A stretch of 64,000 bases of DNA. It comes from Verrucomicrobiota bacterium. GTDB taxonomy: Bacteria; Verrucomicrobiota; Verrucomicrobiia; Limisphaerales; PALSA-1396. The number at the start of each line of letters is the position of its first letter. Position 1 is the stretch's first letter. Both the position numbers and the translations under genes were made by a program. The notes beneath the pieces are model-generated. The model searched no databases. It had not been told where the DNA came from and saw nothing but the letters and a program-made list of their open reading frames with translations. This document shows, in pieces, positions 1 through 64,000 of the stretch. The stretch lies in NCBI GenBank assembly GCA_016200005.1, contig JACQFP010000022.1, positions 124,001 through 188,000 on the forward strand. The letters are read 5' to 3'.

Positions 1-1968
1 CAAACGCGCGGCATCGACAAAACGCGGGTCGTCATTGACCAGGTTATCTTCAAATCTGACCAGCGGCTCAGCGGCTTTCTCGATCTCCAGCCACTTGCCG
101 CCCACCGAAACATTGCGCGCCACGGTGTTGCCCTTCGGTGCGCCGGGTTCATCGTTCAGAATGTTCGGCAGTTGCGGATAACGCGCGCGCCACAACGCGT
201 CCTGGTACGGCACGTCCTTCAATCGTTGCGGCATGACGCCGTTGCCTTCGACGGTGTCGCGCATCCAGTTCAAGCCGCGCGCATCCACATGCACCGACGG
301 CTGGCATTCGACAAAAATGTTGTTCTCAACAAGGTTGTCGCGCCCGCCGCCGATGAAGGCCGCCCGGCCCGCGCGATAAAAAACGTTCCCATAAACGGTA
401 ATGCCGCTCGTGGCGTCGTCGAGATAGACCGCCATCGCGCCGTACAAACCCGGCCCGCGGATGTCGTGAAAATAATTATTTCGAATCACCGTGCCGCGCA
501 TCGTCCAGTCGCGCCCCATGTAAAACGCGCCTACGTCGCCCGTCTCGTAGCAGACGCTGTGGATTTCGTTGAACTCGATGAAATGATCGTTGCCGCTCAA
601 TTGGATGGCTTCATGCGGGGCGTCGTGCATCAGGTTGTGGACGACACGATTCCCGACCCCGCTGATGTTCACAGCAGGGCGATAGGTCCGATAAATCCGG
701 CCAAAGTTGTGAATGTGATTGTTCTCTGCGCTGTGGCCTGCTGGCGTCAGCGTTTTCCGATCTCCGCCGTCCAGTGAAATACCGCTCCCAGCCGTCTGAT
801 AAATGTCGCAACCCACCACGCTGTTCGATGTGCCGCCCGCGATTGATACGGCATCACCGCCCGTGTTGCGGATGGTGCAACCGACGATGCGATTCTCCGT
901 TCCGCCAGAAATCGTCACCGCCGTTCCGCGCGTCGCTTCGAGCGTCAGCCCACGAAACGTCACCCACGATGCGTCCTTGAGCGTGAGCAACGTCGGCGTG
1001 ACCGAAACGACGGCGCGACTCTTTTCCAACGGCGACGGCGGCCAGAAGTAAAGAATTCCCGTCTGCCGGTCCAGATACCATTCGCCGGGCGCGTCCAGCT
1101 CGGCCAGGAGATTCAACGCGTAATATCGCTGGCCTTTGCGATAGCCGTAACCGTGGTAAGGCGGCGTGAGGTTGAAGGTGCGCTTGTCGGCGTCGATGGA
1201 CTCGACCTTCTCATAACTGTCCGACCAATCCCAAAACCAATAGCCATGAAGCCAGAAGTCTTTCTCCGCCGCCCACCGTTTGGGGCGATCTCCGTCGTAA
1301 GTGAACTTGCCGATCTTGTCGCCCACGATGCCGTGACTGGTGTACGGCTCTCCCCCAACGACACCAACGATGCGGACAAAGCCGTCGTTCGGCCAACGCG
1401 CCAGGGTCATCGGCTGATCGGCGAAGAACAGTTCCAACCGCTTACCATCGGTCACCGCTTCGCCAAGATCGCTGATGCCAATGGCCTTCAGGTCCGCCTG
1501 GAGAACTTTACCGCGTGCTGATTCTTCCAGCCGATTGAGAACGACTGTATCGGTGACGGGCTTGAAGCCGGTGATTACTTTGCCACCGACCAACCTGACT
1601 TCCTCGCGGCGATAAGCGCGATACACCACGGGAGATTTTTCCGTCCCCGAATCTTCCTGGCTCAGAGCGAACGATTTTTCGAGCGGGTAGAAACCACTGC
1701 GCAGATGAACGGTGACGGCGACTTTGAGTTTGCCGGCGACTTTGAGTTTTCGCAGTTCATCGCGCGCGCGTTCGAGAGTGGCAAACGGCCCATCCGTCTT
1801 TCTTCCGTTGGGCGCTGCGAGTGTTCCTGACCAGGTATCGTTGCCATTGGTGGCGACGTAAAAATCCACTGCTGGCGATGGGAATGGATTTGCCGCAAGA
1901 CAGCAGACGAACGCGAGCAGCAGCGAAAGTCGCTGCAACCGGATTTTGGACGGCAGGAAATTCGTCAT
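1..1968 (-). CDS. Secreted right-handed parallel beta-helix protein (3' end outside window)
   Basis: Reading the minus strand from the ATG at 1968 gives 656 open codons that run off the left edge, so the C-terminus is missing. Residues 1-31 form a signal peptide (basic start, then LSLLLAFVCCLAA). A 'DFYVATNGNDTWSGT' stretch at 35-49 is the usual opening of secreted right-handed beta-helix proteins. From about residue 335 the sequence turns into short Asn/Gly-rich coils (TISGGTENRIVGCTI, VSIAGGTSNSVVGCDI and similar), typical of a parallel beta-helix that binds or cleaves polysaccharide. Family knowledge suggests a pectate-lyase-like fold, but no catalytic residues could be assigned, so the substrate is unknown. 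Its leader sequence is duplicated at 3249-3308. Confidence 0.85.
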   Translation of the reverse strand, partial: MTNFLPSKIRLQRLSLLLAFVCCLAANPFPSPAVDFYVATNGNDTWSGTLAAPNGRKTDGPFATLERARDELRKLKVAGKLKVAVTVHLRSGFYPLEKSFALSQEDSGTEKSPVVYRAYRREEVRLVGGKVITGFKPVTDTVVLNRLEESARGKVLQADLKAIGISDLGEAVTDGKRLELFFADQPMTLARWPNDGFVRIVGVVGGEPYTSHGIVGDKIGKFTYDGDRPKRWAAEKDFWLHGYWFWDWSDSYEKVESIDADKRTFNLTPPYHGYGYRKGQRYYALNLLAELDAPGEWYLDRQTGILYFWPPSPLEKSRAVVSVTPTLLTLKDASWVTFRGLTLEATRGTAVTISGGTENRIVGCTIRNTGGDAVSIAGGTSNSVVGCDIYQTAGSGISLDGGDRKTLTPAGHSAENNHIHNFGRIYRTYRPAVNISGVGNRVVHNLMHDAPHEAIQLSGNDHFIEFNEIHSVCYETGDVGAFYMGRDWTMRGTVIRNNYFHDIRGPGLYGAMAVYLDDATSGITVYGNVFYRAGRAAFIGGGRDNLVENNIFVECQPSVHVDARGLNWMRDTVEGNGVMPQRLKDVPYQDALWRARYPQLPNILNDEPGAPKGNTVARNVSVGGKWLEIEKAAEPLVRFEDNLVNDDPRFVDAARL

Positions 1969-2143
1969 TGAATTGACTGAGGGCTACCATGACTGATTCC
2001 TTTTCTCAAACTTTTTTAACGGTGGTGCGCAACTGATTTCCTTCAGGTTTACGTAATGGCACTTGGACCCAAACTCAGCGACCCGGCCCGCGGGACGCGT
2101 GGAGTGCAACCGGAACGCGATGGCCTGGGGTGTTGCAGCGTGG

Positions 2144-2812
2144 TCAGGCTGCAGGACGCCTCCACGTGGATGTGACCGACACGAGAAAGAAAAGCACGAG
2201 GGTCAGACTCTCAAAGCCATTGAAAAGCGCCGCACCAAGCGGTGCGGGAACCCGATCCGCCACAGGTGCCAGCAGCAAAAGAAGACCGAAATTCGCCAGC
2301 GCCGTCCACCGTGGATAGGAACTCTTGCCCGATAGAACGAGTATCAGAAGGAGGATCGCTCCCAGGTAAGCCGGTCCCTTCGCTAGATCGTAGGTAAGAC
2401 CGTAGTAGTTATGCAGCGCTTCTATTAAGTCCTGCGCAGTCCCGCCGTGAGCCGCCGAATACCTGATGGCCAGAGCCAGGGGAACCACCAGTGCATGAAC
2501 CACGCTCACAGCGACCATCGCTGCACCCAACGCGAAGAACACAACACGCCCAAGGAACGGACTGCGATCTACAAGGTTTTGCCGCACATGCCAGAATCCC
2601 AGCAGACACAGACAACCGGCGATTGGCCCCAGCAAGCCCCCCATGAAGAGGCGCATCTGAGAACTTTCTTGCAGCATCCTGCGCGTTCCCTCGCGGGCGG
2701 TGCCTCCGGCCCCCCAATGGCCGGTCAAGAGCATATCACCAATGAAGAACAAGAGCGCTCCAGCGAGTCCAGCCACTCCCGCCCAGCGCGTATATCTGAG
2801 TTCATTTTGCAT
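2144..2812 (-). CDS. Multi-pass membrane protein, DUF6796-like
   Basis: Predicted 222-residue integral membrane protein. I chose the ATG at 2812 (MQNELRYTRWAGVAGL); an in-frame TTG ten codons earlier is less likely. Hydrophobic segments can be seen near residues 12-30, 57-75, 88-112, 148-165 and 170-215, suggesting six or seven helices. The layout and the 'GDMLLTGHWGAGG' loop after the first helix resemble the DUF6796 family, whose function is unknown; that assignment is from memory and moderate. No operon partner is evident. The flanking genes on the same strand are a beta-helix protein and a DUF3303 protein. Confidence 0.6.
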   Translation of the reverse strand: MQNELRYTRWAGVAGLAGALLFFIGDMLLTGHWGAGGTAREGTRRMLQESSQMRLFMGGLLGPIAGCLCLLGFWHVRQNLVDRSPFLGRVVFFALGAAMVAVSVVHALVVPLALAIRYSAAHGGTAQDLIEALHNYYGLTYDLAKGPAYLGAILLLILVLSGKSSYPRWTALANFGLLLLLAPVADRVPAPLGAALFNGFESLTLVLFFLVSVTSTWRRPAA

Positions 2813-2880
2813 GGTAAGAGTAGCTGCGGCCTGACGACCCAATATGGTTTATCCGAAGCTATTCGTGGCTGGCGAGGACG

Positions 2881-3195
2881 TCACTTGCGTTTGAGTCCAT
2901 CGCGCCAGGCAATCGTTTCCAGTTCGACGCGGACGGCGTCCGCGACGGGAATCACGGGGCGCGCCTCGAATACAAAAGCCGGCCAGGTCGAGCAGACCTT
3001 GTGAACGGTCGCCGGATCGTCGCAGTCCACCAGCATGTGGCCGCCCCACTCGCCTACGCGCACGACAAACACCTCGATCTTGAAATTGGCGGGCGCCTGC
3101 CACTGGGTGAAAACCTCCAGTATCCGCTTCTGGGCATTCTCGTATTCCATGGGCGAACCTTGCGGACGTTCGAACCAACTGATCATGTATTTCAT
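2881..3195 (-). CDS. DUF3303 family protein
   Basis: A 104-residue soluble protein starting MKYMISWFERP. The ATG at 3195 is preceded by a good ribosome-binding site (AAGGAGA, six bases upstream), which is unusual in this window and fixes the start. The opening 'KYMISW' strand, the alternating ferredoxin-like pattern (FKIEVFVVRVGEWGGHMLVDCDD) and the length fit DUF3303, a small alpha/beta-barrel-dimer-like family of unknown function. The residues give no hint of enzymatic activity. It is probably transcribed alone: upstream lies a duplicated leader region (3249-3308) and downstream is a membrane protein gene 68 bases away. Confidence 0.75.
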   Translation of the reverse strand: MKYMISWFERPQGSPMEYENAQKRILEVFTQWQAPANFKIEVFVVRVGEWGGHMLVDCDDPATVHKVCSTWPAFVFEARPVIPVADAVRVELETIAWRDGLKRK

Positions 3196-3248
3196 ATTCT
3201 CCTTTATTGGGTTGAGGTCATCGGAACGGTGACCGGTTAAACGGGAAT

Positions 3249-3308
3249 TTCGTCATTGAATTGGCTGAGGACTACCACGACGGATTCGTTTTCTCAATCT
3301 CTTTTGAA
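3249..3308 (-). repeat. Diverged copy of the beta-helix gene leader
   Basis: This 60-base block matches 1961-2020, the start and upstream region of the beta-helix gene, at roughly 85% by eye. Both begin with TTCGTCATTGAATTG and continue through a conserved TTGAGAAAA (minus strand). The copy keeps the ATG (3256), but that frame stops after 12 codons. It sits directly upstream of the DUF3303 gene in the same orientation, so it may carry a duplicated promoter. Confidence 0.55.
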
Positions 3309-3366
3309 TGGCTTCTAACAGTCATCATTGAGCGGAATTTGAGATCTTCAAGAATCGGAGAAGTTT

Positions 3367-3455
3367 TAACCTGCGGCGGCAACCGCTGGCCGCTTGCCGA
3401 GAAGTCTAAGCGATTCAGAGCGCGCAGAAAGGCCAGCGGTTGCCGCCGCAGGTTA
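3367..3455. repeat. Perfect 25-base inverted repeat abutting the CRISPR array
   Basis: Arms 3367-3391 (TAACCTGCGGCGGCAACCGC...) and 3431-3455 are exact reverse complements, separated by 39 bases. The right arm ends three bases before the last CRISPR repeat begins at 3459. Neither strand shows a T-run after the stem, so it does not look like an ordinary intrinsic terminator. It could be a REP-like palindrome or a structure bounding the array transcript. Confidence 0.8.
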
Positions 3456-3458
3456 GTT

Positions 3459-3774
3459 CCGCCTCACGATTCCTGAAGTCGCGGTGACTGCGCGTTGATC
3501 CGCGCCTCGGCTTCAGTAGCGTCGTCTTCCGCCTCACGATTCCTGAAGTCGCGGTGACTGCGCGTTTCCTTCGGTGGACGGATACCAGAATCCCCCAGCC
3601 GCCTCACGATTCCTGAAGTCGCGGTGACTGCGCGTCAGAATCACCAATGAAATCAAGCCAATGATGACCGCCTCACGATTCCTGAAGTCGCGGTGACTGC
3701 GCGTCATCGGCGTCGCGGCGGCGCTGTTGCTCGGGCTCCGCCTCACGATTCCTGAAGTCGCGGTGACTGCGCGC
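3459..3774 (-). CRISPR. Type V-B CRISPR array, 5 repeats and 4 spacers
   Basis: Five copies of a 36-base repeat at 3459-3494, 3529-3564, 3599-3634, 3668-3703 and 3738-3773 (plus strand starts CCGCCTCACGATTCCTGAAG and ends GGTGACTGCGCG). All five are identical over 36 bases. A 37th base is T after four copies and C after the copy nearest cas2. Spacers are 34, 34, 33 and 34 bases and all different. I place transcription on the minus strand, like the cas genes; the repeat then ends ...GAATCGTGAGGCGG at the spacer junction, close to what I recall for the Opitutaceae V-B repeat. TCAC/GTGA and CGC/GCG pairs allow an internal stem. Confidence 0.95.
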
Positions 3775-3967
3775 CGTTCGTTTTAACTTCCTCTGCCGCA
3801 TCGGTCGGCTCGCGTGTTTACGAGCGCGGTCGTTTTTGGGGAAGCAGTCTTCGGTAATTTCAATTCGGAGTGCACATTCCCTTTCAAAGTCAGCGCAATT
3901 CTTATTGCGAGCGCTGTTGCGGCCGAGCGCCAGCACTGCCGCGCTCGCGCCGCGCCGCCGCGTTCAG

Positions 3968-3997
3968 GCGCAGTCATTCGCGATTTCAAGGATCATG
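3968..3997 (-). ncRNA. Candidate tracrRNA anti-repeat
   Basis: Between cas2 and the array, the plus strand here (GCGCAGTCATTCGCGATTTC...) matches the minus-strand repeat at about 24 of 30 positions, with one inserted base. It is therefore inverted relative to the array. A transcript in the same direction as the array would pair with the crRNA repeat, as a tracrRNA does. Cas12b is known to need a tracrRNA, and in a well-studied locus it is encoded between cas2 and the array. The ends of the RNA cannot be read from sequence. The gap 3775-4082 holds no convincing gene. Confidence 0.6.
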
Positions 3998-4082
3998 TCA
4001 ACCCAATGGCGGAAGGTTGATGGTCGGTGGCCATGGCCGGAATTCATTCAATGCTTTCGAGCGCGACTTGCAAGCCCGAAAA

Positions 4083-4373
4083 TCAAATAATCGTCACGCG
4101 CGTCCGGACGGTATAGGGCAGTCCCATCGCTTCAATGATCAAGCTGGCGTCGTTGGCACTCGGACCAAGCGAGACGAACAACACCTGATCTTCGTCATGT
4201 TTCACAATGGGTTGAAGCGCGGCCTTGAGCATGGCCATTCGCATATCGTCGAGCGGGCACTCGAAGACCGAATACTGCAGCCGCACGCCGAAGCCTTCGA
4301 GCGCGCGTGCCACACGCCGAAGCCGCTTTGGCTCGCAAATATCGTAGCTGACGAGGTAGCGGATTCGAGACAC
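4083..4373 (-). CDS. cas2: CRISPR-associated endonuclease Cas2
   Basis: A 96-residue Cas2, partner of Cas1 in the spacer-integration complex. I place the start at GTG 4373 (VSRIRYLVSYDI); the longer reading adds about 30 residues encoded by low-complexity repeat DNA and would be unusual for Cas2, normally 85-100 residues. The first strand YLVSYDICEPKRLRRVARAL carries the conserved Asp (D11) and is followed by LEGFGVRLQYSVFEC, both family hallmarks. It is the last cas gene, 35 bases downstream of cas4-cas1. No Shine-Dalgarno sequence is visible, so it may rely on transcript continuity with the genes above. Confidence 0.93.
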   Translation of the reverse strand: MSRIRYLVSYDICEPKRLRRVARALEGFGVRLQYSVFECPLDDMRMAMLKAALQPIVKHDEDQVLFVSLGPSANDASLIIEAMGLPYTVRTRVTII

Positions 4374-4408
4374 AGGAGGTTGATGGTTGATGGTTGAAAG
4401 TTGAGTGT

Positions 4409-6211
4409 TCAGCGGGTTGTAAAACCGTGATACGCCGCCGCCTCGCCGCGCACAAACCGCCACAACTGTCGCGCCTGGACTTCCAGCATTCGGCGATACG
4501 CCATCTTGTATTCAAACTCCGGATGGCTGACTTCCGTGTCGCAGCGGCGAAACCACGCTTCCCAAAACGCCTTTCGCCCGCGGTCACTTAGAAACGTGCC
4601 GTTCGCGCCCCGCATGAAATCCTCCGGGCCAAGCTCGCCACGATTCACGAGCGAGATGGCGACGCTGTCCGCAACGAGTGGGCGAAACTCCTCCATCAAA
4701 TCCAGCGCGAGGGCAGGGCGGCCATAGCGCGGTTGGTGCATGAAGCCGAGAAACGGATCCAGCCCGACTGCGTGGCAAACTCCGGTGAGTTCCTTCGCCA
4801 GCATCGAGTAGCCGAGCGACAGCAGCGCGTTCACCGGATCGCGCGGCGGACGCCGATTGCGCCCGCGCCAGTCGAACTTCCAATCCTCCCGCTGCTTGAG
4901 CATGGATTCGAATTGCTCGAAATAAATCGCTGCCGCGTTGCCTTCGATGCCGAGCAGTTCCGTCATCTCGCGCGCGGATTCGGTGGCGTCGCGGAAATTC
5001 ACCATCAACTTCAACACGCGCTCCGGCACGTCGCCGTTGCGCATGAGCATCACGCGCTGGTTGTGAATTTTGGCGCGGATGACTTCTCTCGCAAGTTGCA
5101 GCCGCACGCCGGGCAATTCAAACAGCCGGTATTGCCCGCGCCGCGCGTCCACGCCGCTGGCCGGCAGCGCCCGCAGCAAACCGAGAAACCGCCCCGCCGG
5201 ACTGAAGTAGGAAACATCAATACCCAGGTCCAAACACGTCTCCACCGCCTGCGCCGTGATTTGCACCGCGCCGTAGCAATAGATCGCGCGCACCTGCTGG
5301 CCGGGAATCTTCCGCACGTCCTCGCCCTTCACGCTCACAAGCAACTGGTCGCCGCGCTGCCCGATCTGCGCGCCGGGCGTTTGCACCACCAGCACCTCAC
5401 CGTCGTCGTGCTCCGGGCGTGGTGGTTCGAGCGTCGGTGGTCCTTTGCCCGACTCGGCGGCAAAATCCAACGCTTCGAGAATCCGGTCGCGGACGGCATC
5501 TTCGGTTTGGCCGATGAAACCGAATTGAGTTTGCCCGTCCGTTTCCGCTGGTTTACGTCGCTTCGACCACCACAGCGTTTCGTTGGGCAGACAAATCGGA
5601 TACGCGGAGCAGTAGAGACACCGCGCATCGTTCTTCAACGGTGGCGGGCAGCGACCGCTCGCGGCCACGCCCCGCGCCTCCTCAATCGTGCGGCGGACTT
5701 TGGCAAACAACTCCTCGCTCAACTCCACCGGCACGCGACGTTTGTCCGCCGCGTAATAAATCGCGCCGCGAACCGCGTTGACGCCATGCTCGCGCAACAA
5801 CAGCGCGTGCGCGGCCACCTGCATGGCGTCCGGCTCTTTCGCCACGCGCTCGCCCTCCGCGTTGCGCCGGGCCGAGCCTTTCTTGTAATCAATGATCTCC
5901 GCGCCGTCCGGCCCGCCCTCGACGATGTCCACCACGCCGATGAGGCCGAGCGCTTCGCTTTCCAGCCGCAGACTGCGAATCTTCGCGCCCTCCGGCAGGC
6001 CGAGTTCCTTGGCATCCTCCAGTTTGGACGGCGCGTCCACGTTGCGATGGACATGGCTGCCGGCCACCGTATCCGCGTTCTCCTGAAAAATGTTCTCGAC
6101 CCACTGGAAATAAAACAGCCGCGGGCAATAGATGAAGTTGTGCAGCCGACGCACCGGCATCGGCGGCTGCGCCTCAAGTCCGGCCTGGGTCTGAACCGGG
6201 GCGTCGCTCAT
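4409..6211 (-). CDS. cas4-cas1: Cas4-Cas1 fusion protein
   Basis: A 600-residue fusion. Residues 1-210 are a Cas4 RecB-like nuclease that trims prespacers: Cys29 (NFIYCPRLFYF), D95 (GVVDIVE), the IIDYKKG motif (D108, K110) and the Cys cluster C198, C201, C207 for an iron-sulfur centre. Residues about 270-600 are the Cas1 integrase, with E423 (GIEGNAA), H492 (MHQPRYGRP) and D504 (LALDLMEEFRP) as the metal-binding triad. All key residues are present, so it should be active. The ATG at 6211 overlaps the cas12b stop (ATGA), suggesting translational coupling; a longer upstream reading inside cas12b is rejected. Cas4-Cas1 fusions are typical of type V-B and a few type I loci. Confidence 0.95.
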   Translation of the reverse strand: MSDAPVQTQAGLEAQPPMPVRRLHNFIYCPRLFYFQWVENIFQENADTVAGSHVHRNVDAPSKLEDAKELGLPEGAKIRSLRLESEALGLIGVVDIVEGGPDGAEIIDYKKGSARRNAEGERVAKEPDAMQVAAHALLLREHGVNAVRGAIYYAADKRRVPVELSEELFAKVRRTIEEARGVAASGRCPPPLKNDARCLYCSAYPICLPNETLWWSKRRKPAETDGQTQFGFIGQTEDAVRDRILEALDFAAESGKGPPTLEPPRPEHDDGEVLVVQTPGAQIGQRGDQLLVSVKGEDVRKIPGQQVRAIYCYGAVQITAQAVETCLDLGIDVSYFSPAGRFLGLLRALPASGVDARRGQYRLFELPGVRLQLAREVIRAKIHNQRVMLMRNGDVPERVLKLMVNFRDATESAREMTELLGIEGNAAAIYFEQFESMLKQREDWKFDWRGRNRRPPRDPVNALLSLGYSMLAKELTGVCHAVGLDPFLGFMHQPRYGRPALALDLMEEFRPLVADSVAISLVNRGELGPEDFMRGANGTFLSDRGRKAFWEAWFRRCDTEVSHPEFEYKMAYRRMLEVQARQLWRFVRGEAAAYHGFTTR

Positions 6212-9200
6212 GTGTACTGCATCGGAACATCGTCCTCTTGGTCCGGAGTTGCGACTACCTGCGGCGTGTGATCCCCGGGTTGAAATCCCCATTGCCGCAT
6301 CCGCTCACTATTGATCTCGCGGCAGCGGGTCCATTCCCGGTCCCGAACTGATTTCCATAGGCCGCGCCCGCTGGCTAAGGGAAGCGGTAAGTCCCCAATG
6401 GCCGCTTTGTCAAACATCGCCAACTTCCCAAGATCCACAAAGAAATTTGGCTTTCCACCCTCGCGAGCCAGGGCCGCTTGTTGCGTTTCATTGACCATCT
6501 TGATGTCGGGCGGTTTGCTTCCCCAGCGTGCCTTCTCGCGTTTGCTTTCCGCACGAACCTGGAACTTCCCGTCTGTCGTTTCTGAGCGAATGCGGACGTG
6601 TACCGCGTGCGCGTCCGGCGCGGCGATGGCGCGCAGGCCAAGATTGATGGCGGCATTGATGTCCGCTTGCATGACGGGGAGCTTTGAAGCGGCCGGCACG
6701 AAGAGAGGACCGAGCGGCATGGGCACGAGCAATGTCCGCGGAACCTTGTTCGCCCGGCCTTCGTTTGCTTTTGCCAGCCAGTCAAACAACTCGCGGGTGG
6801 ATTCATCGCCATCAGCCAAACGCTTCTTCCACGGGAATGTATTACGGTCTTCGTTCCGAATCTCCCGTGCGCGAAAGCCCGCCACGCCCGTCCGCGAGCA
6901 GAACTTGGAGGAGTAGGCGGCGGGAGTTTCCAGCACGGGGATACCGAACGCCTGACAAAGTTCCTTCACCTTGTCCGTTACCTGGCGGTGGCACCACTTC
7001 ATCAATCGCAGGTTTTCCTTTCGCTCGCGTGTCTGTGAACTCAGGTAAGCCGACAGATCTTCGAGGACGACGAAGTCCACAGGCTTACGCCCCGGGATCG
7101 GCTCATACTCGCCATGCAAATCCTTCGCTGCTCGCTCCTCCACAGAAGCCTGATGCGGACGCAAGCGCACCCCGAGCGCCTGCGCGACAATCATGTGTGC
7201 TGTCTGGTTCACGCGCTGCTCCTTGGTGCGGTCGAGCTTGTCCAAAATATCCGGGCAGCAATCCGGCAGCGGATCGTTGCGCATCTCGCGCCCGCTCTTG
7301 GGCGCGGTTCCTGGTTCGCGTTGGAGCGCGCGATTGAGCGATTGAAAGCGGCGGCGCAATTCCTCCAGTTGTTCGATACGTTCAAGCGAAAGTCCGCGTT
7401 GCCCCGCAATCAGCGGTTTGTGATCGGCGGCTTCCACCATTTCCACCAGATGGCAGCCCTTCTTCCCGAATTCCTGGTCCGGATGGTTGTTCCACGCCCA
7501 TTTGCGTCCGCGTAGGGGCACGCAGCGATTGGCGATGCGAACGAGTTGTTCGGGCAGGAATGAGTTAAGTCGTTCGATCTCCGCTTTGATGAGCGTTAGG
7601 AGCGGGCCAACCTCCTTGGCTTCCGCACGCGGTCGCAAATCGGTTCGTCGTTCCTGTTCCAGCAATTCCGCGAGAGCACGGTCGCGTTTACTTTCATCAC
7701 CCAGCATCCAGAGCCAGCGATGGCAGCGTGCCAGCCAGCCTTGCGCCCGCCCAAACACGCGGAGCAACTTGCCGTTCAACTCGGGGAACGACCATGTCTT
7801 GGGGTCGTCGCCTATCCAAGACGTGACAACTTCCTCTGCGTTCAGCTTTCCCTCCTTTGCATCGGCTACGAAATCGGCAAGCCGGCGAATAAGGTCTCGC
7901 GTCTCTTTCCATTCGTCATCCGTCGCAAGGCGTCCCTTTTCTCCGGAAAGTTCCTCCTGCCATTTGCCATCGCGCCACACCCGCGCATCTTCGCCCGGCA
8001 GGCGCAAGACTCCGGCGGCGGCGAGGCCGGCGCTCCAAGTCTTGCCATTCGTGTTGCCCAATTCTCGCGCCGGTTTCTTGCCCCAGCCCGCATTTGCTCG
8101 GACATCCAGCAACGCATAGGCGCCCGCGTCTCGTTGTCCGAGGTCAACCGGCAAACAAGTAAAGGCATCCAACGCCTCCCACCACGGACCCGCCTTGCGC
8201 AACGCGGGTGTTTCCTCTTGCGGCCAGCGCAGGAAAAACTTTTGTTCGTCGTCACCTTTGCCGAAAGCGACGAACTGGCTAACCCACCGTGCTTGTGAGC
8301 CGACAGCTTTGTGCAAGGCACTCGGGTCGAGCGACACCGGAAAGTTGAGCAAATGCCGGAACTCCTCGCCCTGCCGGTTGGGCATCAGAGAAACCGCGCA
8401 TTTGGAAAAATCTTGCGATGTGGGTTCGGGAAGATTCAAGGCCGCCATCATCGGTTGCAACCACGCCGCACGTTCGAGGTCTTCGCCACTCGCTTTGCGC
8501 AGTCCATCTCGGCTCAAACGCGGCGCGGAGTAATGCAACCGCACCCGCGTTTCTTTCCAGATGCCATTGGTGTTCACGGCCAACGATACATCCACGCCAA
8601 ACCCGTGAGGTGTTGCGTTCGGCACATGCTCCGACTTCGCTCGGCCCATGAGGTCAGAAAACATGAACAGCCGGCGCGAGTGTTCCGCGTCTGCCGGTGT
8701 AAACCTGATGGGTTCCTTGAGGCGCGCAATGTCCGTCTGCAATTCCAGGTAGTGCTGGTAATCCTCGACGATGCGCTCTGAGAACCCGGCCTTTTGCTGC
8801 GCAGCGGCTGTCGCTTCGTCCGGCGTCGCCCACAAGCACCAGTAATCTTTTTCGAGCAGCTTCTTGAACAATGTCACGCTGCCGATGCGCTCCTTGTTCT
8901 CCGCCTGGAACTCGTCGGTAGCAGCAATCAGTTTTCCATAAACTTCGTCCGAGAACGGTTGGCCTGGCTTCACCTTCTTGTTCCACAGCGCGACGAGGTC
9001 GCGATAGCAGCGCAGCGTGCGGGGGTGCAGCCCATACGCCACGCTCTCACCCTCAGCCAGATAATGTTCCTCTGCCAGTTCCACTTCGATCAGATGCTTC
9101 ACTTTCTCAAAACGAGGGTCGCCCTTGAGGACGGCTGGCAGCTCTTCCTCGACGTGCTCCGCGCGCTTGAGCTTGGTGGCCTTGCCATCCATCCAATCCA

Positions 9201-10443
9201 GTTCTGCCTGTAACCCGGCGGCTTTCTGCAAACGTTCCTGCGTTTTCAGACGAAACTGGTTTGCTGTCTTCAACGCCTCCTTGAAGGCGGCGATGTCGAA
9301 CTCGCTCCACAGCAGATCGACCGGGCCTTTGCCACCCCAACAGGGCAGGCTGGTAAAAGCAGGAAACACATAACCGCGATTGCCGCGCGCAAGTTTGATC
9401 GGGTCGTCACCCATGCTAACAAGTCGGTCCGCTGTGCCCGCTGCGACTTTGGCTGTCTGCCGAGCCGGAGACTTCGGAGCAGGGAATGAGTCGCGAAGGA
9501 CTTCAAACGTAACGAGTGAGCGTTCGACGTACGCGAACAAGAGGTAGGCGAAAAACCGGCGCTTCAGCGCTTCCTTGTTGATACTGCCGCCGGCATACGC
9601 CGGGTACGCAGCCGAGTCTGGCAGCGCTCCGATCTTCTTCTCAAGATGTTCCGCAATTGCAGTCAGTCGGGAATCCTTCCCTTTTAGCCAAGCCAGCGCC
9701 TCCAACAATTTGTCTCGTGCTTCCTTCCCTGACACTGGATTCGCGTTCGGAATCGGGTTGGCGAAGAAGCCGAATTTCAGTTTGGCGGCAATGGCATCAG
9801 GATTTCGTGCGGATTCAGGATCATGCAGCAGCGCCGGCAAAGTGGTCTTGGCTTCAGCCTTCTGCAAGGATGCGGCTCCGCGTGGGAACTGTCCGTTGTA
9901 GCCGGGCCAGCAGAGCCGGGGCAGATAACCGCGCCCTTCTTGTTGAATCGCCGAATCTCCACCCAGGTCTTCGACCAACGCATCGACCGCCAGTTGCAAC
10001 AATTCCTTGCTTGATGAATTCCCATCGAGGGTAGCGGCGAAAGCGTCTTCGATGGTTGCTTGGGTTTTGCCGGGCAACACGTACGGCATAATCACGGCGC
10101 ACAGTCCTCTGAAGCGTCTGCTCTTGCGGATGAAGGGTTGCCACACATCCGCAAGCTGCTTCCGCAATTTCCCCATCGGGGTAGTTTCATCACTGGCCAG
10201 CGCAGCAAGGCAGAACAGATAATAATTCACCGCGTCCTGAAAGAGTTGGTGGTGCTGCCAGAGGGCGGCTTGCCATTTGGCTTTCGCCTGCTTGGGGTCG
10301 TCAGCGAACGGCAGCCACGGATTCTGATTTCGACACCTCACCTCGGTCCTCTCCCCGGTCGAGGCGGAGAGGATGCGCGGCGCGTGCTGGTCCGGGTTGG
10401 CGATTTCGACGTTGGTGACCTTGCCTTGGTAGATGCGGTTCAT
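6208..10443 (-). CDS. cas12b: CRISPR-associated effector Cas12b (C2c1), unusually long
   Basis: The 1411-residue RNA-guided DNA endonuclease of the locus. The RuvC-like nuclease is split as in other Cas12 proteins: motif I PVDLGQRDAG (D767), motif II VDFVVLEDLSAYL (E1128) and motif III MQADINAAINLG (D1261). The stretch after motif II (ENLRLMKWCHR, AAYSSKFCSRTGVAGFRAREI) is characteristic of Cas12b and separates it from Cas12a. There is no HNH motif. Compared with Alicyclobacillus Cas12b (about 1130 residues, from memory), the extra length is mostly before motif I (about 200 residues) and between motifs I and II (about 80). Residues about 22-38 (RILSASTGERTEVR) are encoded by a palindromic repeat also found upstream. 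Start ATG 10443 has no clear ribosome-binding site. Confidence 0.93.
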   Translation of the reverse strand: MNRIYQGKVTNVEIANPDQHAPRILSASTGERTEVRCRNQNPWLPFADDPKQAKAKWQAALWQHHQLFQDAVNYYLFCLAALASDETTPMGKLRKQLADVWQPFIRKSRRFRGLCAVIMPYVLPGKTQATIEDAFAATLDGNSSSKELLQLAVDALVEDLGGDSAIQQEGRGYLPRLCWPGYNGQFPRGAASLQKAEAKTTLPALLHDPESARNPDAIAAKLKFGFFANPIPNANPVSGKEARDKLLEALAWLKGKDSRLTAIAEHLEKKIGALPDSAAYPAYAGGSINKEALKRRFFAYLLFAYVERSLVTFEVLRDSFPAPKSPARQTAKVAAGTADRLVSMGDDPIKLARGNRGYVFPAFTSLPCWGGKGPVDLLWSEFDIAAFKEALKTANQFRLKTQERLQKAAGLQAELDWMDGKATKLKRAEHVEEELPAVLKGDPRFEKVKHLIEVELAEEHYLAEGESVAYGLHPRTLRCYRDLVALWNKKVKPGQPFSDEVYGKLIAATDEFQAENKERIGSVTLFKKLLEKDYWCLWATPDEATAAAQQKAGFSERIVEDYQHYLELQTDIARLKEPIRFTPADAEHSRRLFMFSDLMGRAKSEHVPNATPHGFGVDVSLAVNTNGIWKETRVRLHYSAPRLSRDGLRKASGEDLERAAWLQPMMAALNLPEPTSQDFSKCAVSLMPNRQGEEFRHLLNFPVSLDPSALHKAVGSQARWVSQFVAFGKGDDEQKFFLRWPQEETPALRKAGPWWEALDAFTCLPVDLGQRDAGAYALLDVRANAGWGKKPARELGNTNGKTWSAGLAAAGVLRLPGEDARVWRDGKWQEELSGEKGRLATDDEWKETRDLIRRLADFVADAKEGKLNAEEVVTSWIGDDPKTWSFPELNGKLLRVFGRAQGWLARCHRWLWMLGDESKRDRALAELLEQERRTDLRPRAEAKEVGPLLTLIKAEIERLNSFLPEQLVRIANRCVPLRGRKWAWNNHPDQEFGKKGCHLVEMVEAADHKPLIAGQRGLSLERIEQLEELRRRFQSLNRALQREPGTAPKSGREMRNDPLPDCCPDILDKLDRTKEQRVNQTAHMIVAQALGVRLRPHQASVEERAAKDLHGEYEPIPGRKPVDFVVLEDLSAYLSSQTRERKENLRLMKWCHRQVTDKVKELCQAFGIPVLETPAAYSSKFCSRTGVAGFRAREIRNEDRNTFPWKKRLADGDESTRELFDWLAKANEGRANKVPRTLLVPMPLGPLFVPAASKLPVMQADINAAINLGLRAIAAPDAHAVHVRIRSETTDGKFQVRAESKREKARWGSKPPDIKMVNETQQAALAREGGKPNFFVDLGKLAMFDKAAIGDLPLPLASGRGLWKSVRDREWTRCREINSERMRQWGFQPGDHTPQVVATPDQEDDVPMQYT
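10331..10380. repeat. Palindromic repeat inside the 5' end of cas12b
   Basis: CGACACCTCACC...CCTCTCC...GGAGAGG...GCGCGG matches the intergenic copy at 10659-10708 at about 80% by eye. The stem CCTCTCC/GGAGAGG is kept in both. It is translated in frame as part of Cas12b. Its peptide (LSASTGER) resembles those made by the same family elsewhere in the window (LSPSDGER at 43512-43574, LSASDGER at 40011-40073). Confidence 0.75.
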
Positions 10444-10546
10444 TCGCTGCTCGGTTGAGAGTTGAGTGGTTCTTTGCGCGCTTTTGCGGTCAACGTTTCC
10501 AGACTTTCTTTGCCGATTCTCGCCGACGGTAGCGAAGAACTGGACT

Positions 10547-10640
10547 GGTTGAAAGTTGAGGGGTTGTTTGAAGGTTGAGGGTTGAGGGTTGAGGGGTTGT
10601 TTGAAGGTTGAGAGTTGAGGGTTGAGGGTTGAGAGTTCAG
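10547..10640. repeat. TTGAGGG-type heptamer array
   Basis: Imperfect tandem units GGTTGAGGGTTGAGGGTTGA and variants. A block GAGGGGTTGTTTGAAGGTTGA occurs twice inside. Related short arrays occur at 10791-10840, 4381-4408, 61680-61714 and 62181-62213. Confidence 0.8.
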
Positions 10641-10658
10641 ACGGACGAAGAAGCGAAT

Positions 10659-10708
10659 CGACACCTCACCCTTGATCCCTCTCCCAGATCGATGCGGAGA
10701 GGGCGCGG
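10659..10708. repeat. Intergenic copy of the repeat found in cas12b
   Basis: CGACACCTCACCCTTGATCC... with a CTCTCCC/GGAGAGG stem; aligns with 10331-10380 inside cas12b. Confidence 0.75.
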
Positions 10709-11024
10709 TACGCTCTGTGTGTTCTTTTGCGGCCAATTCAGTTCGCGTATTCATCGTGTTTCGCGGTTGATGGGAATCGACAAGACAGGAAGTTGGGAGT
10801 TGAGGGTTGAACTTGGAGGGTTGAGAGTTGAGTGGGTTGATACCTGTTTTCCCGGTCGTGGACAATCTCAATTGTCTGATCTTTATGCGCGTGTCTGCGC
10901 CCAGACCGGTCGCCGAAAAGGCGCAAGGCAATGGGGTTGACAACCATTTCGGGCGGGGCGGATGATGCGCCATAACCAAACTGCCCAGCGTCATAATGCA
11001 AATGTCGATCGTAAATCCACTACC

Positions 11025-12725
11025 ATGAAAGCTTCGTTGTTAAACCTGTTCATCATGGCATCTCCCATTCTCTTGAGCGCACGGAGTCACAGCGAACCCA
11101 TCGCCGTCGTTCCGCTCTTCGTCCTTCAGAATGATACCAACCTCGCCATTTCCTGGCCGTACCCGTCCACCGGGTTCGGTCTCGAATTCTCGACGAACCT
11201 GAACACGACGAGCTGGCAGCCTGTCGCCGGAACTGCAGTTTCCAACAATGGCCGCTGGGAGGTCACGACACCGGTCAACCGGCTGGGCGGCTTCTTTCGC
11301 TTGAAGAATCACCTCGAACATTTCGGATTCTGGGCGGGATCATTGGCTCCGGGAGGATCCATCGCCGAGCAGCGCGGCTCGCTCAATTTCACGTATCTGC
11401 AAGCGGGATTTAGCGACACTTTATCCGATCAGGCCATTTCCGCGGGCATGAGATTGCTCGTGCCTTCTCCAGACTTTAGTGACACCAACGCGGTCAATGC
11501 GATCAAGCCTTATACCAACAACATCCTTGCTTTCTTCATGATGGATGAACCCGACTGCGTCGCGGGAGGGGACACGAATTACTTAAATACACTTTTAACT
11601 TCCATTGAGACAGAAATCGTCAAAGTGAAAGCCAATTTCCCGGGCGCCAAGACCATGTTCACGGTCGGTTGCCCTTTTTGGAGCTATAGCAATTTCCGCA
11701 TTCCTGCCGGCATGGATTATATCGCAATTGAAAGTTACGGCAGCACAGGCGTTCCCGCCACGACGAAGACCGAATGGTTGGACAAGATCGCTTATCTAAA
11801 ATCCTATATGAATGGCGACCAAAGAATCTTCCTGATGCCGGGGGCGACGGAAAACTATGGGACGGAATCCCAGCTTATCCAGAAGGCAAACGATATTTAC
11901 AATTACGCGCAGACCGACCCGTTGGTCATTGGTGTGTTTCCGTTCGACTGGTACAGCGATAATTATGATTGCGCGAGCGTCGGAGTATTCTGCGGGAACG
12001 GCGTGCCGGCCACCAATTACGCCATCCCTGTCATTGGCAACCGAAGCGTGCGCGATCTGCCCAACTTGCGGGCGCGCTATATTCAGATCGGGCAAGCCAT
12101 CATGAACGGCCCTTTTCTGGACTTCGGCACGGGTGGGCCTGCGATCGAATTCCTCGGTGGCGCCAGCCTGCCCGGTTCGCCTTGGATTGCATCAGGAGGA
12201 GCAACGGCCGTCGTGAATTTTTTTGACCCGGAACTCGGCGCCACGAATCAGGCCTTGCGAATCAGCTCCGGTTCGAGTTTGAACGAGTGGTACGTTGCGC
12301 TGGGTGGCGTGGATGAACTGGCGGTCGGCGCGCGATTTCGCCTTGTGGCCTTCAGTCCCACGGGCAAAGAAAACCTTTTGTGTTTGACGACCCATTCCAC
12401 GCCGATGTCGCCGGCGCCCTCCATCACGCTCGTCAATGGCCGTTACAAACTCTGGAGTTATGTTGATCCCGATACGTTCGGACAGCCAGGGTTGGAGATA
12501 GCCGATATCGGCCCGGTGGTCACCAACGCCTGGCACATCGCGTATCTCTACGCCCGGAACGACGGCAAGGTGAAGTTGTGGTGGGATGGGAATCTGGTTT
12601 TCGACGGCACGGCGCCGCCGGCCAATCCGTACGATTGCTATGTCGAATGGGGCAGCGGCGCGTGGCAGTACGACGCGACCACCACGGTGGACTTTGATTG
12701 GGTGGCTTACGGCAATAACTTTTGA
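11025..12725 (+). CDS. Secreted protein, putative glycosidase-like with C-terminal LamG-like domain
   Basis: A 566-residue exported protein starting at ATG 11025 (MKASLLNLFIMASPILLSARS, a signal peptide). Residues about 25-95 resemble the short 'FSTNLNTTSWQPVAG' beta module common in Verrucomicrobiota secreted proteins. The middle (about 100-370) has features of a TIM-barrel hydrolase: FFMMDEPDC, MDYIAIESYGS and FPFDWYSDNYD carry acidic residues at strand ends, but I cannot name a glycoside hydrolase family. The last 190 residues look like a concanavalin/LamG sandwich (ARFRLVAFSPTG, WHIAYLYARNDGKVKLWWDG). It stands alone, transcribed away from the cas operon. The function is inferred from layout only. 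Confidence 0.6.
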   Translation: MKASLLNLFIMASPILLSARSHSEPIAVVPLFVLQNDTNLAISWPYPSTGFGLEFSTNLNTTSWQPVAGTAVSNNGRWEVTTPVNRLGGFFRLKNHLEHFGFWAGSLAPGGSIAEQRGSLNFTYLQAGFSDTLSDQAISAGMRLLVPSPDFSDTNAVNAIKPYTNNILAFFMMDEPDCVAGGDTNYLNTLLTSIETEIVKVKANFPGAKTMFTVGCPFWSYSNFRIPAGMDYIAIESYGSTGVPATTKTEWLDKIAYLKSYMNGDQRIFLMPGATENYGTESQLIQKANDIYNYAQTDPLVIGVFPFDWYSDNYDCASVGVFCGNGVPATNYAIPVIGNRSVRDLPNLRARYIQIGQAIMNGPFLDFGTGGPAIEFLGGASLPGSPWIASGGATAVVNFFDPELGATNQALRISSGSSLNEWYVALGGVDELAVGARFRLVAFSPTGKENLLCLTTHSTPMSPAPSITLVNGRYKLWSYVDPDTFGQPGLEIADIGPVVTNAWHIAYLYARNDGKVKLWWDGNLVFDGTAPPANPYDCYVEWGSGAWQYDATTTVDFDWVAYGNNF

Positions 12726-13037
12726 TGGCGCGGCTGCGCTGACCGGTTTGTGCGATGGGTTTGTTGGACGCTTCAGTGCGAGACTGGAAATGAAGCACGC
12801 GAGTTCCTTCTCCTGGGGGAGAAGGCTAGGATGAGGGCGAGTTAAGAAAACCAACTGATCTTTTTGTCCAACGCCCGCCCTCACCCCGGCCCTCTCCCCC
12901 AAGGAGAGGGAGGATCGCTTCCCGTCTGACGGAAGTGCGCGCGGATGGACTTGCCGGAAGAGCAACGGCGCGTGACGGAAGTGCTGAAGGAACTTACTGC
13001 TCCGCCGGGCTGGCTTGTCTGAAACGGCGCTGGTTAA
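12726..13037. other. Intergenic region with a palindromic repeat
   Basis: No gene seen. An imperfect inverted repeat at 12806-12910 (CCTTCTCCTGGGGGAGAAGG ... CCCTCTCCCCCAAGGAGAGG) belongs to the CTCACCCCGGCCCTCTCC family. Confidence 0.6.
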
Positions 13038-13148
13038 TCAAATGAAGAAAAACAGAGCCAGGAACAGCGCCAACAAACTATAAATCACCACTTCCACAAC
13101 CAGCTCGACGGTCTCGCGCTTGACGGAATGACTTTTCATGACGTTCAT
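13038..13148 (-). CDS. Possible small single-span membrane protein
   Basis: Thirty-six codons from ATG 13148 (MNVMKSHSVKRETVELV...). A charged start is followed by a 20-residue hydrophobic helix (VVEVVIYSLLALFLALFFFI) that ends the protein. The second ATG at 13139 is equally possible. The abrupt change from basic/acidic to purely hydrophobic residues is what a real tail-anchored small protein looks like, but there is no ribosome-binding site and no homologue I recognise. The longer reading from 13334 passes through repeat DNA and is not believed. Confidence 0.35.
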   Translation of the reverse strand: MNVMKSHSVKRETVELVVEVVIYSLLALFLALFFFI

Positions 13149-13624
13149 GTCATTTGATTGGTTCAAAGCAAAAATTCTCCACGAATTGATGCAAGTCAAG
13201 CGGTTTGCATGGTTGTGATTTCGATTCGGAAAACCGCGAGTGCGAACAGCAGAGAAAAACCGTTGCAACCCGATTCTGGCCGGAAGGGAAATCTCTCCGC
13301 GAACTCCGTAGCAGCGGATGTAAGTCCGCTCCATCTGAATTAGATGAAAGTCAGAGCCGACTCACGTCGGCGGCTACGGTTCGGGCGATCCAATGCGCGG
13401 AATTTTCTTTTAGGCGAATTCTCTCCCCAAGGATAGGGGGAATCGCTTCCAGTCTAAAGGATGTGTGCGCGACTGGGCTTGGCGAACAGTTGGCCGAAAA
13501 ATGCAAGTGCGCTTGCCGGCGGCAAGCGCGCCGCAAGAGAGCTTGCTAAATCCTGCTGGTCGGCGTATCAATAGCTCGAACATTGAAACCCAGAGGGTTG
13601 AGCCATCAACAGACCAGTCTTTGA
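13149..13624. other. Intergenic region with a GTAGCAGC palindrome
   Basis: No gene supported. An inverted repeat at 13306-13379 (CCGTAGCAGCGGATGTAAGT ... TCACGTCGGCGGCTACGG) is the same family as the copy inside the kinase gene at 43188-43259. A stretch at about 13240-13285 loosely resembles the signal-peptide coding part of the beta-helix gene. Confidence 0.6.
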
Positions 13625-14437
13625 ATGGAAATTATGAAACAATTGGAACCTTCAACCGTCACGAAGCAATCGCAGGGCTTCACCTTGATCGAACTGCTGG
13701 TGGTCATCGCCATCATTGCCATTCTGGCGGGACTGCTTTTGCCGGCGCTGGCCAAGGCCAAGGAGAAAGGGCGGGCCATAAGTTGCCTGAGCAACATCAA
13801 ACAGTTGGGTTTGGGTTACAAAATGTATTCGGACGACAACTCTGATGACATGGTGGCTTTGTATCTGTTCAACGCCCCTCCTCCAGGTGCCTTTATTCCC
13901 AGCGATGGGGTCATGTGGTGGGTGGATTGCCTCCGGCCATATATCCAAACAACCAACGTCTGCAAATGCGCGAGCGTGAAAAGCGATTTCGGGATCGCGG
14001 GGAGCCATCCCGAACTTACGTGGTGGGCATCGGACCCTAAGGGCCACCCGCCAACCAAACTGGCTAGAATCAAACGGCCGGTTGAATCCATTCCATTTGC
14101 CGATTTCGGCGTGGTTGCCAATCCGGCTGAAAAAGATCCTGATAAGTGGGTGGTGGTGCCCAACCCAACGCCAATTCCACCCTATTGGCCTCGCCCCTTT
14201 TGGCGTACGCCAGCCAATCAAGGTTATTTCGATAGTGACCCCCAACGTCCGGTGAATCGGCACAGTGGCAAGGGCAACACCGGCTACGTCGACGGCCACG
14301 CGGAGGCGATTAAAGTCAGCCGCATTGGCCTGCAGTATTATCCCGGTAAGAATGAGGCAGGGCAGAGCGCAACCGGCGTGCAATGGCTGGGTGGCAACGG
14401 GAAATACGACCCACGCTGGATGTGGGACCTGGAATGA
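13625..14437 (+). CDS. Type II secretion/prepilin-like protein
   Basis: A 270-residue protein with a class III signal: [19 protein letters not shown] begins at residue 18, with Gly preceding the processed Phe and the Glu at +5, so a prepilin peptidase should cleave it. The hydrophobic helix continues into [35 protein letters not shown], the standard continuation in the large Verrucomicrobiota and Planctomycetota pseudopilin family. The C-terminal half has the '[19 protein letters not shown]' loop found in many members. These proteins are abundant paralogues, probably surface or pseudopilus components; individual roles are unknown. A second paralogue is at 18976-19917. The starts at 13625 and 13634 are both possible. 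Confidence 0.9.
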
Positions 14438-14493
14438 GGTCCTCGCAAAAAAATAACCACCGGCTCCTCCTGCGGCAAATTCCCTAAGTCGGC

Positions 14494-15144
14494 ATGATAA
14501 AAAAGACGATTGGTCCGCTAATCTTGATTCTAGTGATTGCCGCCGCGGCGGTGTGGATTTATCGCAGCATGTCCGACCGCTCCACGAACTTCAATTTGAA
14601 TCCTTATTATGCACTCGGCGCGGGAGTGGCGGAGGAAACCGGCAAGCTGCTCGGCAATAAAGGCCAGGTGCTGATCATCGCGCCTGACACCAGCCAGTTC
14701 AAGAATCCGGCAGTGGATGGACAACTGAAGTCCTTCCAGGACGCAATGCACAAAAACAAGTCCATATCGGTAGCCGCCACGGTGAGATTCAAATTGACGC
14801 CGATGGAGCAAATGGCGGCGGGTGGGTCGGTGCCGCGCGATTTCTTTCTTAACGCCTTGCAAAGTCATCCCAACGTTGGCGCCGTGGTTTTGTTCTGCGG
14901 CTTTCCGCCGTTAGGGTTGCCAGACTACGACACGTTGAAACAAAGCGGTGCCAAAGTGGTCGTGGCGTCTGGTTATCTGCCGTCTTACCGGAAACTGCTG
15001 GAGGGGCAGTTGATTCACCTCGCCATCGTTCCGCGATTCGACCGCACTGACGCGCCCGCCAAAGAACCAAAGACGCTGCGTGAATGGTTCGATAGGGATT
15101 TCGTCGTGATCACGCCCGACAACACGGCGACGTTGCCGTACTGA
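14494..15144 (+). CDS. Membrane-anchored protein, periplasmic-binding-like
   Basis: A 216-residue protein with one N-terminal membrane helix (IGPLILILVIAAAAVWIY) and an exported remainder. Strand-helix alternation (GQVLIIAPD, SISVAATVRF, VGAVVLFCGFPP, GAKVVVASGYLPSYRKLL) suggests a Rossmann-like or periplasmic-binding-protein-like fold. No catalytic motif is seen and no family is recognised with confidence. It follows the prepilin-like gene by 56 bases on the same strand, so the two are probably co-transcribed and it may serve the same surface process. Confidence 0.6.
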   Translation: MIKKTIGPLILILVIAAAAVWIYRSMSDRSTNFNLNPYYALGAGVAEETGKLLGNKGQVLIIAPDTSQFKNPAVDGQLKSFQDAMHKNKSISVAATVRFKLTPMEQMAAGGSVPRDFFLNALQSHPNVGAVVLFCGFPPLGLPDYDTLKQSGAKVVVASGYLPSYRKLLEGQLIHLAIVPRFDRTDAPAKEPKTLREWFDRDFVVITPDNTATLPY

Positions 15145-15540
15145 CGAAGACCAGTAGCCGCCGACGTGAGAAGGGGGAATCCTCCGAGCATCTTGTCGAT
15201 CTCATCCGCCTCATTACTTCTGCGGCTATTGCAGTTGCCAGGAGGACTTTCCGGATCGACCGGCGTGCGAAGGTAGGGCGCAACCTCCGGGCGCGCCGCA
15301 AACTCCCGCGAACCTACGACGGCGCGCCCGGAGGTCGCGTCCTGCCACGCTTCGTTTTCGGGTATTGGGCTATGCACTTAATTCCCCTTGGCCCATCGGA
15401 CACGCTAAAGCGTGAACTCCAACGCCGTGCGAGGGCCATTTCCGTTGGAGTTCAACCTTTACGTTGTCCCCCATTTGCCTGAAGGGGAATCAAGTGCGTA
15501 GCCCTATTCGGATATTATTTTCGGCAATCACTCCACCTTT
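15145..15540. other. Intergenic region made of three palindromes
   Basis: No gene. It contains a decayed GTAGCCGCC palindrome at about 15153-15231, a GGTAGGGCGC...GCGTCCTGCC inverted repeat at 15273-15346, and a large inverted repeat at 15367-15503 (GGGCTATGCACTTAATTCCC ... GGGGAATCAAGTGCGTAGCCC region) enclosing an ACGCTAAAGCGTGAACTCC core. Confidence 0.7.
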
Positions 15541-15960
15541 TCAACGGGTGGGCAACTCGCTTTCGTCAATGCCCCAGATTCTGGGCGACGCCAGTTCGAG
15601 GCTGTTGCCCGCGGGATCGCGGAAATAAATTGAACGGCCGCCGTTCGGCCAGTTGATTTCGCGCTCGATCGCCACGCCGTTGCGTTCCAGATGGGAGCGC
15701 CAGGTTGGAAGTTCATCCTCCGTTACTGCAAAGGCGGCGTGGCCCGGTCCGTCCGCGCCGTGGGGCGGAAGACCGGTGCCCAGTTCGCGCGTCTTTGCCG
15801 GATTGAAAATTAAAAAGACGCGACGACCACAGCGGAAGAAAACGTGACGGCCCGCCAGCCGGGCGGTGACCTCCAGCCCAAGAACGGTGGAGTAAAACTT
15901 CTCAGCCGCATCCAAGTCGCCGACATAAAGACAGGTTTCCAGGATTTCGCTGACTCGCAT
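15541..15960 (-). CDS. VOC family protein (glyoxalase/dioxygenase-like)
   Basis: A 139-residue single vicinal-oxygen-chelate protein. The two beta-alpha-beta-beta-beta modules are clear: LETCLYVGDLDAAEKFYSTV opens the first, and GHAAFAVTEDELPTWRSHLE with SIYFRDPAGNSLEL the second. The metal-ligand positions expected in the fold are His (GHAAF) and Glu (NSLEL). Members include glyoxalase I, fosfomycin-resistance proteins and dioxygenases, and the substrate cannot be read from this sequence. It stands alone, flanked by palindromic repeats on both sides. Confidence 0.85.
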   Translation of the reverse strand: MRVSEILETCLYVGDLDAAEKFYSTVLGLEVTARLAGRHVFFRCGRRVFLIFNPAKTRELGTGLPPHGADGPGHAAFAVTEDELPTWRSHLERNGVAIEREINWPNGGRSIYFRDPAGNSLELASPRIWGIDESELPTR

Positions 15961-16015
15961 GAATGAATCTATCTACACGTCGGCAAGAATTGCGAGGCAG
16001 GAATGGAGAAACACT

Positions 16016-16091
16016 GAACCCACCCCCTTGTCCCTCCCAGGAGGGGAGCAGCGCATGCTGGATTCTTCCCCTCCTGGGCGGGGTCAGGGGC
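16016..16091. repeat. Palindromic repeat, CCCTCCCAGGAGGGG family
   Basis: Imperfect inverted repeat: CACCCCCTTGTCCCTCCCAG ... CTCCTGGGCGGGGTCAGGGG. Related to the copy at 58974-59051. Confidence 0.65.
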
Positions 16092-16126
16092 TGTTAGAAA
16101 ATAAATTATTACACTCGTTCCAACAT

Positions 16127-16843
16127 TCAGTCTTTGCGGCGCGACTTTGACCGCAACACCAGGATTTGATTCCAACCCTGCACAAATTCGAAATCGCTGC
16201 GGATGACTTCGCTCGCGATGCCGTGGGTTTCGAGTTCCTTGCGCAATTGATCCAGTTGCGGATACGGCTTGCGGTTCATGCCGGCGGGCGGAAAGAGGCG
16301 CACCTCACCTGCGCTCACCCGCGCCAGTTCCCGGGCCGCCGCGACGTGGAACGGATAATCAAACCGGTCGTCGTAGATGAACAGGAAGTGGGCCGAGAGG
16401 ACGAGATCGAATTGCCCGTCGGCAAACGGCAGGTTCGGCAGGAACGCGGGAACGTAACTGGCTTTGCGGCGCTGAAAATCCGCACAAAACAAATCCAGTG
16501 TCCGTCGCCGCGCGGCGCGCATTTCCTCCATCGAGTGATAATAGCGCGACAGGTACGCGTGCTGGACTTTTTCCACCTCGTCCATGACGTGATCGATGTC
16601 CACCTCGCCAATGGCGCGCAGTTTTTCGACGGAGTTTTCAAACAACGGATCGATGGCGGTCACGTTGATTCCCAGTTCAGCCGCCTCCGCTGCGAAGGAG
16701 GCCGCGCCCGAGGGACAATCGAGCACGGATTTTCCTTCGAGGGCTGGCAGGTCGAGGTTGAAGAACAGTTTGTATTCAGCCAGTGAACGTCCGTAAAAAA
16801 CGACGCGTTCCAAGTGTAGTTGATCGGCTTGTTGCATAAGCAT
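16127..16843 (-). CDS. Class I SAM-dependent methyltransferase-like protein
   Basis: A 238-residue protein. Motif I VLDCPSGAASFAAEAAELG and the acidic end of strand 2 (NVTAIDP) form an S-adenosylmethionine pocket. Motif 'LPFADGQFDLVLSAHFLFIY' is the usual strand-4 post-motif found in class I methyltransferases. An insertion between these (about residues 75-125, EVEKVQHAYLSRYYHSMEEM) is helical and may form the substrate cap. The GxGxG is replaced by PSGAAS, a common variation. The target is unknown, and there is no operon partner: the next gene, an acyl-CoA synthetase, is divergent. Confidence 0.8.
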   Translation of the reverse strand: MLMQQADQLHLERVVFYGRSLAEYKLFFNLDLPALEGKSVLDCPSGAASFAAEAAELGINVTAIDPLFENSVEKLRAIGEVDIDHVMDEVEKVQHAYLSRYYHSMEEMRAARRRTLDLFCADFQRRKASYVPAFLPNLPFADGQFDLVLSAHFLFIYDDRFDYPFHVAAARELARVSAGEVRLFPPAGMNRKPYPQLDQLRKELETHGIASEVIRSDFEFVQGWNQILVLRSKSRRKD

Positions 16844-17163
16844 TCCAATCTGGATACTCCAGAGCGGCCATTTTCCTGAAAACCGGATTCAAGTCCAGCC
16901 CGATGAATGGGTTTGGGTGAGCGGCCAGGATGGATCCAAGATTGGAGCGCGGACAGCCTTGTCCGCGTGTTGGAGTTCAAGCTTCAGCTTGTCCCGAGGC
17001 ACGCTAAAGCGTGAACTCCAACTTTTGCGCGGACAAGGCTGTCCGCGCTCCTACGAGGTTCATTTCTTCGATCCACTCAGCCGAGCGACGGCAACTCCGG
17101 CAGTTTGCCTTTGCCGCCTCTGGAATATCCGCTACACTTTTCAAAACCAATGCGCGTCAAGTT
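16844..17163. other. Divergent gap with a nested palindrome
   Basis: A perfect 24-base inverted repeat, 16944-16967 and 17028-17051 (GGAGCGCGGACAGCCTTGTC...), surrounds an inner GTTGGAGTTCAAGCTT / GTGAACTCCAAC pair. No gene is seen. The synthetase start at 17164 has no clear ribosome-binding site. Confidence 0.75.
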
Positions 17164-18840
17164 ATGCAACTGAGTTACACCCATGGCGTTTCCACCGTGC
17201 CGCTGATCGGCCAGACCATCGGCGACATGCTGGATGAGATCGCTGCGGAGCACGGCTCGAACGAAGCCGTGGTTTCAGTTTTTGAAAACAAACGGCTCAC
17301 GTATTGGGCATTCCTCGATGAAGTGAACCGCTGCGCCCGCGCACTGATGGCGATGGGAATCCAAAAGGGAGATCGCGTCGGGGTTTGGTCCACCAATTGT
17401 GTGGCGTGGACTGTGGCGCAATTTGCGACTGCCAAGATCGGCGCCGTTCAGGTCAACATCAACCCGGCCTACCGCCTCCACGAACTGGAGTACGCCCTCA
17501 AACAATCCGAGTGCAACGCGCTGATCTGCGGCGAGGGGTTCAAGGACGCCGATTACGCCCGAATGTTGCACGAGTTGATTCCCGAGTTGAAAGGAGCCGA
17601 TCCGTGTGGCGAGTTTTCCGCGCAGAAATTTCCGCATTTGCGGCGCGTCATCTATCTCGGCGCGAAACCGGCGGCCGGCCTGCTCCGCTGGAGTGAATTG
17701 ATGTCAATGCACGAGCGCGTGGCTCCACAAGCGCTCGCCGAGCGGCAGGCTTCACTGGACTTCGATGACGTAATCAACATCCAGTACACCTCAGGCACCA
17801 CGGGGTTTCCCAAGGGCGCGATGCTGACGCATCACAACATTCTGAACAACGGCTATTGGGTCGGCGTCCTGATGAACTTCACGCCCAACGATCGCCTGTG
17901 CATTCCGGTGCCGTTCTACCATTGCTTCGGCATGGTGCTGGGCAATCTGACCTGTATGACGCACGGCGCGACGATGGTGCTGCCCGCACCCCATTTCAGT
18001 CCGCTCTCGGTGCTGCAAGCGGTCGCCCTGGAGCGATGCACGGCGGTGCATGGCGTTCCGACGATGTTCATTGCCGAACTGGAACATCCGCAATTCCGCG
18101 AGTTCGATTTGTCCTCCCTGCGAACCGGTGTGATGGCGGGCGCGCCGTGTCCGATCGAAGTGATGAAACGCGTCATCGGCGAGATGCATTGTGAACAGAT
18201 CACCATCGGCTGCGGGATGACGGAAACCTCCCCGATCTGCAACATGACCAGGCCGAATGATCCGCTGGAGTTGCGTGTGAGCACCGTCGGCCGGGTGATT
18301 CCGCACCAGGAACAAAAGATCTTGAACCCGGAGACCGGGCAGATTCTGCCGCGGGGACAACAAGGAGAGCTGTGTTATCGCGGGTATCACATCATGCGCG
18401 GCTACTATAACAACCTGGAAGGCACGAAGAGCGCCATCGATTCATCGGGTTGGATGCACAGCGGCGATCTGGCGGTCATGGACGAACAGGGTTACGTCAA
18501 AATCACCGGACGGCTCAAGGACATGATTATTCGCGGTGGCGAGAACATCTATCCGCGTGAGGTGGAGGAATTTCTTTTCACCCATCCAAAGATTGCGGAG
18601 GCCGCCGTCTTCGGCGTGCCCGATCACCATTATGGCGAGCAGGTCATGGCGTGGATCAAATTGAAGGACAGCGCGCCGCTGAACGAACAGGAAGTCCGGG
18701 AATTCTGCAAAGGGAAAATCATGGACTACAAAATCCCATATCGCGTCAAATTCGTCACCGAGTTTCCCACCACCGTGACTGGCAAGATTCAAAAATTTCG
18801 CATGAGAGAGATTACCATTGAGGAATTAAAACTGGGTTAA
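17164..18840 (+). CDS. AMP-binding acyl-CoA synthetase (FadD-like)
   Basis: A 558-residue ligase that activates a carboxylic acid to its acyl-CoA through an acyl-adenylate. The P-loop-like A3 motif YTSGTTGFPKGAM is at about residue 202, VPFYHCFGM follows, the A5 motif GCGMTETSP is at about 350, A7 SGDLAVMDEQGYVKITGRLKDMIIRGGENI at about 435-465, and A10 TVTGKIQKFRMRE carries the catalytic Lys near the end. Start ATG 17164 (MQLSYTHGVSTVPL) was chosen because the longer reading runs through the palindrome upstream. Best fit is the medium/long-chain fatty-acid branch. It may feed the acyl-CoA breakdown genes at 20635-30322, but it is not in that cluster. Confidence 0.93.
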   Translation: MQLSYTHGVSTVPLIGQTIGDMLDEIAAEHGSNEAVVSVFENKRLTYWAFLDEVNRCARALMAMGIQKGDRVGVWSTNCVAWTVAQFATAKIGAVQVNINPAYRLHELEYALKQSECNALICGEGFKDADYARMLHELIPELKGADPCGEFSAQKFPHLRRVIYLGAKPAAGLLRWSELMSMHERVAPQALAERQASLDFDDVINIQYTSGTTGFPKGAMLTHHNILNNGYWVGVLMNFTPNDRLCIPVPFYHCFGMVLGNLTCMTHGATMVLPAPHFSPLSVLQAVALERCTAVHGVPTMFIAELEHPQFREFDLSSLRTGVMAGAPCPIEVMKRVIGEMHCEQITIGCGMTETSPICNMTRPNDPLELRVSTVGRVIPHQEQKILNPETGQILPRGQQGELCYRGYHIMRGYYNNLEGTKSAIDSSGWMHSGDLAVMDEQGYVKITGRLKDMIIRGGENIYPREVEEFLFTHPKIAEAAVFGVPDHHYGEQVMAWIKLKDSAPLNEQEVREFCKGKIMDYKIPYRVKFVTEFPTTVTGKIQKFRMREITIEELKLG

Positions 18841-18975
18841 CCGCATGCGTTCCCAAAAATTCCACAGCAAAGACTGCATTCCGCTCATCTTATCGACGTC
18901 CCACCCCTTCCGACGGTAAACTTGGTTGTCTGCTGAGAGACGCAGAGCCTTGCGATTCGAACAGCCTTCTTTTTC

Positions 18976-19917
18976 TCACGGTTGAATCTCACCAAACTCA
19001 GGCGCTATCTTGGTCGCGCGCACCCACATATAACGCCAATCAGGACTATTGTAAAAGTTCCCGGGAACTCCTCCCCATGCTCCCCATTGGTAAACGCCTC
19101 GGACTGGCTGCAACGTGCGCCGATCTTTCCAGCGATGAATCTCCACGTGGCCGTCGGTAAAGGACAAACCGCCGCTGTTCGAGTGCCGAGAAGCCGGGAG
19201 TTCCACGAAAACTCCGCGGTCTTTGCCTATTCCTATTGTGAAGTCGCACCGGTCTATTGAATCTTCATGTTCATCAATAAACACGAACAGTTCAGGACGA
19301 TGAACTTTAGACAAATCACTTCGCTTTTCAAAAAGCGCTGCTGGCGATGCGAGGAGGTTAGCCCCATCATTTCCCATGTAGGCATTCATCGAGTAGCTCC
19401 GTGTTCTTGGGTAAGCGTTGTTGTCGGTCAGGACTGTCAGAGACTTGTCTGCCGGGCATTTGAAGACAGCAGGTGTTTTCACATAATCGCCGAGCGAGCC
19501 TTCACGACTGCCGATGAGGAAATCCACATTCGTGCCGTCGGGGTTGCTGTATCTGAGGAAGCCCCAGGACCAAGACGGTCGGTGTTGGACTCCTTGAGGG
19601 GTGCTGACAAAGGCACCGTAGAAGTAGTTTGGGACCAACCGATCATTATTGTCATCCGTGTACATGGTCCAGCCGAGTGTGAGCTGCTTGAGGTTGTTCA
19701 TGCAGGCGATGGCTTGCGCTTTTGCCTTTGCGCGTGTCAGTGCGGGTAATAGCAACGCGGCCAGAATGGCAATGATGGCAATCACCACCAGCAACTCGAT
19801 TAGCGTGAAGGCCCGCTTGGACGCGAATCCTTCAGGGCCGGCAAACTGCCGGCCCTCCCATTCACAGGGAATGAAGCGGTGCCAGCGTCCCCGATTATTT
19901 GTTTGCCTTCTGCCCAT
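18976..19917 (-). CDS. Type II secretion/prepilin-like protein, repeat in leader
   Basis: A 313-residue paralogue of the protein at 13625. The class III signal [19 protein letters not shown] begins near residue 36, preceded by an unusually long leader. Part of that leader ([12 protein letters not shown]) is encoded by a perfect small palindrome, AGGGCCGGCA...TGCCGGCCCT, at 19834-19856, so the leader was probably lengthened by repeat insertion or the true start is later. Downstream are the usual [19 protein letters not shown] and the '[21 protein letters not shown]' loop. Role as for the other paralogue: a probable pseudopilin or surface protein. Confidence 0.88.
19834..19856. repeat. Short perfect palindrome inside a prepilin leader
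   Basis: AGGGCCGGCA AAC TGCCGGCCCT; translated in the leader of the prepilin-like gene. Confidence 0.7.
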
Positions 19918-19956
19918 ACAGTTTTTGGAGCCTTTGTAACGACTTGATAGTTTATC

Positions 19957-20409
19957 CTACTCCCGATGTTTCGTGTCGATGATAATTGTGACGGGGCCAT
20001 CGTTGATTAAGGTCACTTTCATGTCCGCTCCAAACTCACCGGTTTGAACAGCCCGGCCCAGTTCCTCAGTGAGTTTGCGCACAAATAATTCGTAAATCGG
20101 AATGGCTACTTCCGGTCGGGCGGCTTGACTGTATGAAGGCCGGTTTCCTTTTTTGGTGCTGGCGAACAGAGTGAACTGGCTGATGACAAGGATGTCGCCT
20201 TGAATTTCCTGAACTGAGCGATTCATCACGCGCTGATCATCATTGAAAATCCGCAGTCGCACCAGCTTCCCGCTCAACCAGTCGATGTCTTCTGCCGTAT
20301 CCGCTTCTTCAACGGCTAGCAGGATCACCAAACCTGTTTTGATGGCGGCTTTCTTTTGCACGTCGATAACGACAGACGCTTCAGAGACCCGTTGAATGAC
20401 TGCTCGCAT
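19957..20409 (-). CDS. dtd: D-aminoacyl-tRNA deacylase
   Basis: A 150-residue enzyme that hydrolyses D-aminoacyl-tRNA (D-Tyr and others) and so protects translation from D-amino acids. It has the family N-terminus MRAVIQRVSEASVVI, the SQFTLFAST motif at about residue 77 with the catalytic Thr, and the NDGPVTIIIDT motif near the C-terminus that holds the Gly-cisPro substrate selector region. Length equals that of bacterial Dtd. A housekeeping gene, apparently transcribed singly. The region upstream holds a composite palindrome. Confidence 0.96.
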   Translation of the reverse strand: MRAVIQRVSEASVVIDVQKKAAIKTGLVILLAVEEADTAEDIDWLSGKLVRLRIFNDDQRVMNRSVQEIQGDILVISQFTLFASTKKGNRPSYSQAARPEVAIPIYELFVRKLTEELGRAVQTGEFGADMKVTLINDGPVTIIIDTKHRE

Positions 20410-20469
20410 GTTACATGATCACCGTCGTTTTAATAATTCGGAGGTTCTCCCGAACTCCGAAATAGAAAA

Positions 20470-20614
20470 GGGAGCGCGCCCGCCTCGGGCGCAGTTTTCT
20501 GCGCCCTCGCGGAAAACATGGCGCGCAGGAAATTGTCCTGACCACCAGCTTGCCGCGCCGCCCAAGGCTGGACGCGAGGGCGCGTCCAGCAACGCCCGGG
20601 GCGGGCGTGATCCC
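20470..20614. repeat. Composite palindrome (copy 1 of 5)
   Basis: Outer arms GGGAGCGCGCCCGCCTCGGG / CCCGGGGCGGGCGTGATCCC; inner pairs CTGCGCCCTCGCGG and GGACGCGAGGGCGCGTCC. The same architecture occurs at 34724-34871, 42451-42598, 41221-41364 and 51969-52108. Confidence 0.85.
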
Positions 20615-20634
20615 CGCAACTTCGGAGTTCGGGT

Positions 20635-21867
20635 TCAACCTCCCCAGATCATCACCACACTCGTCGTGACGCTGCCGCCCATGTTAAACGTAAGAAACCG
20701 TTTCGCGCCGGGAATCTGGCGTTCGCCGGCGCGGTCGGTCAGTTGCAACCACGCTTCAGCCACTTGCCGCACACCGGTCGCGCCGACAGGATGTCCGTCG
20801 CCAATCAATCCACCGCCCGCATTAACCGGCAGCGAGAATGGCGGCGAGATGGTTGCCAAGTCAGCACGCGCCGATGGAAGAGCGGTCGCGCCAGTTTCAA
20901 GAAGATCTGCGCCCTTACCACTCTCAGCAAACCCAAGAATTTCGTAGGCGATGATTTCTGAGATGGAGAAACAATCATGGATTTCCGCGCCGTGAAGCTC
21001 TGCCGGTTTGACGCCGGACATCGAATAGGCTCCTGCGGCGGCCTGTCGCGCGATGGAAAATTCCGGGACATCCTTTTTCTCCAGCGGCAAGTAATCGGTG
21101 GTGTGGCCGTAACCAAGCAGGCGAATGGCCCGCCGGCCGGCTGCCAGCGTTTTAACAAATCGTTCGGAGCACAGAATCAACGCTGCCGCGCCGTCGGTGA
21201 TCTGGGAACAGTCGGTGGTTTTGAGCGGCGGAGCAAAACGCGGGTTTTGGTCCGAAGCGATCGCGGCTTGTTCGACGGTCAACGTTGCATCCCGCATCTG
21301 CGCCAAAGGATTGCTGCGTGCGTGCGCAAAGTTCTTGACGGCGACTTTCGCCAGTTGTTTTTCCGTGACGCCATACTTGTCCATATAGACCTGTGCGATG
21401 CGGGCGAACAATTTGGGAAACATGAAGTCGCCATAAATTGCCTTCTCCACCTGGTAATCGCCGGCGGCGCCCAGAACGTCCGCCCCCTCCGCTGGCGGCA
21501 TGGTTTTCTGCTGCTCCGCGCCGACGATCAGAACGACGTCGTGCAGCCCGCCCATGATTTGTTGCGCGCCGGTAAGGACGGCCACCGAGCCGGAGGCGCA
21601 CGCGGCTTCGACGTGCAGCGTTGGAATACCGCGACACTTCGTGTCGATCTCGGTGAGGAACGCGCCCAGATGAAGTTGCCGGGTGAACAGTCCGCTGGCG
21701 AAACTCGCGACCACGCCCGATTGAATGTCGCCGGGATCAATCTGCGCATCGTCGATGGCCGTTCGCGCCGACTCAAGAACGATGTGGCGAAGGGTTTTGC
21801 CTTCCTTCTTCAAGTTGCGCTTGAAATCCGTTCGCCCCGCGCCAATCACATAAACTGCTTCAGCCAT
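20635..21867 (-). CDS. Thiolase family protein (acetyl-CoA acetyltransferase/SCP-x-like)
   Basis: A 410-residue thiolase, the class that cleaves 3-ketoacyl-CoA or condenses acyl-CoAs. The acylated Cys sits in VEAACASGSVAV at about residue 90. The His of EIHDCFSISEI (about 300) and the GDGHPVGATGVRQ motif (about 357) with its His complete the active site seen in the SCP-x/thiolase-like group. That group often lacks the usual second Cys near the C-terminus, and here the position reads FNMGGSVTTSVVM. The neighbouring catabolic cluster at 24936-30322 lies on the opposite strand, beyond a phosphoesterase gene, so pathway membership is only suggested. Confidence 0.9.
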   Translation of the reverse strand: MAEAVYVIGAGRTDFKRNLKKEGKTLRHIVLESARTAIDDAQIDPGDIQSGVVASFASGLFTRQLHLGAFLTEIDTKCRGIPTLHVEAACASGSVAVLTGAQQIMGGLHDVVLIVGAEQQKTMPPAEGADVLGAAGDYQVEKAIYGDFMFPKLFARIAQVYMDKYGVTEKQLAKVAVKNFAHARSNPLAQMRDATLTVEQAAIASDQNPRFAPPLKTTDCSQITDGAAALILCSERFVKTLAAGRRAIRLLGYGHTTDYLPLEKKDVPEFSIARQAAAGAYSMSGVKPAELHGAEIHDCFSISEIIAYEILGFAESGKGADLLETGATALPSARADLATISPPFSLPVNAGGGLIGDGHPVGATGVRQVAEAWLQLTDRAGERQIPGAKRFLTFNMGGSVTTSVVMIWGG

Positions 21868-22252
21868 GTGGGGAGCTTAGATTGAAATGTGAATGGAAGC
21901 AACGCGGCGTGTATTTCCCTACCCATGATCCGCAAGGTAGGGCGCGTCACTCCGTGCGCGCCGTTCGGATCGTATGTCCAAACCAGCGGCGCGCACGGAG
22001 TGACACGCGCCCTGCCAACGCGCCCGGTTCATCACTTGATAAATCGCCGCTTCCTAATCCAATCGTAATTTCCTGGCTACAACAGCCCCAGCCTGCCCAA
22101 CGCTCAATTAGTTGTTGATACGTTTAACCGACTTCTCGGAAAGCTGCGTCGGCAATTTCCCGTTTGGGGATGAGGAATTGACGGATGCGCCAAATCATGA
22201 GATAGGTTTCGCGTCCCATCGGGATTCCCAGAAAGGCCTGATCGGGCGTTGC
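21868..22252. other. Divergent gap with a GTAGGGCGCGTCAC palindrome
   Basis: An inverted repeat at 21936-22016 has arms GGTAGGGCGCGTCACTCCGT and the near-complement ACGGAGTGACACGCGCCCTG. A second copy is at 26618-26693. No gene is supported in this gap. Confidence 0.75.
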
Positions 22253-24775
22253 ATGAAAAAATCCACCGCTGCGTTGGTCCTGATCGCCACTTTCCTTTCT
22301 GCTTCACCGCTTTTTGGCGCCATCGCGCAGTATGATTTCAACGGCAACCTCAACTCGTCCACAAGCGGTGTCGTTTTGACGACCGGTTTCGCCGCGCCCG
22401 CTACGAACGCGGTTGTGGTCTTCACCAACATGACGATTAACGGCAACACGGCGCAGGTTGCTTCATTTACGCGGGGCACTTACTTCACGATGAGCCACGG
22501 TCTAGGGGCGAATGGCGGCGGCAGCAAACTGAATCAATACACGCTCATCTTGGATGTGATGTTTCCAAGCCGGCCGAGCGGTTGGGCCGTGCTCTACCAG
22601 ACCACTCCTCAAAATACCAACGACGGCGAGTGGTTCATCAATCCAAGTCAGGGCCTTGGTATCTCCAGCGTTTACGGTGGCACGGTTGCGGACGGAACGT
22701 GGCACCGGCTGGCGGTAGTGGTGGACAGTGCCGCCGGCACCCTCACAAGCTTCATCAATGGCACTCCGGTTCAGCAGGTTGGTGGTCCTACGGTGGATGG
22801 CCGATGGGCGATGGGGCCGACCGTGTTGCTCTTCGCAGATGATGATTTGGAAAATGCCGCCGGTTTCGTGAACAGCGTCCAACTCCGGGCCGAGGCAATG
22901 ACAACCAACGAGATCGCGGCGCTGGGCGGAGCGACCGCCACAGGCATTCCGATGCCGGGCGCGACCAATCCACTCTTCGGTCAGGTGCTGCAAACCAACG
23001 GCGGCTTTGAGACGTTGTTCGCCAACTGGCAAACCATCGCCGGCAGTCCGCTTGCGCTGACGAGCGCCGGGAGCAAAGGTTCGCCTCACGGCGGCGCCTA
23101 CTTCTTCCACGGCGGCATCAACACACCCGCCAGCAATACCGTCGTCCGTCAAGACATTGACCTCCTCGCCGCCGGTTTTACGACCAACGACCTGGACACC
23201 GGCGCCGCGCTCGACTCCCTGGCCTGGTTGCGGAATTTTTACGGCGTGAACACGTTCGACGACCAGGTGTTTTATCGCGTCGGCTATCTTGACGCCGCCG
23301 ACCAGGAATTGTCCGCCGTGCGTTGTATCGTCGCCGGCAACAGTGTCTGGTTGCAACGCAACCTCTACGGTCTGTTGCCGGCGGGCACCCGCAAACTGCG
23401 CGTTGAAATCATCGGCCAGCATCGTCGCGACGCCGACAACGACAGCATGGCGGACGACCTCATCGTGAAATTGCAGCAGCCATTCCCGCTGCCCACACCG
23501 AACATCAGCAAGTTGCCGATGCTGCAGGACGTGCGCCCCAACGCCATGACGTTGATCTGGGAAACCGACGGCAACCTCGCGCGACATTATGTGGACTGGG
23601 GCCGCAGCAACATCACCGAGCACACGCTTGGTCGGATCGAGACGTTACAAATCGACGCCACTCACTTTGTCCATCGCGCGACCATTCCGGGTTTGGAAAC
23701 CGAGACGAGTTACGTTTATCGCGTCCGCAGCGGCACGAACGCCACGGCCACTTACACTTTCTTTACTGCGCCCAAACGCTCCAGTCTGTTCATCACCGCG
23801 TGGTGGGGCGATAATCACGGCGGTACGGTCACGCTTGCGACGCATGTGACCAATCTTTTGTCCCACGCACCCAACCTGATTTGCGTGGCCGGCGACACGG
23901 TGAACAGCGGCAACTCGCTTTCCGAATGGCACAACTTCTGGTTCAAACCGCTGGAAACTCTCAACGCCGCGCAGACCACGCCGGTAATCTTCGCTCGCGG
24001 CAATCACGACGGCGAACACGCTCTCGCTTACGCCTACAGCGCGTTGCCCGGCAACGAGGCTTGGTTCGCCTTCGACTATGGCAACAGCCGGTTCATTTTT
24101 CTCGACAGCGAAATCAACACCAGCGGTTCACCCGAACAATACAATTGGCTGCAAGCCGAGCTGAGCCGACCGGAAACCCAGACCGCGGCCTTCCGTATTG
24201 TTTGCTTTCATAAGCCACCTTACGCCGACCTCTGGAACGGCGGCGGGTACACTGGCGAAACCTTTGTGCGCAACGACTGGGTGCCGCTCTTCACGCAGAA
24301 AAACGTGGACATCGTTATTTGCGGCCACATGCACGCCTACCAACGCGGCGCCACCAACGGGGTCATGTACATCGTCAGTGGGGGCGGAGGCGGCGCGCTT
24401 GACACCGAGCGCGTTGCGTTCTGGCCGTTCGTGCAAGTCGAATACAGCCAGTACCATTTTGACATAATGGAAGTCAATGGACAGACGCTCTCGTGGGAAA
24501 CCTTCAACAACAGCAATCAACTGCTCGACATGTTCACGCTCCAAAGCCGCGTGCCGGTTGTCGCCTGGCAGAATGCGGCGGGGGCGGCTGGCCAATTACA
24601 GTTGACCGTTTCGGGCAAGCCCGGAATTAGTTATGTGCTGGAAAGCTCAAGCAACCTGTTGCACTGGGCCGCCTTTGCCACCAACACCATTGCCGCCAGT
24701 GGCCCGCCGATGTTCACCAATTCGATTGGGGTCGATGTCTTCCCTCGCTTCATCCGCGCGCGGACGAGCCAGTAG
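22253..24775 (+). CDS. Secreted LamG-fibronectin-metallophosphoesterase protein
   Basis: An 840-residue exported protein from ATG 22253 (MKKSTAALVLIATFLSASPLFGA, signal peptide). Residues about 25-215 form a LamG/concanavalin domain (WHRLAVVVDSAAGTLTSFINGTPV). A second beta region follows (about 240-400), then a purple-acid-phosphatase-type N-terminal module (TLIWETDGNLARHYVDWG). The calcineurin-like phosphoesterase core follows with WWGDNHGG, VAGDTVNSG, ARGNHDGEH, CFHKPPY and CGHMHAYQR supplying the Asp, Asn and His metal ligands. A C-terminal beta module ends the protein (about 770-840). Probably an extracellular phosphatase or phosphodiesterase attached to polysaccharide-rich surfaces; the substrate is unknown. 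Apparently monocistronic. Confidence 0.88.
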   Translation: MKKSTAALVLIATFLSASPLFGAIAQYDFNGNLNSSTSGVVLTTGFAAPATNAVVVFTNMTINGNTAQVASFTRGTYFTMSHGLGANGGGSKLNQYTLILDVMFPSRPSGWAVLYQTTPQNTNDGEWFINPSQGLGISSVYGGTVADGTWHRLAVVVDSAAGTLTSFINGTPVQQVGGPTVDGRWAMGPTVLLFADDDLENAAGFVNSVQLRAEAMTTNEIAALGGATATGIPMPGATNPLFGQVLQTNGGFETLFANWQTIAGSPLALTSAGSKGSPHGGAYFFHGGINTPASNTVVRQDIDLLAAGFTTNDLDTGAALDSLAWLRNFYGVNTFDDQVFYRVGYLDAADQELSAVRCIVAGNSVWLQRNLYGLLPAGTRKLRVEIIGQHRRDADNDSMADDLIVKLQQPFPLPTPNISKLPMLQDVRPNAMTLIWETDGNLARHYVDWGRSNITEHTLGRIETLQIDATHFVHRATIPGLETETSYVYRVRSGTNATATYTFFTAPKRSSLFITAWWGDNHGGTVTLATHVTNLLSHAPNLICVAGDTVNSGNSLSEWHNFWFKPLETLNAAQTTPVIFARGNHDGEHALAYAYSALPGNEAWFAFDYGNSRFIFLDSEINTSGSPEQYNWLQAELSRPETQTAAFRIVCFHKPPYADLWNGGGYTGETFVRNDWVPLFTQKNVDIVICGHMHAYQRGATNGVMYIVSGGGGGALDTERVAFWPFVQVEYSQYHFDIMEVNGQTLSWETFNNSNQLLDMFTLQSRVPVVAWQNAAGAAGQLQLTVSGKPGISYVLESSSNLLHWAAFATNTIAASGPPMFTNSIGVDVFPRFIRARTSQ

Positions 24776-24935
24776 GGCAAAGTCAAGCGACCCTTCTGGA
24801 CGACAAACGCCGCGAGTAAACCCTGGAGCCATGCCGGGCAATGAAATTCGCCATTGACCACTGGTTTACGGCGTAGAATATCGGCGTGAGTTCAAACCGC
24901 GATGACAACCAGGCGGCAGGGACAAATATTTTTCC

Positions 24936-26552
24936 ATGACTGAAAAAGGGCAGAGCAAACCGAAGGCGCTGCGAAGTTTGTGCGACGAAATCCTCGCGCA
25001 GGAGGCCACGTTGCGCGAGGGTGGCGGGCTTTCCGGACAGGAACGGCAGCGCAAGCTGGGCCGTTTACCGGTGCGTGAACGATTGACACGTCTCTTGGAT
25101 GACAAGTCGCCGTTTCTCGAACTGAGTCTGTGGGCGGGCCATCGAATGTATCCGGATTGGGGCGAGATTCCAGCGGCTGGAGTGGTGACGGGCATTGGTC
25201 GCGTCTGCAAGCGGCCGTGCATGATCATCGCCAATGATGCCACCGTGAAGGCGGGCGCTTTTTTTCCGGCGACAGCCAAGAAAGTTCTGCGCGCCCAACG
25301 CATCGCTTTGGAAAATTCGTTGCCGGTGATTTATCTGGTCGATTCCGCCGGCGTGTTTCTGCCGTTGCAGGATGAAGTGTTTCCCGATGAAGACGATTTC
25401 GGTCGAATCTTCCGCAACAACGCTGTGTTGAGCGCGCGCGGCGTTCCGCAGTTGGCGGCCATCATGGGAAATTGTATCGCAGGCGGCGCGTATCTGCCGG
25501 TGTTGTGCGACAAAATTCTCATGACCAAGGGGAGCGGGCTTTATCTGGCAGGACCGGCGCTGGTCAAGGCGGCGATCGGCCAGGAAGTCGATGCCGAACA
25601 CTTGGGCGGTTCGGAAATGCACGCGGAAATCAGCGGGACGATTGACTTTCAAGAAGCGGATGACGAGGCGTGCCTTACGCGACTGCGTTCGCTCATCGAC
25701 CTCTTGCCGGCAGAACCGGAACGCAAAGTTGACGAAACTGGCACGGAACGGAATCCCGAGTCGGTTTATGATCTGGTGAGCATTGATGGCCGCGCGGAAT
25801 ACGATCTTCGGGATTTGCTGGCGTGCGTGGTGGATCGCGGGTCGATGCAGGAATACAAGGCGGAGTACGGGCAGACGCTCGTCACGGTGTACGCGAAGAT
25901 TGGCGGGCAAGCCGTCGGCATCGTGGGCAATCAACGCAAGCGTTGCCACTCGAAGACCAAGGGAATCCAGATCGGCGGCGTCATCTACTCGGACAGCGCC
26001 GACAAGGCGGCGCGGTTCATCATGGACTGCAATCAAACCGGGTTGCCGATTGTTTTTTTTCAGGATGTGCAGGGTTTTATGGTGGGCCGCGATGCGGAAC
26101 AATCGGGCATCATCCGCAGCGGCGCGAAGCTGGTGAATGTCGTGAGCAATTCCGTGGTGCCGAAAATCACGGTCATCACGGGCGGTTCGTTCGGCGCGGG
26201 CAACTACGCGCTCTGCGGCAAGGCGTTTGATCCGCGATTTATCTTTGCCTGGCCGAACGCGCGATACGCCGTGATGGGCGGCGAACAAGCGTCGGACACC
26301 TTGTTCACCATTCTCCAGCGCAACATGCAGTCGAAAGAAAACACACTGACGCCGGAGGAGTTGAATCAACTGCGCGAGACGGTCAAGAATAATTACAAGC
26401 AGCAGACTGACATTCGTTATGGCGCGGCGCGGGGCTGGGTGGATGCAATCATTCCGCCGCGCGCGACACGGGAAGTTCTGTTGACCACGCTGGCTTTGGT
26501 GACGCGCAAACCAGTTCAAAACAATTTCAAGACCGGCGTGTTGCAGGTTTGA
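24936..26552 (+). CDS. Acyl-CoA carboxylase, beta (carboxyltransferase) subunit
   Basis: A 538-residue biotin-dependent carboxyltransferase, closest by eye to methylcrotonyl- or geranyl-CoA carboxylase beta subunits. Both crotonase-type halves are present: RERLTRLLDDKSPFLELS and GVVTGIGRV in the N-half with MGNCIAGGAYLPVL, and VYAKIGGQAVGIVGNQ, FFQDVQGFMVGRDAE and ITGGSFGAGNYALCGKAF in the C-half. The transferase acts with a biotinylated alpha subunit, but no biotin carboxylase or biotin carrier gene is in the window. It opens a plus-strand cluster with AtuA, an AtuA-C-like protein, enoyl-CoA hydratase and amidohydrolase, which points to leucine/isovalerate or acyclic terpenoid degradation. 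Confidence 0.92.
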   Translation: MTEKGQSKPKALRSLCDEILAQEATLREGGGLSGQERQRKLGRLPVRERLTRLLDDKSPFLELSLWAGHRMYPDWGEIPAAGVVTGIGRVCKRPCMIIANDATVKAGAFFPATAKKVLRAQRIALENSLPVIYLVDSAGVFLPLQDEVFPDEDDFGRIFRNNAVLSARGVPQLAAIMGNCIAGGAYLPVLCDKILMTKGSGLYLAGPALVKAAIGQEVDAEHLGGSEMHAEISGTIDFQEADDEACLTRLRSLIDLLPAEPERKVDETGTERNPESVYDLVSIDGRAEYDLRDLLACVVDRGSMQEYKAEYGQTLVTVYAKIGGQAVGIVGNQRKRCHSKTKGIQIGGVIYSDSADKAARFIMDCNQTGLPIVFFQDVQGFMVGRDAEQSGIIRSGAKLVNVVSNSVVPKITVITGGSFGAGNYALCGKAFDPRFIFAWPNARYAVMGGEQASDTLFTILQRNMQSKENTLTPEELNQLRETVKNNYKQQTDIRYGAARGWVDAIIPPRATREVLLTTLALVTRKPVQNNFKTGVLQV

Positions 26553-26617
26553 GGAGTGTGAATGGAGAACCTGGAGGAAGATGCCGGAATGTCCGCCTTG
26601 ATCGCAACCATGCAATG

Positions 26618-26693
26618 GGTAGGGCGCGTCACTCCGTGCGCGCCGTCTCGGCAGACATCGAACCCCGGCGCGCACGGAGTGACGCGCCCTACC
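26618..26693. repeat. GTAGGGCGCGTCAC palindrome (second copy)
   Basis: Arms GGTAGGGCGCGTCACTCCGT and ACGGAGTGACGCGCCCTACC are exact reverse complements, lying in the gap between the carboxylase and atuA genes. Confidence 0.85.
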
Positions 26694-26707
26694 TCTGATC
26701 CCTCACC

Positions 26708-28096
26708 GTGAAATCGAAACCCATTCTAATCGGCAACGCGCAGGGCTTCTGGGGTGACAGCGTCGATGCGCCCGCGCGCTTGGTGTCGCAACAGCCGGAC
26801 CTCCACTATCTGACGCTTGATTATCTGGCGGAGGTTTCGATGTCGATCCTCGCCCTCCAGAAGGAACGCGACCCGACCGCCGGCTACGCGCGCGATTTTG
26901 TCGAGGTGGTTCGTTCGCTGATTCCGTTGTGGAAGAAAGGGTCGAAGGTGCGGGTAATCACCAACGCCGGTGGTCTGAATCCGCTGGGTTGCGCGCAGGC
27001 GTGCGCCGAAGTCTTGCGTCAAGCCGGAAACCGACCGATGAAACTCGGCGTCGTGACCGGCGATGACGTTTTGCCAGTTGTTCGAGCGGCAGACGCGAAA
27101 GGCGCGAAGTCGAAGTTGTTCGCCAATCTTGAAACCGGCGAATCCATCGCGAAGGTTTTTGATTCATTGATCACCGCGAGTGCTTATCTCGGCGCGCAGC
27201 CGGTGGCGGAGGCGTTGGCCGCGGGCACGGACATTGTGATTACCGGTCGCGTGGCCGATCCGAGTCTGACCGTGGCGCCTTGCATGGCCGAGTTTGGCTG
27301 GTCGCCAAACGATCACGATCGAATTGCCGGCGCGACCATCGCCGGGCATTTGATTGAATGCGGCACCCAAGTGACCGGCGGCATTTCGACGGACTGGCTG
27401 GCGATTCCTGATCCGGCGAACATCGGTTTCCCGGTGGTCGAGGTGAGTGCAGACGGAACCTGCGTCGTCACGAAACCAAAGCGAACCGGCGGGGTTGTGA
27501 ATGAGCGAACCGTCAAGGAGCAGTTGCTGTATGAAATCGGAGATCCTGACAATTACCTCAGCCCTGACGTGACGGTTTCATTTCTTTCGTTGCAAGTTCG
27601 TCAGGAAGGCAAAGACCGCGTGCGGGTCAGCGGCGCGAAAGGTCGTCCCGCCACTTCCAGTTACAAGGTGAGCGCTTCGTATCGCGACGGTTTTTGGGCG
27701 CAGGGAGCGCTGACGATTTTTGGTCGCGACGCGGTGGCCAAGGCGCGTCGTTGTGGCGAAATCATTTTGCAACGAGTGCGTGCCGCAGGGTATGAACTCC
27801 AGCGCTCCCAAGTGGAGTGTCTGGGTGCCGGCGCTTGTTTGCCGGGGAGCTTGGATAAATCTATCGAGGCAGAACTCTTGGAAACCGTGTTGCGAGTGAC
27901 GGTGGCTGATCCGCGCCGCGAGGCCGTGGAGCGGTTTGCGAAGGAGATGTCGCCGCTGATCACGAGCGGGCCACAGGGTGTCACCGGTTATGCGGCTGGG
28001 CGACCGCGCGTGCATCCGGTCTTTGGCTATTGGCCCTGCTTGATTGAAAAGAAGCTGGTGAAACCGCAAGTGACAATTCTGAACACGAATCAATGA
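26708..28096 (+). CDS. AtuA family protein (DUF1446)
   Basis: A 462-residue protein of the acyclic terpene utilisation AtuA family. Hallmarks are the start 'ILIGNAQGFWGDSVDAPARLV', VRVITNAGGLNPLGCAQACAEVL (about 78-100) and the glycine-rich VITGRVADPSLTVAPCMAEFGW (about 178-200). AtuA is required for growth on citronellol/geraniol in pseudomonads, but its chemistry is not established; related domains occur in many acyl-CoA catabolic clusters. The start could be ATG or GTG nearby; this GTG at 26708 was preferred because it keeps the conserved 'KPILIGNAQG' start. It is followed after 10 bases by the small AtuA-C-like gene, which in other organisms can be fused to it. Confidence 0.88.
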   Translation: MKSKPILIGNAQGFWGDSVDAPARLVSQQPDLHYLTLDYLAEVSMSILALQKERDPTAGYARDFVEVVRSLIPLWKKGSKVRVITNAGGLNPLGCAQACAEVLRQAGNRPMKLGVVTGDDVLPVVRAADAKGAKSKLFANLETGESIAKVFDSLITASAYLGAQPVAEALAAGTDIVITGRVADPSLTVAPCMAEFGWSPNDHDRIAGATIAGHLIECGTQVTGGISTDWLAIPDPANIGFPVVEVSADGTCVVTKPKRTGGVVNERTVKEQLLYEIGDPDNYLSPDVTVSFLSLQVRQEGKDRVRVSGAKGRPATSSYKVSASYRDGFWAQGALTIFGRDAVAKARRCGEIILQRVRAAGYELQRSQVECLGAGACLPGSLDKSIEAELLETVLRVTVADPRREAVERFAKEMSPLITSGPQGVTGYAAGRPRVHPVFGYWPCLIEKKLVKPQVTILNTNQ

Positions 28097-28106
28097 TCTG
28101 CGCCGC

Positions 28107-28472
28107 ATGAAAAAATCCCGCACCGCACAGAAGATCAGACTGGGAGAAATCGCCTATGCCCGCAGCGGCGATAAAGGGTCGAGCGCCAATGTAGGTGTAA
28201 TCGCGCGCAAGCCCGAAGGTTTTGTTTTTTTGCATGGATTTTTGACGGCAGCGCGCGTGGAAAAATACTTCAAGCCGTTGGGGATTGGCAAAGTGGTCCG
28301 TTATGAATTGCCGAACCTTGGCGCTTTCAATTTCATACTGCCGGGCGTGCTGGCCGGCGGTGCGAGTCGTTCGTTGCGGATTGATGCCCAAGGCAAAACA
28401 CTGGGGCAGGCGCTTCTGGAAATGAAACTGAAACTGTCAGAAAAAGATTTAACCCGCTGTCAATCTTCATGA
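28107..28472 (+). CDS. AtuA C-terminal-like ferredoxin-fold protein
   Basis: A 121-residue protein matching the small domain that follows AtuA, either fused or as a separate gene. Typical motifs are 'LGEIAYARSGDKGSSANVGVIAR' at about 13-35 and 'YELPNLGAFNFILPGVLAGG' at about 66-85. The serine/asparagine-rich SGDKGSSANVG loop is probably functional, but no catalytic role is known to me. It lies 10 bases after atuA, and its stop overlaps the start of the enoyl-CoA hydratase by 4 bases (ATGA), so all three should be translated from one message. Confidence 0.85.
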   Translation: MKKSRTAQKIRLGEIAYARSGDKGSSANVGVIARKPEGFVFLHGFLTAARVEKYFKPLGIGKVVRYELPNLGAFNFILPGVLAGGASRSLRIDAQGKTLGQALLEMKLKLSEKDLTRCQSS

Positions 28473-29269
28473 GGAAAAACACCATGAGTTCATCATTAAT
28501 TTCAACGCAGCAACCGGAAGCGGGCATCACGATTGTGACATTGAATCGTCCGACCAAACGCAACGCGCTGAACTGCGCCCTGATGGAAGCCTGCTCATCG
28601 GCGTTTGAATCCCTCGCCCAAGACGCGTCTCAGCGCGTGCTCATATTGCGCGGCGAAGGGCCGGTGTTCTGCGCGGGACTCGACCTTGAGGAAGCGTTCG
28701 CGCCGGACAATGCCGAACGAACCGCCGGCTTGGTAGCGCGTTTGCTCCGTGCGGTTTATCAAGTGCCGCAGGTCACCATCGCCGCCGTGCATGGAGCGGC
28801 GATCGCCGGCGGCGCCGGTTTGATGTCTGCGTGCGACCTCGTCGTGGCGACCTCGGAGACGCGCATTGGCTACACGGAAGTCCGGCGCGGACTGGTGGCG
28901 GCCTTGGTGATGACGCTTCTACATCGGCAGGTCCGCGAACGCGACGCGCGCGAGTTGCTTTTGCTGGGCGACCTGATCTCCGCCGAGCGGGCGAGAGAGA
29001 TGGGATTAGTGAGTCGCGTCGTGGCGAAGGAGCAATTGATGAACGAGGCTCTCACGTTGGCGCGGATGGCGTTGCAAGGCGCTCCCCAGGCGATCGGACA
29101 CACGAAGAAGGTCCTCGATGAACTTTGGCCTTCCTCTTTCAACCACGAACTGGATGAGACGTTGCTGCACCATTTGTCCGCCCGCGCTTCGCCGGAAGTG
29201 CGGGAAGGCGTGGCGGCATTTCTCGAGAAGCGCAATCCGAGTTGGTGTCCGAAGTCCACAGTCAAATAG
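28469..29269 (+). CDS. Enoyl-CoA hydratase/isomerase family protein
   Basis: A 266-residue crotonase-fold enzyme. The oxyanion-hole motifs are visible: VFCAGLDLEEAF (about 66-77) and AAVHGAAIAGGAGLMSACDLVVA (about 108-131). Position IGYTEVRRGLVAA holds the Glu often used as the acid/base in hydratases. The usual 'NRPTKRNALN' start is at about 30. In this context it would fit 3-methylglutaconyl-CoA hydratase or the isohexenyl equivalent, acting on the product of the carboxylase at 24936. It overlaps the previous gene by 4 bases. A second in-frame ATG at 28484 (MSSSLIS) is an alternative start. Confidence 0.9.
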   Translation: MRKNTMSSSLISTQQPEAGITIVTLNRPTKRNALNCALMEACSSAFESLAQDASQRVLILRGEGPVFCAGLDLEEAFAPDNAERTAGLVARLLRAVYQVPQVTIAAVHGAAIAGGAGLMSACDLVVATSETRIGYTEVRRGLVAALVMTLLHRQVRERDARELLLLGDLISAERAREMGLVSRVVAKEQLMNEALTLARMALQGAPQAIGHTKKVLDELWPSSFNHELDETLLHHLSARASPEVREGVAAFLEKRNPSWCPKSTVK

Positions 29270-29287
29270 TGTTTGAGCAAAACGGAA

Positions 29288-30322
29288 ATGGATTTTCAGT
29301 CGCTAAAGATACGTCGGATGTCGGAGCTGGACCGGCTGCCGTGGTTTGAAACCAATCCGTTCGGACAATTACAGTTGAAAAGCGGTGCCGGAGTGCCCCC
29401 GGTGCTGGACATCCATTCGCATGTGGGCTGGAGCTATGGCTTCGCCCGGCCAGTGGATTATCGCGCGCGCAACGAGTTGATCTATTTCTACGATTACGAG
29501 GTTGACCAGGACGTGCTAGGTGAGGATCGACATCCGTCTCCCATCGAACAGCCGCAACTGGCCAGGGAGTTTAATTCGTCACTTTACAACTTATCGTCGC
29601 GTTCGGCCACGCATACGGCCGCGAATTTCGCGGCGGAGATGGATCGGTTCAATGTGAAACACGCCTGCCTGCTGCCGATCGAAGGGCCAATCATGTCACG
29701 CCACGCCGAGGATACAATGCAGGCATCGGCTTTGGACGCGCGGTTCATCCCGTTTGCCGCAGTTTTTCCCTGGCCGTGGGGACGCAGGAAGATCGAGCGG
29801 TTGAAGAATCTGCTGTCGCGCGGCGCCAAGGCGGTGAAGGTGCATCCGGAATTTCAGTTCATCGCTGCCGACCATCCGCATCAGTTGAAGCTGTTCGAGT
29901 GGTGCGCGGAGAATGCGGTGCCGGTGCTGGCGCATTGCGGTTACACGAGCGCGGAACCAGCGTGGATGCGCGCAAAAGCCGAGCCGGAACGTTTTCGAGT
30001 CGCACTACGAAGCTTTCCGAAGTTGCAATTGCTCCTCGCCCACACGGGCCTCTCAAAGCGTGTGGAGACACTGGCCGTGGCGCGAGATTTTCCGAAGCAA
30101 GTGTGGCTGGACATTTCTGGTCAATCCGTGCCGGACTTGAAGATGATTCTGGATGGGTTCGACCGCGACCGGATTTGCTTTGGTTCCGATTGGCCGTTTT
30201 ACCCGCTGGTCGTGGCGCTGGCTCGAACACTCGTCGCCACGGAGGATTGTCCAGGTTACTGGACCGATTTGCTGTTCAATAACGGCGCGCGATTTCTGCG
30301 GCTTAACAACGAAGTAGAATAG
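29288..30322 (+). CDS. Amidohydrolase family metal-dependent hydrolase
   Basis: A 344-residue TIM-barrel amidohydrolase of the amidohydrolase-2 (ACMSD/uronate-isomerase-like) type. Metal-binding His residues are in VLDIHSHVGWSYG (about 41-50), KVHPEFQFI (about 182), VLAHCGYTS (about 216) and LLAHTGLS; the last Asp is in ICFGSDWPFYP (about 302). ATG 29288 is taken as the start; a TTG at 29273 is possible. It lies 18 bases after the hydratase gene and so is probably the last gene of the carboxylase-AtuA cluster. A hydrolase or decarboxylase role late in the pathway is plausible but unproven. Confidence 0.85.
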   Translation: MDFQSLKIRRMSELDRLPWFETNPFGQLQLKSGAGVPPVLDIHSHVGWSYGFARPVDYRARNELIYFYDYEVDQDVLGEDRHPSPIEQPQLAREFNSSLYNLSSRSATHTAANFAAEMDRFNVKHACLLPIEGPIMSRHAEDTMQASALDARFIPFAAVFPWPWGRRKIERLKNLLSRGAKAVKVHPEFQFIAADHPHQLKLFEWCAENAVPVLAHCGYTSAEPAWMRAKAEPERFRVALRSFPKLQLLLAHTGLSKRVETLAVARDFPKQVWLDISGQSVPDLKMILDGFDRDRICFGSDWPFYPLVVALARTLVATEDCPGYWTDLLFNNGARFLRLNNEVE

Positions 30323-30647
30323 AACAAGTGTTGCAAATTCTCCCTGAGTGAGCGATGGCCTTGAAGCCTTATCTATCACCGTGAGGTAATCGGTGCATCG
30401 ATCAGAAACTGTCGCGAAAACTTGATGAATGCGGCGGGTTTAATCAGTGGCCTTGATTCGCGGTGGAAAGGTAGGCGACCGCCCAATTTTTTTGATTAAT
30501 AATTCTGTTGACTAAATCTATTTAAGTTTCAGAATTTTCTTTGAACACAGGAACCCAGAAGGCCGGCGAAGTCTGACCCAGACCCACCGTCTAGCGCTTT
30601 GAGCGGCTGACTGTCCCTGCCAATAAAGCAACAAACCAACTAAGACA
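30323..30647. other. Intergenic region, nothing recognised
   Basis: A 325-base gap upstream of the triple LamG gene. It is more AT-rich than the surroundings (for example AATTTTTTTGATTAATAATT near 30485). No gene, RNA or palindrome is evident. A promoter for the next gene probably lies here. Confidence 0.5.
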
Positions 30648-33410
30648 ATGAAAACCTCTACAATCCGCCCTACACATCTGATGTTATTAGCGCTTCCGCT
30701 GTTCATAAATCAACTGGCAGGCGCCGACTATCCATCCTCGGTCCTCAGCGACAACCCGGTGACCTATCATCGATTTAATGATGACACGAGCAGGTCGAAT
30801 ATCAATAAAAACTCCGGCAGCCTCGGTGCCGCTGGCGACCTAACCAACACTTTCAATGTCAAAGCGATTCCAGGCGCTCTTGCAGGGAGCGGGAATCGGG
30901 CGCAGTTCTTTCTTGATGGCAATAGTTACGGCATGATTCCCTTCAACGCGGCCGTAAACCCCGACAATACCAAACCCTTTACTATTGAGGTTTGGTTTTA
31001 TCCAGCCAGCGACCAGATCAACGGCGGGGAGTGCCCCATCAACAACCGCGTTTCTTCGGGCTTCCCCGACAGAACAGGATGGGTTTTCTTCCAGCGCGCG
31101 CAAAATCTCGATTATTCTGGCCACGGCGGCTATGAAGGTGTGGGATGGAACTGCCGAATGTATCGCGGCATTGGGGGCGCCAGTGGTCTGGACGTCGTGA
31201 GTCAGGTTCCGATGAGCATTGGCACGTGGCAGCATGTGGTCGTCGTTTACGATCCGATTGATCCGGTTACCAATGCAAGCTTGACGATTTACATCAACGG
31301 CGTGGCGGCAAATACGAATATTTGGACCGGCGGCGGCAGTGGAACGGATCCGGGTTATACAGCCAACCCGCCTGTTACCGAAGCAGCGCTGTCGCTGGGC
31401 GCCTACAATAACACCAGCGGCGCTGGGGCTAATCCTTATTTTGGAGGCATCGACGAATTTGCGTTTTACTCGAACAAACTAAGCCCCGCGCAAATTCTGG
31501 CGCACTATCAGAATGGAACAAACGCGAATCGTGCCACACCGTACGAGGCGTTGATCCAATCAGCCAATCCGGTGGTCTATTTGCGGCTCGATGAACTTCC
31601 CCCGGGTCCGGACGTCGCGATCAACATGGGCGATGTGCGGAATTCCGGCATTGCGACCCACACCGCTGAAGTCAGGCACCCTGCAGCCAGTGCGCTGGCC
31701 GGCAGAACTGACGATGGTGCGGCTGCTTATCACAATCGAAATGGCAGATCAACCACGACCATTCCTTATCTTGATGCAAACAACCCGAACGCAGGCATTC
31801 CGTTTACGTTTGAAACCTGGATCAGGCCGATGCGCGACCAACAAGGAGGTCAATGTCCCGTGAACAATCGTTTCGTCGGCGGCACCGGTCGGACAGGCTG
31901 GGTCATTTTCCAACGCTTTCCGAACGCTTCCTATGCCAGCGTGCCCGGTATCAACAACGAAGGTCATGGATGGAATTTCCGCATGTATGGCGGCGTGGGG
32001 GGTAGCGGTGGCTCTGAGGATCTTAAGACTGAGGCTGACTATACCATAGGCAAGTGGCAGCATTTGGTATTTACGTGGGAGCCTCAAACTGACAATGGCG
32101 ATCCGGGCGGCAATGGGAATAATCAATGGCAGGGCATTTTAACAGCTTATGTTGATGGGATACCTGTAAAAACAAACACGCCCATCTATGCCGCGAACGT
32201 AAATCCTCCTGAGGACGCCAGTGTTCCGGCAGATTTAGGCATCGGTTCCTACAACGCCAAGTCGGGACTGGGCGACAACCCATTCGAAGGAGACATCGAC
32301 GAGCTTGTAATCTATACAAACTACGTTTTGACGGCTGACCAAGTATTGGCTCACTACCAAGCTGGCACTAATACTCATCCAGCGACGAATTATGAGACGC
32401 TGGTACTTACGGCGCCTTACCTGGGAGCGGGCGACCAACGACAAGGACCGCCGACGTACCTCCGCTTCAATGACCCGGCCCGTTTCCCGGCCGCCAACAG
32501 CGGCCCGCTCGGTTATTTGGGCGACGGGAATCTTGACTTGACCACCAACATCGCAGCCGGGCCGCAATCGCCGACGTACGCGGGATTCGAGGCATCAAAC
32601 ACAGCTTTGCCGCTTGATGGGATCAAGCAGTGGAGCAGTTTAAACAACCCGTCGGGCCTCAATTTCTCCGGCCAGGTCAGTCTGGAGGCTTGGATTAATC
32701 CCACCGCCACCAAAGGAGCCACGGCACGAATCATTTCGCACGGGCCGCCGACGATAACTGATTATCTCACCACGCCGCCCGACGCTCCGGCTGATGGTTC
32801 CGTGACCAACAGTTCTCAAGTTTTTCTGCGGATCGATACCGATACGGTCGCCTTAACAACGAACTACGTGGTCGGTTACACTACCATTACTTATACAAAC
32901 AACACTGACATTAGCAGTAACTTCTATGGCACGAGTTTCGCCGTCCCTGCCGGTGATTTGGGAGGGGCAAACGGGTGGATCCACTTGGTGGGGACTTATG
33001 ACGGCGCCAATTGGAAACTCTTCCGCAATGGCGTACAAGTCGCCAGCGCCGCAGGAGCGGTAGGTGCGCTGCCGATAAGCAACGGTGACTGGGCCATTGG
33101 ATCAACAGGCAATGGGTGGGCGGATAACTTCGCCGGTGGCATTGATGAAGTGGCCATTTACGATCCGCCACTCACGCTTGCGAGAATTTGGGCACACTAC
33201 TACCTAGCGATACACGGCCGCGCAGCCTTCAACCCGAGTATCACGCGTCCTGGCGGCGTTACGACAGTCAGTTGGCCAGCCGGAACGCTTCAGCACGCCG
33301 ATAACGTCACTGGACCGTGGACGGACCTGGTTGGCGCCCTACCGCCAGGCCCGACGACGTACAATCCCCCGGCTGGACCGACCCAAAAGTTCTATCGCGT
33401 GAAGCTTTAG
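30648..33410 (+). CDS. Large secreted protein with three LamG domains
   Basis: A 920-residue exported protein starting MKTSTIRPTHLMLLALPLFI (signal peptide, cleavage near LAGA). It has three concanavalin/LamG sandwiches of the sialidase-associated type at about 40-290, 305-570 and 590-855. Each starts with 'VTYHRFND', 'VVYLRLDE' or 'PTYLRFND' and ends with a 'GGIDEFAFYSNKLSPAQILAHY'-like strand, a signature of this fold. The first two share 'INGGECPINNR' and 'QGGQCPVNNR' and are recent duplicates. A C-terminal 'SWPAGTLQHADNVTGPWTDL' module (about 870-920) occurs on many secreted proteins of this phylum. No enzymatic domain: probably carbohydrate or surface binding. Confidence 0.9.
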   Translation: MKTSTIRPTHLMLLALPLFINQLAGADYPSSVLSDNPVTYHRFNDDTSRSNINKNSGSLGAAGDLTNTFNVKAIPGALAGSGNRAQFFLDGNSYGMIPFNAAVNPDNTKPFTIEVWFYPASDQINGGECPINNRVSSGFPDRTGWVFFQRAQNLDYSGHGGYEGVGWNCRMYRGIGGASGLDVVSQVPMSIGTWQHVVVVYDPIDPVTNASLTIYINGVAANTNIWTGGGSGTDPGYTANPPVTEAALSLGAYNNTSGAGANPYFGGIDEFAFYSNKLSPAQILAHYQNGTNANRATPYEALIQSANPVVYLRLDELPPGPDVAINMGDVRNSGIATHTAEVRHPAASALAGRTDDGAAAYHNRNGRSTTTIPYLDANNPNAGIPFTFETWIRPMRDQQGGQCPVNNRFVGGTGRTGWVIFQRFPNASYASVPGINNEGHGWNFRMYGGVGGSGGSEDLKTEADYTIGKWQHLVFTWEPQTDNGDPGGNGNNQWQGILTAYVDGIPVKTNTPIYAANVNPPEDASVPADLGIGSYNAKSGLGDNPFEGDIDELVIYTNYVLTADQVLAHYQAGTNTHPATNYETLVLTAPYLGAGDQRQGPPTYLRFNDPARFPAANSGPLGYLGDGNLDLTTNIAAGPQSPTYAGFEASNTALPLDGIKQWSSLNNPSGLNFSGQVSLEAWINPTATKGATARIISHGPPTITDYLTTPPDAPADGSVTNSSQVFLRIDTDTVALTTNYVVGYTTITYTNNTDISSNFYGTSFAVPAGDLGGANGWIHLVGTYDGANWKLFRNGVQVASAAGAVGALPISNGDWAIGSTGNGWADNFAGGIDEVAIYDPPLTLARIWAHYYLAIHGRAAFNPSITRPGGVTTVSWPAGTLQHADNVTGPWTDLVGALPPGPTTYNPPAGPTQKFYRVKL

Positions 33411-33518
33411 CGCGAAGATGCCGGAGAGCGCAGAGCGGTTTTACATCAGGGTTACATAGGCCGGGAAAATCTTCCCGGCCTCTTTTTTTCGTTGAACTCT
33501 GCAATGACTATTAACTGA

Positions 33519-34709
33519 ATGAAGAGGTTCGCAACATTCTTATTTTCACTTCTCGTGGTCGGCTGTGCCACTAGCCGTGCACCGCAGCGGTTCACCGGCC
33601 CATGGGACATGAGAGAGTTGCAAACGGTGCCGCCGGCGACGTGGGGACAGCAAACCAATCTCACTCAAGAAGTCTATTACGAAGGCGAACCCTTTCACGG
33701 TAAACCAACGCGCATTTTTGCATTTTATGGTCGGCCGGCAACCGGCCCCGGCCCCTTCCCCGCGCTGTTGCTGGTACACGGTGGTGGTGGCAAGGCGTTC
33801 CGCGAATGGGCGGAGCATTGGGCGCAACGTGGCTACGTGGCGCTGGCGATGGATTTGGCGGGCCACGGGCCGGACGGCCGACTGCCAGATGGAGGTCCTG
33901 ATCAGGACGATAAAAACAAGTTCCCGGAATTCACTGACGCCGACGCAAATCAGGTTTGGAGTTACCACGCCGTGGCGGCAGTGATTCGTGGCCATTCGTT
34001 TCTGGCAGCGCAACAGGAAGTGGACCGAAACCGCATTGGCATCACCGGCATCAGTTGGGGCGGTTACCTGACCAGCATTGTCGCCGGACTGGATGATCGG
34101 TTGAAGGTGGCGGTGCCGGTTTACGGCTGCGGTTTCTTGGACGAGAACAGCGCCTGGCTCGACAGGTTCGCCCAGATGAGTGAGGCGCAAAAGAGAAGGT
34201 GGGTGGACAATTTTGATCCTTCCAGATACTTGAGCGGCGTTCGTTGTCCGATTCTTTTCCTGAACGGCTCGAACGATTTTGCCTACCCGCTGGACAGTTA
34301 TCAAAAATCATATCGGGAGGTGAACGGGCCGATGACTTTGTCCGTAAGAGTTCGTTTGCCGCACGGGCACATCTGGACGTTCAACGAAGTGGATTATTTC
34401 GTGGACAGTGTTCTCAAGGACGGCGAGTCGCTGCCACAATTGAAACCAATGAAAATCGCCGATGGAATGGTGAGGACGAGCTTCGTGTCCAAAGTCCCAG
34501 TTGTGAAAGCAGAATTGAACTACACGACTGATGTAGGCGAGTGGCAGAAGCGCTTATGGAAAAGTGTGGCCGCTGACATGGCGGATGGGAAGGTAAGAGC
34601 GAAACTTCCGTCGGAACGTCCGTTGGTTTGTTACCTCGCGGTCACCGACCAGCGCGATGTCACCGTCAGCACGCCGCATCTCGAGCTTCCAGTCGAACCT
34701 GTCAAGTGA
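33519..34709 (+). CDS. Alpha/beta-hydrolase lipoprotein (acetyl-xylan-esterase/dienelactone-hydrolase-like)
   Basis: A 396-residue lipoprotein: LFSLLVVGCATS has a lipobox with Cys16. The hydrolase core shows the oxyanion region LLLVHGGGGKAF (about 84-95), the nucleophile elbow GITGISWGGYLTS (Ser near residue 178), an acid at ILFLNGSNDFAYPLD (about 243-257) and His in PHGHIWTF (about 283). The set is complete, so it should be an active esterase or related hydrolase in the periplasm or on the outer membrane. A C-terminal 90-residue beta part (KVPVVKAELNYTTD) resembles the extra domain in PhoPQ-regulated or acetyl-xylan-esterase-like proteins. It follows the LamG gene by 108 bases and may act on the same glycan. 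Confidence 0.88.
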   Translation: MKRFATFLFSLLVVGCATSRAPQRFTGPWDMRELQTVPPATWGQQTNLTQEVYYEGEPFHGKPTRIFAFYGRPATGPGPFPALLLVHGGGGKAFREWAEHWAQRGYVALAMDLAGHGPDGRLPDGGPDQDDKNKFPEFTDADANQVWSYHAVAAVIRGHSFLAAQQEVDRNRIGITGISWGGYLTSIVAGLDDRLKVAVPVYGCGFLDENSAWLDRFAQMSEAQKRRWVDNFDPSRYLSGVRCPILFLNGSNDFAYPLDSYQKSYREVNGPMTLSVRVRLPHGHIWTFNEVDYFVDSVLKDGESLPQLKPMKIADGMVRTSFVSKVPVVKAELNYTTDVGEWQKRLWKSVAADMADGKVRAKLPSERPLVCYLAVTDQRDVTVSTPHLELPVEPVK

Positions 34710-34723
34710 GTTATCCGAAGGTG

Positions 34724-34871
34724 GGGGATCACGCCCGCCCCGGGCGTCGCTGGACGCGCCCTCGCGTCCAGCATGCGGCACTTGATCGCCTATCGAGATG
34801 TTGGAAAACTCCGTGCGCCAGGTGTTTTCCGCGAGGGCGCGGAAAACAGCACCCGGGGCGGGCGCGCTCCC
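34724..34871. repeat. Composite palindrome (copy 2 of 5)
   Basis: Reverse-orientation copy of the element at 20470-20614. It begins GGGGATCACGCCCGCCCCGG and ends GGGGCGGGCGCGCTCCC, with inner GGACGCGCCCTCGCGTCC and GCGAGGGCGCGGAAAAC pairs. Confidence 0.85.
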
Positions 34872-34919
34872 TGTTCTGTTTCGGAGGTCGGGTTAATGGC
34901 TAAATCACGTTGAGCATCT

Positions 34920-36227
34920 TCAGAAATTCAGAAGCACACCGTCGGGATCGGGCTTCTTGCTTGCTCTGACCATTGAAACGAAAAGTATCGTCGCCATGCA
35001 GGGAAGAATGGAAGCGACAATCACCACCGGCTGGAAGGAAAACCGGTCGCTGACGTACCCGATGAGATAGGTCGTAATCAGCGTCCCGATTCCCGCTGCC
35101 GTCCCGCCCAAGCCGCTGACCGAGCCGACGGCCCGCGTATGGAAAACATCGGCGGGCAGCGAGAGAAACATGGTTGAACAGGCCGAGTAGGCAAACGTCG
35201 CGTAAGAAAACAACGCCAGCAACACCGCGTAATTGGAACTAAACGCCGCTGGGATCAACAGCAACATGCTCGGCCCAAAGATGAGCAACACGACTCGACG
35301 CGCGCGTCCCACCGGCCAGCCGCGCCGGATAAAATAACTCGATAATCCGCCGCCAAAAAAGTTCCCGATGTCCGACGCGAGAAACGGCGCCCAGATGCCG
35401 ACCATGCTCGCCTCCAGACTGAAGCCCTTGCTTTTCAGATAAACCGCGAACCAATCGCCGACGAAAAACCAGTACGGATCGATCAGGAAACGGCCGAAGA
35501 CAATGCCCCACGTTTGCCGATAGAAAAGCAGCTTGTGCCATCTCACTTTTGGAAGCGCCGATTCTGCTTTTTCAATCGTGGTTTGCCCGCGCTGGATCCA
35601 TGCCAGTTCTTCGGGAGCAATACGCGGGTGCTCCTCCGGCTTGTGATAGAGCCAACGCCAGATCACCAGCCACACGAATCCCAGGCTGCCCGTCACCAAA
35701 AATGTCAGCCGCCAGTTGCCGAAGGTGTGATAGAAATACAATACTATGAACGGCGCCACCGCGCCGCCGACCGACGAGCCGGCGTCGAACATCGCCACCG
35801 CCCACGCGCGTTCCTTCGCCGGAAACCATTCGGAAACTGCCTTGGTGCAGCCCGGATTGTTCGCCGCTTCACCCGCGCCGAGCAGAAAGCGGAAAACGCG
35901 AAACCCAACCAAGCCCTGTACCATCGTCATCAAAACCTGCACCGTGGAGTAAAACGCCACGCTCAGAGACAACCCGAGCCGCGTGCCGAGCAGGTCCAAC
36001 AACCGGCCATTGACGCTTTGCATGAAGGCATAGGCAAATCGAAAGGCGATCAGGACCGTGGCAAAGACCTCGTTGTTCCAGCCGTATTCGTCTTTCAAAA
36101 TTGGTCCCAACGCATTCACCGTCTGACGGTCGATGTAATTGATCACCGCCATGAAAAACAACATGCCAGCGATCCACCAGCGGAGATATCGGATCGGCTT
36201 TGGGCGGGTGAGCGCGTCCAAACTCAC
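34920..36227 (-). CDS. MFS transporter, hexuronate/ACS-family-like
   Basis: A 435-residue major-facilitator permease with about 12 hydrophobic segments. The start GTG 36227 overlaps the stop of the DegT gene by 4 bases (GTGA) and has AAAGGA upstream, so the longer reading is rejected. The first helices contain MAVINYIDRQTVNALGPIL, which matches the anion:cation symporter family (ExuT, D-galactonate and similar), with NxxDR in helix 1. Helix 4 has FRFLLGAGEAANNPGCTKAVSEWFP, also characteristic. These import sugar acids with protons. Coupling to an aminotransferase suggests the imported compound is a sugar acid or amino-sugar derivative. Confidence 0.9.
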   Translation of the reverse strand: MSLDALTRPKPIRYLRWWIAGMLFFMAVINYIDRQTVNALGPILKDEYGWNNEVFATVLIAFRFAYAFMQSVNGRLLDLLGTRLGLSLSVAFYSTVQVLMTMVQGLVGFRVFRFLLGAGEAANNPGCTKAVSEWFPAKERAWAVAMFDAGSSVGGAVAPFIVLYFYHTFGNWRLTFLVTGSLGFVWLVIWRWLYHKPEEHPRIAPEELAWIQRGQTTIEKAESALPKVRWHKLLFYRQTWGIVFGRFLIDPYWFFVGDWFAVYLKSKGFSLEASMVGIWAPFLASDIGNFFGGGLSSYFIRRGWPVGRARRVVLLIFGPSMLLLIPAAFSSNYAVLLALFSYATFAYSACSTMFLSLPADVFHTRAVGSVSGLGGTAAGIGTLITTYLIGYVSDRFSFQPVVIVASILPCMATILFVSMVRASKKPDPDGVLLNF

Positions 36228-37498
36228 AACGTCCTTTCGGTCGTGAGTTTCTTTTGGGAAGTGGGCGGCGCGGCAAAGTAATGCGCCACCTTGCCGATGC
36301 CAAAGGCGATTTCTTCGATGTCGCGGTCGGTGTAGTGCTCGTAAAAATTCATCGTGATCCACTGGTCGAACGCTTCCTCCGCCACCGGACAAATGCCCTT
36401 GGGATAAGTTCTTTCGCCCAACGGATAAGTGCTGCCGGGGAACGCCGAGCGCTTTTGAAAAACATCATAGAGGTACGTCGGGCATCCGCCTGTGATTTGA
36501 TGCGCCTCATTCGGCACGCCCTCTGCCGCCAGCGCCGATGCGAATTCCCGCGCTGTGCAATGCAACTTGTCGAAATCGAGTTTGAAGAGGTACAGAAAAT
36601 AGCTGTGCTGGCAATCGGGCGGGACGGTTTGGGGCGACACTCCCGGAATCTTTTCCAATAGCCGCGTCAGCTTGCGGCCGAGTCGATTCCGGCTGTCCAC
36701 GATTTCAACCACTCGCTCCAGTTGCGCCAGCGCCACGGCACCCTGCAACTCGGTCATTTGATAATTCGGCGCGAGGAAGAAAGGGTTGCGAATCTTTTCT
36801 TCGCGCTGATAGCACTTGTCCAGGAACAGCGACGCCAGATAACGCAGCCGGTCGTCATCGGTCAGCACCATACCGCCCGAGCCGCAGGTGATGTGCTTGA
36901 AATGATTCAACGAAAAGGCGCTGATGTCGCCCATCGTGCCGGCGAGGCGTCCTTTGTATTTGCAGCCATACGCTTGGGCGCAATCCTCGACGATCGGCAG
37001 GTTGAACTCACGGCCGATATCAAGAATGCCATCCATGTCCGCCGCCAGGCCGCTGTGATGAACGACGAGGATCGCGCGGGTTTTCTTCGTCAAACAACGG
37101 CGGACGGCGACCGGGTCCATGTTCAACGTGTCCGGCGACACATCGGCAAAAACGGGGACGAGCCCCTGGTAGAGCAGCCCGGTCAAGCTTCCCATGTCCG
37201 TGATGGCGGACGTGATGACTTCGCTGTCGGGCGGCAGTTGCAGCGTGCCCAGGGCGATGTGCACCGCGGCCGTTCCGCTCGAACAGGCGATGCAATGTTT
37301 CCTGCCGTACATTTCCGCAAACCGTTTTTGAAATTCATAAACTTTTGTCCCGGAAAAAAAGAAGAGCGTGTCGGAGTCGATGACCTCGGCGAGATAGCGT
37401 TTTTCCAGTTCACCGTGTCGTTTGCGTTTGGGAAAAGGGGTGCGCTTGGCCTGCGGACCGCCGTGCAGCGCCAGCTTTTCAGAAAAATCGAAGTTCAT
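36224..37498 (-). CDS. DegT/DnrJ/EryC1/StrS-family aminotransferase
   Basis: A 424-residue PLP-dependent enzyme of the sugar-aminotransferase family. The cofactor-binding Asp lies in NLPIVEDCAQAYGCKYKG (about 166-183) and the Lys in SAFSLNHFKHITCGSGGMV (near residue 200). CIACSSGTAAVHIALGTL at about 69-86 is the phosphate-binding stretch. Members transaminate keto-sugars or, in some cases, act as dehydratases; in heterotroph clusters they can also act on inositol- or glucosamine-like compounds. It is the first gene of a two-gene operon with the MFS transporter (4-base overlap). The start ATG 37498 follows a GTAGCCGCC palindrome. Confidence 0.92.
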   Translation of the reverse strand: MNFDFSEKLALHGGPQAKRTPFPKRKRHGELEKRYLAEVIDSDTLFFFSGTKVYEFQKRFAEMYGRKHCIACSSGTAAVHIALGTLQLPPDSEVITSAITDMGSLTGLLYQGLVPVFADVSPDTLNMDPVAVRRCLTKKTRAILVVHHSGLAADMDGILDIGREFNLPIVEDCAQAYGCKYKGRLAGTMGDISAFSLNHFKHITCGSGGMVLTDDDRLRYLASLFLDKCYQREEKIRNPFFLAPNYQMTELQGAVALAQLERVVEIVDSRNRLGRKLTRLLEKIPGVSPQTVPPDCQHSYFLYLFKLDFDKLHCTAREFASALAAEGVPNEAHQITGGCPTYLYDVFQKRSAFPGSTYPLGERTYPKGICPVAEEAFDQWITMNFYEHYTDRDIEEIAFGIGKVAHYFAAPPTSQKKLTTERTL

Positions 37499-37532
37499 GG
37501 TTCTATTTCGGCGTTGGCAACCTGCCCAAACC

Positions 37533-37607
37533 GTAGCCGCCGACGCGAGGAGGCAAACAACAGGCTGCGCTTTTCTGGAAATTCCGCCTCCTGACGTCGT
37601 CGGCTAC
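37533..37607. repeat. GTAGCCGCC palindrome
   Basis: Inverted repeat GTAGCCGCCGACGCGAGGAG ... CTCCTGACGTCGTCGGCTAC in the divergent gap between the aminotransferase and the DUF3748 gene. Confidence 0.8.
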
Positions 37608-37689
37608 ATCGCGGTCTCCGCGGCGTGTGGACAATTCGAGCTTGGACAGGATGAGAATCACCGTAGAATGATGACCACGATCATCGACT

Positions 37690-39111
37690 TTGAAAATGAA
37701 AATTCCGCACAGTTCCTCGTTCAAATGGTTCCATTCCGGTTGGCTGTTGGTCGGAATTGTTTTTGTCGCGGCGGGTTTTTTTATAGGAGGATGCATGAAT
37801 ACTTCAACTGCTACAAAAGAACGACAACTCACCTCTTCGCTGAAGAACCACGAATTGGACAACAACGACAACTTTTCCGCCGACTTGAAGTTTCTTTGTT
37901 ACGACACGCGTGAAGTTTTCGGGCCGGGCATCGACCGCTCTCGCAGCATCGAGATGGTGGAGATTGCGACCGGCAAGGAAACCGTTCTCTACGCGCCACC
38001 TTTCAGCACGAGCGATCAGGCTGCGCCCGGCATCGCCGCAGCTTCATTCAGTCCGGTCGCAAATAAAGTCGCCTTCATTCACGGCCCGCCGTTGGAAACG
38101 TTGGCCAAGCGCGGCCCGTACGCCAAAACCAATCGCAACGGCGCGGAAGTCGCCGGCGATGGCTCTGGCAAGCTGACCTGGCTCGATGAGCGCGACGTCG
38201 AAACCGGTCGTGACACGACACCGGGCGCGCATCGCGGTGGAACTCATCGGCACGAATACAGTCGCGACGGCAAACGAATCGGCTTCACTTACGATGATGC
38301 GCTCCTTCCGCAATACGATCGCACCATCGGTTACATGGAAAAAAATCCGCGCGCACCTGGCCAGGCGACGCATTACTTCGCGTTGCTCGTGTCCGTCGTG
38401 CCCAAGGGAACGTCCAAGCCGGGTGAAATCGAATCAGCGTTGGGAGATTCGTGGGTGGACCGCGAAGGCACCATGCGCGCGTTTATCGGCAAGGTCCGCC
38501 AGCCCGACGGATTCGCTTACGAACAATCTCTGTTCGTCGTCGATGTTCCGGTGGACGTTGACATCACGACGGCGGATTCCGGTTCTGCTACGCGGTTTCC
38601 CCGGCCGCCGAAAGGAGTTCGCGTTCGTCGTCTGACCCATAGCTTTGCTGCGGGAATTGTGCGAGGCAGCTACGATGGCAAGCGCATCGCCTACTTCGGC
38701 CACGACAAAAATGGCGTTTCGCAAATCTTCATCATTTCATCGCACGGCTCTGATCAAGACGCCGATCCCAAGATGCGCCCGGTACAGGCGACGTTTTTTC
38801 CGCGCGGCACAACCAACGGTGTGCGCTGGCACGCGTCCGGAAACTACGTGGCCTCCATCAGCGACGGCGCGGTGGCGGTCACCTGTGTGAAACCGGGAAA
38901 GCAGTTTGGCAAATCGATTTTTCTGACGCCACAGGATGATGGCCCGCAGCGCAAGGACTTGGTCTGGTCGCCTGACGGCAAGTGGCTGGCTTATGACCGG
39001 CCCACGCCGACGTTCGATGACAAGGGACAGCTCTTGAAAACTTACAGTGGTCTGGATTTCAGCCAGATTTTCTTGATCGAGACGTCCGATCTCAACCGGC
39101 TCTTCAAGTGA
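37690..39111 (+). CDS. DUF3748-like beta-propeller lipoprotein
   Basis: A 473-residue lipoprotein: VAAGFFIGGCMNTS gives a lipobox Cys at 35. The mature part has repeated TolB/WD-like blades (FSADLKFLCYDTR, AAASFSPVANKVAFIHGP, GSYDGKRIAYFGHD, LVWSPDGKWLAYDRP). This fits the DUF3748 family, to which the E. coli YidR protein belongs, if I recall correctly; a link to sugar acid metabolism has been suggested for that locus but is not firm. An alternative start at the second Met (MKIPHSS) is possible. It is divergent from the DegT-MFS pair, so it may share regulation with it. Confidence 0.7.
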   Translation: MKMKIPHSSSFKWFHSGWLLVGIVFVAAGFFIGGCMNTSTATKERQLTSSLKNHELDNNDNFSADLKFLCYDTREVFGPGIDRSRSIEMVEIATGKETVLYAPPFSTSDQAAPGIAAASFSPVANKVAFIHGPPLETLAKRGPYAKTNRNGAEVAGDGSGKLTWLDERDVETGRDTTPGAHRGGTHRHEYSRDGKRIGFTYDDALLPQYDRTIGYMEKNPRAPGQATHYFALLVSVVPKGTSKPGEIESALGDSWVDREGTMRAFIGKVRQPDGFAYEQSLFVVDVPVDVDITTADSGSATRFPRPPKGVRVRRLTHSFAAGIVRGSYDGKRIAYFGHDKNGVSQIFIISSHGSDQDADPKMRPVQATFFPRGTTNGVRWHASGNYVASISDGAVAVTCVKPGKQFGKSIFLTPQDDGPQRKDLVWSPDGKWLAYDRPTPTFDDKGQLLKTYSGLDFSQIFLIETSDLNRLFK

Positions 39112-39235
39112 CAAAGACCGGAAGGAAGCAAACAAGGACTTTCCTTTCCGGCCCGCTTTGGTATATCGACGGCGAGCCGAAGTGCCGACAATGTTCCGCC
39201 AATAAGCAACTGTCCGTGTACATCTCAAATTAAAA

Positions 39236-39922
39236 ATGAAAACTCTTTTGAAGTTTTGTCTGGTGGCCTCTGCTGCGTTGTTCTTTGTCGCCGGTTCCCA
39301 ATCCGCTCTCGGCGGAGAAAAATCCGGCTGGACGGTTCTGTTTGACGGCACCTCCACCGCTGCCTTCCGCGGTTTCAAACAGGATTCGGTTTCGCCGAAT
39401 AGCTGGGTCATCGACAATGGAACATTGAAGTCGCTGCCCGCGAAGCAAGTTGACCTGATAACCCGCGAGAAATACGAGAACTTCGAACTGGAGCTTGAAT
39501 GGAAAGTAGCGAAGGAGGCCAACAGCGGCATCATGTTCCACGTCTCCGAAGATGAGCCGGAGACTTACCGCACCGGCCCGGAGATGCAGATTGTCGATGA
39601 CGCCAACACTTCTGACGGGAAGAACCCAAAGACTTCCACCGGCTCGCTCTACGCCTTGATCGCGCCGACGAACAAGAAATGCAATCCCGCCGGCGAATGG
39701 AATAACGTGCGGTTGATCGTGCAAGGCAACCACGTCGAGCATTGGATGAACGGCGCGAAGATTTTGGAATATGAACTCGGCAGCGACACATTGAAAGCGT
39801 TGATCGCCAATTCCAAATTCAAAGCCTGGCCGAAGTTTGCCCAGGAAAAGACCGGCCACATCGCGCTGCAAAATCATGGCGGGAGCGTCTGGTTTCGCAA
39901 CGTTCGCGTGCGCCGGCTCTAA
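39236..39922 (+). CDS. DUF1080 (3-keto-disaccharide hydrolase-like) secreted protein
   Basis: A 228-residue exported protein, MKTLLKFCLVASAALFFVAG signal peptide. The DUF1080/3-keto-disaccharide-hydrolase signature is clear: GWTVLFDGTSTAAFRGFK (about 31-48), SWVIDNGTLKSL, YENFELELEWKVAKEANSGIMF (about 80-101), GPEMQIVDD (about 114) and GHIALQNHGGSVWFRNVRV at the end. The fold is a concanavalin-like sandwich, and family members have been shown to cleave 3-keto-glycosides. It lies upstream of a Gfo/Idh/MocA oxidoreductase, a class whose relatives form and reduce 3-keto sugars, so a 3-keto-glucoside pathway is a reasonable inference. Confidence 0.9.
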   Translation: MKTLLKFCLVASAALFFVAGSQSALGGEKSGWTVLFDGTSTAAFRGFKQDSVSPNSWVIDNGTLKSLPAKQVDLITREKYENFELELEWKVAKEANSGIMFHVSEDEPETYRTGPEMQIVDDANTSDGKNPKTSTGSLYALIAPTNKKCNPAGEWNNVRLIVQGNHVEHWMNGAKILEYELGSDTLKALIANSKFKAWPKFAQEKTGHIALQNHGGSVWFRNVRVRRL

Positions 39923-40010
39923 TTCGGGCGCAGAGTTCTGAGGTAAACAAATCCAAGCGAAATTCTTTATGCGATTTAAGGAAAAGATTTTGTCACGTGG
40001 CAGGGTTCCC

Positions 40011-40073
40011 CTTCACCCGGTCTTCGACCACCCTCTCCGCATCGGATGGGGAGAGGGAAGTGGTGAGGGGCCG
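40011..40073. repeat. CTCTCC...GGAGAGG palindromic repeat
   Basis: CTTCACCCGGTCTTCGACCA followed by CCCTCTCCGCATCGGATGGGGAGAGG. It matches 59182-59243 closely, and the similarity continues past the element (GGTGAGGGGCCGCTTGA then ...AATTATCAAAGGCCATTGATAT) for another 35 bases. Confidence 0.8.
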
Positions 40074-40116
40074 CTTGATCGCATTCACGAATTATCAAAG
40101 GCCATTGATATCACTT

Positions 40117-41199
40117 ATGAATAGACGTGTTCGTGTCGGTTTGGTCGGTTCACAATTCATCACCTCGATCCATGCCGAGTCTTTGCATCGATGCGCAGAC
40201 GCAGAATTGTTTGCCGTGGCCTCGCCCACCAAAGGCAACGCCAAATCCTTCGCGAAGAAGTTCGGCATCCCGCATCATTTCACCGACTACCGGAAAATGC
40301 TGGCGATGGACGAGCTGGACATGATCGTCATCGGCGCGCCGAACTTTCTGCATTGCGAAATTACGGAGGCCGCCGCTGGCGCGGGCAAACACGTCGTCTG
40401 CGAGAAACCGCTCTGCATGAACCTCGCCGAAGCCGACCGCATGATCGCCGCCTGCAACAAGGCGAAGGTCAAATTGATGTATGCCGAGGAACTTTGTTTC
40501 GCCCCGAAATATGTCCGCTTAAAACAACTGCTCGACGACGGCGCGCTGGGCAAGCCGGTGCTGCTCAAGCAATCCGAGAAGCACGATGGTCCGCACGCGC
40601 CGCATTTCTGGGACGTGAACCGCTCTGGCGGCGGCGTGACGATGGACATGGGTTGCCACGCGATTGAATTCTTCCGCTGGATCCTCGGCCGTCCCAGAAT
40701 CAAATCGGCTTACGCCCAGATGGGAACGTATGTGCATGGCGACAAAACGAAAGGCGATGACAATTCCATCTTGATTTTCGAGTTCGAGAACGGGGTCATG
40801 GCCATGGCCGAGGAAAGCTGGACGAAACTCGGCGGCATGGACGACCGCGCCGAAGTTCTCGGTTCTAAGGGTGTCGCTTATGCTGATCTACTGCACGGCA
40901 ACTCGATCGAGACCTACAGTTCCGTCGGCTACGGCTACGCGGTGGAGAAGGCCGGTTCGACCGTCGGCTGGTCGTTCACGATTTACGAAGAGGCGTGGAA
41001 CTACGGTTTCCCGCAGGAGATGGCGCACTTCGTTGATTGCGTGAAGAACGATAAACAGCCCGGCGTGACCGGCGAAGATGGCCGCGCCGTGCTCGAAGCT
41101 ATTTTCGCCTGCTACGAATCCGCGCGCACCGGCCGCAAAGTGGAACTGCCGTTCAAGACCACCGCCGCCAAACCGCACGATCTTTGGGGAAAAGATTGA
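40117..41199 (+). CDS. Gfo/Idh/MocA-family oxidoreductase
   Basis: A 360-residue NAD(P)-dependent sugar dehydrogenase. The start ATG 40117 (MNRRVRVGLVGSQFITSIHA) begins right at the Rossmann GxxGxx loop; the longer reading starting at 39997 is repeat-encoded. The conserved EKP motif is in VVCEKPLCMNLAEADRMI (about 96). Catalytic-region residues follow: GGGVTMDMGCHAIEFFRWILG (about 170-190), where the D/H pair matches the family's DxxxH. Such enzymes oxidise or reduce pyranose or inositol hydroxyls. Placed between DUF1080 and ROK genes, it is likely part of sugar utilisation. Confidence 0.93.
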   Translation: MNRRVRVGLVGSQFITSIHAESLHRCADAELFAVASPTKGNAKSFAKKFGIPHHFTDYRKMLAMDELDMIVIGAPNFLHCEITEAAAGAGKHVVCEKPLCMNLAEADRMIAACNKAKVKLMYAEELCFAPKYVRLKQLLDDGALGKPVLLKQSEKHDGPHAPHFWDVNRSGGGVTMDMGCHAIEFFRWILGRPRIKSAYAQMGTYVHGDKTKGDDNSILIFEFENGVMAMAEESWTKLGGMDDRAEVLGSKGVAYADLLHGNSIETYSSVGYGYAVEKAGSTVGWSFTIYEEAWNYGFPQEMAHFVDCVKNDKQPGVTGEDGRAVLEAIFACYESARTGRKVELPFKTTAAKPHDLWGKD

Positions 41200-41220
41200 G
41201 ACGTTACAGCGTGATTGAAT

Positions 41221-41364
41221 GGGGAGCGCAGCCGCCTCGGCTGCTGTTCGGCGCGCCCTCGCGCCGAACTCTCGGTGCTGGCGCAAACTCCAAGCTTTCA
41301 CTCCGGAAACGCGAAGCCAACGACGAGGGCGTCGTTGGCTGCGCCCGAGGCGGGCGCGCTCCCC
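41221..41364. repeat. Composite palindrome (copy 4 of 5)
   Basis: Arms GGGGAGCGCAGCCGCCTCGG and CCGAGGCGGGCGCGCTCCCC, with an inner GCCAACGACGAGGGCGTCGTTGGC hairpin, in the gap before the ROK gene. Confidence 0.85.
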
Positions 41365-41371
41365 GAATTAA

Positions 41372-42292
41372 ATGAAAGTTGTGAACCAAGCCATCGGCAT
41401 CGACATCGGCGGAACGAAAATCGCCGTGGGCGCAGTCGATGACAAAGGAGCAGTCCTTGCCCGTGCAGAATTTGCGACGGAATCCGCTGCCGGTTTCGAC
41501 CACGCAAAAAAACGCATCGTCTCGGCAATCGATCAGATCGCAACTCAAGCGGGATGGCGTCGGGAAGAACTTTGCGGCATCGGCATCGGCTGCACAGGGC
41601 CGGTCAATCCGAAACGTGGAACAATCCACAATCCCTACACGCTGCCGGGATGGGATGGTTGCGACATCGTCACGCCGTTGAACAAAGTGTTCGGCGTTCC
41701 AGTTTATTTGGAGAACGACGCCGACGCGGCGGTATTGGGCGAGGCGTTCGCCGGCGCAGCGCGAGATTGCGCCGATTTGGTGATGCTCACCTTCGGCACG
41801 GGCATCGGCACGGGAATCCTCGTGGACGGTCGCATCTATCGCGGCGTGCAGGATGAACATCCGGAAATGGGCCACATTCCCGTTGAGTCGGGTGGCGCGG
41901 AATGTTATTGCGGACGCAAAGGCTGTTTTGAATCCGTTGCTTCCGGCAGCGCGATCGCGGAGGCCGGTCGCGCGAACAATTTTCGCGACAGCCAGCATGT
42001 CTTTGCGGCGGCAGGGCAGGGGAATGCCGCGGCGCAAAAACTTGTGGATCACGCGGTGCGGGCAACAGGTACAGCGGCGTGGACGATTCTTCACACCTTC
42101 CTGCCGCAACGAATCCTTCTCGGCGGCGGAATCATCGACGACCACTATGAACTTTTTGCTTCACCGATTCGTGAAGCCATCGCTGCGGCGACGATGGTGC
42201 CGCGACAGCACATTACCGTTGCGAAGGCGCAACTGGGCAATGTTGCCGGCCTCGTTGGTGCCGCCAGCCTCGCGCTCCGGGCAACGCGCTGA
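41372..42292 (+). CDS. ROK family sugar kinase (glucokinase-like)
   Basis: A 306-residue ROK protein without a helix-turn-helix, so a kinase rather than a repressor. Residues 8-16 GIDIGGTKI are the ATP phosphate-1 motif. ENDADAAVLGEAF (about 113) gives the substrate and catalytic Asp, and FGTGIGTGIL (about 143) the second phosphate motif. The ROK zinc-site consensus EMGHIPVESGG...CYCGRKGCFES is intact (about 168-190). These phosphorylate glucose, mannose, N-acetylglucosamine or similar sugars. It is downstream of Gfo/Idh/MocA with a palindrome between them. Confidence 0.93.
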   Translation: MKVVNQAIGIDIGGTKIAVGAVDDKGAVLARAEFATESAAGFDHAKKRIVSAIDQIATQAGWRREELCGIGIGCTGPVNPKRGTIHNPYTLPGWDGCDIVTPLNKVFGVPVYLENDADAAVLGEAFAGAARDCADLVMLTFGTGIGTGILVDGRIYRGVQDEHPEMGHIPVESGGAECYCGRKGCFESVASGSAIAEAGRANNFRDSQHVFAAAGQGNAAAQKLVDHAVRATGTAAWTILHTFLPQRILLGGGIIDDHYELFASPIREAIAAATMVPRQHITVAKAQLGNVAGLVGAASLALRATR

Positions 42293-42764
42293 AACGTAGC
42301 CGCTGAGGTAACGCGGCGGACGACTTTATGCAATGGATCTGGGGAGCGTAGGCCGCTGCCCTGCCGTGTTCGGCGGCCCGCCGAACACTTGGTGCGACAA
42401 CGACGAGCTGCCGATTGACTCGATCTGAACTCGAACTCTGGATTAAAACAGGGAGCGCGCCCGCCCCGGGCGTAGTTTTCTGCGCCCTCGCGGAAAGCAA
42501 CTGGCGCACGGTATGATCCAAAACCTCGACAAGCGATCACGCGGCGGATGCTGGACGCGAGGGCGCGTCCAGCGACGCCCGGGGCGGGCGTGATCCCCAA
42601 CCTCCGTGTTCGGGCTGGACGGGCAGCTTGGACTTCGCCGCCAGGCCGGCGAGGACGGCCCGCGAGCCGCGGGCGCTTCCCAATCCGTGAAGTCGTTCCG
42701 CTTCATGAATTCGAGGCACAAAATTCCTGTAACGTTTGCTCGGATTTGCTTCTGAGGTGGGTGT
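42293..42764. other. Gap with two palindromic elements
   Basis: No gene. A perfect palindrome GTGTTCGGCGG/CCGCCGAACAC lies at 42366-42388, and a third full copy of the composite element at 42451-42598. The kinase promoter should lie between 42599 and 42764. Confidence 0.75.
42451..42598. repeat. Composite palindrome (copy 3 of 5)
   Basis: GGGAGCGCGCCCGCCCCGGG ... CCCGGGGCGGGCGTGATCCC; the same layout as 20470-20614, with matching CTGCGCCCTCGCGGAAA and GGACGCGAGGGCGCGTCC inner parts. Confidence 0.85.
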
Positions 42765-45700
42765 ATGAATGAAGCCGTACCGAATCAGCCCATGCCTGAC
42801 AGCCGGAAATGCCCTCAATGTGGCACGCCGCTCCCTGCGGGAGCGCTCGCGGGACTTTGTCCCGCCTGCCTGCTCAAACAGGGCGCTGCTGCCGATACCG
42901 CAACAGCCGGACAGAATCCGCCTTTCAACCCGCCGCCCATCGGCGAGCTCGCCGCGCTGTTCCCTCAACTCGAGATTCTCGAACTCGTCGGCAAGGGCGG
43001 CATGGGCGCCGTTTACAAGGCGCGCCAGAAGCAACTGGACCGGGTCGTCGCGCTGAAAATTCTGCCGCCCGGCACCGGTGACACCCCCGCCTTCGCGGAA
43101 CGTTTCGCGCGCGAGGCGAAAGCCTTGGCCAAGTTGAACCATCCCGGCATCGTGACGCTCTACGAGTTTGGACAGATTCAATTACCTGGTAGCAGCGGAC
43201 GTGAGTTCGCTCCATCTTCACCCCAGGAAAGTCAGGGCCGACTTACGTCGGCTGCTACCGGGCAGGGAGGTCTTTACTTTTTTCTGATGGAGTTCGTGGA
43301 CGGCGTGAACTTGCGGCAACTTCTGCAAAGCGGTCGCGTGTCGCCGCGCGAAGCGTTGGCCATCGTGCCGCAAATTTGCGACGCGCTCCAATTCGCGCAC
43401 GACCAGGGCATCGTCCATCGCGACATCAAACCGGAAAACATTTTGCTGGACCGCCGTGGCCGCGTGAAGGTGGCCGATTTTGGTCTGGCGAAAATTGTCG
43501 GAGGAAGCGAACCCCTCACCCCGGCCCTCTCCCCGTCGGACGGGGAGAGGGTGGCCGTCAGGCCGGGTGAGGGGACGCCCGCGCTCACCGACGCAGGCAA
43601 GGTCATGGGCACGCCGAGTTACATGGCGCCCGAGCAAGTCTCGCATCCCGCCGACGTGGATCATCGCGCCGACATTTACGCGCTGGGCGTGGTGTTCTAT
43701 CAGATGCTCACTGGCGAACTGCCCGGCAAACGCCTCGAACCGCCGTCCAGTAAAGTGCAGATTGACGCGCGGTTGGATGAAGTGGTGCTGCGCGCTTTGG
43801 AGAAGAAACCGGAACTGCGCTATCAACAGGCCAGTGTTCTAAAAACTCAAGTCGAAACCATTGCAACCACTGCGCAAGCTGGTGGTTCACTTGCAGCCAG
43901 TGCGCCGTGGATGTATCGCGGAGTGGATTACCGTTCCAAGATGACGCTCTTCGGCCTCCCGCTGGTGCACGTGGCTTCAGGCATTGACCCCGCAACCGGC
44001 AGGCAACGAGTCGCCAAGGGAATCATCGCCATCGGTGGAATGGCGAAAGGAGTTGTCGCGTTTGGTGGTGTAGCGATGGGCGGAGTTACGTTCGGTGGGT
44101 TGTCGCTGGGCGTTGTCGCGTTCGGCGGTTGCGCCCTGGGATTGGTGGCCTTTGGCGGACTGGCGATTGCTTTGGTCGTCGCGCTTGGTGGCGGAGCCAT
44201 TGCGCCCATTGCGATCGGTGGTGGAGCGGTCGGATATTTCGCCTATGGCGGTGGGGCGATTGGAGTGCATGTGCTCGATGCCGTAACGAAAGACCCAGCG
44301 GCCGAACATTTCTTCCGGCCTTGGGCAAATGTCCTCCTGACAAACATACAATGGATCAACACCGTCTTCATTGTGATGATAATCGCCGTCGGTGTCGGTG
44401 TGCCGCTCTGGCTTCAAATGAGAACCGGCCGCAAGTCATCTGGGGATTCAACACCCGGTGGCAGCCGACCCGCGGACCCTCAATCTGAACTCGATGACAG
44501 TCAGCGCCGACTCATGTCGGCACGCACGACGCGACGTCACGGGTGGTTGGCCCTCAGCCTTTTTCTCGCCGGCACGCTCGGTACGTTGTTGTTGATGACG
44601 ATTTCGCATCGAGACGAACCGGCGCTGATCTTCGGAGGAGTGGCCCTTGTGCTGGCATTTATCTTTGGGGTGATAAGCTGGCGCGAGCCCTTGGGGAAAG
44701 CTGTTGTTGTCGGGACACTCGTCTTGTTTACCGGCCTGGGAATCACCGTTGCAATACTCACCGAAGTGTGGGTGGTGCCGACAAGGAAGGCGGAAGCGGC
44801 GGCACGTCAGCGAGAAGCAATGGAGCGCCTCAAAGCCCTAAGCGCGCAAGAAATGGAAAAACAAAGGGGAAGCTTCGCCTTCAGCCCGGTCCTTGCTGTG
44901 GTTCTCACAAATCTTTCGGCAATGGAAATTGCAGACTTCGACGAGCTTGGCCGCCTTACGACCTTGCGTCCAATAATCGCGATGCCGGAGTCGGTGACGA
45001 ATTCGAACCGTGTTGGCGAAATCGAGGATCGCGTGTTCGGTTTCATGGAGCGCATTGGAGCGGATTTCTCCAATCCGGGCGATGGTTGGATTTATGGCCT
45101 CACGCTCAACATGGTCACCTTCCCGCAGGATGAATGGGATAAATGCAGCCCGGAGCGGCTGGCAGAATCACTGCGCGGCAGCAGCGCTGAATCACGGGTG
45201 AAGTTTGGCAAAGACAGCCCAACGAGTTACACCTTCGGCTTCAAGAGAAGGAATGGCGGGCTTGGCCTCCTGCAAATCACCGGGTTCACCGAGAACCCGC
45301 GCGGCGTGAAGATTCGCTACAAGCTGGTACAAACCAAATCAGCCGCTTCCACAGTTAGCCGTAAACCTGAACCCTCTCAGCGCAAATTTGTCCGTTTGGT
45401 GGTGGACAAAGCTGCGATGACATTCGAAGGCCAGCCGACGACTTGGGACGACGTTGCCGCGCTGCTGGAAAAGGTGCCGGAGCGGAAGAACACGGTGTTG
45501 GAATGTGCAGTCACTTCGGATCAGATCACCGTTCAGCAACAGAACGAATGGTTTGGGAAATGCAGTGCTTTGGCACACAGCCTCGGCTTTGAATACGCGA
45601 GCTTCATCGGCATTCACCCGCTTGGGTCGAAGGGGACATCTCCGCGCGACAATTTCCCCATCAAAGCGTCCACGCCGACTACTTTCGGGCCGGTTATCGA

Positions 45701-46163
45701 GAGAACAATCAACGATCTCGATGAGCAGCAGGGCAACGAAGCCCTCGGTCTGTTGACCGGCAAGCTGCTGTCGTTGCCCGCTGAGATGGGCAAGTGGCCT
45801 CAGCAATCCCGCATGGACTGGCTGCGCACCAATCAGGTTGATCTGCTGGTGGATTATGCGAAGCAGCGCTGGGCCTTAATTGGCTTTGGATGGAAAGTAG
45901 GCGATCTGTCGGATGACGGCTGGGAGCGAATTGTGCCCGGCGGTCTTGAGGCAGCACTGGCTGCAGGAACCCGACTGTTGGAGCCGCGAACAAATCCGAG
46001 CGGCTCATTCCACCTGCTCCCCACGAATGCCCCCACACCGCTGACCTTGGCGTTTCAAACTCCCACGGGCGATCGAGGCGTTTTACAAATCATCGGCTTC
46101 ACCGACAACCCGCGCGGCGTGAAGATTCGTTACAAGCTGGTGCAGAACGCGGAGAAGAAGTAA
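42765..46163 (+). CDS. Large membrane Ser/Thr protein kinase with two repeat insertions
   Basis: An 1132-residue kinase. An N-terminal zinc ribbon (CPQCG 16-20, CPACL 32-36) precedes the kinase domain (about 68-370): GKGGMGAVYKA loop, K98 (VALKIL), HRD 218-220, DFG 238-240 and APE 288-290. Residues 142-165 and 250-270 are translated palindromic elements; the second sits in the activation segment between DFG and APE. Residues 416-502 carry about eight decapeptides of the form GVVAFGGVAM, followed by several membrane helices (about 525-545, 590-665). The C-terminal 450 residues hold two similar unknown domains, each ending in 'QITGFTENPRGVKIRYKLVQ' or 'QIIGFTDNPRGVKIRYKLVQ'. A sigma factor gene follows, suggesting a kinase-sigma signalling pair. 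Confidence 0.9.
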   Translation: MNEAVPNQPMPDSRKCPQCGTPLPAGALAGLCPACLLKQGAAADTATAGQNPPFNPPPIGELAALFPQLEILELVGKGGMGAVYKARQKQLDRVVALKILPPGTGDTPAFAERFAREAKALAKLNHPGIVTLYEFGQIQLPGSSGREFAPSSPQESQGRLTSAATGQGGLYFFLMEFVDGVNLRQLLQSGRVSPREALAIVPQICDALQFAHDQGIVHRDIKPENILLDRRGRVKVADFGLAKIVGGSEPLTPALSPSDGERVAVRPGEGTPALTDAGKVMGTPSYMAPEQVSHPADVDHRADIYALGVVFYQMLTGELPGKRLEPPSSKVQIDARLDEVVLRALEKKPELRYQQASVLKTQVETIATTAQAGGSLAASAPWMYRGVDYRSKMTLFGLPLVHVASGIDPATGRQRVAKGIIAIGGMAKGVVAFGGVAMGGVTFGGLSLGVVAFGGCALGLVAFGGLAIALVVALGGGAIAPIAIGGGAVGYFAYGGGAIGVHVLDAVTKDPAAEHFFRPWANVLLTNIQWINTVFIVMIIAVGVGVPLWLQMRTGRKSSGDSTPGGSRPADPQSELDDSQRRLMSARTTRRHGWLALSLFLAGTLGTLLLMTISHRDEPALIFGGVALVLAFIFGVISWREPLGKAVVVGTLVLFTGLGITVAILTEVWVVPTRKAEAAARQREAMERLKALSAQEMEKQRGSFAFSPVLAVVLTNLSAMEIADFDELGRLTTLRPIIAMPESVTNSNRVGEIEDRVFGFMERIGADFSNPGDGWIYGLTLNMVTFPQDEWDKCSPERLAESLRGSSAESRVKFGKDSPTSYTFGFKRRNGGLGLLQITGFTENPRGVKIRYKLVQTKSAASTVSRKPEPSQRKFVRLVVDKAAMTFEGQPTTWDDVAALLEKVPERKNTVLECAVTSDQITVQQQNEWFGKCSALAHSLGFEYASFIGIHPLGSKGTSPRDNFPIKASTPTTFGPVIERTINDLDEQQGNEALGLLTGKLLSLPAEMGKWPQQSRMDWLRTNQVDLLVDYAKQRWALIGFGWKVGDLSDDGWERIVPGGLEAALAAGTRLLEPRTNPSGSFHLLPTNAPTPLTLAFQTPTGDRGVLQIIGFTDNPRGVKIRYKLVQNAEKK
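43188..43259. repeat. GTAGCAGC palindrome inserted in the kinase gene
   Basis: A 72-base inverted repeat (GGTAGCAGCGGACGTGAGTT ... CTTACGTCGGCTGCTACC), exactly 24 codons, in frame. It is the same family as intergenic 13306-13379. A partial third copy (GTCAGCGCCGACTCATGTCG) lies at about 44486-44522 in the same gene. Confidence 0.9.
43512..43574. repeat. CCCTCACCCCGGCCCTCTCC palindrome inserted in the kinase gene
   Basis: A 63-base inverted repeat (CCCCTCACCCCGGCCCTCTC ... GGGAGAGGGTGG...GGGTGAGGGG), 21 codons, in frame between DFG and APE. It encodes LTPALSPSDGERVAVRPGEG. Confidence 0.9.
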
Positions 46164-46220
46164 ATCCCAGATGGATACCGATGAGCGCAGATCACTGAGA
46201 TCACGGGATCCGTACTCTTT

Positions 46221-46252
46221 CCATCTGCGTTAATCTGTGTTCATCTGCGGTT
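46221..46252. repeat. ATCTGCGTTAATCTGTGTTC intergenic repeat
   Basis: A TCTGCGTTAATCTGTGTTCA stretch with internal near-repeats lies between the kinase and sigma genes. I recall this motif as a common dispersed element in related genomes; only one copy is obvious here. Confidence 0.4.
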
Positions 46253-46269
46253 AGACTTTTGGATCTGGA

Positions 46270-47019
46270 ATGACCTCCGAACATACGAACCAGTCCACGA
46301 CCGCGACGGGCGACATCTTTGCCACGACGCATTGGACGGTCGTACTCGCAGCGGGGCGCAAGCGCACGCCACAAGCAGACGTCGCCTTGGAGGAGCTTTG
46401 CCGCACCTACTGGTTTCCGCTCTACGCCTACGTCCGGCGGCGCGGTCACTCGAAGGAGGACGCCGAAGACCTCACGCAAGCCTTCTTCGCGCGCTTCCTG
46501 GAAAAGAATTATCTGGAAGGACTCCGCAGCGAGAAGGGGAAGTTCCGGGCTTTCCTGCTCACGGCGTTGAAACACTTTCTGGCCAACGCGTCGGACCGTG
46601 CCCATCGCCAGAAGCGCGGCGGCAGTTTGACTCCGCTCTCGCTTGACTGGCAGGACGCCGACACGCGCTATCAGCTCGATCCCGCCGACGAACTCAGCCC
46701 GGACAAACTCTACGACCGCGCCTGGGCCGTGGCATTGCTCGAACGGGTCATCGTCCGTCTGCGCGACGAGAGCGTCGCTGAAGGCAAGTCGCAACTATTC
46801 GAGCAGTTGAAACCCTTTTTGATGATCGGTAAAAGCGCCATCCCGTATCCGCAAGCGGCCGTACAACTCAACCTGACCGAAGGCGCGGTGCGCGTGGCTG
46901 TCCATCGTTTGCGCAAGAGGTATCGCGAGTTGCTGCGCGACGAGATCGCGCAAACGCTTTCCGACCCGGCGCAGGTGGACGAGGAGATGCGGGCGTTGTT
47001 TAGCGCGTTCAACAGATGA
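46270..47019 (+). CDS. ECF-type RNA polymerase sigma factor
   Basis: A 249-residue sigma-70 family protein of the Verrucomicrobiota/Planctomycetota type. Before region 2 is the family start 'DIFATTHWTVVLAAG' (about 15-29). Region 2 is ALEELCRTYWFPLYAYVRRRG...DAEDLTQAFFARFLE (about 38-80) and region 4 is YPQAAVQLNLTEGAVRVAVHRLRKRYRELLRDEI (about 193-226), a helix-turn-helix that contacts the -35 element. An insert of about 60 residues between them is normal for this group. It follows a Ser/Thr kinase gene by 106 bases, and the same pairing occurs at 60738-64000. No anti-sigma gene is nearby, so kinase control is likely. Confidence 0.93.
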   Translation: MTSEHTNQSTTATGDIFATTHWTVVLAAGRKRTPQADVALEELCRTYWFPLYAYVRRRGHSKEDAEDLTQAFFARFLEKNYLEGLRSEKGKFRAFLLTALKHFLANASDRAHRQKRGGSLTPLSLDWQDADTRYQLDPADELSPDKLYDRAWAVALLERVIVRLRDESVAEGKSQLFEQLKPFLMIGKSAIPYPQAAVQLNLTEGAVRVAVHRLRKRYRELLRDEIAQTLSDPAQVDEEMRALFSAFNR

Positions 47020-47073
47020 GGGGACGTAATTCGGGGTTGAGTCTCTGGGTTTGCCGCCTAGCATGGCACGCGG

Positions 47074-48288
47074 ATGAAGATCGATACCAAATCCTTCGGT
47101 TGCGGTCTGGCCGTGGGTGCATTGGTAATGCTCGTTTTCTGTGTCGCGCTGCTGTTGGTGGCTGTGATGGTAAAGCAGCAGCGCGAAGCCAAGGTCAGCA
47201 CTGCGAAAAGCTATCCAGCTTCGGCCTTTTGCCCGCTCGTGGGCGACGAAGCGGTGACGAGTGCGCTGAAGCCCATTCGCCAAAGGTTTGGCGTGCCGGC
47301 GATGGCGGCGGCGGTGGTAACGAGCGAGGGCATCCAGTTCGTCGGCGCGGTCGGCATCCGTAAACGCGACACGGATATCCCCGTCACGCTCACCGACCAA
47401 TGGCATCTCGGCTCGGACACCAAAGCCATGACCGCGACGCTGATTGCGCGCCTGGTCGAGCGGGGCCAGTTGAAGTGGTCCGCAACCCTCGCCGAGGTGT
47501 TCCCCGACCTCGCACCGCAGATGCATCCCGATTTCAAAACCGTCACGCTGCTGCACTTGCTCTCCCACCGGGCGGGTCTGCCGGCGAATCTGGACCTCGC
47601 CCAATATCCCGGCGACGACGTGGTGGCGCTACGCTCGCGCGCCGTGCGGGAGGAACTCGCGAAGAAACCGCGGCACGCGCCCGGCAGCGTCTGCGAATAC
47701 TCGAACCTCGGTTACATCATCGCCGGGGCCGTGGTGGCGAAAACCACCGGCCAATCATGGGAACGCGCCGTGAGCACCGAGTTATTTGAGCCGCTGCAAA
47801 TGAAAGCTGTTGGCTTCGGCGGCACGGGCACACGTGGCCAAATTGATCAACCGTGGCCGCATCATGGCGACGGCAAACCGATGCCTGAAAATGGCCCGGC
47901 GGTGGACAACCCGCCTGTGATGGGTCCGGCGGGGCGCGTGCACTGCACGATTCAGGATTGGGCGAAGTTCATACAGGATCAGTTGCGCGGCGACCGGGGC
48001 GACCAGGCGTTGCTGAAGCCCGAGACGTATCAGAAGCTGCACACGCCGCCGTTCGGTGGCGATTACGCTTTGGGATGGATCGTGGTGCAACGCGAATGGG
48101 GCGGCGGCACCGTGTTCAATCACGCCGGCGACAACGGGATGAATTTCGCCAACGTCTGGATCGCCCCGCAACGCGATTTTGCGATCCTCGTCTGCGTGAA
48201 TCAGGGTGGCGACACGGCCTTCAAGGCCACCGACGAAGCCGTGGGCGCACTGATGAAATTGCACGACGAAAAGCCACCAGCCAAGTAA
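47074..48288 (+). CDS. Serine hydrolase, beta-lactamase class C/PBP-like
   Basis: A 404-residue membrane-anchored serine hydrolase. One N-terminal helix (AVGALVMLVFCVALLLVAVMV) is followed by the beta-lactamase fold: SxxK in LGSDTKAMTATL (Ser near 112), YxN in CEYSNLGYIIAG (Tyr near 209) and HxG in FNHAGDNGMNFA. These are the three active-site motifs of the class C/esterase/DD-peptidase group. Substrates could be peptidoglycan stems, D-amino peptides or esters. It lies between a complete sigma factor gene and a broken copy of that gene's 3' end, which suggests it arrived by insertion or duplication. Confidence 0.9.
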   Translation: MKIDTKSFGCGLAVGALVMLVFCVALLLVAVMVKQQREAKVSTAKSYPASAFCPLVGDEAVTSALKPIRQRFGVPAMAAAVVTSEGIQFVGAVGIRKRDTDIPVTLTDQWHLGSDTKAMTATLIARLVERGQLKWSATLAEVFPDLAPQMHPDFKTVTLLHLLSHRAGLPANLDLAQYPGDDVVALRSRAVREELAKKPRHAPGSVCEYSNLGYIIAGAVVAKTTGQSWERAVSTELFEPLQMKAVGFGGTGTRGQIDQPWPHHGDGKPMPENGPAVDNPPVMGPAGRVHCTIQDWAKFIQDQLRGDRGDQALLKPETYQKLHTPPFGGDYALGWIVVQREWGGGTVFNHAGDNGMNFANVWIAPQRDFAILVCVNQGGDTAFKATDEAVGALMKLHDEKPPAK

Positions 48289-48291
48289 CCC

Positions 48292-48426
48292 GCCGTGCGC
48301 GTGGCCGTGCATCGGCTAAGGAAGTGTGACCGTCAAATGCTCCACGACAAATTCGCGCAAACGCTCCCCTACCCGGCGCAAGTGGACGAGGAGATGCGCG
48401 CTTTGTTCACCGCGTTCGGGAGTTGA
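48292..48426 (+). pseudogene. Remnant of an ECF sigma factor gene, 3' end
   Basis: Forty-four codons and a stop with no start, beginning AVRVAVHRLRKCDRQMLHDK and ending VDEEMRALFTAFGS. It aligns without gaps to the C-terminal 45 residues of the sigma factor at 46270-47019 (AVRVAVHRLRKRYRELLRDE... VDEEMRALFSAFNR), with about 31 identities. It starts 3 bases after the serine hydrolase stop. It is too short to be functional. Confidence 0.9.
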
Positions 48427-48438
48427 CCGGCATCGAAC

Positions 48439-49332
48439 TCAATCCACCAAGACCGGCAGCCCCGGAATCTTTGTCCGAATCCGATAGACCGACTTTGAAG
48501 CAGTAATAAACAGGCTGCGGAAATCGGCATCTCCCCATGCGAAATTGGCCGTGTACTCCGGCACGCGGATGACTCCCAGACAAACCGCGTCGGGCGTAAA
48601 CACGTTAATGCCGCCCGGGCCGCAACAATACAAGTTGCCCATCGAATCGATTTTCATTCCGTCCGGCGCACCCGCACCTTCGCCTTTTGTCTCCGCCCAC
48701 ACTTTGCCGGCGCGCAGAGATCCATTCGGATTGAGGTCGAAGACACGAATATGCTGTCGGGCGGTGTCGTTGATGAAGAGCCGGCGACGGTCGAGGGAAA
48801 AGCAAAGCCCGTTGGGACGGTCAAAGTCATCCACCAGCAGCGTTGGACATTTCGGATCAGCGCCGACCCGATAGACGCCTTGAAACGGGAGTTCCTGTTC
48901 GCGCGGGACGCCGAAGAATTTCACGCGACCATAAGGCGGGTCGGTGAAATAAATACCACCATCCGGTGCGCACACGATGTCGTTGGGACTGTTGAGTTGC
49001 CTGCCTTGATAGTGCGTGGCGATCGGCGTGATGTCGCCGGTCGAAGCACGGCAGGTCACCTGACTGCTCGCGTGTTCGCAAGCCAGAACATTTCCCGCCC
49101 GGTCATACGCCAGCCCATTCGCCATGTTCGACGGCTTGCGAAAAGTGGTGACACCATCCCGCTCCGACCAGCGCTGCAATTGGTCGCCCGCAATGTCGCT
49201 GAAAAGAAGAAGGTGCTCCTTGGGATGCCACAGTGGTCCTTCGGTAAAGCGAAAACCCGTGGCGATTTTCTCGAACCGAACTTCCGCGCCGACGACCGAC
49301 GTGAAGCGTTGGTCCCGAATTTCAACGCTCAC
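48439..49332 (-). CDS. SMP-30/gluconolactonase family protein
   Basis: A 297-residue six-bladed beta-propeller lactonase. Metal-ligand positions of the family are visible: the Glu in GFRFTEGPLWHPKE (about 32), Asn in LNSPNDIVCAPDGGIYFTDPPYG (about 114-136) and DRPNGLCFSLDRRRLFINDT (Asn near 176), and Asp in GAPDGMKIDSMGNLY (about 220). The usual function is hydrolysis of aldonolactones such as gluconolactone to the acid. No signal peptide is seen from the start at 49332. It is convergent with the sigma remnant and divergent from the M48 peptidase. Confidence 0.92.
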   Translation of the reverse strand: MSVEIRDQRFTSVVGAEVRFEKIATGFRFTEGPLWHPKEHLLLFSDIAGDQLQRWSERDGVTTFRKPSNMANGLAYDRAGNVLACEHASSQVTCRASTGDITPIATHYQGRQLNSPNDIVCAPDGGIYFTDPPYGRVKFFGVPREQELPFQGVYRVGADPKCPTLLVDDFDRPNGLCFSLDRRRLFINDTARQHIRVFDLNPNGSLRAGKVWAETKGEGAGAPDGMKIDSMGNLYCCGPGGINVFTPDAVCLGVIRVPEYTANFAWGDADFRSLFITASKSVYRIRTKIPGLPVLVD

Positions 49333-49458
49333 TGCGGTTTCCTTTCATCGGAGTGGGGTTCCAGTGCGGAGCGATGGGTTTGCTATTCGTAAACTTGCGA
49401 GCCGGGTTGAGCAGTCTTTTCCTTGACCGGGCGTTCCCGCACCATATTCTTCCCGTTG

Positions 49459-49504
49459 TATGACTCATAGAATGCGTTTCCAAATTTAGTTGCTAAGAGT
49501 CATA
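49459..49504. promoter_or_regulatory. Short inverted repeat upstream of the M48 peptidase gene
   Basis: TATGACTC (49459-49466) and GAGTCATA (49497-49504) are exact reverse complements 30 bases apart in an AT-rich divergent gap. They could be a paired operator or chance; no flanking promoter motif confirms it. Confidence 0.3.
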
Positions 49505-49552
49505 AAATGTTTCAACCCATATCTTAAATCCAAATAGAAAGGAAAACGCATT

Positions 49553-50323
49553 ATGAATAGTCAGTTCCCGGAAATCAAGGTTGGCGGAGCGCCAGTGAAT
49601 GCTAAGATGCACATCGAGGAGGGCACTGGTTTGGCGGTGTTCGGTGCATTCTTCTTCGCGATCATCGGAACGCTCTTCGGGATTCTTGTTTCGTACGGCA
49701 TACTCCTCATTATCCTGCTCTTCTACCCATTGTTCGCATGGTACCTCCACAAAAAGGCAACGGCGCTGATCCACGGTTCAGGTATCCGCGTGAGTGAGAC
49801 GCAATTTCCGATGATTCACCATTGTGTGAAAGACCTGGCTGATCGGCTTGGTCTCAAAAAAGTTGTCGATGTGTACATTGTCGAGGCAAACGTCGCTAAT
49901 GCTGCGGCAGTGAAGTATGGCAAGAAGAACGTCGTCATTCTCACCGACCACCTGATTCACGGATGTCTTGCCGCCGGACATCCCAATGCGCTTGCGTTTG
50001 TCATCGGCCACGAACTCGCACACATTACCCTCAACCATAACGGCGTGTTTCGATCGTGGATGGCTCAACACATGAAAAAGCTCGGACGCCTCGACGAGTA
50101 TTCCGCAGACTCAGTCGCCTCCGCATTGGTCGGTGAGAGGGAGGTGGCATTCCACGGTCTCTTGCTGCTTACCGTCGGCTACGCCTTGCTGCCGTATGTG
50201 GACCCGGAAAGCATTGTTCAGCAAGCCCAGGAGGTCGCTTCCAATAAGTACTCAAAGAAAGCTGAAAGGACACTGACGCATCCACTCCTTCTGAATCGGC
50301 TTCATCGAGTATTGCAAAAATAG
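49553..50323 (+). CDS. M48 family membrane metallopeptidase
   Basis: A 256-residue zinc peptidase. HELAH in FVIGHELAHITLNH (about 147-160) gives two zinc His and the catalytic Glu, and the third ligand is Glu in LDEYSADSVAS (about 182). A hydrophobic hairpin (FFFAIIGTLFGILVSYGILLIILLFYPLFAW, about 33-63) anchors it in the inner membrane with the catalytic part in the cytosol, as in HtpX-like proteins. The start at 49553 has AAAGGA 10-12 bases upstream. The likely role is membrane protein quality control; regulation is unknown. Confidence 0.9.
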   Translation: MNSQFPEIKVGGAPVNAKMHIEEGTGLAVFGAFFFAIIGTLFGILVSYGILLIILLFYPLFAWYLHKKATALIHGSGIRVSETQFPMIHHCVKDLADRLGLKKVVDVYIVEANVANAAAVKYGKKNVVILTDHLIHGCLAAGHPNALAFVIGHELAHITLNHNGVFRSWMAQHMKKLGRLDEYSADSVASALVGEREVAFHGLLLLTVGYALLPYVDPESIVQQAQEVASNKYSKKAERTLTHPLLLNRLHRVLQK

Positions 50324-50565
50324 AAAGAGGCCAACAGGCGAAGGCAGGCGACAGGATGGCATGACAAATCGTCAAGCTCACGCCATTCTGCTTCAACGGT
50401 GAGATCCGGAACAATTCCGCTTGGAACGGTCGCCAGAGTTCCAACCCAATAACGTTCTGGTTTCCCATTGTAGGTTCGCTGCGACCAGCCGAAAGCAATC
50501 CACATAATCACGGCAAACACAGCGATCAGGAAAACGCTCAACTCAAGAAGGATGCGTTTCTTCAT
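50302..50565 (-). CDS. Small membrane-anchored protein, unknown
   Basis: An 87-residue protein with one N-terminal helix (LLELSVFLIAVFAVIMWIAF). The start ATG 50565 overlaps the stop of the upstream membrane gene by 4 bases (ATGA), which is good evidence that it is real and co-translated. The C-terminal half (residues 30-87) is polar and has no recognisable domain. Its last 22 bases overlap the end of the convergent M48 gene. Nothing in the sequence indicates function. Confidence 0.6.
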   Translation of the reverse strand: MKKRILLELSVFLIAVFAVIMWIAFGWSQRTYNGKPERYWVGTLATVPSGIVPDLTVEAEWRELDDLSCHPVACLRLLASFYFCNTR

Positions 50566-51908
50566 AAAGCAGCGGGCTGGTTTCTCGCGTGGGTTTTAAT
50601 GTAGTGGTAATGAAACACAATGACGCCCGAGAGAATGAAGAGGATTACATAGTAGATGCTGAACACCATTTCATTCCACACCGTGGGCGGGCCGGTCACC
50701 AGTTGAGCGAGCACATTCTGAATTATCAGCACGAGCCAGATGAGCCGGTAGGCGTGCGGAAAGACGTCGCCTTGATAACCTTTCGGCAGGGGACGCAGTC
50801 GAATGCGCACGGCCAACGCCACCAGAGTCAAGAGCATCAAGGGAGCGATGATGTTCCAAAGGACGCGTTCCCAATGATTTTCGTTTATGCCTTGAACGTA
50901 GATGTTGGCACATCCTCGGATGCCGTTCTTGATGGAGTTGCCCAGACCGATCACCAGTCCGGCGTAAGCGCCAAAGCGTTCGAGGTTCGGGCGTTCATTG
51001 GTCAATGGCGCGCCTTGTTGAACCGCTCGCTCAGTTTCGGAGAGCCTGCGGTTTGCAAGAAAGAAGGCGAGGCCGTAAGCGATCCCGATGCTGATGCCGC
51101 CGGAGGATTCCCAGCAGCGCCAAAAGTTAAAGCTCGCGTTCGGCCAGAGTCCGTGCGCCCATTTCCAGTTTTGAAACAGCGACCATCCCAACCCATTCAC
51201 CACGCCAACGGTTGAAATGAGGGTCACGTTCTTCCAATCGCGACGGCAGATTTCATAAAGCAGGAAACCGAGGTAGAGACCAAGGTGCATAATCGCGGCA
51301 CGGCAGTCGCCGATAAGCCGTCGAAGATTGGGGTTCGCTTGCAAGTCCGCGTATTGCGCGGTCATGGATTTGTACATCGGCAGGAAAATTTCCGGAAAGT
51401 GGTTGTAGAGAAACCTGGCCAGGTAGGCCATGCCGATGCCGCAGGCGATGCGGAGTCCCCACTGCCAGCAGCGGGTGGGACGTTGCGAGCCGCACCAGGC
51501 CAGCATACACGCGCCGAGACCAGCCCACGGCACGCCCGCGATGAACAGCCAGAGAAATCCATAAGCTCTCGCGATGTGGACGAATTCACCCTTCGCGGTG
51601 TTGGTCTGGAGATGGCCTTCAAAGAAACTCGGCCACTGCATCCAACCTCTCGCGCCGGAGATTCCAATGCCGATGGTGAGCGCGAGGATGATCCATCCCG
51701 ATGTGTAGCGCCGGGATTGCTGCCCACTTGGATCGCGCGAAATGAACCACCAGGCCGTACCCCACGTCACTCCGGCGAAGATGCATCCCTTCATCGCGCC
51801 GAAACCGGAGCAACCGCGAATGGCCCAGGTCATCGCGCCCAAGGCGGCAAAGAGAATCGTGGGAAGGAAAAGGTCATGAGCCAGGTCGCGGCGATTGTTG
51901 TTGGTCAT
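50562..51908 (-). CDS. Polytopic membrane protein of unknown function
   Basis: A 448-residue integral membrane protein with roughly 11-12 hydrophobic segments (for example ILFAALGAMTWAIRG, GWIILALTIGIGISGARGW, LIWLVLIIQNVLAQLV, VFSIYYVILFILSGVIVF). It opens with 'IRGCSGFGAMKGCIFAGVTWG', and a similar 'IKNGIRGCANIYVQG' recurs near residue 335, which may reflect an internal repeat. No transporter or enzyme motif is recognised. Relatives are probably limited to planctomycete/verrucomicrobial genomes (inference). It is translationally coupled to the small membrane gene downstream. Confidence 0.75.
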   Translation of the reverse strand: MTNNNRRDLAHDLFLPTILFAALGAMTWAIRGCSGFGAMKGCIFAGVTWGTAWWFISRDPSGQQSRRYTSGWIILALTIGIGISGARGWMQWPSFFEGHLQTNTAKGEFVHIARAYGFLWLFIAGVPWAGLGACMLAWCGSQRPTRCWQWGLRIACGIGMAYLARFLYNHFPEIFLPMYKSMTAQYADLQANPNLRRLIGDCRAAIMHLGLYLGFLLYEICRRDWKNVTLISTVGVVNGLGWSLFQNWKWAHGLWPNASFNFWRCWESSGGISIGIAYGLAFFLANRRLSETERAVQQGAPLTNERPNLERFGAYAGLVIGLGNSIKNGIRGCANIYVQGINENHWERVLWNIIAPLMLLTLVALAVRIRLRPLPKGYQGDVFPHAYRLIWLVLIIQNVLAQLVTGPPTVWNEMVFSIYYVILFILSGVIVFHYHYIKTHARNQPAAL

Positions 51909-51968
51909 GGTTGAATCGTAACTTCAAGACAGAAACAGAATCAAACATCTTCGAATTGGAATGAAAAA

Positions 51969-52108
51969 GGAGCGCAGCCGCCTCGGCTGCATTTCGCCGC
52001 GCCCTCGCGGCGAAACCCACTGCGAAAAGCGCATCATTGGGTTGCGTTTTCGCAACCAAAGACCAACGACGAGGGCGTCGTGGGTTGCGCCCGTGGCGGG
52101 CGCGCTCC
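51969..52108. repeat. Composite palindrome (copy 5 of 5)
   Basis: GGAGCGCAGCCGCCTCGGCT ... GCCCGTGGCGGGCGCGCTCC, with inner CGCGCCCTCGCGGCG and ACGACGAGGGCGTCGT pairs. It lies between the divergent membrane and cytochrome genes. Confidence 0.85.
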
Positions 52109-52161
52109 ACAATCCGCATTTTTGCATTGCGGAAGGGGAATGCCTGATGCAAAAGGATGGC

Positions 52162-53157
52162 ATGAACAAATCCATTTTAATCGTGGCCGGCCTGCTCGCG
52201 TTCGGACTCCGGGAAGCCAGGACAGAAACCAAGGTTGATTTCGCCAAGGACATTCAACCCATCTTGCAAAAATCATGCGTCGAGTGTCATGGGCCAGAGA
52301 AGCAAAAGGGCAAGCTGCGTCTCGATTCCAAGGAAGCCACGTTCAAGGGCGGCAAGGACGGCGCGGTCATCGAGCCGGGCAAGGCGGACAAGAGCGAGGT
52401 GTATCGCCGCATCAACCTGCCCGCGGGCGACGACGATGTGATGCCGAATAAAGGCGATCTGCTCACCAAGGCGCAGATCGAGTTGATCCGCGATTGGATC
52501 AATCAGGGCGCGGTGTGGCCCGACGGAGTTGTGATCGCGAGCATCCCTAAAAAAGAAGACAAGTCTTCAGAAGCGGCGGCGCCCGTGATCCCCAAACTCC
52601 CTGATTACAAACCTTCCGCCGCCGAGTTGAAAGCCATCACGAAGCTGGAGTCGATGGGCGTGGCCGTCCGACCCATCGCCATGAACGTGAACTGGCGGGA
52701 GGTCAATTTTCGCGCGCAAGGCGCCGACGTGGTGGAGAAGGCGCTCGTGCCGTTGAAGGATGTGTTGGGATTGGTTGATCTCAATCTCGGCGGCACGAAG
52801 ATCAAGGACGCCGACCTGGCGAACATCAAGAGCTTGGTGAACCTGAACCGATTACATTTGGAGAACACACCGATTACAGACGCCGGTTTGGCGAATCTGA
52901 AAGGTTTGACCAATCTGAATTATCTCAATCTCTACGGCACGGCCGTCACCGACGCGGGTCTCAAGCAGCTCGAAGGGTTGACCAAATTGAAACATCTTTA
53001 TCTGTGGCAGACCAAGACGACCGAGGCTGGCGTGGCGAACCTCAAGAAAACGTTGCCGAATGTTGATGTTTCCACCGGAGCAGAGTTCAAGGAAGTCGCG
53101 AAGAAAGAGGAAAAAAAAGAGGAAAAAAAGGATGAGAAGAAGGAAGAAAAGAAGTAA
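52162..53157 (+). CDS. Exported haem-binding (PSCyt1-like) and leucine-rich-repeat protein
   Basis: A 331-residue exported protein. Start ATG 52162 is preferred (MNKSILIVAGLLAFGL signal peptide, AAGGA seven bases upstream); ATG 52147 is possible. One c-type haem site, SCVECHG (about 37-43), lies in the planctomycete cytochrome C domain (VDFAKDIQPILQKSCVECHG ... VMPNKGDLLTKAQIELIRDWINQGA). About five leucine-rich repeats follow (LVDLNLGGTKIKDADLANIKSL and so on, 190-300). The end is a Lys/Glu run (KKEEKKEEKKDEKKEEKK). Such proteins are thought to sit in periplasmic redox or substrate-binding complexes. Confidence 0.85.
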   Translation: MNKSILIVAGLLAFGLREARTETKVDFAKDIQPILQKSCVECHGPEKQKGKLRLDSKEATFKGGKDGAVIEPGKADKSEVYRRINLPAGDDDVMPNKGDLLTKAQIELIRDWINQGAVWPDGVVIASIPKKEDKSSEAAAPVIPKLPDYKPSAAELKAITKLESMGVAVRPIAMNVNWREVNFRAQGADVVEKALVPLKDVLGLVDLNLGGTKIKDADLANIKSLVNLNRLHLENTPITDAGLANLKGLTNLNYLNLYGTAVTDAGLKQLEGLTKLKHLYLWQTKTTEAGVANLKKTLPNVDVSTGAEFKEVAKKEEKKEEKKDEKKEEKK

Positions 53158-53221
53158 GCCAACGACTAATGCTGCAACGCCGTTTGAATGATTCGGCGGC
53201 ATCTTGACCTCACCGAAATGG

Positions 53222-53596
53222 ATGGAAACGCCACCCAAAGTCAAACCGGCGAAAAGTCTCCGGGTCGCTGGTCTGCTCAATTTGCTGCTGCCCGGCGCGG
53301 GGCAGTGTTATCTTGGTCAACGACTCTTTGGCCTGGTTCTGCTGGTACCGTTCATCGGCTGTTTTGCGGGGGCGCTGGGCATTTTTCTGATCGGCTTCAA
53401 TCAGTATCTTGAACTGGCGTTGAACGGAAACATTTTGGAGGGGGATCGTCTCGAACGAATCGGCCTGGTCATGCATCCGCGCTGGTTGATCGGGCTGGCG
53501 GTTATGGGCGCGGTTCTCTACCTCGTTTCATTCATCGGGCTTTCTTTCGCGCCGCGAGAAAATACATCGGACAAGCCAGGCAACCGCTTGTCTTAG
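53222..53596 (+). CDS. Small membrane protein, TM2-like
   Basis: A 124-residue protein with about three hydrophobic segments: LRVAGLLNLLLPGAGQCYLG, FGLVLLVPFIGCFAGALGIFLIGFNQ, LIGLAVMGAVLYLVSFIGLSF. The 'LLPGAGQCYLGQ' turn resembles the TM2-type 'PGxGhfYLGr' motif seen in bacterial proteins of unknown function. Start uncertain: ATG 53222 (METPPKVKPAK) or TTG 53204. It lies 64 bases after the haem-LRR gene on the same strand and its stop overlaps the convergent coiled-coil gene. Confidence 0.6.
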   Translation: METPPKVKPAKSLRVAGLLNLLLPGAGQCYLGQRLFGLVLLVPFIGCFAGALGIFLIGFNQYLELALNGNILEGDRLERIGLVMHPRWLIGLAVMGAVLYLVSFIGLSFAPRENTSDKPGNRLS

Positions 53597-53997
53597 CGCG
53601 TCACCACTGCCCCTTCCAGCTCGAAGGGTAATTTTCGTGGCGCGCGCAGCGAGTTTGATGGCATGACGACCATCGGAGGATCAAAACCGGCGCTTTGCAT
53701 CACTTCGGTGTTGGCGCCAGAAAGGACTTCGACTCCGTTGGCGAGTTCGGTGAGGAGGTTCTCGAGCCGGGTCCGCTGGGCTTGTTGTTCGGTGAGCCGT
53801 TCTTGAACGAACAGCAACGCGGCCTTGTAACTCTCGTTCCGGGTCGTTAACTCCTCGATTTCATCCGACAAGCAGGCAACCTGCGATCGGAGCGGAGCAT
53901 AACTGGAATTGTCGCGCATCGCAGCGCGCACCCGCCGTCCAAGAGCGACGAGTTCCGCGATGTTGAGATTTCCCAAGTGTAATCTGATTCTGGCCAT
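53593..53997 (-). CDS. Small helical protein, unknown
   Basis: A 134-residue protein from ATG 53997 (MARIRLHLGNLNIAELVAL). The start and the pattern 'NIAELVALGRRVRAAMRDN', a long coiled-coil-like helix (SDEIEELTTRNESYKAALLFVQERLTEQQAQ), and a 'GANTEVMQSAGFDP' end resemble the N-terminal part of a family found with fibronectin type III domains in this phylum; here no Fn3 domain follows. The function is unknown. The start codon could be earlier, but the added residues are not conserved in type. Confidence 0.55.
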   Translation of the reverse strand: MARIRLHLGNLNIAELVALGRRVRAAMRDNSSYAPLRSQVACLSDEIEELTTRNESYKAALLFVQERLTEQQAQRTRLENLLTELANGVEVLSGANTEVMQSAGFDPPMVVMPSNSLRAPRKLPFELEGAVVTR

Positions 53998-54217
53998 AAG
54001 TAGATTTTGTCTGGGTAGTTCATGGGACTTTACTGTCTCTCCGTACAACCATCGGGCATCTTACGGTTGCAAAAAATGAGGCGACCCGAAACCACGAACC
54101 CGGTGAGACATGGCCGTGAAAATGAAGTCGTGGCGTCGGTGAATCAAGAGAAACGTATTCACATCTTATTAACAACTTGCCAACAACTGTCTGTTGGCGG
54201 GAGCGGATGGCTAATAG

Positions 54218-56788
54218 TTATTTCCGCGACTGCACGAACGCCATCAGGTCGCGAAAATCCTGGAGGGTCATTCCTTTCTCCAATCCTTCCGGCATGAGCG
54301 AAACGTTGGAGGGCGTGTCCGAGACCACTTGCGCCGCCGGAATCCACACGCCTTTGCCGTCCGCCATGATCAGCGTTAACGATCCGTCCGGTCCCTGTCC
54401 CGGGCTGATGCCGTTGAAGGTCTGGTTGTCCTTCGTCTCAACCGTGTGCGACACAAACTGCGGCGCGATCTCTTGCGACGGATGCAGGATCGATTGCATG
54501 AGTCTTTCCCGATCTGCTCCGCGCGTGATGACCGACAAGTCCGGCCCAACCGCACCGCCGTGATCTTCAATCCGATGACACTTCGCGCAACCGACGACCG
54601 GACTAAAGAACACGCGACGACCTGCTTCAACATCACCGGGCTGTGCCAGTGCGCGTCGCCATTCGTCGTCGGACCTGGGTCTGTCCATCCCTTGTAGGCC
54701 GTGCAGAGCGAACTGCAACTGTTGGGTCGAATCGGTTTCACGTTGATCGTTGCGGATGGAGTCGAGTTTCTTTTCGAGCGCCGTGCGCACGCGAGACTCC
54801 GAAGCAGCCAGGCGCAACGCCCGCGCCGTTTCAACTCGCACAGCCGATGACGGATCGTCGAGCAACGGTGTGAGGGAAGCCACGTCTTGCGGCGATTGGC
54901 TGGCCATTGCAACAATCGCCTCGGCCCGCAACTCAGGTGGATTTTTGTTGTCGCGCGCAACCGCGTTCAAAACCGCTGCGACATTTGTATTCGTCGTCCC
55001 GGCAAGGCTTCTCACAGCTTCTATGCGCAGTTGGGTTTCGCCCTTGTGCGCCGGGTTGGTGAGCAAGTCGATGAATTGTCCTTCGTCCGGTTTCGTTTCC
55101 AGCTCGATGATCTGAATGCTCTGGCTTCCGTCAGTCCGGCTGCCGGTTGCGGGCAACGCGAACGAATTTGACCCGCCGACCGCAGGTTTTGCGCCGGTCA
55201 GAATTTGCGAGGCCGCCGTGTACGCGCGCAGCAACGAAGGCGAGACTGGACCAGCAGACAAAGCTGGATTCAGCCGGTTTGTCAGCGGCGACAGATTATC
55301 TTCCCCCGCCCAAATCAAGGCCATCAACCGGATCTGTTGATCCGGGTCGGCTAGATATTTGTCGAGTAACAGAATGGCGTCGCGGTACTTCGCCTGACGC
55401 AGCGCCAGCAATGCGCCGAGCCGGGTTTGCGGATTTCTGGAATCGAGCTCGCGCAAAAGCATTTCGCGATGCACGGGCTGGGCGAGCGTGCTGATTGCAG
55501 CGGAGCGAATGAACGGATCGCGGTCAGCCAACGCGCGAATTAGCTCGGAGAATTTCGCGTCGGCGCGAAGCAGGCGGTTCATTCGTTCACGGTCTGCGTT
55601 GTGAACGTCCTTGGACTTCTCGCTTGGTTTCGTCTTGATGTCCGCCTTGGTAGTCAACCGCCAGATACGTCCTTTCTGATGGACGGAGTAATTGCGATCC
55701 ACCCAGTCTGTGAAATAAATGCTGCCGTCCGGTGCCGCGGCGATGGCAACGGGCCGAAACCATTCGTCGCCTTCGACCAGCGCTTCGCGGTCCGCCCGCA
55801 GCGAAGCGCCAAAGGGTGTTGTCCGAAAGAGTTCCAGCCGATGATCGCCCCAGGATGTGACCAGCAGCGCGTCGTGGTAATCAGCCGGCAGCCGCGCGTG
55901 CGCGCAATCGAGAATGCCCGACGGCGCTTCACCCGTGCCGGCGATCATTGGCAACGTACCGGGCAGTTCGCCGTTCCACGCCGTGAACGGATGCAGCCCG
56001 CTCCGCCCGTATCGAAACTTGAAACCGTAGTCGCCGTGTATCACCACGTCCAACAAACGACACGGCGGACGCGAGTCGGGATCGTTATCGACTGCGAGGA
56101 GAAAATCGTTCTTGTAAAACGCGAGCGCGAACGGATTCCAAAAGCCGGTGGCGACGTGTTGGAGCTTACTGCCATCGGGGCGACAACGAAAAACATTGCC
56201 GCCTTCGCCGCCTCCGGTGTGCGAATTGCCATCGCTTCCTTTGAGCGTGTATTCCACTCCGAGATTCTCGCCCATGCCGACGTAGAGCCAGCCGTCACTC
56301 GAAAAGGCGATTCCGCCGAGGCCGTTATGGGGATAATCACCGGGCGTTTTCATTTCGAGGATGGTCGTGCGCGACTCGCTGACCCCGTCACCGTCCTTTT
56401 CGTGCAACGCGATCACTCCGTTGCGATGCGTCAGATAAAGTTGGCCGTCCGGCGAGAATGCGAGATTCATCGCGTGGTGGAAACCGCCGGCGAAGATGGA
56501 CGGTGCATTGCTCGTGGCGGTTGCCGGCTGAAACAGTTTCACGCGATCGAATTTCGGGCCGGGGTAATCGGCGGGTGGGAAGTGCGTGTGCGATTCGAGG
56601 ACGAAGATGCGCCCGCGCTGATCAATCGCCAGTCCAACGGGCGTCATGATGTTCGGTTCAGAGGCGAACAAACTGATTTCGAGCCGAGAATCGTTGACCG
56701 TCGGCGTTTTGATTGGCGCGCCGAGGCTAAGGCTAGGTAACAAACAGGCCAACAGCGCTATAGCCAATGCGAACCGTCGCGGAGTCAT
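54218..56788 (-). CDS. PVC-type haem-binding CxxCH protein with beta-propeller and HEAT repeats
   Basis: An 856-residue exported protein from ATG 56788 (MTPRRFALAIALLACLLPSLSLGA signal peptide); the longer upstream reading is rejected. Residues about 35-400 form a membrane-bound-dehydrogenase-type propeller (LAIDQRGRIFVLESHTHFPPADYPGP, LAFSPDGQLYLTHRNGVIAL). HEAT-like helices follow (about 430-670). The C-terminal cytochrome domain has VGCAKCHRIEDHGGAVGPDLS (about 733) with haem-ligand Met candidates downstream, and it ends QDFRDLMAFVQSRK. This family is greatly expanded in Verrucomicrobiota and Planctomycetota and is thought to oxidise sugars in the periplasm; the precise reaction is unknown. 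Confidence 0.92.
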   Translation of the reverse strand: MTPRRFALAIALLACLLPSLSLGAPIKTPTVNDSRLEISLFASEPNIMTPVGLAIDQRGRIFVLESHTHFPPADYPGPKFDRVKLFQPATATSNAPSIFAGGFHHAMNLAFSPDGQLYLTHRNGVIALHEKDGDGVSESRTTILEMKTPGDYPHNGLGGIAFSSDGWLYVGMGENLGVEYTLKGSDGNSHTGGGEGGNVFRCRPDGSKLQHVATGFWNPFALAFYKNDFLLAVDNDPDSRPPCRLLDVVIHGDYGFKFRYGRSGLHPFTAWNGELPGTLPMIAGTGEAPSGILDCAHARLPADYHDALLVTSWGDHRLELFRTTPFGASLRADREALVEGDEWFRPVAIAAAPDGSIYFTDWVDRNYSVHQKGRIWRLTTKADIKTKPSEKSKDVHNADRERMNRLLRADAKFSELIRALADRDPFIRSAAISTLAQPVHREMLLRELDSRNPQTRLGALLALRQAKYRDAILLLDKYLADPDQQIRLMALIWAGEDNLSPLTNRLNPALSAGPVSPSLLRAYTAASQILTGAKPAVGGSNSFALPATGSRTDGSQSIQIIELETKPDEGQFIDLLTNPAHKGETQLRIEAVRSLAGTTNTNVAAVLNAVARDNKNPPELRAEAIVAMASQSPQDVASLTPLLDDPSSAVRVETARALRLAASESRVRTALEKKLDSIRNDQRETDSTQQLQFALHGLQGMDRPRSDDEWRRALAQPGDVEAGRRVFFSPVVGCAKCHRIEDHGGAVGPDLSVITRGADRERLMQSILHPSQEIAPQFVSHTVETKDNQTFNGISPGQGPDGSLTLIMADGKGVWIPAAQVVSDTPSNVSLMPEGLEKGMTLQDFRDLMAFVQSRK

Positions 56789-56874
56789 ACGCGAAGTATT
56801 AAGAAGACAGCGACGAATGTCGATGCTTTGGAGAGTCAGTCTATCGCTCTTGCTAAGACAAGTCGCATTGTGAA

Positions 56875-57156
56875 TCACTTGTTTGCGAAGTCTCGAATAC
56901 TGGCCACCCAATAAAGTGTCAGGGGCGTCATAATCATCAGGGCAATCAGCCAGAGCACTGCAACGTATGTTTCGACGACTCCCATCTCGTCAATGTCCAG
57001 CACCGCGTTGACGGCGCACAGCAAGCCGATAACCATCGCGGCTGCAAGCATCAATGCTCCGTCGAAAGTCACGGGGATGCTGCTGACACAAACGGCTGCT
57101 ATAACCACGAGCATCGAAATCCAAAGTTCGCGTCGGTTTGCGGCGACAACCTTCAT
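56875..57156 (-). CDS. Small three-helix membrane protein
   Basis: A 93-residue protein with three hydrophobic helices: ISMLVVIAAVCVSSIPV, GALMLAAAMVIGLLCAVNAVL and VAVLWLIALMIMTPLTLYWVA. It begins MKVVAANRRELW at ATG 57156 with weak translation signals. No family is recognised. It is on the same strand as the propeller-cytochrome protein, 86 bases upstream of it, so possibly co-transcribed. Confidence 0.5.
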   Translation of the reverse strand: MKVVAANRRELWISMLVVIAAVCVSSIPVTFDGALMLAAAMVIGLLCAVNAVLDIDEMGVVETYVAVLWLIALMIMTPLTLYWVASIRDFANK

Positions 57157-57258
57157 ATGCGCGTCCAGTGCGGCAAAGCTGGACCAACATCGCGGCTAAA
57201 TCAAGCTGACTGTCGAGCTTTCTCTCACAGAGTCCAGACCCGATTCGCGCCGTCTGCT

Positions 57259-58005
57259 TCACCCATGAACCCAGCCGCGTTCCACCAATATTTCCTGACC
57301 AGTGATCGCGCGGCTGGCATCACTTGCCAGAAACACCACCACGTTGGCGATTTCCTCCGGCTGAATCAGGTCAGGAATGGATTGGGATTTGCGAACGAAT
57401 CGCTTGATGGCAGGCGTCACGAATTGCCGCAACTGGCGTTCGGTCATCACCCAGCCGGGCGAAACGGCGTTGACCCGAATGCGACGCGGGCCAAGTTCGC
57501 GCGCTACCGAACGCGTGAAGCCAATCACGCCTCCCTTTGTCGCCACGTAGGCGCTCATGTTGACGGGCGAGTTGCGAAACGTGATGGAAGCGAGATTGAT
57601 AATTGAACCGCCCCGGGGCATGAACCGAACAGCTTCACGACAGGTCAGAAAGTAAGCGCGCAGGTTTCGCGCGAAGAGACGGTCCCAATTTGCCACCGAT
57701 GTTTTCTCCAAGGCCATCCGCGGGTCTTTGGCCGCGTTGTTGATCAGCACATCGATGCGTTTCCAGCGCGCGCCGATTTGTTTGACCCAACGGCAGACTT
57801 CGTTTTCCTTCATCACATCGACTTTCTGGAAAACGATTTCGCCGCCCAACTCCTTCGCCAAAGCCCGGCCCGCCTTCACATCCACGTCACAAAAGCAAAC
57901 CCGCGCGTCCTGTTCGTGAAAGGCGCGGACGATGGCTTCGCCGATGCCGTTCGCACCACCCGTCACGAGGACAATTTGATTTCCAAGTTCAGAATACTTC
58001 GCCAT
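57259..58005 (-). CDS. SDR family NAD(P)-dependent oxidoreductase
   Basis: A 248-residue short-chain dehydrogenase. Start ATG 58005 (MAKYSELGNQIVLVTGGANGIG) is standard; the longer reading is rejected. Motifs: TGGANGIG cofactor loop (15-22), DV near VFQKVDVM (about 60), NNA in DVLINNAAKD (about 86), catalytic Ser in INLASITF (about 133), Tyr/Lys in SAYVATKGG (about 148-152) and PGWVMTER. It could be a 3-ketoacyl-ACP reductase-like or a sugar/alcohol dehydrogenase; the sequence alone does not decide. Divergent from the ThuA gene. Confidence 0.94.
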   Translation of the reverse strand: MAKYSELGNQIVLVTGGANGIGEAIVRAFHEQDARVCFCDVDVKAGRALAKELGGEIVFQKVDVMKENEVCRWVKQIGARWKRIDVLINNAAKDPRMALEKTSVANWDRLFARNLRAYFLTCREAVRFMPRGGSIINLASITFRNSPVNMSAYVATKGGVIGFTRSVARELGPRRIRVNAVSPGWVMTERQLRQFVTPAIKRFVRKSQSIPDLIQPEEIANVVVFLASDASRAITGQEILVERGWVHG

Positions 58006-58089
58006 AGACGATTGGTTACGCCTGTTTGATTTCGTCGTCAGCAACATTCTTCTGGAGCGGACAACGGGTGGATGCTATGAAATCCAGCC

Positions 58090-58887
58090 ATGACAAAAGT
58101 GTTTTATCCCGTCCAGCGATTGGCTTCCCGTTTTGCTTTCCTGATGTTGTTTGTCGGAATGTCAGCGTGCGCCCCCATGGAACTCGATGCCGCACAGAAA
58201 CCGTTGAGGGGGCTTTTCCTCACCGGAGGCGGTTATCATGATTACGAAAAACTTGCTCCTTACTTGACCACCAACATCAGCCAGTTGGTCAATGTGTCGT
58301 TTGACGTGAGTTTCGATCTGAATGTTTTGAAAGATGAAAAGTTCGCGGATGCCTATGATGTCGTGGTTTATGACGTTTGTTTTGACGAGGCGGATTCCGC
58401 GCTGCTGGAGAACGCGCTCAAGGTCACGCGCGCCGGCAAGCCGACGGTCATGATTCATTGCGCGGTGCACGCCTTCCGCCGTTCCGACAAAGTTCGTGAA
58501 TGGGAGAATTGCTGCGGCATGAGGTCCAAGGTGCACGATCCCTATCAAGCATTTGCCACGGAGAAACTTGATAAGAATCATCCGCTGATGAAGAACTTTC
58601 CCGACGATTGGAAAACTCCCGGCGACGAATTATATCAAACAATCGAATTGATTCAGGGTTCGCATCCTCTGTTGAAGGCAAAGAGTCCGCGTGACGGTCG
58701 CGAGCATATTGTCTGCTGGACGCATGATTATGGCAAAGGGCATGTTTTCGCCACGACGCTCGGTCATGACATGAAGACCGCGCAATCCCCGGACTATCTT
58801 CGTCTGCTCGCCAACGGAATTCTGTGGGCCTGCGACAAACTGGACAAGGACGGGAAACCTGCGGCAGGTTTTTCCGTGTCTAAATAA
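58090..58887 (+). CDS. ThuA domain-containing lipoprotein
   Basis: A 265-residue ThuA-like (glutamine-amidotransferase-fold) protein. The lipobox is LFVGMSACAP, with the lipidated Cys near 27. The fold starts RGLFLTGGGYHDYEKLAPYLTT (about 39-60), with VVVYDVCFDEAD, KPTVMIHCAVHAFR and VCWTHDYGKGHVFATTLGHD, the last being the diagnostic ThuA motif. ThuA proteins are linked to trehalose or 3-keto-sugar use, and in this phylum they accompany DUF1080 and Gfo/Idh proteins. It is followed on the same strand by a sialidase. Confidence 0.9.
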   Translation: MTKVFYPVQRLASRFAFLMLFVGMSACAPMELDAAQKPLRGLFLTGGGYHDYEKLAPYLTTNISQLVNVSFDVSFDLNVLKDEKFADAYDVVVYDVCFDEADSALLENALKVTRAGKPTVMIHCAVHAFRRSDKVREWENCCGMRSKVHDPYQAFATEKLDKNHPLMKNFPDDWKTPGDELYQTIELIQGSHPLLKAKSPRDGREHIVCWTHDYGKGHVFATTLGHDMKTAQSPDYLRLLANGILWACDKLDKDGKPAAGFSVSK

Positions 58888-59230
58888 TGGCGCTGAACCT
58901 TCGCTGTGACGCCACTCAGTCGTAACGATGCAGACACACGAACCCATCACCCATGAACCTGCACCCACCGACCCACCCCAGACCCCTCCCAAGAGGGGAA
59001 CAATCCACCGTGCGCTGCTCCCCTCCTGGGAGGGGTCGGGGGTGGGTTCATGGGCCGATTCGCGTACTCTAGTTCATGGAATCTCACTCCGGCAGAGCGG
59101 AGAGTTGCCCAAGAGAATTATGAAAAGAATAAGCTTATACCAACAGTGGGTGAAGAGCGGTAGAATGAACGACCAGCCCCGTACCCGACCTTCGACCACC
59201 CGCTCCCCATCGGATGGGGAGAGGGACAGG
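58888..59230. other. Gap with two palindromic repeats
   Basis: Holds an inverted repeat at 58974-59051 (ACCCACCCCAGACCCCTCCC ... GGGAGGGGTCGGGGGTGGGT) and most of the CTCTCC/GGGGAGAGG element at 59182-59243. No separate gene. A long ORF spans it, but its first 100 residues are repeat-encoded. Confidence 0.7.
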
Positions 59231-59243
59231 GTGAGGGGCCGCT
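59182..59243. repeat. CTCTCC...GGAGAGG palindromic repeat (second copy)
   Basis: CCCGACCTTCGACCACCCGC TCCCCATCGGATGGGGAGAGG then GGTGAGGGGCCGCTTGA; near-identical to 40011-40073. Confidence 0.8.
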
Positions 59244-60541
59244 TGACTGGTTTTACCGACAATCACAGGCAATTGATATTATTCCTGTCGGTCCTTATGG
59301 CGCTGTTCTCGCTGAACTCGCTTCCACAAAACGTACTGGCCGCGCCGCGCAACATTGATGCTCCGTTTCTCGAATCGGAAATCATTTTCCCACTCGAACA
59401 CTGGCACAACCATGGTTCCTGCATCGTCGAAGCGCCCAACGGCGATTTGATCGTGTGCTGGTTTCACGGTTCAGGTGAGCGCACAGCCGACGATGTGAAG
59501 ATCGAAGGCGCGCGCAAACGCAAGGGCGCCAAGGCCTGGAGCAAACGCTTCACGATGGCCGACACGCCGGAGTTTCCCGACACCAACTGCTGCATGTTCG
59601 TTGACCCGCAAGGCCGCCTCTGGTTGCTCTGGCCCGCGATCCTCGCAAACCAATGGGAATCGGCTTTGATGCGCTACCGGATTTCGTCGGACTATCGTGG
59701 CGACGGCCCGCCGAAATGGAATGTCAATGAACTGATGCTGCTCAAACCCGGCAAGGAATTCGGCGACGCCGTGACCAACTACCTGCAACAAGCGGAGGAA
59801 AAGCTTTCATCGCAACCCGAAGCCGCTCGTCAGCGCATCCAGGCCTACTTCAACCGGATGCGCGAACGCACGAACGACAAACTTTCCAGACGCCTCGGCT
59901 GGTTTACGCGCGCCCATCCGTTCGTCCTCGATGGGAAACGATTGATCGTGCCGCTCTATTCCGATGGCTTTTCGTTTTCATTGATGGCTATCACGGATGA
60001 CTGGGGCGCGACCTGGCACACGAGCGCGCCGTTGATCGGCGCGGGCAATATTCAACCCAGCATCGTGCAGCGCAAAGACGGTTCGCTTTACACGCTAATG
60101 CGCGACAACGGCCCGCCGCCCAAGCGTCTTCACCAAAGTGAATCGCATGATCGCGGCGAAACGTGGAGTCCGGTGACCGACAGCGAGCAGCCGAATCCCG
60201 GCTCCGGTGCGGAAATCAATTCGCTCAAGAACGGCCACTGGATTCTCATCAGCAACGACACCGAACGCGGACGCAACAGTCTGGCCGTGCAGATTTCTGA
60301 CGACGAAGGCAAAACCTGGAAATGGAAACGCCATCTCGAATACGACCCGCCCGGACCGGACGCCGGTTCATTCCACTACCCGAGCATCATTCAAGCAAAG
60401 GATGGCACGCTGCACGCGAGCTACAGTTATTTTCTTGGCAAGAAGGAAGTCGGCAAAGACGCCGACGGCCAACCAGCGCGCAAATCGATCAAGCACGCAC
60501 ACTTCAACGAAGCGTGGGTGATGCGGGGCGACGCGCGCTGA
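59231..60541 (+). CDS. Secreted sialidase-family (BNR repeat) protein
   Basis: About 436 residues in the six-bladed sialidase superfamily. Asp-box-like repeats are visible: ITDDWGATWHTSAP, ESHDRGETWSPVTD and ISDDEGKTWKWKRH. Residues such as GSCIVEAPNGDLIVCWFHGSGER (about 60) match the 'BNR repeat-containing family / exo-alpha-sialidase' type often found in planctomycetes and verrucomicrobia. The start is uncertain: GTG 59231 gives a full signal peptide (basic n-region, LILFLSVLMALF, then LAA) but its n-region comes from the repeat element; ATG 59120 or ATG 59298 are alternatives. Actual substrates could be sialic acid or another sugar acid. Confidence 0.82.
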   Translation: MRGRLTGFTDNHRQLILFLSVLMALFSLNSLPQNVLAAPRNIDAPFLESEIIFPLEHWHNHGSCIVEAPNGDLIVCWFHGSGERTADDVKIEGARKRKGAKAWSKRFTMADTPEFPDTNCCMFVDPQGRLWLLWPAILANQWESALMRYRISSDYRGDGPPKWNVNELMLLKPGKEFGDAVTNYLQQAEEKLSSQPEAARQRIQAYFNRMRERTNDKLSRRLGWFTRAHPFVLDGKRLIVPLYSDGFSFSLMAITDDWGATWHTSAPLIGAGNIQPSIVQRKDGSLYTLMRDNGPPPKRLHQSESHDRGETWSPVTDSEQPNPGSGAEINSLKNGHWILISNDTERGRNSLAVQISDDEGKTWKWKRHLEYDPPGPDAGSFHYPSIIQAKDGTLHASYSYFLGKKEVGKDADGQPARKSIKHAHFNEAWVMRGDAR

Positions 60542-60561
60542 CCGCCACTTCGCCGGTCGCC

Positions 60562-60634
60562 GGAGCGCGGACAGCCTTGTCCGCGTGATGACTTCAAGCT
60601 TTCGAGAACTTGCGGACAAGGCTGTCCGCGCTCC
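60562..60634. repeat. GGAGCGCGGACAGCC palindrome (second copy)
   Basis: Arms GGAGCGCGGACAGCCTTGTC and GACAAGGCTGTCCGCGCTCC, the same arms as at 16944-17051 but with a shorter, different centre. Confidence 0.85.
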
Positions 60635-60737
60635 GCAGCGACATGGGCACGATGCCCGGCAACGAGCCGTGGAGTTCTCCTCAAGAACGGGCTTGACGCC
60701 GGCCTTTCGAGGGGCGCAGGCTGCCGGGTAGAATCCT

Positions 60738-61475
60738 GTGTCAGCAGATACTCAGACGAACCTGGGACCTGCAATTTTCGCCACAACGCACTGGAGCGTC
60801 GTGCTGGCGGCGCAGGCGGCGCACACACCGCATGCGGCCGAAGCCTTGGAGCAACTTTGCCGGACCTATTGGTATCCCCTCTATGCCTACGTGCGGCGGG
60901 AGGGTTCCAGTGCCCCGGATGCCCAGGACCTGACGCAGGAATTCTTCGCCCGTTTGCTGCAGAAAAACTATCTCGCCCAGGTCGAACGCCAGAAAGGCAA
61001 GTTCCGCTCATTTCTCCTCGCGGCGTTGCGCCACTTTCTCGCCGATCAACGGGACCGCGCCCGGGCCGTGAAGCGCGGCGGCGGAGCCGACTGCCTTTCC
61101 CTGGACGCGCAAACCGCCGAAGAGCGCTATCGCCTCGAACCGGTGGACCGCATGGACGCCGAGAAAATCTACGAGCGCCGCTGGGCGATGACCTTGCTCG
61201 AGCAGGCGCTGACCCGGCTGCGCGACGAAAATGTCGCGGTGGGCAAAACCGAGCAGTTCGGGCGCTTGAAAGATTTCGTGGCGGGCGAAAGCGACGTCTC
61301 GTGTGGTGAGGCTGCCGCTCAACTGGGACTCACGGAGAGCGCGGTGAAATCCGTCCTGCACCGCCTCCGGCAGCGTTATCGCGAGTTGGTGCGCGAGGAG
61401 GTTGCGCACACCGTGGCTGACCCCGCACAGATTGACACCGAGCTTCGTTACCTGATCGCGGTGCTGAGCCAGTAA
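60738..61475 (+). CDS. ECF-type RNA polymerase sigma factor
   Basis: A 245-residue paralogue of the sigma factor at 46270. GTG 60738 is the start (VSADTQTNLGPAIFATTHWSVVLAA). Region 2 is EQLCRTYWYPLYAYVRREG...DAQDLTQEFFARLLQ (about 37-75), and region 4 is SCGEAAAQLGLTESAVKSVLHRLRQRYRELVREEV (about 190-223). The order here is sigma then kinase, the reverse of the other pair. The 73-base gap to the kinase suggests one transcript. No anti-sigma gene is nearby. Confidence 0.93.
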   Translation: MSADTQTNLGPAIFATTHWSVVLAAQAAHTPHAAEALEQLCRTYWYPLYAYVRREGSSAPDAQDLTQEFFARLLQKNYLAQVERQKGKFRSFLLAALRHFLADQRDRARAVKRGGGADCLSLDAQTAEERYRLEPVDRMDAEKIYERRWAMTLLEQALTRLRDENVAVGKTEQFGRLKDFVAGESDVSCGEAAAQLGLTESAVKSVLHRLRQRYRELVREEVAHTVADPAQIDTELRYLIAVLSQ

Positions 61476-61548
61476 ATTCGCGCGCAACTTTTCGTCCGAT
61501 TTGCCTCTGTAAGAGAGTGAGGCGGCTGACTGAGTCGCCCAAACAGTT

Positions 61549-64000
61549 ATGCCGAAGAACCGAACCTGTCCCAACTGCGGGCAGCCTTTGCCCGAAGACG
61601 CACTGGACGGAGTTTGCCCGGTGTGCTCGCTCCGCAGCGCGCTCAAGTTCGGCTCAAGCGTCGCCCCAACTGAAGTCCACCGTCAACCCTCAACCCTCAA
61701 CCCTCAACCCTTCACCCGCGATTTCGGCGACTATGAACTCCTAGAGGAGATTGCGCGCGGCGGGATGGGCATCGTCTATAAGGCCCGCCAGAAAAGCCTC
61801 GACCGCATTGTCGCGCTCAAGCTGCTCCTGTTCGGACCGCAGGCCAGCCCGGAGTTCGCCAAACGCTTCCGCGCCGAAGCCGTCCTCGCCGCCAGCCTGC
61901 AACATCCCAACATCGTCGCCATCCACGAAGTCGGCGCGCACGAGGGCCAGCAATTCTTCGTCATGGACTACGTGGCGGGACCGAGCCTGGCCCAACTGGT
62001 CGGCCACCAGCCCTTGCCCGCCCGGCGCGCGGCCAGCTACCTGAAGACCGTTGCCGAAGCGATTCACTACGCCCACGAACGCGGCATCCTGCACCGCGAC
62101 CTGAAGCCGTCGAACGTCCTCATTGATGCCAATGACCAGCCGCGCGTGACCGACTTCGGGCTGGCTAGGCAACTGACCGACTCTCAACTCTCAACTCTCA
62201 ACCCTCAACTCACACTGTCCGGCCAGGTGCTCGGTTCGCCAAACTACATTCCCCCGGAGCAGGCGCTGGGCAAACGCGGCAAGGTCTCCCGGCAAAGTGA
62301 CGTGTATGCGTTGGGCGCGATGTTGTATCACCTGCTGACGGGCCGGCCGCCGTTTCAGGGCGAAACGCTGACGGACACGTTGCAGCAGGTGCTGAACACC
62401 GAACCGCTCGCGCCGCGCCTGTTGAATCCCAGCGCGCCGCGGGACTTGGAAACGATTTGCCTGAAGTGCCTGGAGAAGGAGCCGGTGCGCCGGTATGCGA
62501 CGGCTCAGGCGCTGGCGGATGAACTGGAGCGTTTTCTAAACGGCCATCCGGTGCTTGCGCGGCCCATCGGCCTTGCCGGCAAGGCGTGGCGCCGGTGTCG
62601 GCGGCAGCCGGTGCGGGCGGGGTTGGCCGCCGCCTTGGTCGTGGTGTTCGTGGCGGGAATCGCCGGTGTGCTCTGGCAATGGCGGCGGGCGGAACACAAT
62701 GCCGAAGCGGAGGCTGTCCAGCGCCAGGCCGCCGTTGACGCCAGAGGCGATGCGGAGCACCGCGAATATGCCGCCAACATCGCTCTGGCGCAGGGCTTGA
62801 TTCAGGCTCACCAGTTTGGTCGTGCACGGGACACTTTGCTGGCGCGCACACCGGAGTCTTATCGCGGTTGGGAATGGGGCTGGCTCCTGCGAAGCTGCAA
62901 TCAAGACCTGATGACCCTGTCCGACAATCCCTCCCTTGGGATGACGGCGTCGTTCAGTCCGGACTCGCGATTCCTGGTTACGGCGAGTCTCCATCCGGTG
63001 ATTTGGATTTGGGACCTCACGACCGGCAAAGCAATCCGCTCGCTCCGCGGCCACACCGGCGTCGCCGACATCACGCCGTTCAGCCCGGACGGCCGACACC
63101 TGTGTAGCTTCGGATGGGCGGGCGGCGACACGACGGTCCGGGTCTGGGAAATGGAAACAGGCCAGCCGGCGTTCGCGCCGCTGGTGCATCCAGACGCTGC
63201 CTTTTATGCCGCCTTCAGCCGGGACGGTCGGCGTTTGGTTACGGCTTGTGCTGATGGCCAGGTGCGCGTTTTCGACGCCGCGACCGGCGCGGACACCGGT
63301 TTAACCAACGACTATGGCGATGCGGTCTATTGCGCTGAGTTCAGCCCGGATGGCCGCCGAATCGCCTATGCCGGCGGCTCCCATTTGTGGACCGGGAGCC
63401 AGGACACCACGATCCGCATCTGGAATCTCCCCACCGGCGAGACCAGACGGTTGGTGGGTCATGCGCAGGAGGTTTCCTGCGTGGCTTGGAGTCCGGACGG
63501 CTCCCTGCTCGTCAGTTGTGGCTGGGAGGGAAAGATCAAGGTTTGGGACCCCGAGTCCGGACGCGAACTGCCACCCTTTGAGGCTTCGCCGAAACAACGC
63601 GTCATCCCCCACGTTGCGTTTAGCCCCGACGGTCGGCTCCTCGGCGCGGTGGGTGTGGATGATCCGCTTCCGACCGCGCGCGCGACCCTGTTCGATGTGC
63701 GGACGCGGCGGGTCGTGCGGGAGTTGGCCGGACATTCGCTGGTCGTTTTCAACATTCGTTTCAGCCCGGACGGCCAGTATGTCGCCACGGCATCGTTGGA
63801 TCGCACGGTCAAAATCTGGCCGGTAGCTCCGCTGCCGCCCTTCGTCACCTTGGAAGGCCACGGCCAAACTGTCTGGGCGGCGGCGTTTTCACCGGATGGC
63901 CAGCGCGTCGCGACGGGCAGCCTCGACCAGACCGCCCGGATCTGGGACGCGAAGAACGGCGCCCTGCTGCGCACGTTCGTGGTTCGCTTCCCGGTGGTGA
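61549..64000 (+). CDS. Ser/Thr protein kinase with WD40 repeats (3' end outside window)
   Basis: Open reading from ATG 61549 through the right edge (817 codons). An N-terminal zinc ribbon (CPNCG 7-11, CPVCS 23-27) precedes the kinase domain: [12 protein letters not shown]91 (VALKLL), HRDLKPSN (182-189), DFG (202-204) and PPEQ. A single membrane helix (about 357-378, [20 protein letters not shown]) separates it from WD40 blades (from about 445: [57 protein letters not shown]). Two CTCAACCCTCAACC heptamer tracts are translated in frame at 61680-61714 and 62181-62213. Paired with the sigma gene upstream; the extracytoplasmic propeller is a likely sensor. Confidence 0.93.

Follow-up and report, generated by a model that had tools for sequence, protein, structure and literature searches.

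In a Verrucomicrobiota bacterium of the order Limisphaerales, a hairpin with an exact 25-bp stem stands immediately beyond the last repeat of a type V-B (Cas12b) CRISPR array, and related hairpins recur at the trailer ends of both V-B-type and type II arrays across the order, with changed sequence and kept pairing and with none found off arrays. The hairpin can be seen as a trailer cap: we tentatively read it, at a little short of an even chance, as an element that occupies and locks the place where the spacerless terminal repeat would find its guide, thereby preventing an extraneous crRNA (ecrRNA). The window in which it was found is the whole stretch of DNA analysed, 64,000 nucleotides long, and coordinates below refer to it.

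The hairpin (3367..3455, minus strand) consists of arms at 3367-3391 and 3431-3455, found complementary at 25/25 positions by an inverted-repeat search of the window, around a loop of 39 nt, and lies 3 nt (3456-3458) from the terminal repeat, exactly as the earlier note on this DNA had described the stem and its spacing. Such perfect stems, with loops of up to 120 nt, are expected by chance about 1e-8 times per window, and the predicted RNA fold of -64 kcal/mol compares with a shuffle mean of -33.8 (z = -8.0), with 0/200 shuffles folding as well. An Rfam search with the hairpin gave three matches, with E 0.21-0.97, far under the gathering scores. On the same strand, a weak and degenerate antirepeat-like flank (3346..3357) is complementary to the terminal repeat at 11/12 positions and, since it can pair with that repeat, might form an imperfect extension of the stem.

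A GC-rich hairpin that would close the presumed V-B transcript at its 3' end invites comparison with a transcription terminator or a stabiliser of the pre-crRNA 3' end, the more so as T-rich sequence follows the stem in some relatives (G237, G100 and the type II array of G226). Intrinsic terminators, however, do not look like the members of this family, with their loops of 34-52 nt and stems of 24-29 bp, and inspection of the sequence found no T-run on either side of the window hairpin, AAAACTTCTCC being what comes next in the array sense. With its 39-nt loop the element does not have the form of a short-loop GC stem with T-run, and a terminator scan gave no call at the stem, which lies outside its range, since it covers loops of 3-8 nt only. 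Moreover, transcription of type II-C arrays, as described in the literature, would enter the array through the hairpin. A terminator or stabiliser is quite unlikely; the earlier note, too, had taken the stem for no plain terminator.

On the minus strand the locus reads cas12b, cas4-cas1, cas2, about 300 nt, the array and the hairpin. The effector of 1411 aa (6208..10443) matches NF033949 at 756.6 bits against a cut-off of 150, and is accompanied by a cas4-cas1 fusion (4409..6292; NF049935, 612.6 bits) and cas2 (4083..4463; TIGR01573, 47.2 bits), whose true start is probably inside the ORF; all are on the minus strand. Because the effector is recognisable as Cas12b, the locus is assigned to type V-B, and the type I-G locus that the Cas4-Cas1 fusion would suggest was rejected. 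The V-B-type array (3459..3773, minus strand) has 5 identical 36-nt repeats and 4 spacers of 33-34 nt, and its terminal repeat (3459..3494, 36 nt), presumably the oldest and lacking a spacer, is identical to the consensus. Between cas2 and the array, also on the minus strand, lies the antirepeat of a probable tracrRNA (3968..3997), with a conserved block 5' of it (CCACCGACCA..CTTCCGCCATTGG, approx. 3998..4043, with boundaries estimated from alignment) as its probable body. The antirepeat is found 194-226 nt ahead of the first repeat in 14/14 aligned leaders and changes with each genome's repeat, the match being weakest in G096. This antirepeat, set in the conserved block and co-varying with the repeat, supports a reading of array and tracrRNA in the direction of the cas genes, which would place the hairpin at the 3', cas-distal trailer end. 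The truncated or degenerate last repeats of some arrays also lie at the presumed trailer end. A position of the hairpin on the guide side would agree with this decay, with the order of the cas genes and with the conserved leader and tracr sequences. The antirepeat-like flank beyond the hairpin was considered as a second tracrRNA and rejected, given the conserved antirepeat between cas2 and the array and the weakness of each single trailer flank. Separately, the alignment of the putative V-B tracrRNA (window 3968-4043 with the leaders of 13 relatives) could yield a covariance model of its own.

Cas12b was detected in 19/320 genomes of the order, own genome included, and the degenerate repeat pattern in 23/320, with the reversed control giving none in any genome listed; the closest named contig (L034) encodes a Cas12b 69% identical to that of the window. 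When trailer ends of V-B type were counted only if more than 150 nt follow the last repeat, 8/17 had a stem of 25-29 bp placed -1 to +3 nt from that repeat, as against 0/18 leader ends (Fisher p 0.001). Single-repeat loci (G060, G128) make up two of the 17, leaving 8/15 real arrays capped; one of the 15 (L039) is a named record possibly from outside the order. The capped trailers are those of G000, G237, G228, G100, G081, G079, G267 and G263, the terminal repeat of G079 being imperfect and holding two Ns. The label V-B-type extends to four genomes in which Cas12b was undetected, G081 and G235 being assigned by a conserved tracr-like leader and G079 and G263 by repeat sequence alone; the relatives are assemblies often broken at arrays, and several trailer contigs are without cas genes. 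Six further single repeats, checked separately, have no long stem, and among V-B arrays outside the order (10 regions fetched) 0/6 trailer ends with room are capped. The earlier note had proposed looking for the same stem beside arrays of relatives, and what emerged is a family of diverged stems rather than an identical sequence.

Two other features of these loci can be recorded here. Single V-B repeats without an array occur in G060:C62 (L135), G128:C257 (L133) and G139:C55 (L130); those of G060 and G128 have, by eye, leader-like sequence upstream and may be emptied arrays. Part-matched Cas12b relatives, in ORFs of 1,575-1,918 aa, occur in G153, G128, G004, G226, G238 and G100 (L051, L052, L053, L055, L056, L057), mostly adjoining V-B-type cas4-cas1, cas2 and arrays, and might be divergent or enlarged effectors.

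The family extends beyond type V-B. A covariance model (R1), built from the first seven hairpins, the window's included, which match by construction, was run over 313 genomes of the order and gave 11 places with E <1e-6, 10 of which adjoin a CRISPR repeat, while the eleventh, in G225, stops precisely where its contig does. Four weaker places, in G242 (two), G195 and G008, lack an array in the 3 kb of sequence available. The independent later finds are G263, G248, the type II hairpin of G228, and G225, together with the type II hairpin of G226, which came to light when its array end was inspected directly, the genome-wide model searches having passed it over. Two of the ten repeat-adjoining places are type II arrays: that of G248, which has cas9 (TIGR01865, 211 bits) and a type II cas1, and G228:C147, a one-repeat remnant assigned to type II from its repeat and a nearby cas1-like frame. 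Cas9 relatives occur in 22/313 genomes, and among presumed trailer-side type II ends with more than 150 nt beyond, the hairpin is present in 3/9 (G248, G228, G226), directly beside the repeat; the ends in G022, the second locus of G226, G077, G005 and G084 have neither hairpin nor inverted repeat copy. As a side observation, G226 (L187, L217, L230, L123) carries two cas9 relatives and a V-B array, with one type II array capped and the V-B array uncapped. As a type I control, 12 arrays located via Cas7 (PF05107; 20 loci) gave 0/16 ends with a stem above score 8, only 4 of these 16 ends with room being trailer ends by repeat orientation.

One further type II array, in G037:C40 (L215), ends near 5572 in a degenerate terminal repeat; after it, across a loop of 6 nt, comes a perfect inverted copy of 22 bp, and the repeat itself would there be folded away. 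Template switching yields perfect palindromes, and this trailer, holding an inverted copy of its own degenerate repeat, could be taken to favour the idea that the caps are functionless palindromes left beside arrays by chance or by passive template switching. That idea is hardly credible for the family, because the element recurs: 11 genomes hold 12 homologous, diverged elements, all but one of which share a single repeat-side position, and a counterpart is present at 0/18 V-B leader ends and 0/16 type I array ends.

The hairpin does not behave as a dispersed repeat either. In the 6.54-Mb own genome the arm pattern with up to 3 mismatches occurs only as the hairpin's own two arms; a BLAST-type search of the same genome at E up to 10 gave 17 matches, 2 being the locus itself, and no second hairpin copy, the off-locus matches being short and the best of them (L009, L010, L012) having no stem above score 8; and the covariance model found no second copy there. 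As a DNA query against 146 relatives it matched seven other genomes over 22-38 nt, none with a stem above score 9. A permissive model search of the 11 cap-bearing genomes returned weak extras only (E 6e-4 to 0.01), the five listed being without an inverted repeat of at least 14 nt. Among plasmid records (72,556) and phage records (50,697) none matched the hairpin, and an insert from either source was thus rejected. The earlier note had entertained a palindromic element that landed beside the array, for which many copies at unrelated sites would betray a mere dispersed repeat; as a repeat of the REP or MITE kind this is rejected, since no other copy is present in the own genome and copies at many unrelated sites were not seen in the genomes searched. 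As a CRISPR-specific transferable module the hairpin is conceivable, because one genome has homologous copies at a V-B and a type II array.

Palindromes of other kinds are present in the window. One of different sequence (GGAGCGCGGACAGCC..) lies at 16944-17051 and 60561-60635, with a variant on a different contig of the same genome (L019 2307-2376) and a mean of 0.00 in shuffles, and is likely a REP-like repeat; a second family (GTCACTCCGTGCGCGCCG) lies at 21946-22004 and 26618-26693, with arms of 18 and 28 bp.

The family comprises 12 elements in 11 genomes, with arms of 24-29 nt and loops of 34-52 nt, 11/12 elements occupying the same position beside a repeat. In a comparison anchored on GCGGC, which is contained in all 12 arms, 314 arm pairs comprised 310 Watson-Crick pairs, 1 G-U and 3 mismatches, and outside the anchored core most arm positions show two to four pair types across genomes. 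Because the arms were picked as stems, their matching is in itself uninformative and it is the change of letters that informs. RNA helices that have diverged so far usually hold more G-U pairs, which may mean that one arm is corrected against the other at the DNA level. In G228 the alignment of the V-B cap with the type II cap runs from the stem over the loop into the flank downstream; G237 (V-B) and G248 (type II) match in the same way, and G237 also aligns with G225 (unassigned) through the hairpin and further downstream. The caps are thus homologous modules that follow genome lineage more than CRISPR type.

These patterns are also what would be expected of a CRISPR-specific transferable palindrome, or recombining trailer module, that settles at any array type and is maintained by DNA-level arm correction, with effects on RNA being secondary. 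The shared stem, loop and part of the downstream flank of the two G228 caps, the tracking of lineage over CRISPR type (G237 V-B, G248 type II, G263 V-B) and the near absence of G-U pairs and mismatches around a GCGGC common to every arm all speak for it. However, none was found off arrays, the weak extras in cap-bearing genomes lack the inverted repeat, plasmid and phage records gave no match, neither transposase nor target duplication was noticed on casual inspection, and a mobile element would be unlikely to pick only the last among identical repeats; such an element is a fairly unlikely rival. A further reading, in which one homologous palindromic module is passed between arrays of unrelated CRISPR types (Cas12b and Cas9) within the order as a general array cap with DNA-level palindromy, is possible, though we would not rate it as probable; such a module would work in either transcription direction, because a palindrome blocks the ecrRNA guide both ways.

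The position at the repeat edge of the trailer in two systems with different Cas1, and the nearly all-Watson-Crick pairing, might alternatively point to a DNA boundary that guards the trailer end against recombination, loss or the integration of spacers. CRISPR array growth is, however, expected at the leader end, and many uncapped arrays look normal. Thus the earlier note's boundary for array growth fits poorly, being at the opposite end from where growth is expected, and a trailer-side boundary role, though conceivable, is very unlikely.

The trailer-cap reading to which we return begins from the fact that an array carries one repeat more than it has spacers, and that this repeat can give an ecrRNA. 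The crRNA of type V-B is laid out as repeat then guide, and the last repeat would draw its guide from the sequence just downstream; the first arm of the hairpin, at an offset of 3 nt and with a length of 25 nt, close to that of a Cas12b guide, would occupy this very place. If an RNA is produced across the hairpin, a guide locked in a 25-bp duplex could not serve, and the long stem, possibly with the antirepeat-like flank, may stop the terminal repeat from being matured by tracrRNA, RNase III or Cas12b. With the ecrRNA unmade or inactive, Cas12b would be free for the real spacers, and it is this suppression that may have been selected. The guide lies 3' of the repeat in V-B and 5' in II-C, where transcription would run the opposite way, and provided that both types are transcribed in their usual directions, the hairpin would fill the place of the guide in each; the II-C subtype and the transcription direction of the type II arrays are here taken from general knowledge. 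As two reports describe it, the ecrRNA derives from the last repeat in repeat-guide systems, and II-C arrays give it from their oldest repeat, the first to be transcribed (PMC13187072, PMC12080349). Since the ecrRNA would thus come from the oldest repeat in both layouts, its guide would be the sequence just outside that repeat, which is where the hairpin lies. The earlier note's structure that ends or protects the pre-crRNA came close to this, to which the trailer-end position and the filling of the spacerless repeat's guide place are now added.

Predicted pairing is consistent with the cap covering the guide. For the first 20 nt of the terminal-repeat guide position it averages 0.84 in the window array and 0.91-1.00 in the other seven capped V-B arrays, whereas the internal spacers of these arrays have means of 0.50-0.71 and the terminal guides of 7 uncapped arrays reach 0.44-0.65; in type II the predicted values are 0.99 for G248 (internal 0.33-0.61), 0.96 for G228 and 1.00 for G226 (internal mean 0.57). 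Pairing alone is not unique to caps, because single internal guides of G228 (0.95) and G004 (0.97) are predicted to be as strongly paired. For the flank, complementarity of 3346-3357 to the terminal repeat has a single-locus shuffle p of 0.001, and six other loci are each weak (p 0.03 to 0.57); summed in a restricted register over 7 loci, the antirepeat score reaches 53, where the loci themselves give a null of 37.4 (sd 3.6; 0/300), and without the window locus 42 against 31.0 (sd 3.3) from shuffles (0/300). The predicted pairing of the repeat 3' half with downstream sequence exceeds that of every internal repeat of its own array in 4/8 capped arrays, while in one, G237, it is lower than the internal mean. 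Thus a flank-repeat pairing signal appears real in sum but small, and homology among the relatives' flanks may inflate it.

Damaged terminal repeats have been reported as another solution in V-A and II-C (PMC6610086, PMC12080349), and they are found in 8/13 uncapped V-B arrays versus 1 or 2/8 capped ones (p 0.07 to 0.18). The capped case is G079, with G100 depending on the consensus chosen: its terminal repeat has 3 differences from a consensus borrowed from G228, and its other repeat shows 2. Among uncapped arrays, damage is seen in 3/7 in the order (L039, G238, G096) and 5/6 outside it (G584, G414, G356, G503, G516), of which G356 is doubtful, its 2 differences matching the repeat sequence of G362 and perhaps being no damage. 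A trade-off between cap and damage is thus a trend only, not significant; restricted to the order, p is 0.28 to 0.61. Neither a cap nor a damaged repeat is present in four arrays of the order, nor in G362 outside it. Counting against the cap model are the 9/17 V-B-type trailer ends without a hairpin and the absence of caps from all six V-B trailer ends examined outside the order. Further, a stem of 25-29 bp exceeds what trapping a guide needs, and the shared GCGGC and nearly all-Watson-Crick pairing exceed what an RNA structure requires, which hints at a DNA-level process.

The handling of the extra repeat is an active question that has been treated for II-A, II-C, V-A and type VI, and the caps offer a candidate answer for a V-B group, with one homologous structure standing at the arrays of two CRISPR types with opposite guide layouts. 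The cap model specifies exactly which RNA should be absent, and a short natural cap could help at the ends of synthetic arrays. A search of an open-access library, with subscription papers and preprints excluded, found no paper on Cas12b with extraneous crRNA, none on Cas12b with Verrucomicrobia and tracrRNA and, among the matches listed, none on V-B array trailer hairpins.

The caps can be placed beside several known systems. REP and MITE elements are dispersed palindromes, short palindromic DNA with a shared arm motif; the caps are likewise short palindromic DNA with a common arm motif, but in the genomes searched their strong matches are confined to CRISPR repeats and one contig edge. In the V-A study (Liao et al. 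2019, PMC6610086), 11/14 native terminal repeats carry changes expected to disrupt processing. The problem and the array end are the same there, a repeat-guide crRNA and its last repeat, but V-A damages the repeat (PMC6610086), whereas the caps leave it mostly intact and structure the sequence after it. The leader-repeat hairpins of II-A and type VI (Cas13), as described by Migur et al. 2026 (PMC13187072), suppress ecrRNA, the leader pairing with the first repeat. As with the caps, whose suppression we infer, an ecrRNA-suppressing hairpin there involves sequence outside the array, but the main stem of the cap lies outside the repeat and at the trailer end, and the weak antirepeat-like flank alone reaches the repeat. 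The closest parallel is with the II-C ecrRNA helices of Feussner et al. 2025 (PMC12080349), which that report describes as statistically enriched 8-bp helices that sequester the guide; in C. jejuni the helix, also a predicted terminator, stops targeting, and its disruption restored targeting in cell-free tests. Thus the hiding of an ecrRNA guide in a helix is already known for II-C (PMC12080349), and in both cases the helix lies within the guide of the crRNA to which the extra, oldest repeat would give rise. In contrast to the 8-bp helices, the window's family consists of near-perfect stems of 24-29 bp that belong to one sequence family and occur in V-B and type II alike, and what appears to be new is the V-B case, the long near-perfect stems and a homologous cap common to two CRISPR types.

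Follow-up and report, generated by a model that had tools for sequence, protein, structure and literature searches.

The window (the whole stretch of 64 kb analysed here, which belongs to a 6.5-Mb Verrucomicrobia genome) carries a type V-B system composed of Cas12b, a Cas4/Cas1 fusion, Cas2 and a five-repeat array. On the minus strand, the order is cas12b, cas4/cas1, cas2, a gap and the array:

6208–10443, minus strand: cas12b, 1411 aa, with the RuvC motifs VDLGQR (766), VVLEDLS (1125) and QADINAA (1259)
4409–6211, minus strand: cas4/cas1 fusion (NF049935.1, E 4.8e-184)
4083–4463, minus strand: cas2 (TIGR01573)
3459–3773, minus strand: CRISPR array, five 36-nt repeats and four spacers of 33–34 nt

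The assignment to type V-B is based on the effector, a Cas12b that possesses the RuvC catalytic motifs and is matched over residues 61–1377 by the NCBIfam model NF033949.1 (E 6.8e-227), and on its neighbourhood, with the Cas4/Cas1 fusion and Cas2 beside it and an array. Among named relatives, a Verrucomicrobia subdivision 3 MAG (L013) has the nearest Cas12b, with 69% identity in the best segment. Searches of viral_contigs gave no exact match to any of the four spacers and, with the Cas12b of the window as query, no relative. A perfect 25-nt inverted repeat (3367–3391/3431–3455) lies just past the leader-distal end of the array, and its core has no other copy in the genome with up to two mismatches allowed. 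The window also contains a 62-nt direct repeat (1956–2017 and 3244–3305, 87% identical).

The initial annotation had proposed that the gap between cas2 and the array holds the anti-repeat of a Cas12b tracrRNA. The elements recognized or predicted there are:

4046–4073, minus strand: promoter-like pair TTGCAA (4073–4068)/TTGAAT (4051–4046), predicted start at about 4039
3967–4043, minus strand: tracrRNA core, delimited by a covariance model from whose training the window was excluded
4029–4038, minus strand: stem-loop 1 (GGC-CATG-GCC)
3998–4020, minus strand: stem-loop 2 (TCAACC-TTCCGCCATTG-GGTTGA), which presents the short anti-repeat
4008–4012, minus strand: short anti-repeat CCGCC, pairing with the repeat 3' end GGCGG (pseudoknot)
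3968–3997, minus strand: long anti-repeat, pairing with repeat positions 2–30

With a single 1-nt insertion in the alignment, 24 of the 30 positions of the plus strand at 3968–3997 (GCGCAGTCATTCGCGATTTCAAGGATCATG) are identical to the minus-strand reading of the repeat (CGCGCAGTCACCGCGACTTCAGGAATCGTGAGGCGG), which bears out the inverted match of about this size noticed in the initial annotation. A minus-strand transcript would therefore carry an anti-repeat to the crRNA, in a duplex whose other differences are two G-U pairs, three mismatches and one bulge. Because of the insertion, ungapped alignment misses the site (only 11–17 of 30 positions match, which is not significant), and a gap must be allowed. 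Among 10,658 segments of 60 nt covering both strands of the 64 kb (mean duplex energy -20.0, sd 4.7 kcal/mol), the best partner of the crRNA repeat outside the array is the minus-strand transcript of 3941–4000 (-39.2 kcal/mol), so that no better anti-repeat was found elsewhere, albeit by a thin margin over the runners-up (-38.7 and -38.3 kcal/mol). Compared with dinucleotide shuffles, the z value of the gap is -3.9 when the minus strand is read and -4.8 when the plus strand is read. As the margin over other partners is small, the single sequence is suggestive, not conclusive. Furthermore, either strand of 3968–3997 can pair with the repeat of matching sense, and the evidence from this locus makes a moderate case for an anti-repeat while leaving its strand undecided. 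Rfam gave no match within positions 1–11000.

Comparison with relatives goes far beyond this single locus. Cas12b searches over the phylum, order and class identified 37 matching genomes, including that of the window, and loci were retrieved around most of the hits. The element could be placed in 24 of these (that of the window and 23 further type V-B loci of Verrucomicrobiota), in which cas2 and the array are adjacent. In the cas direction, all share the same plan of the gap: stem-loop 1 and a run that reads ACCGACCA or a variant of it come first, followed by stem-loop 2, which contains TCCGCCATTGG or a variant of it, and finally by the anti-repeat. The repeats diverge strongly between loci (for example GTTCCACTCGCTGGATTTCAAACCATGTTGAGGCGG in L034 vs CGCGCAGTCACCGCGACTTCAGGAATCGTGAGGCGG in the window), and every anti-repeat tracks its own repeat. 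Pairs of anti-repeat and repeat from the same locus have a mean energy of -32.5 kcal/mol vs -20.5 (sd 1.2) when permuted, none of 20,000 permutations being as low, with the reservation that the permutation and shuffle controls leave some relatedness among loci in the statistics. In a joint tracrRNA-repeat alignment of 23 sequences, 87.7% of the cells are paired, vs 73.0% after shuffling and 40–52% when slid by one to three columns, and the covariation score is 0.458 vs 0.191 shuffled and at most 0.216 slid. Two-sided changes affect 25 of the 33 pairs; the 109 cells concerned, vs 33 after shuffling (23 loci), provide the covariation among related loci that the initial annotation had suggested looking for. 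A phylogenetic artefact is unlikely because of the slide control and of the breadth of the repeats. Conservation of the long anti-repeat through covariation is what is expected of a Cas12b tracrRNA, and the proposal made for the gap is thereby supported by the same co-varying element in 24 loci.

The folded parts co-vary as well. All three pairs of stem-loop 1, the probable 5' end of the tracrRNA, change on both sides (91.3% paired), as do all six pairs of stem-loop 2 (95.7% paired). The short helix CCGCC/GGCGG is paired in 100% of the cells of the 23 joint sequences and has undergone a compensatory change in a single locus, L047 (CCGTC/GACGG). The short anti-repeat is thus carried by a stem-loop and pairs with the 3' end of the repeat, which corresponds to the pseudoknot of Cas12b tracrRNAs. 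It is the short anti-repeat and the two stem-loops, which had escaped the initial annotation, that make the candidate element specifically Cas12b-like. Three relatives present particular arrangements or resemblances: L037 (G267:C11) has the tracrRNA unit in three tandem copies, each with an anti-repeat, in the gap between cas2 and the array; L041 (G198:C64) has a second, degenerate CGCCATTG hairpin after the tracrRNA; and the tracrRNA of L051 is nearly identical to that of the window.

A covariance model built from 21 other loci, the window and its near copy L051 being left out, matches positions 4043–3967 of the minus strand with 80.3 bits (E 9.3e-22), i.e. between cas2 and the array. It found no second good site in the whole 6.5-Mb genome, and its best plus-strand hits in the window, which are the array repeats themselves, do not exceed 14.8 bits. 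The model also recovers tracrRNAs on which it had not been trained, those of L051, L048, L075 and L036, the last one being the same copy as in L038. Taken together, covariation and model search demonstrate, as far as comparison of sequences goes, the position, the strand, the conserved stems and both repeat/anti-repeat helices of the predicted RNA. Two other loci deserve mention here. In L080 (G854:C71, 49–1936), whose array is located upstream of cas12b and does not follow cas2, the model detects no tracrRNA. L048 (G446:C62, 10020–10420) retains an intact tracrRNA and leader motifs with a single repeat left and cas4/cas1 matched in separate pieces, and looks like a decaying locus.

The main alternative is that the functional transcript is read from the plus strand, its anti-repeat, in reverse orientation, working with a plus-strand crRNA. 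The initial annotation had noted that G-U counts slightly favour this strand, which holds for the window, where the duplex energy is also lower (-48.6 kcal/mol vs -45.0 on the minus strand). Across the family, however, where an anti-repeat departs from the complement of its repeat, the substitution allows a G-U pair in 67 cases for the cas direction vs 31 for the opposite one, the covariance model matches the minus strand alone, and the promoter-like hexamers, like the 3' ends of the repeats (GAGGCGG or TGGCGG), are all oriented in the cas direction. A functional plus-strand transcript is therefore very improbable. The minus-only match and the family G-U balance settle, if by indirect means, that the predicted tracrRNA is read from the minus strand, as are the cas genes and the array, in agreement with what gene order and repeat ends had suggested in the initial annotation. 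A decayed, inverted leftover repeat devoid of function would account for the six differences from the repeat, but decay would not maintain a copy that follows its own repeat by compensatory changes in 24 loci and that is always joined to two conserved stem-loops, so the probability of this reading is negligible. A chance match in GC-rich DNA, which the near-equal duplex energies of other segments and the non-significant ungapped match might evoke, is just as negligible, since a model built without the window hits exactly this site (E 9e-22).

The element at 3968–3997 is thus almost certainly part of a Cas12b (type V-B) tracrRNA gene read from the minus strand in the direction of the cas genes and the array, and predicted to be expressed. 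A -10-like hexamer ends 31–38 nt before CCGCC in 20 of the 24 loci, a best-of-many match; its position, weak evidence by itself, suggests a start near 4039. The promoter-like pair at 4046–4073 matches at 8 of 12 positions, and a stricter promoter scan found none there. No T-run terminator follows the anti-repeat on the minus strand; terminator-like hairpins at 3760–3829 belong to the plus strand and were set aside, as this orientation does not suit an RNA read from the minus strand.

The short RNA would start just past cas2 and fold into stem-loop 1, then stem-loop 2, whose loop would offer CCGCC, followed by the anti-repeat 3997–3968. The latter would pair with the crRNA repeat over about 29 positions, in a bulged duplex, while CCGCC would pair with GGCGG, the five bases that close the repeat on the guide side, to generate a pseudoknot bound by Cas12b. 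By analogy with established Cas12b biology, the RNA would be transcribed, processed by a host RNase and loaded into Cas12b, which, with crRNA and tracrRNA, would cut matching DNA.

This organization can be compared with that of known systems. According to published work, Cas12b tracrRNAs are encoded between cas12b and the array (PMC6342934), and the Cas12b RNA comprises a long bulged duplex and a second, short one of 5 bp that takes part in a pseudoknot (PMC11246509). The tracrRNAs of the Bacillus proteins BhCas12b and BthCas12b (PMC11246509) resemble that of the window, according to their published description, by the long bulged duplex and the 5-bp pseudoknot adjoining the guide, the short pairing of the window being CCGCC/GGCGG. 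The plasmid locus of Alicyclobacillus dauci (NZ_CP104065.1, L087), kin of the characterised AacCas12b, shows the same order as the window: cas2, stem-loop 1, stem-loop 2 with a short anti-repeat, long anti-repeat, leader motifs and array. Its tracrRNA-like RNA has a short helix GTGCC/GGCAC and a long duplex of -43.5 kcal/mol; however, stem-loop 2 is longer, the sequences differ and the Verrucomicrobiota covariance model gives no match. L013, L044, L045, L051 and other Verrucomicrobiota V-B loci share the RNA, gene order and leader motifs of the window, whereas their repeats and anti-repeats differ.

Comparison of the loci also revealed motifs in the leader:

3941–3948, minus strand: inverted leader site GCGAGCGC
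3906–3914, minus strand: leader motif 1 GCGCTCGCA
3819–3827, minus strand: leader motif 2 GCGCTCGTA, starting 52–55 nt before the first repeat in the compared loci

In Verrucomicrobiota and Alicyclobacillus, GCGAG and two CTCGC sites are found at near-fixed spacing from one another and from the first repeat. In 26 of 26 loci, including A. dauci and the divergent L042, CTCG comes 35–37 nt after a CGAG (which reads CGAT in L052), and a CTCG starts at -53 to -49 of the first repeat in 24 of 26 (0.5 expected by shuffling). An RNA hairpin formed by GCGAG...CTCGC was considered and a DNA motif preferred, as the flanks do not clearly co-vary above chance; a DNA site fits because the letters are conserved and not co-varying. 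Tentatively, and with somewhat less than even confidence, these sites may constitute an undescribed V-B leader element (GCGAG, CTCGC, CTCGC) that would dock Cas4/Cas1-Cas2 or a host DNA-bending protein at the leader end. The likeliest guess for its putative role is spacer acquisition, since it stands at an almost constant distance from the leader-repeat junction. As the first site overlaps the anti-repeat in some loci, the tracrRNA gene and the adaptation signal would, if this reading is true, share DNA. Searches of an open-access library of papers gave no description of a V-B leader motif, and the passages retrieved from a V-B adaptation study (PMC9419969) speak of a leader without any motif in it.

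The tracrRNA is ordinary in kind; comparison with more than 20 relatives has established on which strand it lies and how it is folded, and indicates where it probably starts. It yields a testable guide RNA for a large Cas12b (1411 aa) of a little-studied clade, together with more than 20 related tracrRNAs, each with a known partner repeat. The covariation between repeat and anti-repeat separates the parts kept in sequence (CCGCC/GGCGG, and the ACCGACCA linker in most loci) from those in which pairing alone is kept. Should the leader motif at fixed distance prove real, it would be relevant to the way in which the spacer insertion point is recognised in type V-B systems.
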